Both the position numbers and the translations under genes were made by a program. From positions 1 to 22,133 of the IMG/VR virus record IMGVR_UViG_3300043470_001195: 22,133 nucleotides of DNA; one strand, written 5' to 3'. The stretch's first letter is position 1. Every line of letters starts with the position of its first letter. Positions 1 to 22,133 of this stretch are shown here, in pieces. The DNA comes from a virus. The notes beneath the pieces were generated by a model. That model ran no database searches. It saw nothing but the letters and a program-made list of their open reading frames with translations, and had not been told where the DNA came from.

Positions 1-149
1 TCGTGAAGTCCACCAACTACCGAAAGCGCCTCGACTTCTACGCCATCGTCAACCAGTCGGTCAACCAGAACCTACAGCCCGAATTCGACGCAGCATTCCT
101 CAAAGCAGTCAACACGGCCATCCTCAAGCAACAGGGGACGCTGTTTTGA
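1..149 (+). CDS. 3' end of an unrecognised gene (5' truncated by window edge)
   Basis: An open frame runs from the left edge (codons in phase with base 3) to TGA at 147-149, giving about 48 residues that end in KQQGTLF. A GTG at base 3 is in frame, but the frame is open to the edge, so truncation is more likely than a real start there. The peptide is polar with aromatic residues (NYRKRLDFYAIVNQ) and shows no motif I recognise. It ends 130 bases before the small terminase gene, a position often held in lambdoid phages by lysis or endonuclease genes. I cannot assign a function. The codon choice matches the downstream genes, which supports it being coding. Confidence 0.5.
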   Translation, partial: VKSTNYRKRLDFYAIVNQSVNQNLQPEFDAAFLKAVNTAILKQQGTLF

Positions 150-279
150 TGCGCCGGGCACCGCCATCGCCAACCGGGGCCACCCCCCGTGTCGGGTCCT
201 CCGCCAGGGGTGCGGGCAAGGGTAATTCGAACCGCGGTGATTCACTGTTCCATGGTTTTCATAGAGGGGTTGACCCGAC
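150..279 (+). other. Non-coding region before terminase; candidate cos region
   Basis: No gene is visible in these 130 bases. The stretch at about 194-235 is rich in G-runs and includes GGGTCCTCCGCCAGGGGTGC, followed shortly by ATTCGAA and CCGCGG palindromes. In lambda-type phages cos lies directly upstream of the small terminase gene, and the gene order here fits that. I cannot see the cut sites or confirm an overhang, so this is a positional inference. The last part (about 263-268, AGAGGGG) provides a plausible ribosome binding site for the gene at 280. Confidence 0.3.
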
Positions 280-804
280 ATGATGATTGACCTGCAAGTG
301 CCTGCTGTGCAGACGGTGGTGGCCTCGGTGGTGGGCACGACAAAGCAAGCAATCAACGCCATGATCACCGAGGGCAAGCTGCCTGCCGATGAAAGCATGG
401 GCGGGTTGATCTTGGCCTACTGTGGGCGGCTGCGTGAGCAAGCGGCTGGGCGGCTGGGTGACACGGCTGACGGCCTGGACCCGGCGCAAGAATCGGCGGC
501 GCTCAAGCGGTCGCAGCGTGAAGGCCAAGAAATTAAAAACGCCTTGGCGCGTGGTGAGTACGCGCCCATCGGGCTGCTGTCTGAGGTGTTGGCCACGGCC
601 AGCCAGTCGGTGGTGGAGCGCTTCGACCAGCTGCCCGCCGCGCTGCGCAAAACCTGCCCCGACTTGCCAGAGGCTGCGCGTGACCAGGTGATGAGCCTGC
701 TGGCCAACGCTCGCAACGAGTGGGTGCGGGCCACGGCTGACCTGGTGGCCAAGAACCTTGCGCCGGCTGACGAGGCCGAATTTGAAGCCGAGGACGACGA
801 ATGA
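280..804 (+). CDS. terS: Terminase small subunit, Nu1-like
   Basis: This 174-residue protein is close in length to lambda Nu1 (181). The small terminase subunit recognises cos DNA and guides the large subunit to it. Its N-terminus reads as a winged helix-turn-helix (VASVVGTTKQAINAMITEGKLP, residues about 13-34), as expected for Nu1-type proteins. The middle contains a charged helical segment (ESAALKRSQREGQEIKNALARGEY) typical of the linker and dimerisation region. The C-terminus is acidic (EAEFEAEDDE). The start at 280 is preceded by AGAGGGG; a second ATG at 283 cannot be excluded. Its stop overlaps the start of the large terminase (ATGA, 801-804), indicating translational coupling. The call rests on domain logic plus position. 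Confidence 0.85.
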   Translation: MMIDLQVPAVQTVVASVVGTTKQAINAMITEGKLPADESMGGLILAYCGRLREQAAGRLGDTADGLDPAQESAALKRSQREGQEIKNALARGEYAPIGLLSEVLATASQSVVERFDQLPAALRKTCPDLPEAARDQVMSLLANARNEWVRATADLVAKNLAPADEAEFEAEDDE

Positions 805-2855
805 GCCGAGCTCCATCCGAAACCCTGCGGGCCGTGTTGGCGGCGATCACTTCGGGGCTGTCGCCGTTGCAGGCGGTGGTGCCGCAGACGCTGAGCAAGT
901 GGGCTGAAGAAAACTTCTTCCTGTCGGCTGAGTCCAGCCACACGCAGGGGCGGTGGCAGGCTTACCCGTTCCAGCGGGGGTGGATGGATGCTTTCAGCAA
1001 CGATGACATCGAAGAGGTGACGGTGCGCAAGGCCAAGCGGGTGGGGTACACCAAGACCCTGCTGGCCTTCATTGCTTACAACGCCGTGCACCGCCGCCGC
1101 AAGCAGGCGCTGTGGCAGCCGACCGACGATGACCGTGACAGCTTTGTGAAGTCTGAGGTCGACCCGATGTTGCGCGATGTGGACGCGATCAAGCCGGTGC
1201 TGTTGACGGGCAAAGAAGACACCATGAAGCTCAAGTCGTTCTTGGGCTCGGTGCTGCACATCTTGGGCGGCAAGGCGGCGCGGGCTTACCGGCGCATCAC
1301 GGTGGCCGTGGCCATGCTGGACGAAGCCGATGGCTTTGACCAAAAGATCGAGAAATCGTCGGACCCTGTCACCTTGGCACGTGGGCGCTTGGAGGGCGCA
1401 CCTTTTCCGAAGTTGATCGTTGGCAGCACGCCTCGGGTCAAAGGCTTGAGCCATGTGGAATACCGCGAAGAGCATGCCGACGCCCGCATGAGTTATTACA
1501 TCATCTGCCCGCATTGCGATGTGGAGCACCCTCTGCTGTGGGGTGGGGCCAAGGTTGACTATGGTTTCAAGTGGGATGGTTCAGACTGCACGACTGTGCG
1601 CCATGTGTGCCCGCATTGCCGGGGCACCATCACGCAGGCCGACTACCTGAAGATTTGGGATAAGGGGCTGGATGTCAGCGCCTGTGGTGACTACCGGTAT
1701 GGCCACGACGGCGTATGGCGCAACGCCTACGGCGAAAAGCGCAAAGCGCCTCGCCATGTTGCCTACCATCCGTGGACGGCCTACAGCCCCCAGCGCGAAT
1801 GGTCCGACATCGTGCGCGAATTTTTGGAGGCCAGCACCAAAGCCAAGGCAGGCGAGACAGGCCCGCTGGAAGGCTTCGTCAACGAAACTCTGGGCGAGTG
1901 CTGGGAAGAAACGCTGGAAAAAGCCGACGAAAACGCACTGGCCCTGCGTGCCGAAAGTTACAAACGCTTTACCGTGCCCTATGGCGGGCTGGTGTTGGTC
2001 ACCGGGTGCGACGTGCAAGACAACCGCTTCGAGCTGGTGACCTGGGCCATTGGCAAGGGTGAGGAAATGTGGGCGGTCGACTACACCGTCATCCCCGCCA
2101 ACCCAGCCGACGAACGCGAATGGGACAAGCTCGACACCTACCGCGAGACGGTTTTCAGCCACGCCAACGGGCGCGGCATGAAGATCGAAGCCATGGCCGT
2201 GGACACGGGCGGACACTTCACGCACCAGGCGTACAACTACTGCCGCAACCGCGAACGCATGCGCGTGTTTGCCGTGCGCGGTGACCCGCAGCCTTCCAAA
2301 ATGGTCAAGGGCAAAGCCACCACTCAGGATGTGAACTGGCGCGGCCAAGTGCTCAAGCGCGGCGTGCGCCTGTGGTACGTGGGCACCGACACCGCCAAAG
2401 ACCTGGTTTATGGCCGCTTGATGGTCACCCAGCCCGGCGCGGGTTACGTGCACTTCAGCAAAGACCTGCCAATCGAGTTCTACACCCAGCTCACCGCCGA
2501 AAGCCGCGTGCCGCAAAAGACCAGCCGGGGCATCGAATACAAGTGGGTCAACACCAAACGCGCCCGCAACGAAGTGCTGGACTGCACCGTCTACGCCATC
2601 TTTTGCACCCACGCGCTGGGCCTGCACGCCTACACCAGCGCCATGTGGGAAAAGCTGGAAGACGCCGTGCAACCAAAAAGCGGTGATTTGTTTGCATTCG
2701 ACGTCAAAAATAATGACACAAATACACAGACAACAGATAAATTCACACCTCCCGATGCCGCCGCCGACCTGCAAGCCGCCGCCGCCCAGGCCCAACAAAA
2801 CCGCCCCCTCATGCGCCGCCCATCGCGCCAACCAGGAAACGCCCGAACATGGTGA
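801..2855 (+). CDS. terL: Terminase large subunit, lambda gpA family (GpA/TerL)
   Basis: This 684-residue protein is the ATP-driven DNA packaging motor and cos nuclease (lambda gpA has 641 residues). The Walker A-like motif KAKRVGYT is at residues 77-84, almost the same place and form as lambda KSARVGYS. Walker B VAMLDE is at 170-175, and GSTPRVKG follows at about 208. A CxxC pair at 236/239 and another at 270/273 form a zinc-ribbon-like insertion. The RNase H-fold nuclease acidic residues appear as Asp404 (TGCDVQ), Asp468 (AVDTGG) and Asp594 (VLDCTVYA). The C-terminal tail after about residue 630 is variable and briefly AT-rich (about 2690-2750). It overlaps terS by 4 bases and the next gene by 7. 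Confidence 0.95.
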   Translation: MSRAPSETLRAVLAAITSGLSPLQAVVPQTLSKWAEENFFLSAESSHTQGRWQAYPFQRGWMDAFSNDDIEEVTVRKAKRVGYTKTLLAFIAYNAVHRRRKQALWQPTDDDRDSFVKSEVDPMLRDVDAIKPVLLTGKEDTMKLKSFLGSVLHILGGKAARAYRRITVAVAMLDEADGFDQKIEKSSDPVTLARGRLEGAPFPKLIVGSTPRVKGLSHVEYREEHADARMSYYIICPHCDVEHPLLWGGAKVDYGFKWDGSDCTTVRHVCPHCRGTITQADYLKIWDKGLDVSACGDYRYGHDGVWRNAYGEKRKAPRHVAYHPWTAYSPQREWSDIVREFLEASTKAKAGETGPLEGFVNETLGECWEETLEKADENALALRAESYKRFTVPYGGLVLVTGCDVQDNRFELVTWAIGKGEEMWAVDYTVIPANPADEREWDKLDTYRETVFSHANGRGMKIEAMAVDTGGHFTHQAYNYCRNRERMRVFAVRGDPQPSKMVKGKATTQDVNWRGQVLKRGVRLWYVGTDTAKDLVYGRLMVTQPGAGYVHFSKDLPIEFYTQLTAESRVPQKTSRGIEYKWVNTKRARNEVLDCTVYAIFCTHALGLHAYTSAMWEKLEDAVQPKSGDLFAFDVKNNDTNTQTTDKFTPPDAAADLQAAAAQAQQNRPLMRRPSRQPGNARTW

Positions 2856-3280
2856 AAAAAGCCACCGCCACGCCCGCCAATGTTCCCGAAGCGCTTTTCG
2901 GGAACATCGAACAGCCAGCCGACCATTTGCCTGACGCCAAGAAAATGGTCACCTCCGCATTTGTGGCCGCGCCCGATGACCTGATTGACGATGTGCTGGA
3001 CGCCGTGCTGCAGTTGGCCCCCGCCTTTTGCGCCGCCCTGGTGGAGCACCGCGACCAGTTGCAGGCGCTGGCCCATAAAATCAGCGAGCAAAAGCATCGG
3101 GAATACGCAGGCGACCGGGTTTACATCCCCAGCACCACCGAAAGCGCGCGGCGCGAACGCGGCAGCCGAAACGCCGCCATTCTGCGAGACCACCAAGCGG
3201 GCGAACGCATGATGCTGCTTGAGCGCCGCTATGGACTGCACCGCAACACTCTTTGGAAAATCATCAACAGCAAGGGGTGA
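2849..3280 (+). CDS. Mor-family (Mu middle-operon activator-like) transcription regulator
   Basis: This is a 143-residue protein. The C-terminal half matches the layout of phage Mu Mor and C-type activators: a short beta segment AGDRVYIPS (87-95), a basic linker (RRERGSRNAAILRD, 101-114), then a helix-turn-helix with LERRYGLHRNTLWKII (124-139). The preceding helix (VLDAVLQLAPAFCAALVEHR, 49-68) corresponds to the dimerisation part. Mor activates middle promoters by binding a dyad and contacting RNA polymerase. The start overlaps terL by 7 bases. Its place between terminase and portal genes is unusual, since Mu keeps mor in a separate middle region. Two dyad repeats lie downstream (3930-3962 and 10357-10389). 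Family assignment is fairly firm; targets are inferred. Confidence 0.75.
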   Translation: MVKKATATPANVPEALFGNIEQPADHLPDAKKMVTSAFVAAPDDLIDDVLDAVLQLAPAFCAALVEHRDQLQALAHKISEQKHREYAGDRVYIPSTTESARRERGSRNAAILRDHQAGERMMLLERRYGLHRNTLWKIINSKG

Positions 3281-3283
3281 GAG

Positions 3284-3589
3284 ATGGAGCGCAACGACAT
3301 CATCCGAATGGCGCGGGAGGCGGGTGCAACGCCCTATACGAACCGCCATTACCCAGAACGCCCGACCCACACATTCAACCCTGAGCAGCTCGAGCGCTTC
3401 GCCGCCCTTGTCGCCCAAGAAGCCACCGAAGAAGCCAACCGCCGCGCAAACGCCAGCTGGACGCTGATGTGCAAAAAGATGGTGGCGACTGAGCGCGAGG
3501 CCTGCGCAAATTTAATCGAGACTCACGCTCCAAAAACAACGCCCACTTGGGTTTCATACGCCGCCGCCATCCGCGCCCGATCCACATGA
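3284..3589 (+). CDS. Small conserved-type phage protein, function unknown
   Basis: This 101-residue protein starts 3 bases after the Mor-like gene, with a good ribosome binding site overlapping that gene's end (AAGGGGTGAG). The pattern MERNDIIRMAREAG, then PEQLERFAALVAQE, then EREACANLIE and a terminal AAAIRARST, is the familiar layout of short helical proteins found repeatedly in phage genomes of proteobacteria. No catalytic motif is visible. Its stop overlaps the next start as ATGA (3586-3589). The function is unknown; placement with the Mor-like regulator suggests an accessory group inserted between terminase and portal genes. Confidence 0.7.
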   Translation: MERNDIIRMAREAGATPYTNRHYPERPTHTFNPEQLERFAALVAQEATEEANRRANASWTLMCKKMVATEREACANLIETHAPKTTPTWVSYAAAIRARST

Positions 3590-3777
3590 CTGCCCAACAA
3601 GGCCACCTGTACCTATTCCACCAGGCCAAGGTCATGGCCATGAAATCGGGCGGGGTTATGGTGCCGGTGCGGCGGCTGGTGGACGATGGCTGGGGGCTTG
3701 GCCCGGTGAAGCATGTGAAGGCCGACAAGCTGCAGCCGCTGCCGATGCGCTACTTTCACGGGCAAACGCCAAAATAA
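3586..3777 (+). CDS. Small hypothetical phage protein (63 aa)
   Basis: I chose ATG 3586 because it overlaps the previous stop as ATGA. An upstream in-frame ATG at 3547 would add residues read out of frame from the previous gene. The 63-residue product (MTAQQGHLYLFHQAKVMAMK...) is compact, with beta-rich character and Gly/Val content (SGGVMVPVRRLVDDGWGLGPVKHVK). It has no recognisable domain. It is the last gene before a 225-base non-coding break containing a tRNA-like element and a terminator, so it probably closes the terminase transcription unit. Real-gene support comes from the coupling and codon pattern only. Confidence 0.55.
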   Translation: MTAQQGHLYLFHQAKVMAMKSGGVMVPVRRLVDDGWGLGPVKHVKADKLQPLPMRYFHGQTPK

Positions 3778-3795
3778 CCAGATACATTTACAGCC

Positions 3796-3878
3796 GATGG
3801 TGTAGCTCAGCTGGTAGAGCCTGGGGCCGCAGCGGCGGTGTCACAAAGACGGCGCGGGTTCGAGTCCCGCCACCATCA
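3796..3878 (+). tRNA. tRNA-like element with a non-canonical anticodon arm
   Basis: Three tRNA arms are clear. The acceptor stem GATGGTG (3796-3802) pairs perfectly with CACCATC (3871-3877). The D arm is GCTC-AGCTGGTA-GAGC (3805-3820). The T arm is GCGGG-TTCGAGT-CCCGC (3854-3870), with a consensus T loop. Between the D and T arms are 33 bases (3821-3853) instead of about 22. I tried each 5-7-5 placement and none forms a proper anticodon stem with T33. The segment instead holds a tight GCCG-CAG-CGGC hairpin (3826-3836) and a possible long variable arm, GTC-ACAAA-GAC (3840-3850). No CCA is encoded after discriminator A3878. It may be a degenerate tRNA, a tRNA mimic or a class II-like tRNA with an odd fold, so I assign no amino acid. 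Confidence 0.55.
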
Positions 3879-3882
3879 ACCC

Positions 3883-3920
3883 AAAACCCCCGCATCGAAA
3901 GATTGCGGGGGTTTTTCTTT
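3883..3920 (+). terminator. Strong rho-independent terminator
   Basis: The left arm AAAACCCCCGCATC (3883-3896) pairs with GATTGCGGGGGTTTT (3901-3915). The stem has 14 pairs with one bulged T at 3904 and a GAAA tetraloop (3897-3900), followed by a T-rich tail. The A-run on the left arm would also give a U-run on the opposite strand, so it could act in both directions. It starts 5 bases after the tRNA-like element. It should stop transcription coming from the terminase genes before the portal block. Confidence 0.85.
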
Positions 3921-3929
3921 GGGCTGGGC

Positions 3930-3962
3930 GAAGCGTTTACCGTTTTGCTTAACAAGTAAACA
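3930..3962 (+). repeat. 33-bp direct repeat copy 1, with internal dyad (candidate operator/promoter element)
   Basis: This copy matches 10357-10389 with one mismatch (C at 3934, T at 10361). The core 27 bp (3935-3961) has ends GTTTAC and GTAAAC in inverted orientation separated by 15 bases, with a nested TTG-CTTAA-CAA. It lies just after the terminator and 41 bases before the GTG start at 4003. It is far more AT-rich than its surroundings. No convincing sigma-70 -35/-10 pair is visible. An activator- or repressor-binding site is inferred from symmetry, repetition and position. Confidence 0.75.
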
Positions 3963-4002
3963 TGAGCGCGGTGACATTCGGTGCAAACCACACCAAACCA
4001 CC

Positions 4003-4569
4003 GTGACCACCACCCCCACCACCGAACCCCTCCGCATCATCGCGGGCGACACCGCCAAGTGGCTCAAAACGCTGGCCGACTACCCCGCCAGCGCGGGCTG
4101 GGCGCTGGTCTACACGCTGATCAACGCCACGGCCAAGATCACCATCACGGCCACCGCGCAGGGCGATGACCACCTGGCCACCGCCAGCGCAGCCACCACC
4201 GGCGCGTGGGCGGCGGGCACCTACACCTGGCGGGCGCAGGTCAGCAAGGCGGGCGATGTCTACACCGTGGGCACTGGCCAGATCGTGGTCGAGCCATCGT
4301 TCAGCGTGGCCACCCTCGACAGCCGCACCCCCAGCAAAGTGATGCTCGACGCCGTTGAGGCCGTCATGCTCAAGACCGCCACCAGCAACGTGCAGGAATA
4401 CGAAATCGCTGGCCGCCGCCTCAAGCACTACAGCATGGGCGAGCTGCTGCAACTGCGCGACCGCCTCAAAGGCGAAGTGGCCCGCGAGCAAGCCATCGCC
4501 GCCGCCGCCAACGCCGCCCCTGGCACGGTCGGCGCACCAGGCCGCATTTACGTGAGATTTGGCCGATGA
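4003..4569 (+). CDS. gpW-like head-tail connector with N-terminal beta domain
   Basis: This 188-residue protein lies between the terminase block and the portal gene, the place of lambda gpW, a small head-completion protein that binds the portal. The N-terminal half (residues about 8-105) is Thr/Ala rich and looks like an immunoglobulin-like beta domain (LRIIAGDTAKW, ALVYTLIN, GTYTWRAQV). The C-terminal half has the helical layout expected of gpW: IAGRRLKHYSMGELLQLRDR followed by a charged helix and the ending RIYVRFGR. I chose GTG 4003, because the longer frame from 3838 would translate the tRNA-like element and the terminator. No strong ribosome binding site is seen. The stop overlaps the portal start (ATGA, 4566-4569). 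gpW kinship is an inference from position and C-terminal pattern. Confidence 0.65.
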   Translation: MTTTPTTEPLRIIAGDTAKWLKTLADYPASAGWALVYTLINATAKITITATAQGDDHLATASAATTGAWAAGTYTWRAQVSKAGDVYTVGTGQIVVEPSFSVATLDSRTPSKVMLDAVEAVMLKTATSNVQEYEIAGRRLKHYSMGELLQLRDRLKGEVAREQAIAAAANAAPGTVGAPGRIYVRFGR

Positions 4570-6494
4570 ACCAACCCAACATTTTCCGCCGCGCCGCCGC
4601 ATGGGTCACCGGCAACACCCCGGCCAAGGGCAACCAAGTGCGCCGCTTTGAAGCCGCCCGCCTGGACCGCATGACCAGCGAGTGGTTTGCCACGGCCAAC
4701 AGCATCAACCAAGAGCTTTACAGCGACCTGGACCTGCTGCGCCGCCGTGGTCGCCAGCTGGTGCAAAACAACGACTACGCCGCCAAGTTCAAGCGCATGG
4801 TCGAAGACAACGTGGTCGGCCCCGTGGGCGTGCGCCTGCAAGCGCGGGTGGAAGATTCCCCCGGCAAGCCCGACCGCCTGGCCAACGCCGCCATCGAGCA
4901 AGCCTGGGCCGAATGGGGCCAAGCGTGTGACGTGACGGGCCAGCTGAGCTTTGCAGACCTGTGCACCCACATCATGGGCAGCCTGCCCAGCGATGGCGAG
5001 TTTCTGGTGCGCATTGTCAAAGGCGCAGACGCGGGCAACCGCTTCAACTTTGCGCTGCAGGTCATCGATGTGGACCGCATCGACACCACTTTCAACGGCA
5101 CCAGCGGAGAAAACACCGTCATCATGGGCGTGGAGGTCAACCAGTACCGCCGCCCCGTGGCCGTGCACCTGTTTGAGGCGCACCCATCCGACGGCGCACG
5201 CAGCAGCCGCCGCCGCATTCGCGTGGCCGCAGACGAAATGCTGCACCGGTTCAAAGTCACCCGCGCCGAGCAAGTGCGCGGCATCCCGTGGATGGCCCCC
5301 GGCATGCTCAGCCTGCACCACCTGGGCGGCTTCATGCTGTCGGCGCTGCTGGCCGCTGAGCACGGGGCCAACCACTACGGATTTTTCACCACGCCAGACG
5401 GCATGGCCCCCATCGGGCAGGCCGACAACGGCCAGCAAGTCACCGCCAGCCAGCCCGGCATCTACGACACATTGCCCCAGGGCGTGCAGTTCACCCCGCA
5501 CGACAGCAAATACCCCAACGAGGTGTTTGGCCCCTTTGCCAAGACCTGCCTGCAGCGCATCGCCACCGGCTGGGGCGTGGCCTACCACTCGCTGGCCAAC
5601 GACCTGGAAGGCGTCAGCTTTTCCAGCATCCGCTCGGGCACGCTGGAAGAGCGCGACCGCTGGACGCACGACCAAGAATGGTTCATCGGCTGCTTTATTG
5701 AGCCGGTCTACAAACAATGGCTGCAAATGGCCCTGTTGTCGGGCGCCATCGTCATGCCCAACGGCTCGGCCCTGCCCGCCAGCAAAGCCGCCAAGTTTGC
5801 CCGCCACGAATGGCAAGCCCGCCGCTGGGAATGGGTGGACCCACAAAGCGACATGAACGCCAAAGTGTTGGCCGTCAAAGCGGGCCTCATGGCCCCGCAA
5901 GACCTGTGCGCCAGCATGGGCTACGACTACGAAGACACCATCAAAGCCATCGGCCAAGCGCAAGAGTTGGCCAAAGAGTTTGGCGTGCAGCTGACCGCCT
6001 ACGAAGGCGCACCCGGCGCACAAACCGCCGCCAACGCAGGGGCCCAGCCCACCCAGCCCAACGGTGGCCGCAGCCACCAGGGCACCGATCAGCCCAGCCA
6101 CAGCGCAGTAACCAACGACCAGGCGCACCGCCAACACACCGAACTGATGGCTGTGATCGCTGGGCTGAACAACCGCCAAACCACCGTGCAACTGTCTACC
6201 GCCGACATCGAGGCCCAAATGCGCGGCCTCACCGACGCCATGACCGCGCACATCAAAGAGGTCGCCACCGAAATGCCCATCGTCGTCAACGTGCCCCAGC
6301 AAGCCGCCCCCGTGGTCAACGTGGCCGCCCCCGTGGTCAACGTCACCGCGCCCGCCGTCAACTTCGAGGCCAACATGCCGCCCGCCCAAGTGGTCGTGCA
6401 GCACCCCACCCGCGCCGTGCAAACCGTCAAGCGCGACGCGAATGACGAAATCGTCAACACCACCACCGAATACACCATCGAAACGCGGGACTGA
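4566..6494 (+). CDS. Portal protein, lambda gpB family
   Basis: This 642-residue protein forms the dodecameric ring through which DNA enters and leaves the capsid. Residues about 20-470 show the lambda-portal pattern, with segments such as NDYAAKFKRMVEDNVVGPVG, SDGEFLVRIV, VIDVDRIDTTF, RGIPWMAPGML and NDLEGVSFSSIRSGTLEERD. Lambda gpB has 533 residues; the extra length is a C-terminal extension after about residue 475. It is first polar and Gln/Thr rich, then a short repeat APVVNVAAPVVNVTAP (from residue 580), then TTTEYTIETRD. The start overlaps the gpW-like gene by 4 bases. The gene is followed after 5 bases by a putative hydrolase rather than the scaffold/protease genes seen in lambda. Confidence 0.93.
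   Translation: MNQPNIFRRAAAWVTGNTPAKGNQVRRFEAARLDRMTSEWFATANSINQELYSDLDLLRRRGRQLVQNNDYAAKFKRMVEDNVVGPVGVRLQARVEDSPGKPDRLANAAIEQAWAEWGQACDVTGQLSFADLCTHIMGSLPSDGEFLVRIVKGADAGNRFNFALQVIDVDRIDTTFNGTSGENTVIMGVEVNQYRRPVAVHLFEAHPSDGARSSRRRIRVAADEMLHRFKVTRAEQVRGIPWMAPGMLSLHHLGGFMLSALLAAEHGANHYGFFTTPDGMAPIGQADNGQQVTASQPGIYDTLPQGVQFTPHDSKYPNEVFGPFAKTCLQRIATGWGVAYHSLANDLEGVSFSSIRSGTLEERDRWTHDQEWFIGCFIEPVYKQWLQMALLSGAIVMPNGSALPASKAAKFARHEWQARRWEWVDPQSDMNAKVLAVKAGLMAPQDLCASMGYDYEDTIKAIGQAQELAKEFGVQLTAYEGAPGAQTAANAGAQPTQPNGGRSHQGTDQPSHSAVTNDQAHRQHTELMAVIAGLNNRQTTVQLSTADIEAQMRGLTDAMTAHIKEVATEMPIVVNVPQQAAPVVNVAAPVVNVTAPAVNFEANMPPAQVVVQHPTRAVQTVKRDANDEIVNTTTEYTIETRD
6303..6343 (+). repeat. Tandem 21-base repeat inside the portal C-terminal extension
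   Basis: The 20-base unit GCCGCCCCCGTGGTCAACGT occurs at 6303-6322 and again at 6324-6343. It encodes the repeated heptad-like block APVVNVA. A third, degenerate unit follows (GCGCCCGCCGTCAACTTC). The period of 7 codons keeps the frame, so copy number could change without breaking the portal. Confidence 0.8.
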
Positions 6495-6499
6495 AAGCC

Positions 6500-6961
6500 A
6501 TGATTTATCTCGCCAGCTACAAAGGCACCCAGCCAGGCTTGGCTGGATTGGTCAACCGGGCCATCCGCTTTTTCACCAAAAGCCAATACAGCCACACCGA
6601 GATCTGCCTGGGCGACCCGTTCGCGGGCCCGGTGGACTGCCTGAGCAGCGCCCACCACGAAGGCGGTGTGCGCGTCAAACACATGCAGCTGAGCCCCGCC
6701 AAATGGGACGTGATCGCGCTGCCCCATGTGAGCGAAGGCGCTTACCTGCACTTTCTGGCCGACCACAAAGGCCAGCCGTATGACTTCATCGGCTGCGCCA
6801 GATCGGTGCTGCCATTTGTACGGGGCGAACACCCCCGCAAATGGTTCTGCAGCGAAGTCAGCGCCGCCATCATCGGCCACGCCGAACCATGGCGCATGCA
6901 CCCCGGCGTGCTGCACATGGTCACCAGCCAACAAACATCAATGCAAGGGAACACAGCATGA
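6500..6961 (+). CDS. Permuted NlpC/P60-like (YiiX/papain-like) hydrolase
   Basis: This 153-residue protein shows the order of a circularly permuted NlpC/P60 fold, with the catalytic His early and the Cys late. His32 lies in QYSHTEICLG and Cys117 in KWFCSEV, with GQPYDFIG (91-98) before the Cys as is usual in this family. Such enzymes hydrolyse amide or ester bonds, for example in peptidoglycan peptides or lipids. No signal peptide or membrane segment is seen. It lies between portal and fibre-like genes and ends in an ATGA overlap with the next gene (6958-6961). It may be a virion-associated peptidase or an accessory function. The catalytic call is fairly strong and the substrate is unknown. 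Confidence 0.7.
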   Translation: MIYLASYKGTQPGLAGLVNRAIRFFTKSQYSHTEICLGDPFAGPVDCLSSAHHEGGVRVKHMQLSPAKWDVIALPHVSEGAYLHFLADHKGQPYDFIGCARSVLPFVRGEHPRKWFCSEVSAAIIGHAEPWRMHPGVLHMVTSQQTSMQGNTA

Positions 6962-7257
6962 AAGTCATCCAGATCAAACCCGCCATCTGCTACGCCAACG
7001 GCAAGCGCGTGGTTGCCACACAGCTCAACGTGACCAGCGTGCAAGACAACCTGTTTGACCACGTCATCTTCAAATACACCCTGTTTGACGATGCAGGCCA
7101 GTGGGCGGGCGAGTCCACCTATGCGCTGGTCGGCCTTGCGCAATACCAGACCTGGTTCGCAACCCCAGAGGGCGCGTTTGAGATCGTGGCCGCTGGCATT
7201 GGCTTGGAGATCATCAAGCCTGAAGGCGAGAGCAAGGCTCCTTTCTTGGAGATTTAA
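6958..7257 (+). CDS. Hypothetical phage protein (99 aa)
   Basis: The start at 6958 overlaps the preceding stop as ATGA, so I reject the longer frame that opens at 6841. The product MKVIQIKPAICYANGKRVVATQLNV... is beta-rich with acidic and aromatic residues, and no domain I can name. It ends 3 bases before the large fibre-like gene. Its compact beta character and position suggest a small structural or fibre-associated protein, but that is a guess. Codon use matches the GC-rich neighbours and not the AT-rich core of the next gene. Confidence 0.6.
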   Translation: MKVIQIKPAICYANGKRVVATQLNVTSVQDNLFDHVIFKYTLFDDAGQWAGESTYALVGLAQYQTWFATPEGAFEIVAAGIGLEIIKPEGESKAPFLEI

Positions 7258-7260
7258 TCC

Positions 7261-10143
7261 ATGACGTTTGCACGAACAGCAGCAGTCGCAGGGGCTGGCA
7301 CGGTTTCCTGCACTGGCACGACAACCGTCACAGGGACAGGCACATCGTTTGCAACATTAACAGGCGCAGCAGCTGGTCCTACCCAAGCCCGTGTTGGCGG
7401 CACGATTACCGTGGGTGGCGTAACCAAGACAATTACGGCTATTGCTTCGGCAACCTCGCTAACCACTGATACGGCTTTTGGTACGTTTTCAGCGCAAGCG
7501 TTTACGGTTCAGACAGGCATCACGCAAACTGGCACAGATACGGTGAACCTAAATTTAGGTTCTGCTGCTGGCTTTACGATTACCAACCGTGCTGACCTTT
7601 ATCGCATATTTGATTGCCAAGGGAATGACTTATCTATCAATGGCACTTTAACTGTTGATACGACGATTGCACAATTGCGAAACGATGGAAGTTGCAACAA
7701 TACTTTTGTTGTAAATGGTTCTGTAAATGGCGGGGAAATTATTTTTAATGGTCGTAAAGCAGCAGCCGCAAACGCGCCTTTCCCGTATCCCGGCTTTGAT
7801 TGGTTAGGTACAAATGGATTAAAAATCCTATACTTAACAGGTACTGATGCTTATCCCGGTAAATTTAGATTAAGAGATGCTTGCGTTCGATTTGGCGCAG
7901 ATTGGCTCACTACTTATTCAATACATCGTTCTGTAATTTCGACAGAAGGTTCTAATTGCTGGATTTTATGTGCAAAGGGAACAGGTACGGGGCAACCTCG
8001 TATTAGACAGGACAATTTACAGGCCTCGATTAATTTTCAAGCAACAAAAACGTGGGTTGGTGTTTGGATGAATTTTGGGGTGGCTCAAACTTCATTGGCA
8101 GGTTATACACCAATTGACACCGACGGCCCTGAAATTAATGCTTCTATTATTTCAGTTTCCCCACGCATTCAAATACCCAATTATGATACGACTTATGTGA
8201 AAGCCGCTTATTATGTAGGTTCGCAAATTACACTGTATGGTGGTGGTTGGGTAAATCTTAAGGGTAATTTAAAAGGCACTAATATTGTTTGGTATAGTCA
8301 ATCCGTCAGTGGGGGTACATATAACGTCATTGAGTATTCTAAACAAATAAAAGCAATTTCAAAAGATGCTTTAGGTAATGTTTTAAATGATGGCTATCTC
8401 TACTTTCAACCTGTAGGCTCAAACGTTTCAGGGATTAGAGCAAGAGGAGCTACTTCGGACATTACGTTTAATTTATCACAGAAAAACATTTTAGTTAGTG
8501 GTGGATTTGCTGAAACTGAATTTATTTACGCTTGGGATTATGCAAATACAAATGGTTTAAAAAGCACGCCAAAATTTTTCTGTAGCGGACAAACTTTAGG
8601 AGCAGAAACACATCCAGCTTTTTTAAGTAGATACGGCTACGACAAGCAGCCTATTACACTTACTTTGAGCGGAAACAATACTTTTGAAGTCTCAGCAAGC
8701 CACGCCTCACTGCCAACGACCGACAAAGTGATCGCCAACGCAGCGGCCATCACGGGCGTGACGTTCAACTTCACCACCAAGACCTGGACAAACGCGCTTG
8801 GCTCCACGCGCACCGTTCAGGAAATTTACGACGCGTATCAGTACCAACTGAACCAAACGGCCAACCTGCAACAGCCCGACGACTGCGTGGTGACTGGCAG
8901 CCTGCGCAACTGGGTAGGCTGGACCGGCGTGAACAACGGCACGATCACGGCGGGCGCAGCTGGCCTGCAGCTGGGCTCCAACACCGTCACCAACAACGGC
9001 ACCATCACGGCCCTGTATTTTTCAGGCGGGCAATCGTCCTCCATCCTCACGCTCAAAAACGTCACCGCTGCAGGCGTGGCAGGCGTGTGGCACCCCACCA
9101 CCACAGCCACCGAGCTTTTCCAGACCAACAACACCGCATCGGCCACCGATTACACGCTGTACTACCCACCTGGCTCGGTCGGCCTGGTCAAAAACTACGC
9201 CCGCGAGCTGTACGGCTCGCAGCGCGTGGCAGGCAGCATCACGCTGGCCGCTGGCCTCAACACCGTCAGCTTTGTGGATGTTCCCGATGTGGGCATCACC
9301 CAGCCCGTGCAGGCCACCGTGGCCGCGTACACCGCCATTGGGGGGCCATCCAAGCGTTATGACCGCACGGCGGTGTTCCGGCTCAGCGAACAGGGCATCA
9401 AGCTGGGCCAGATTGCCACCCGAAGCGGCACCAGCATCGAGGGCACTTTCAGCGTGAAGGTGCGCGACGATGCGCCTGCCGTGTATTCGGTGCTGGGCAA
9501 CGTCATCACGATCAAGGCCGCCAGCTACGACGCCGATGCCAAGTTCATCAAAGAGATCGTGACGGGTGGCGGCACCTTCACCGCGTTTGACACCGAGCTG
9601 ATCGGCATCGATGTGGAAGACGCCAACGGCGACAGCTCTGTCAACGTGCAGGGCACCGTGGGCGGCTTGGTGGACGTGTGGAAGTGCGTGAACGGCACCA
9701 TCAACGCCGACTACGCCACCGGCACCAAGATCGCCAGCAACATCAGCGCGGGCAAGTTCCGCTTCACGGGCACCGATGGCTTCAAGCTGATCTTCTACGA
9801 CAAGAGCAGCCTGCTGGCCCGCGATTGCAGCATGAGCAAGGGCAACTATGTGCTGGGCTGGTATGTGTACGACCAAGCCACGGGCGGCCTGACGCAAAGC
9901 CAAAACAGCGACTTTGCCACCATGGTGAGCAAGGTGAGCGACATTTTTGCAGACGTGAACAGCGTGACCAACGGCTTTGTGGAAGCCACCGACAGCCTGC
10001 ACGCGCTGCGGGTGGCGGTGGACACCAAGCCCACGCTGGCCGAGATTGCAGCCACCACGCTGGACGCCAACATCAAGTACGTCAACAACGTGCTGGTGGA
10101 CGGCACAGGCGCAGAGGGTAGCGAGTGGGGGCCTGCAGCATGA
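7261..10143 (+). CDS. Large fibre-like structural protein with AT-rich central module
   Basis: This 960-residue protein begins at ATG 7261, with GGAG about 10 bases upstream. The N-terminal part (about residues 5-80) is Gly/Thr/Ser rich, with the pattern TTTVTGTGTSFATL...VGGTITVGGVTKTITAI seen in virion-attachment domains of phage fibres. Residues about 95-475 are Asn/Tyr/Ile rich beta sequence, consistent with a beta-helix or other receptor-binding module. Their DNA (about 7545-8690) is strikingly AT-rich. From about residue 480 the DNA returns to GC-rich codons and the protein to Gly/Thr-rich beta sequence, with repeated NNGTITA segments at about 558 and 578. The C-terminal 60 residues are helical (LHALRVAVDTKPTLAEIAATTLDANIKYVNNVLV). 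Lying between portal and capsid genes, it could be a head or tail fibre; I cannot decide which. Confidence 0.7.
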   Translation: MTFARTAAVAGAGTVSCTGTTTVTGTGTSFATLTGAAAGPTQARVGGTITVGGVTKTITAIASATSLTTDTAFGTFSAQAFTVQTGITQTGTDTVNLNLGSAAGFTITNRADLYRIFDCQGNDLSINGTLTVDTTIAQLRNDGSCNNTFVVNGSVNGGEIIFNGRKAAAANAPFPYPGFDWLGTNGLKILYLTGTDAYPGKFRLRDACVRFGADWLTTYSIHRSVISTEGSNCWILCAKGTGTGQPRIRQDNLQASINFQATKTWVGVWMNFGVAQTSLAGYTPIDTDGPEINASIISVSPRIQIPNYDTTYVKAAYYVGSQITLYGGGWVNLKGNLKGTNIVWYSQSVSGGTYNVIEYSKQIKAISKDALGNVLNDGYLYFQPVGSNVSGIRARGATSDITFNLSQKNILVSGGFAETEFIYAWDYANTNGLKSTPKFFCSGQTLGAETHPAFLSRYGYDKQPITLTLSGNNTFEVSASHASLPTTDKVIANAAAITGVTFNFTTKTWTNALGSTRTVQEIYDAYQYQLNQTANLQQPDDCVVTGSLRNWVGWTGVNNGTITAGAAGLQLGSNTVTNNGTITALYFSGGQSSSILTLKNVTAAGVAGVWHPTTTATELFQTNNTASATDYTLYYPPGSVGLVKNYARELYGSQRVAGSITLAAGLNTVSFVDVPDVGITQPVQATVAAYTAIGGPSKRYDRTAVFRLSEQGIKLGQIATRSGTSIEGTFSVKVRDDAPAVYSVLGNVITIKAASYDADAKFIKEIVTGGGTFTAFDTELIGIDVEDANGDSSVNVQGTVGGLVDVWKCVNGTINADYATGTKIASNISAGKFRFTGTDGFKLIFYDKSSLLARDCSMSKGNYVLGWYVYDQATGGLTQSQNSDFATMVSKVSDIFADVNSVTNGFVEATDSLHALRVAVDTKPTLAEIAATTLDANIKYVNNVLVDGTGAEGSEWGPAA

Positions 10144-10358
10144 GCCGCACCAGCAGCTGGGCCAAAAGCTGGGCCAACAGCTGGAAGGCCACCTGGGGCA
10201 AGGTGAGCGAAGACGCCCCAGCCGCTGGCGGCGTCAAGCACAAACGCCGCCGCCCATTGCGCATCGGTGCGCCCTGGGTGTGGATGCCGCCACCTGCGCC
10301 GCTGCGCCGCAACCGCCGCCGCCGCGAGGCCGAGCTGCTTTGCTTCATGCGCCCGTGA
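10140..10358 (+). CDS. Small basic protein with S/T-W-x-x repeat (72 aa)
   Basis: ATG 10140 overlaps the fibre stop (ATGA, 10140-10143); an alternative start at 10125 would add five residues. The 72-residue product begins MSRTSSWAKSWANSWKATWGKV, with Trp at residues 7, 11, 15 and 19, each preceded by Ser or Thr: a four-residue period. The rest is very basic and Pro-rich (KHKRRRPLR, PPPAPLRRNRRRRE). Short proteins with SWG-type repeats are seen beside fibre genes in other phages. No function is known to me. Its stop codon touches the second copy of the 33-bp repeat. Confidence 0.55.
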   Translation: MSRTSSWAKSWANSWKATWGKVSEDAPAAGGVKHKRRRPLRIGAPWVWMPPPAPLRRNRRRREAELLCFMRP

Positions 10359-10389
10359 AGTGTTTACCGTTTTGCTTAACAAGTAAACA
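10357..10389 (+). repeat. 33-bp direct repeat copy 2, with internal dyad (candidate operator/promoter element)
   Basis: This copy matches 3930-3962 with one mismatch. Its 27-bp core (10362-10388) has the same GTTTAC/GTAAAC inverted ends. It lies 36 bases before the ATG of the protease/capsid gene, nearly the same distance as copy 1 to its gene. A TTTAAT hexamer at about 10399-10404 could be a -10 element. There is no clear -35, which would fit an activator-dependent promoter. The role is inferred. Confidence 0.75.
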
Positions 10390-10424
10390 CGCCACCGAAT
10401 TTAATCCACGCAAAGGCCACACAC

Positions 10425-12317
10425 ATGACCACTGCCACACACCTGAGCGCCGAGCGAATCGGCCAGATCAACCAAGACAAGCGCAGCGTGCGCGGCTTGG
10501 TGGTCGAACGCGCCGCCATTGACGAAACCGCCCGCACCGCCACCTTGGCCTTTGCCAGTGAGCAGCCTTATGAACGGTGGTGGGGAATCGAGATTTTGGA
10601 CTGCACCCCCAGCGCCATGGACACCAGCCGCCTGCGCTCGGGTGCCAACCTGTTATGCGACCACGACACACGCGATGTCGTGGGCGTCATCGAATCTGTC
10701 GAAATCGGCCCCGACCGGGTAGGTCGTGCCGTGGTGCGCTTTGGCAAAAGCGTTCGCGCAGAGGAAGTGTGGCAAGACGTGCGTGACGGCATCCGCCGCA
10801 ACGTGTCTGTCGGCTACATGATCAACGAGGCATTACTCGAGAGCACAAAGGATGGTGTGGAAACCTACCGCGTGACCTCTTGGACGCCTTACGAAGTTTC
10901 GCTGGTCTCCGTGCCAGCTGACGCCAGCGTTGGCGTGGGCCGAAGCCAAGAGCCCGACACAGCAGCCCCCGCTGCCGTGACCATGGCCACTTTGCCCGAG
11001 CCCGTGCCTGCCCAGCGCACCAAAGTTACCCCCTCCATCAAACCATTCAAAGGCACCAAAATGACTGATTCCGTCATCGAAGTCGTCGACCAGCGTAACC
11101 ACGCCGCCGACATCACCAAAATCGCAGCTTCCATCCCCGGTGGTGCTGACCTGGCCATGAAATCCATCCAGGCTGGCCACACTGTCGAGCAGTTCCAAGC
11201 CGAAGCCCTGCGCGTCATGAGCACCAAGCCCATCGACACCGCTGACATCGGCATGAGCAAGCGCGAAGTCAAGCAATACAGCTTGATGCGTGCCCTTAAC
11301 GCCCTGAGCAACCCCGGCGACCAAGCCGCCCAACGCGCCGCCGCTTTCGAGCGCGAGTGCTCCGAAGAGCAAGCCAAAGTGCTGGGCAAGTCGGCCCGTG
11401 GCCTGTTTGTGCCCAACGAAGTGCAAAAGCGCGACCTGCTGGTCGGCACGCCCACAGCCGGTGGCAACACCGTGGCCACAGACCTGTTGTCTGGCAGCTT
11501 CATCGACATCTTGCGCAACGCCATGGTCATCAACCGCATGGGCGCTCGCATGATGACGGGCTTGGTCGGTCAAGTCGCCATCCCCAAGCACACTGGCAGC
11601 GCCACGGCTTATTGGGTGGCAGAAAACGCCGCGCCTACCGAGTCGCAGCAGTCGTTCGGCCAAGTCACCATGACACCCAAGACCGTGGGCGCATGGACCG
11701 ACATTTCCCGCCGCCTGTTGCTGCAAAGCTCCATCGCGGTCGAGAGCTTGGTGCAAACCGACCTGGCCACCGTGTTGGGCTTGGCCATCCAGCAAGCCGC
11801 CATCAACGGCTCTGGCGCGTCTAACCAGCCAAGCGGCCTGATGACTCTGTTGACCACACCTGCAGTGGTGGGCGGCACCAACGGCGCTGCGCCCACATGG
11901 GCCAACGTGATCGCCTTGGAAACTGCCATCGCATCGGCCAACGCCGACGTGGGCACTCTGGGTTATCTGACCAACGCCAAGGTGCGCGGCAAGCTCAAGT
12001 CGACCGAAAAGTTCAGCACCACCAACGGCCAGCCGATCTTCGAAGCAGGCAACACACCGCTGAACGGTTACCAAACCGCCATCACCAACGCCGTTCCATC
12101 CAACATCACCAAAGGCACAGGCAACAACCTGTCGGCCATGTTGTTCGGCAACTGGGCTGATTTGATGATCGGCATGTGGGGCAGCCTGGACCTGATGGTG
12201 GACCCTTACACCGGCTCCACCGCTGGCACCGTGCGTGTCGTGGCCTTGCAAGACGTCGATGTGGCCGTGCGCAACCTCGAATCGTTCGCATCGTTCGTGG
12301 ACATCGTCACCGCCTGA
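10425..12317 (+). CDS. HK97-type prohead protease fused to major capsid protein
   Basis: This 630-residue protein joins two functions. Residues about 20-180 form an HK97-family prohead protease with likely catalytic His80 (LLCDHD), Ser128 (RNVSVGY) and acidic Glu157 (PYEVSLVSVPAD). Residues about 213-330 form a helical, charged scaffold-like delta region. From about 330 on is the HK97-fold capsid subunit (GNTVATDLLSGSFIDILRN, IPKHTGSATAYWVAENAAPTES, WTDISRRLLLQSS, ending VRNLESFASFVDIVTA). The protease matures the shell by cutting off the delta region. An in-frame ATG at 11061 (residue 213), after AAAGG, could also start a separate capsid chain. It is preceded by repeat copy 2. There is no lambda-type C/Nu3/D/E set, so the head is a mosaic. 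Confidence 0.93.
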   Translation: MTTATHLSAERIGQINQDKRSVRGLVVERAAIDETARTATLAFASEQPYERWWGIEILDCTPSAMDTSRLRSGANLLCDHDTRDVVGVIESVEIGPDRVGRAVVRFGKSVRAEEVWQDVRDGIRRNVSVGYMINEALLESTKDGVETYRVTSWTPYEVSLVSVPADASVGVGRSQEPDTAAPAAVTMATLPEPVPAQRTKVTPSIKPFKGTKMTDSVIEVVDQRNHAADITKIAASIPGGADLAMKSIQAGHTVEQFQAEALRVMSTKPIDTADIGMSKREVKQYSLMRALNALSNPGDQAAQRAAAFERECSEEQAKVLGKSARGLFVPNEVQKRDLLVGTPTAGGNTVATDLLSGSFIDILRNAMVINRMGARMMTGLVGQVAIPKHTGSATAYWVAENAAPTESQQSFGQVTMTPKTVGAWTDISRRLLLQSSIAVESLVQTDLATVLGLAIQQAAINGSGASNQPSGLMTLLTTPAVVGGTNGAAPTWANVIALETAIASANADVGTLGYLTNAKVRGKLKSTEKFSTTNGQPIFEAGNTPLNGYQTAITNAVPSNITKGTGNNLSAMLFGNWADLMIGMWGSLDLMVDPYTGSTAGTVRVVALQDVDVAVRNLESFASFVDIVTA

Positions 12318-12346
12318 TTCGCCTGACAACGGACCGAGCACACACC

Positions 12347-12637
12347 ATGGCCGCGCTGTTCACTGAAGACCTGGATGCCTTCTTCACCGACTTTGGCGAC
12401 ACCGCCACGGTCGGCGGGGCAGACGTGCAGGTCATCTTTGACAACGCCAGCCAAGGCACGCAAGTGGGCATCCTGGGGATGGCGGGCACACAGCCCGCCA
12501 TCACCTGCAAAACCGCCGACCTGGCCGCCGACCCTGTAGGGCTGGCGGCCGTGGTGGGCGGCACCACCTACACCATCACCCAGCACGACCCCGATGGCAC
12601 CGGCATCAGCCTGTGTCTTTTGGAGATTGCAGCATGA
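12347..12637 (+). CDS. Head-tail joining protein, gpFII-like
   Basis: This 96-residue protein begins at ATG 12347; the frame opens earlier (12176), but that part lies within the capsid gene. The sequence (MAALFTEDLDAFFTDFGDTATVGG...VQVIFDNAS...GGTTYTITQHDPDGTG...LLEIA) has the layout of lambda gpFII-type joining proteins: a helical start, a beta core and a final strand pair around an inter-strand DPDGTG turn. gpFII sits at the head-tail interface. The place after the capsid gene and before the tail terminator fits. Its stop overlaps the next start (ATGA, 12634-12637). Confidence 0.7.
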   Translation: MAALFTEDLDAFFTDFGDTATVGGADVQVIFDNASQGTQVGILGMAGTQPAITCKTADLAADPVGLAAVVGGTTYTITQHDPDGTGISLCLLEIAA

Positions 12638-13065
12638 CCAGCCTGGCCAATACAGCCGTCACAGCCGTCATGCAAGCCCTGCAGGCAGCGCCTGCTGTGG
12701 CGGGTAATGTGGGCCGCGTGCTGCTGCGCCCCGTGGCCAAGTCGGTCACGGGCGCGGTGGTAGTGCGGCCTGTGGGCAGCGTCATTCTCGAATCGTCGCT
12801 GCCCGGCGCGCCCATTGCGTGGGTCACCACCGTCGCCATCGAATGCTATGCCCGCGCCCCCGCAGGCATCAGCCCCGATGTGGCGGTAGACCCGCTGGTG
12901 CAGTCCGTTTACGCCCGGCTCATGGCCGACGTCACCCTGGGCGGTGCCGTCAACCTGCTAGAGCCGCAAGACATCAATTTTGACTTTGACGTAGACGGCG
13001 AACAAACCGCCTGCGCCACCCTTGTTTTTACATTCCGGCAAATCGCCGCCCCTGGCATCTTTTAA
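12634..13065 (+). CDS. Tail terminator/completion protein, gpU-like
   Basis: This 143-residue protein, coupled to the joining gene by ATGA, has the features of minor tail protein U-type terminators. It has an N-terminal helix (MTSLANTAVTAVMQALQAA), a strand/turn region with WVTTVAIECYARAP, a helix PDVAVDPLVQSVYARLMAD, and final strands INFDFDVDGEQTACATLVFTFRQ. These proteins form a ring that ends tail tube growth and meets the head connector. It directly precedes the tail tube gene, the order U then V in lambda. A separate gpZ-like gene is not seen, so this protein or the previous one may cover that role. Confidence 0.7.
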   Translation: MTSLANTAVTAVMQALQAAPAVAGNVGRVLLRPVAKSVTGAVVVRPVGSVILESSLPGAPIAWVTTVAIECYARAPAGISPDVAVDPLVQSVYARLMADVTLGGAVNLLEPQDINFDFDVDGEQTACATLVFTFRQIAAPGIF

Positions 13066-13076
13066 AGGAGTCCATC

Positions 13077-13724
13077 ATGGCTTACTACTTCCCCGAAGGT
13101 TCGAAGTTCTATTTCTCGAACACCCTGGCCGCCGCCAAGGCTGTTACCGCTGTTTCCAACGCCGCCCCAGCTGTGGCCACTTGCGTGGCCCACGGCTTTG
13201 CCGACAACGACGAGCTGTTGTTCACTTCCGGCTGGGAAGACGCGACAGACAGCGTATTCAAGGCCGACCAACTCACCGCCGACACCTTCGGCCTGTTGGG
13301 TCTGAACAGCGTGAACACGTCGTTCTACCCATCCGGCAGCGGCTCAGGCACGGTGCAGAAAATCACCAACTGGACCGAAATCCCGCAAGTGCTGACCATC
13401 AGCACCAACGGTGGCGACGCCCGCTTCACCACCATCGAGCCGCTGGCCAAGCGCAACTCCATCAACGTGCCCACGGGCTTTAATGCCATGAGCGTCAGCG
13501 TGACCATGGGCCACGACCCAGCCAACGCCAACTACCAGCAAATGGTCGACATCGCGCGCGGCCTGAGCAAAGTGGCTTTCAAGATGGTGCTGAGCGGCGG
13601 CGCTGTGGCTTACGGCTACGGCTACATGAGCGTCAACGAAGCCCCAAGCCTGAACCGCAACCAAGCCAACCAGGTCACCGCTGCGCTCACGTTCTTGGGC
13701 CGCTTCATGTCCTACGCCAGCTGA
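13077..13724 (+). CDS. Major tail tube protein, gpV-like
   Basis: This 215-residue protein has the best ribosome binding site in the window (AAAGGAG, 13063-13069) before ATG 13077, as expected for a protein made in many copies. Its sequence is beta-rich, with an N-terminal YYFPEGSKFYFSNT, then VCVAHGFADNDELLFTSGWE-like strands (residues about 37-60) and conserved-looking VSVTMGHDPAN and FKMVLSGGAVAYGYGYMSVNEAPSLNRNQANQVTAAL segments. These fit the tail tube fold of lambda V-type proteins, which stack as hexameric rings around the tape measure. It is followed by hairpins and then the G/GT chaperones, the lambda order V-G-T-H. Confidence 0.82.
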   Translation: MAYYFPEGSKFYFSNTLAAAKAVTAVSNAAPAVATCVAHGFADNDELLFTSGWEDATDSVFKADQLTADTFGLLGLNSVNTSFYPSGSGSGTVQKITNWTEIPQVLTISTNGGDARFTTIEPLAKRNSINVPTGFNAMSVSVTMGHDPANANYQQMVDIARGLSKVAFKMVLSGGAVAYGYGYMSVNEAPSLNRNQANQVTAALTFLGRFMSYAS

Positions 13725-13735
13725 TCCAGCTGCCA

Positions 13736-13791
13736 CCGGGCTGGCTTTGGCCGCCCGGCTGTTTTTGTGCGCGGCAGGTGGGCTTCCCACC
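13736..13791 (+). terminator. Hairpin with T-run after tail tube gene (terminator or attenuator), plus second hairpin
   Basis: CCGGGC (13736-13741) pairs with GCCCGG (13753-13758), and the inner GGC (13743-13745) pairs with GCC (13750-13752) around a TTTG loop, with T13742 bulged. TTTTT follows at 13762-13766. A second hairpin, GGTGGG-CTT-CCCACC, is at 13777-13791. Together they sit between the very abundant tail tube gene and the chaperone genes, where partial termination would lower downstream expression. The remainder of this 142-base gap holds no gene I can support. Confidence 0.6.
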
Positions 13792-13866
13792 GCAGGTCGG
13801 CCCCGAGCCTGCAGCCGCGCACTCCCATCGGGCACCACTTCAATCACTCCATCAATCGGGCAAACC

Positions 13867-14202
13867 ATGGCAATCAAAATCACCATTTCAGACACCGTCG
13901 GCATCAAAGTGCGCGGAACCATCAACAACGAAGCGGGCGTGGCCCAGCCTTTTGACTTTGGCCTGACCTGCAAGCGCCTCGACGCCGACCAGATCCGCGC
14001 CGAGCTGGCCAGCGGCGAAGAAGCCAGCCTGACCGACTTCTTGGTCAAAGTGGCCCACGGCTGGAACGGCGTCAAGGGTGACGACGACAAACCCCTCGAA
14101 TTCTCCGAAGGCTCACTGCGTGAGCTTTGCAAAATCCCCGGCGTGGCTGCGGTCGCGTTTCGCACCTACCTGAGCGAAGTCGGGGCGAAGGAAAAAAACT
14201 AA
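13867..14202 (+). CDS. Tail assembly chaperone G (gpG-like, zero-frame product)
   Basis: This 111-residue protein begins at ATG 13867; the frame opens at 13747 but the extra part is non-coding in character. It fits the lambda G type: a small acidic alpha/beta protein (IKITISDTVGIKVRGTIN, ASLTDFLVKVAHGW, SLRELCKIPGVAAVAFRTYLSEV) lying between tail tube and tape measure genes. G and its frameshifted form GT bind the tape measure and recruit tail tube protein. The last codons are GAA AAA AAC TAA, so the slippery site directly precedes the stop. Confidence 0.8.
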   Translation: MAIKITISDTVGIKVRGTINNEAGVAQPFDFGLTCKRLDADQIRAELASGEEASLTDFLVKVAHGWNGVKGDDDKPLEFSEGSLRELCKIPGVAAVAFRTYLSEVGAKEKN

Positions 14203-14597
14203 GCGCGCTGGCCCGCCTGTGCGCTGAGCAGCCCCATGACACACCACCAGCAGACCCCAACAACCAATGGGCCGACGTCCTTGGCGGCTTGGGTCTGCTT
14301 GACGCGCCAAAGGACGAAATTGAGTTTCACCTTTGGCCCGAAAGCGTGTTGGCATGGCGCTGCTGGACCAGCCTGCAAACGCAGTGGCGCACGGGCATGG
14401 CTGGCGCTACCGGCTTGGACTACGCAGGCGTTCGCGCCTGGCTGCTCGACGCGGGCCTCACAGACGCTGAGCGCATCGACGTGTGGCCCGGCATACAGGC
14501 CTGCGAAGTCGCCACGCTGCAAGTGTGGGCCGAGCGGCAAGCCGAACACCAGGCGCAACAAAACCAACCCCTGGCATCCATGCCAGGCAGAAACTAA
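13867..14597 (+). CDS. Tail assembly chaperone GT, product of -1 ribosomal frameshift
   Basis: After AAC (14197-14199) the ribosome is expected to slip back one base and read CTA AGC GCG from 14199, continuing to TAA at 14595-14597. The product would be join(13867..14199,14199..14597), 243 residues: 111 from G and 132 from the T-like part. The T part (WADVLGGLGLLDAPKDEIEFHLWPESVLAWRC..., then QWRTGMAGATGLDYAGVRAWLLDAGL) matches the pattern of DUF1799-type tail chaperones. It has no good start codon of its own: the ATG at 14127 lies within G and has no clear ribosome binding site. This mirrors lambda G-GT, and the frame relation (-1) is exactly right. Confidence 0.8.
14193..14225 (+). promoter_or_regulatory. 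Programmed -1 frameshift signal (slippery site and hairpin)
   Basis: The heptamer A AAA AAC at 14193-14199 is in the correct phase (zero-frame codons AAA AAC) and has the X XXY YYZ form. A seventh A lies at 14192. The zero-frame stop TAA follows at once. Downstream, AGCGC (14202-14206) can pair with GCGCT (14221-14225) around a 14-base loop as a possible stimulator. The hairpin is weak, and the heptamer is the main evidence. Confidence 0.75.
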
Positions 14598-14606
14598 GGC
14601 AAGTGC

Positions 14607-17600
14607 ATGAGCGCCAATCTGGGCATCAAAATCGGGGTGGAAGGCACCGCGCAGGCCGAAGGTGCGATGCGCCAAATGTCGGGCGCTATGCAAGGCCTGG
14701 GCGCAGCCACGCAAAAAACCCGCGAAGAAATGGAGATGGCCAAGCGGACGTTTGAAAGCTGGAGCGCCAACAACAGCGCACTGCCCCGCTTGAACCAGCA
14801 GATCAAAGACGTCGGCATCAGCGCGGGCCAAACCGCCAACGCCATGCGCATGATCCCCATGCAAATGACCGACATCGTGGTCAGCTTGGGCAGCGGCCAA
14901 AGCCCCTTCACCGTGCTGCTGCAACAAGGTGGCCAGCTCAAAGACAGCTTTGGCGGCGTGGGCGCGGCCCTGCGGGCCACCGCTGGTTATGTGGTCGGCC
15001 TGGTCAATCCATTCAGCGTGGCAGCAGCTGCGGTGGGTGCGCTTGGCCTAGCGTATTACAAAGGCAGCCAAGAGGCCGACGCCTTTAATAAAACCATTGC
15101 CCTGACCGGCAACGCCGTGGGGGCCAGTGCCAGCCAAATGGCGGGCATCGCGGCGACCATGGGGGGCACTTTCAGCACCACGGTGGGCAAAGCGTCCGAA
15201 GCCATCAACATCTTGGCCGCCACAGGCCAAGTGGGCCGCGAGAGCTTGGCCGGGTTTGCCAGCAGCGCCATCGCCGCTGAAAAAGCTCTGGGCCTGTCAC
15301 TGGAAAACATTGCCAAGAACTTTGCCGACCTCGGCAAAGACCCTGTGGGTGCGTCCACCCGTCTCAACGAGACGATGAACTACCTCACGGCCAGCACCTA
15401 CGAACAAATCAAAGCCGCCAAAGACCTTGGCCAATCCGCCAAAGCCGCTGCCCTGGCGCAGGGCGAATACGACCAAGCCCTCAAGACCGCCACCAACTCG
15501 GTGGTGCAAAACTTGGGCACCATCGAAAAAGCCTGGGCTGGCTTAACAAAGGGCGCCGGGATCGCTTGGGACGCCATGCTGGGCCGGGGGCGTGTTGATA
15601 GCGTCAAGGAAAGCCTGAGCAAGACCGAGCGCATCTTAAAAGACACGCTCGAGCGCCAAGAGCAATTTGGCAAGGGCTCATTTTTGTCGGGCCTGCTCGA
15701 TGGCGAGGTCAAAAAACTCCAAGAAAAAATCGCGGGATACAGAGAGATCGAGCAGCTAGAAAAACGCGCCGGCCTTGCCACGGTCGAGCGCAACGCCGCC
15801 AACAAAGAGGGCATCGCCGCCATCGACGCCATCACCAAGGCCAATTCAGCCGCGCTTACCAAACAAGAACAACTCAACAAGGCGCTGGGCGACTACCGCA
15901 AACAACTTGACACCCTGCGCGGCACCAACCCCAACAGCGCACTGCTCGACCCCAAACAAATCGCCAAGACCGAAGCCAATATCCGCGAGCAATTCAAGCC
16001 CGCTGCTGTCAGCACTGGTGGCGAATCCGAGCTGGCCAGCCTGCGCGCCAAAACCATCGAGGCCGAACGCTACCTGGCCGCCCTCAAACAGCTGGGCCTC
16101 GAGGCCGACAAACTCACCGAAGGCGAGCGCGCCGCCCTGCGCCTGCGCGAAGAGCTCAAAGGCACCCTCACCGCCCAAGTGCGCACCAGCAAAGAGGCCG
16201 CCCTGGCCGAAGCCGAGCGCCTGGGCATCGTGCAGCGCCAGATCGTGTCCGAAAAAGACCTGGCCGAACAAGCCAAAAAGAACGCCGCCGAAACCGCCAA
16301 GTTCTTCGACGACAGCATCAAAGCCCAAGCCGCCGCCGTCAACGCCGCCGACAAAAGCACCGAGGCCATCAAAAAACAAGCCATGGCCGAACGCGAAGCC
16401 ACGGCCAGCATCGGCCTCACCAAAGAAGCGATCGCCGAACTCACCACCGCCAAATACGAAGACGCCGCCGCCAGCAAAGAGCGCCTGGCCGAAATCATGG
16501 CCGAAGCGGGCGAGCCCGAGCTGCTGATCAAAAAATACCGCGAAGAAGCCAAAGCCCTGCGCGACCTGGCCAAAGCCAAGCGCGAACGCGGGGCCGCCGA
16601 AACAGCCGAAGCCATCCGCAAAGACGAAGCCAGCGCCGCCAAAAAGCTGGCCGAAGAATCCCAAAAGGCCGCAGAAAAAGCCCAGCAAGACTGGCAGCGC
16701 GCCGCCGACAAGATCGAACAAAGCCTTACCGACGCCCTGATGCGCGGCTTTGAAAACGGCAAAGGCTTCGGAGAAAACCTGCGCGATGCGCTGGTCAATA
16801 TGTTCAAAACCATGGTGCTGCGCCCGGTCATTCAGGCCACATTGCAGCCCGTGGCCAACAGCCTGCAAAGCGCCTTTTTTGGCGGCCCCGGCCAAAACAT
16901 GGCATCCGGCCTCAGCAACCTGTCCAGCATGGGCAGCTTCTTCGACACGGGCGGCTCCATCTTGGGCGGCTTGGCAGGCAGCAGCGCCGCTTATGGCGCA
17001 GCCCTGGGCACCACCAGCATCGGCGCAGGCTCGCAAGCCGCCATGCTGGCCGCCCAAACCAGCGGCTTTGGCACAGCGGGCCTGTCGGCCACAGCGGGCG
17101 CAGCGGGGGCATCCGGCATGGCCACATTGGCCGCTGCCACGCCTTACATCGCCGCCGCGCTGGCCGTCTACGCCTTGGTCAAAGACCTCGACACCAGCGG
17201 CACCATCCACACGGGCGGAAGCGCCTCTTTCAGCGCCTCCGGCGGCGTCATGCGCAACATCGGGCAAGGCAGAACCGGCTTTGCCTACACCGACCAACGG
17301 GCCGAAACCACCGACATGGCCGCCAGCATGTCGCAGGCCATCGTCGGCCTGCTGGACAGCACTGCCAAGTCATTTGGCAAAACGGCGGGCTACGAAGCCG
17401 CCACCGCCTTTGCCGATGACTCATCAAAAGACGGCGCATGGGGCACCCTCATCATCAACAAGGGCGGCACAGACCTGCTCAACTGGGCCGACCAACGCCA
17501 AAGCCGCTGGGCCCCCAGAACATTTGCAGACGGCCAAGAGGGCGTGCAGCAATATATGGCCGCCGTGGCCAAGGATGTGCGCGACATGCTGGTCAAAGAA

Positions 17601-19892
17601 ACCCCCGGCTGGGCAGACGCCATGCTCAACGCCCTGGGCGACGCGCCCACGCTCGACCAGCTGGCGACCGTGGTCGCGCAAATCAACCAGATCCAATCCA
17701 CCTTTGTGCAGTTTGGCGCGGCCATGCCCCAGCTGGCAGGCCTGACCGATGACGCCGTGGGCAGCCTGCTGGGCTTGGCCGGTGGCATCCAAAACCTGCA
17801 GTCGGGCTTGGGCGCTTATTACGACAAGTTCTACAGCGAAGCAGAAAAGCAAAGTGCCGCCACCAAGCGCATGACCGAGCAAATGACAGCGCTGGGCTTC
17901 AGCCTGCCCGCCACCAATGCCGAATACCGCAAGCTGGTCGAAGCCCAAGACCTCACCACCGAAGCAGGCCGCCGCCAATACACCGCGCTGATCGCCTTGG
18001 CCCCGGCCTTTGATCAGGTCACCGCATCAGCCGAACAAGCCACCCAGCGCATCAACCAAGAGCGCGAGCGCCTGGAGCTGGAACTGCTCCGCGCCCAAGG
18101 CAACACCACCGAGCTGCGCACCCGCGAACGCAACGCCATCGACGCCAGCAACCGCGCCCTGTACGACCAACTCAAGGCACTCGAAGACGCCAAAGCCGCG
18201 CAAGAGGCCTACAACCAAGCCCTGCAGTCCGCCCAAAGCGCCTTGGCCTCCGCGCTCAGCCGCGTGCAGTCCGCCCAAAGCGCGGTCGACGCCGTGCGCG
18301 AGCAAGGCACCAGCGCTTACCTTGCCGCCTTGTCCGAAGTGGCCAGCATTCAAGAACAAATCGCCGCCGAAACCCGCCAGACGGCCAACGCCTACCGCGA
18401 CCTGGCGCAGCAGCTGCGCGAATACGTCAACGGCATCGTGGTGCCCCCCAGCGCCAGTTTTGCCCAAGCCCTCACCCGCGCGCTGGGTGGCGACCGCGAA
18501 GCCATGGCCAGCTTGCCCGGACTGGCCACATCGGCCACCGAGCAAGCCCGCAATGAAGCGGCCAACCGCAACGAATTCGCCCGTGGCCAAGCGCAAATCT
18601 TGTCGGGCGTGCTCGAAGCCGCTGCCGAAGCCCAGCGCCGGGGCATCGAAACCCCCGCCCAGGCTGCCCAAACCCTGCAGCAAAAACTGCTCGAGGCCCA
18701 AAGCAAACTGGCCGAAGCGCTGAACGCAGCCAACGCCATCGGCGCGCCGCTTGTGTCCCGCCAAGAGCGACTGATAGACCAATACGCCAAAGCCCTGAGC
18801 GAGCTGGCCACCGCCAACAGCGAAGCCGCCATTGCCCGCGCCAAGCTCGACGCCCTGATCGGCAACACCGCCGCCACCGCCACCAACACCGCCCTGAGCG
18901 CCGAGCGCACCCAGCTGCTGCGCAACGCCATCGTGGCCGGGTTCGACCAACTCGACACCTCCAACGACGGGCTGCTGAGCATTGCCGAATTCAAGTCGGG
19001 CATGGCCGGCAAAGCCTCAGACGCCGAGCTGCAGTCCCTGTTCCGCATGATCGACACCAACAACGACGGCATGGTCAGCAGGCTCGAAGCCATCGCCTTC
19101 AACACCGACGCCACCGCCAAGGAAATCAAAAACCTGGGCACCGTGATCAGCGTGGGCGGCTTGGTCAAGTTTGACCCGAATGACCCGATCCGCTCGGTGT
19201 TCGACAACATCAGCAAAACCAACAACGTGCTCACGGCGCAGTTCGTCAAGTGGATCGAGATCACGTCCGGCTCCATCGTCTCGCAAAACACCGAGGCGGG
19301 CACCATCGCCGTGAGCGCCATCACCGGCTTCATGACCGCCACCAACCGATCGGGCGGCGCTGCGGGCTTCCCCGGCCAATACGTGCTGCAGTACGACAGC
19401 ACCAACTATTTGATGCAGATCGCCGCCAGCAGCGCCACCACCGCCCAGATTTTGAACAACCTGGCCTTTGGCCAATACAGCATGCTGGTGCGCGGGTTTG
19501 GCGATGGCCAGTCCGTGCCCGTGTCTTTCCGCCGCGATGCAGGCACCACCGCCTTCTTCGAAAACGGCGGCGCATTCGCCAACGGCGTGGTCACCCGGCC
19601 CACCAGCTTCAACATGGGCGTCATGGGCGAGGCCGGGCCCGAAGCCATCATGCCGCTCACCAACATCAACGGCCAGCTGGGCATCCGCGCCCAAATGTCG
19701 GGGGCCGGTGCGCTGGTCGACGAAGTGCGCGCCCTGCGCTCTGAGGTGGTCAACCTGCGCGCCGAAACCCGCGCCGGGTCTGTCGCCTCGCAAGAGCACC
19801 TGCAGCTGCAGCGCCGCATGACGCGCAATGGCCAATCCATGCCGATCACCGGCGTCCAAAACGACACGCTCAAAGTGGAGGTGGCCGCATGA
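14607..19892 (+). CDS. Tail tape measure protein with C-terminal EF-hand pair
   Basis: This 1761-residue protein (lambda gpH has 853) sets tail length and is chaperoned by G/GT. Its N-terminus ([20 protein letters not shown]) and [20 protein letters not shown] are typical of lambda-type tape measures. Hydrophobic segments lie at about 126-152 ([21 protein letters not shown]) and 845-858 ([12 protein letters not shown]). Long Ala/Lys/Glu-rich coiled-coil stretches cover about 270-730 and 1130-1400. Two canonical EF-hand loops, [12 protein letters not shown] (1450-1461) and [12 protein letters not shown] (1483-1494), are 33 residues apart. The end has the common tape-measure motif [12 protein letters not shown]...[14 protein letters not shown]. 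The start has AAGG upstream, and the stop overlaps the next gene by 4 bases. Confidence 0.93.
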
Positions 19893-20800
19893 GCCAGATG
19901 TATTTGGTCCAGCCCATCCAGCTGACCGCTGCCAAACTGGTCAGCACCACCGCTGTTGACACCACGCCCAACTGGACCGCTGGCAGTTACCACAAAGACG
20001 CCGCCGTGCTCTACACCGCCGCCGACGGCCTGCCACACAAATGGGTCAGCCTGGTGTCCAGCAACACCGCCACCCCAGGCACCGACTCGACCAAGTGGCT
20101 CGACATGGGCGCGGGCAACAAATACGCCATGTTTGACAGCTACAACAGCAGCCAAACCACCGCCACCAGCCCCCTGGTGGTCGAAGTGCTGCCCGGAGCG
20201 GCCTTCACCACTCTGGCGCTGTTCAACCTCACGGGCGGCAGCGTGCGCGTCGAAGTCATCAACTCGGCCAGCGCCGTCATCTTTGACGAAACCAAAAGCC
20301 TCTCACAGCGCAAAACCGCGAACTGGACAGAGTATTACTTTGCAGGCTTTGGTGGGCGGCTGTCGCAGGTCATCTTTAACGGCATGCCGCTGGGCGCCAC
20401 CAACAAAGTGCGCATCACCGTCACCGGCTCGGGCACCCTGGGCATCGGCCGCATGGTCATCGGCCGCAAACAAGTGCTGGGCATCTTGGAGCACGGCGCT
20501 GCGCCCTTCATCACCGACTACAGCCGCAAAGAGTGGGACACCGACTTCGGCGACTACACCTGGGTGCGCCGCGACTTCAGCCGGGGCTTTCGCGGCACCG
20601 TGTGGGTCGACAACATCCAGCTCAACAGCGTCTGGTCCACCCTGATCGCCGTGCGCGCCATCCCCACGCTTTGGGTGGGCAGCGACAACGACATGTACTC
20701 CGAAACCTTGGTCACCCTGGGCGTCATGCAAGACGCGCCTGTCTCGATCAACTACGCCACCAATTCAGTGCTCAATTTCACCATCGAAGGCCTCACATGA
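19889..20800 (+). CDS. Minor tail protein with carbohydrate-binding-like N-terminal domain
   Basis: This 303-residue protein is coupled to the tape measure (ATGA, 19889-19892). Residues about 25-75 ([17 protein letters not shown]...[21 protein letters not shown]) have the aromatic/Gly spacing of small carbohydrate-binding modules of the CBM5/12 (chitin-binding) kind. The middle (about 85-200) is a beta-sandwich-like part ([29 protein letters not shown]). The C-terminal third ([22 protein letters not shown]...[17 protein letters not shown]) resembles phage tail-tip or fibre-connector proteins of unknown function. It takes the place where lambda has M and L. Its role in the tail tip or in host glycan contact is inferred. 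Confidence 0.65.
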
Positions 20801-22041
20801 CCACACCCAACCCACCCGACGTCGGCACCGCCCCCAGCCCCGCGCCCACCACCGAAGATCCCTCGAACTTCGACGCACGGGCCGATGCGTTCCACGCGTT
20901 CTTCCCCAACTGGCTGAATGTCAAATTCCCGGCAGTGCTCACCTGGATCAAAGACCGCACGACCGAGGTTTACAACAACACCGTCACCGTGGCATCCAAC
21001 GTGGCCAGCGCCGCCGCCAGCGCCGCCGCCGCCCTGGTCAGCGCCAACAACGCCAACGCCAGCGCCGTGTCTGCATCGGCTGATGCTGCCGGGGCTTTGA
21101 GCTACCTCAACAACTTTAAGGGCCAGTACTACGGCCCCCTGGCCACCGACCCGGCAACCGACCCGCTGGGCAATCCGCCCGGCGTGGGCGACCTGTACTG
21201 GAACACCACCGCAGGCCAAATGCGCGTTTTCAGTGGCGGCGCGTGGGTGCAGACCTTCTTGCCCGCATCGGCTTACATGGACCTGGTGTCTGCGCAGACA
21301 GTGGCGGGGGTTAAGACCTTCAGCAGCAACCCTGTTCTGAGCGCGGGCACAGCCAACGGCGTGGCCTACCTGAACGGCAGCAAAGTCCTGACCACGGGGT
21401 CTGCGCTGACGTTTGATGGGGCTAGGTTGAGTGTTGGTGCGGGTACAGCCCTAAACGTTGCTGGTTACAACAACATCGTAATTAACGGCAGTACTGGCGG
21501 TTTGCTTGAATTGAAGTCAAATGACGCACGGGTACTTCAAATCCAAACAGACGGGGCTTCCGCAGGAGCGACAATTTCAACGGTAGCTAACGGAAACAAC
21601 CCACCTCTGATTTTTGGCGTCAACAGCACCGAACAAATGCGCCTGACCAGCACAGGTCTGGGGATTGGGACGAGTTCGCCTGCGGGTAAGTTGGATGTGC
21701 GTGGAAATATTGTCCTAAGCGCTGCGAGCGCAGTTAACGGCGGCTATCAAGAAATCAGCTTCCCTGCTGGCGTTTACACTAAAGCTGCGATTCGTGGGTA
21801 TAGCGTTGGCACAACAGATGCTGGTGAACTTCGTTTTTATACCGCTCCTGCTGGCGATTTAGTTGCAGAACGCGCCCGTATCGACTCCAGCGGGAATTTC
21901 ATCAAATCCGTGCCGACTACCCCGCCCTCGCTTGCCGCCAACGGCACGATGGTTTTTAACCTCACCAGCAACACCAACCTGCGCGTATCTGTGCGCGGCA
22001 GTGATGGGGTAACGCGCACCGCAAACATCACTTTGGCTTAA
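20797..22041 (+). CDS. Tail fibre protein
   Basis: This 414-residue protein starts at ATG 20797 (ATGA overlap); the frame opens at 20533 but that part shadows the previous gene. After a Pro-rich leader comes the fibre N-terminal pattern DPSNFDARADAFHAFFPNW (about 21-39), then an Ala/Ser coiled stalk (VASAAASAAAALVSANNANASAVSASADAAGA, positions about 69-101, shown here only in outline: mostly A, S, N). Next are short collagen-free beta segments (GDLYWNTTAGQMRVFSGGAW) and a repeat-like shaft with GLGIGTSSPAGKLDVRGNIV, typical of phage fibres. The last 150 residues lack an S74 intramolecular chaperone motif. Its less GC-biased codons at about 21415-21860 suggest an exchanged receptor-binding module. 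Confidence 0.8.
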   Translation: MTTPNPPDVGTAPSPAPTTEDPSNFDARADAFHAFFPNWLNVKFPAVLTWIKDRTTEVYNNTVTVASNVASAAASAAAALVSANNANASAVSASADAAGALSYLNNFKGQYYGPLATDPATDPLGNPPGVGDLYWNTTAGQMRVFSGGAWVQTFLPASAYMDLVSAQTVAGVKTFSSNPVLSAGTANGVAYLNGSKVLTTGSALTFDGARLSVGAGTALNVAGYNNIVINGSTGGLLELKSNDARVLQIQTDGASAGATISTVANGNNPPLIFGVNSTEQMRLTSTGLGIGTSSPAGKLDVRGNIVLSAASAVNGGYQEISFPAGVYTKAAIRGYSVGTTDAGELRFYTAPAGDLVAERARIDSSGNFIKSVPTTPPSLAANGTMVFNLTSNTNLRVSVRGSDGVTRTANITLA

Positions 22042-22059
22042 GCCATCAAGGAAACCACC

Positions 22060-22133
22060 ATGCAATGGACCATCTCCCAAATCGACCAGCAATTCCGTGA
22101 CGGCAAGCTGGTGCCCGCCACCGCCCATTGGCA
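22060..22133 (+). CDS. Start of a small fibre-associated protein (3' truncated by window edge)
   Basis: ATG 22060 lies after AAGGA (22047-22051) and reads MQWTISQIDQQFRDGKLV, then PATAHW to the edge. This opening (ISQ-D-Q-DGKLV-ATAHW) resembles short proteins often found right after phage fibre genes, which start with a conserved TISQ...DG...TAHW strand pattern. The gene continues past the window, so length and function are open. The 18-base gap after the fibre gene suggests the same transcript. Confidence 0.6.
   Translation, partial: MQWTISQIDQQFRDGKLVPATAHW

Follow-up and report, generated by a model that had tools for sequence, protein, structure and literature searches.

The window analyzed here, that is, the whole stretch of DNA under study, corresponds to a virus record 22,133 bases long, and the features described below lie on its plus strand. 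The gene of the terminase large subunit of the GpA family (801–2855) is followed by an ORF (2849–3280) encoding a 143-amino-acid transcription activator of the Mor/C family (Pfam PF08765; PHROG late transcriptional activator), which is the predicted binder of two copies of a repeat. Copy 1 (3930–3962) precedes the genes of a gpW-like head-tail joining protein (4003–4569; PHROG 5774, E = 6.6e-40) and the lambda-family portal protein (4566–6494; Pfam PF05136, E = 2.6e-88), and copy 2 (10357–10389) precedes the gene of a prohead protease fused to the major capsid protein (10425–12317; Pfam PF04586 and PF05065). The head and packaging set is composed of a GpA terminase, a lambda-family portal, and an HK97-type capsid with an S78 protease; the head and packaging genes that characterize Mu-like transposable phages were not found in the window. 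Between the activator gene and copy 1 sit a tRNA-Leu(cag) (3796–3878, within a feature spanning 3796–3917) and, after it, a terminator-like hairpin, read by eye at about 3885–3917, which would shield copy 1 from upstream transcription. An Rfam search of the window returned the tRNA only. In a close relative (L010), a hairpin is present at the corresponding place, but the tRNA region reads differently. The portal–capsid interval, inside the block bounded by the two copies, also holds an ORF of 960 amino acids (7261–10143), which had no match in Pfam or PHROG and the downstream half of which differs in another relative (L003).

The two 33-bp copies, which are kept in relatives as the predicted activator sites of a gpW-portal promoter and a protease-capsid promoter, respectively, differ by one base, and their 27-bp dyad cores (3935–3961 and 10362–10388) are identical. 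The two copies, their one-base difference, and the 27-bp core had been described in the first-pass annotation, which was also correct with respect to the inverted outer arms of the core, GTTTAC and GTAAAC, and the spacing to the next start codons, which is 41 bases to the start at 4003 and 36 bases to that at 10425. Its by-eye reading that the window lacks a third copy was borne out by a search for the 27-bp core with up to three mismatches; none appeared in 100 shuffles, either, and a chance repeat is ruled out by this result and the identity of the cores. The TTG/CAA element that it had described as nested is, however, not a nested dyad, because it is centered on core base 16 and the outer dyad on base 14, so that the two are not coaxial; in relatives, the middle of the core is an asymmetric conserved motif, approximately TTGCCTT. 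Its statement that the flanks share nothing was nearly right, except that a −10-like hexamer lies 12–17 bases past the dyad at both copies.

An exact 27-mer scan of viral contigs gave matches in two near-identical strains only, and protein-anchored searches were therefore used, in which relatives were collected via the portal and capsid proteins and by a portal profile search of bacterial genomes. The comparison set consisted of 84 loci (32 non-redundant) from phages and prophages of Burkholderiales, and, within each genome, the stretch before the gpW-portal genes was aligned to that before the capsid gene. In these same intergenic regions of the relatives, a dyad of 27–28 bp was found before gpW-portal and before protease-capsid, and most loci holding both places had a near-identical direct-repeat pair, the sequence of which differed by phage group. 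The arms were, for example, GTTCAC...GTGAAC (L010), GTCAAC...GTTGAC (L007), GTAAAC...GTTTAC (L011), GTCCGG...CCGGAC (L018), GTCTTG...CAAGAC (L089), and GTGACA...TGTCA (Variovorax). The usual form of the element is GTNNNN-N4-TTGCCTT-N5-NNNNAC, with a length of 28 bp (27 bp in the window clade), and elements in a few relatives (L014, L021/L027/L029, L023, and L043) are atypical or asymmetric. Two copies of a genome's own element were present in 18 of the 20 genomes scanned whole; one genome (G012) has three, the third of which precedes a gene resembling a tape measure gene, and in another (G023) the ungapped whole-genome scan gave one copy, the second being missed because it is shorter by one base. 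Among the 32 non-redundant genomes, the arms agreed between both copies of one genome at a mean of 11.94 of 12 bases and between genomes at 6.33 of 12, the observed within-genome total being reached in none of 10,000 permutations. The arm base pairs (n = 384) were Watson–Crick in 356 cases, G-U in 4, and other in 24. The isolated-phage collection contained no DNA match to the window and no close Mor. In one relative with GTGACA arms (G024; L186/L187), overlapping GTGTCAC-type repeats were observed on the minus strand at approximately 6624–6672 of the portal-oriented contig.

A sigma70-like −10 hexamer occupies positions +12 to +17 past the dyad at one fixed distance, and the predicted hexamers of the window are GACATT for copy 1 (3973–3978) and TTTAAT for copy 2 (10400–10405). 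When the sites were located without using the −10, T was found at +17 in 98% of cases at both copies and, in the non-redundant set of 32 genomes, in 62 of 64 sites, against a background of 12.5% for T. A scan for the consensus sigma70 pair of −35 and −10 hexamers gave no promoter match at either window copy. Thus, as in Mu-type Mor/C promoters, a −10 is present, a −35 is absent, and the activator dyad lies just upstream. Assigning the T at +17 to position −7 places the dyad at about −51 to −24, with its center at about −37.5. The first in-frame capsid start codon lies 6 or 7 nt past the T of the −10 in 30 of the 32 genomes, and capsid mRNA is therefore predicted from the sequence to be leaderless in these 30. 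The two exceptions are the window and L082, with distances of 19 and 20 nt, respectively, and AAAGG ahead of the start. Half of the gpW starts are located within 10 nt of the −10.

The ORF at 2849–3280 is a member of the Mor/C family and the likely trans factor for both sites. Clustering of the ORFs of 21 genomes placed one small protein family in all 21 between the large terminase gene and gpW. The window member matched Pfam Mor with an E-value of 4.8e-7 and 30.2 bits, above the curated cut-off of 24.9, and also matched PHROG late transcriptional activators; all 52 relatives compared matched Pfam Mor (E ≤ 0.01). Profile comparison by hhalign gave values of 94.3 for Mu Mor and 85.6 for C, which supports homology. 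A phmmer search of the PDB with the single Mor found nothing, a profile search of the PDB found Mu Mor and C, and a Mor structure was only poorly recovered by Foldseek when the monomer model served as the query. In the PDB entries 9l0x (C), 9l0y (Mor), and 9vw8 (C), four activator chains are listed each, which hints that the active form may exceed a single dimer. The AlphaFold2 model indicated with high confidence a C-terminal HTH with helices at residues 121–128 and 132–141, the second being the recognition helix (codons 3242–3271). With respect to location, the mor stop codon and the beginning of copy 1 are often separated by just a few nt in relatives; two small ORFs intervene in the window clade, and, in Variovorax prophages, the gap is mostly 0.7–2.5 kb.

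The recognition helix covaries with the arms, and the covarying residues (132–137) fall in the second HTH helix of the AlphaFold2 model. With helix positions numbered on LSERQVLRI, GTGAC arms go with R4 Q/H5 R8, GTGAA arms mostly with R4 R5 Q8, GTCCG arms with S/T4 R5 W7 E8, GTCTTG arms with P/S4 R5 W7 H8, GTCAAG arms with Q4 R5 H7 Q8, and the arms of the window clade (GTTTAC, GTTCAC, GTCAAC, and GTAAAC) with N/T/Q/M4 T/A5 W7 K8. A partial Mantel test of arm against helix distance that controlled for the rest of the protein gave an r of 0.633, which none of 5,000 permutations reached (largest, 0.181), and the corresponding value for arm against the rest of the protein, given the helix, was 0.056. 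These permutation counts are not exact probabilities because the rows share ancestry, and tests on sister pairs and on prediction between distant relatives were therefore added. When the comparison was confined to pairs with 75% identity or more outside the helix, helix type and arm were both shared in 116 pairs and both different in four, and one pair each differed in the arm only and in the helix only. Prediction of the arm from the helix of relatives with less than 70% identity elsewhere was correct for 3.31 of 4 bases, compared with 2.43 of 4 when the remainder of the protein was used and 1.29 of 4 at random. Taken together, the recognition helix tracks the arms and the rest of the protein does not; this covariation is an observation, as are the sites, the fixed −10, and the activator gene.

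We therefore consider, at a probability of roughly 90%, that each copy is a site for the Mor/C-family activator encoded at 2849–3280, which, with the downstream −10, would form an activator-dependent late promoter of the sigma70 type. The gpW-portal block would be driven by one promoter and the protease-capsid block by the other. In this arrangement, the outer arms of the dyad would be read by the HTH domains of the activator, RNA polymerase or a different portion of the activator may contact the conserved asymmetric middle (approximately TTGCCTT), and the activator would substitute for the missing −35. Specificity would shift quickly between phages, with both sites and the helix shifting together. 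It is from the comparisons that we infer binding, activation, subunit arrangement, timing, and transcript starts. The first-pass proposal, a conserved regulatory element in control of the portal and capsid blocks, is supported comparatively by the constant position, the fixed −10, the presence of about two copies per genome, and the covariation with the recognition helix, and the activator, the promoter layout, and the diversification between genomes are added to it.

Arms that are the same within a genome and diversified between genomes, along with a coevolving regulator helix, are also the known pattern of immunity systems, and the sites might accordingly be operators of an immunity-type repressor, as in stoperators, with a specificity that diversifies between phages. 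This is very unlikely, considering that the covarying protein belongs to Mor, an activator family, that the sites lie upstream of a −10 without a −35, and that there are only two copies, placed at structural operons. The inverted arms and their compensatory changes, such as that from GTTTAC/GTAAAC to GTTCAC/GTGAAC, could instead suggest RNA hairpins in 5′ leaders that control the translation or processing of both messages. The predicted start is, however, downstream of the dyad, so that transcripts from the associated promoter would lack it, and the arms covary with a protein helix. Moreover, base pairing by itself would not call for the same arm sequence in both copies, as is observed, and G-U accounts for few of the pairs (4 of 384); the hairpin reading was rejected on these last two grounds and has only a minimal probability. 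Recombination or mobile repeats for the exchange of portal cassettes between phages, as might be suggested by direct repeats bounding a block that varies between about 2.1 and 7.7 kb, are hardly credible in view of the fixed spacing to the −10 and the capsid start, the fixed positions, and the helix covariation, none of which would be expected of linkers. Exchange through the repeats may still occur as a side effect.

The distribution in whole bacterial genomes was evaluated with the GTGACA version, which was present in five Variovorax of eight bacterial genomes, four of them holding only one pair, approximately 2.16 kb apart. A search of 61 genomes of the genus of the Variovorax gossypii host matched five, and the reversed control matched none. 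A regulatory role in phages, as proposed in the first-pass annotation, would be at odds with many copies at random or non-phage places; none such were found in these genomes, where every copy lay in a prophage, a prophage remnant, or an integrative island. Likewise, each isolated single copy that was examined belonged to a prophage, a prophage remnant, or an alpA island. The remnant (L211, 4587–7281; G034:C9) is a decayed prophage with terminase and gpW fragments, in which the Mor site with its −10 is intact. Three Variovorax genomes have islands with integrase and alpA genes in which GTGACA-type sites precede genes matching Pfam AlpA, namely, that of Variovorax gossypii (L210, 6559–6590 and 7876–7903; G034), G069 (L225/L227), and G108 (L226). 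A −10-like GATCCT lies at the same offset as in the phage sites, with an ATG 6–7 nt later, and, in the main island site, the loops differ, with the arms and GCCTT kept. It is possible that the alpA islands are satellites reading the late activator of their helper, and, as they carry the same site, −10 spacing, and ATG, the Mor of the helper would on this reading switch the island on. A rather doubtful extension, which we offer tentatively, is that such satellites exert a diversifying pressure on the specificity of the late promoters across this phage family; if this were true, the coordinated change of helix and half-sites would represent an arms race over late-gene control.

A literature search, with most subscription journals lying outside it, found no description of this site, and the long-dyad variant, the family-wide helix–arm code, the prediction of leaderless capsid messages, and the island sites are new here. 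They describe a late regulon in phages that are not Mu-like, for which about two sites are needed and in which the most abundant virion protein is predicted to come from a leaderless message. The matching of about twenty arm types to residues of the recognition helix constitutes an ordered natural data set for the DNA-recognition code of the Mor/C family and a natural record of how an activator protein and its switches change partners. It also poses an evolutionary question, namely, how one helix and four half-sites come to change in concert among phages with about 95% identity in the portal and capsid proteins.

Among known systems, mycobacteriophage stoperators are many asymmetric repressor sites that are the same within a genome and diversified between genomes along with the regulator. 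The present sites are similar in their within-genome identity and in their diversification together with a regulator, but they are long dyads tied to a −10, with arms in inverted orientation and a Mor-family protein, and the scans of whole contigs gave two copies per genome (three in G012) rather than many. The late promoters of P2 Ogr and P4 Delta involve a small phage activator and an upstream dyad, TGT-N12-ACA, near −55, and satellites there use the activator of the helper. The likeness extends to the small activator, the dyad upstream of late promoters, and satellites depending on a helper's activator, whereas the protein family is unrelated. The closest comparison is with phage Mu, in which the gene order is mor then Pm and C then Plys. 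C, an activator of this family, turns on the late genes by way of dyads (PMC4287176), and its promoters (Plys, PI, PP, and Pmom) resemble those described here in these respects and in that Plys comes directly after the C gene; the differences are that Mu has four such promoters as compared with two here, that the site length is another, and that the portal and capsid blocks each own a site here. The Mor site in Mu is a 16-bp dyad with 5-bp arms centered at −43.5, where Mor replaces the −35 (PMC4390567). Pm (PMC4390567, PMC4287176) shares with our predicted promoters a Mor-family activator, a −10 that lacks a −35 and is preceded by a dyad, an upstream dyad edge at about −51, and a target promoter directly after the activator gene, and N133, T134, and K137 of the window helix correspond to N, T, and K of Mor at the aligned places. 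The promoters here differ from it in their 28-bp dyad (27 bp in the window) with 6-bp arms about 22 bp apart and a center at about −37.5, in the conserved asymmetric middle, in the lambda-type head genes and GpA terminase, and in the predicted leaderless or near-leaderless starts. The 16-bp dyad of the Mu type, with 5-bp arms and a center at −43.5, was not what we found, and, because a dyad of 27–28 bp lies near −37.5 instead, the binding geometry is not the known one of the family. The promoters would work like the Mor/C promoters of Mu, with a site length and center that are not of the Mu type.
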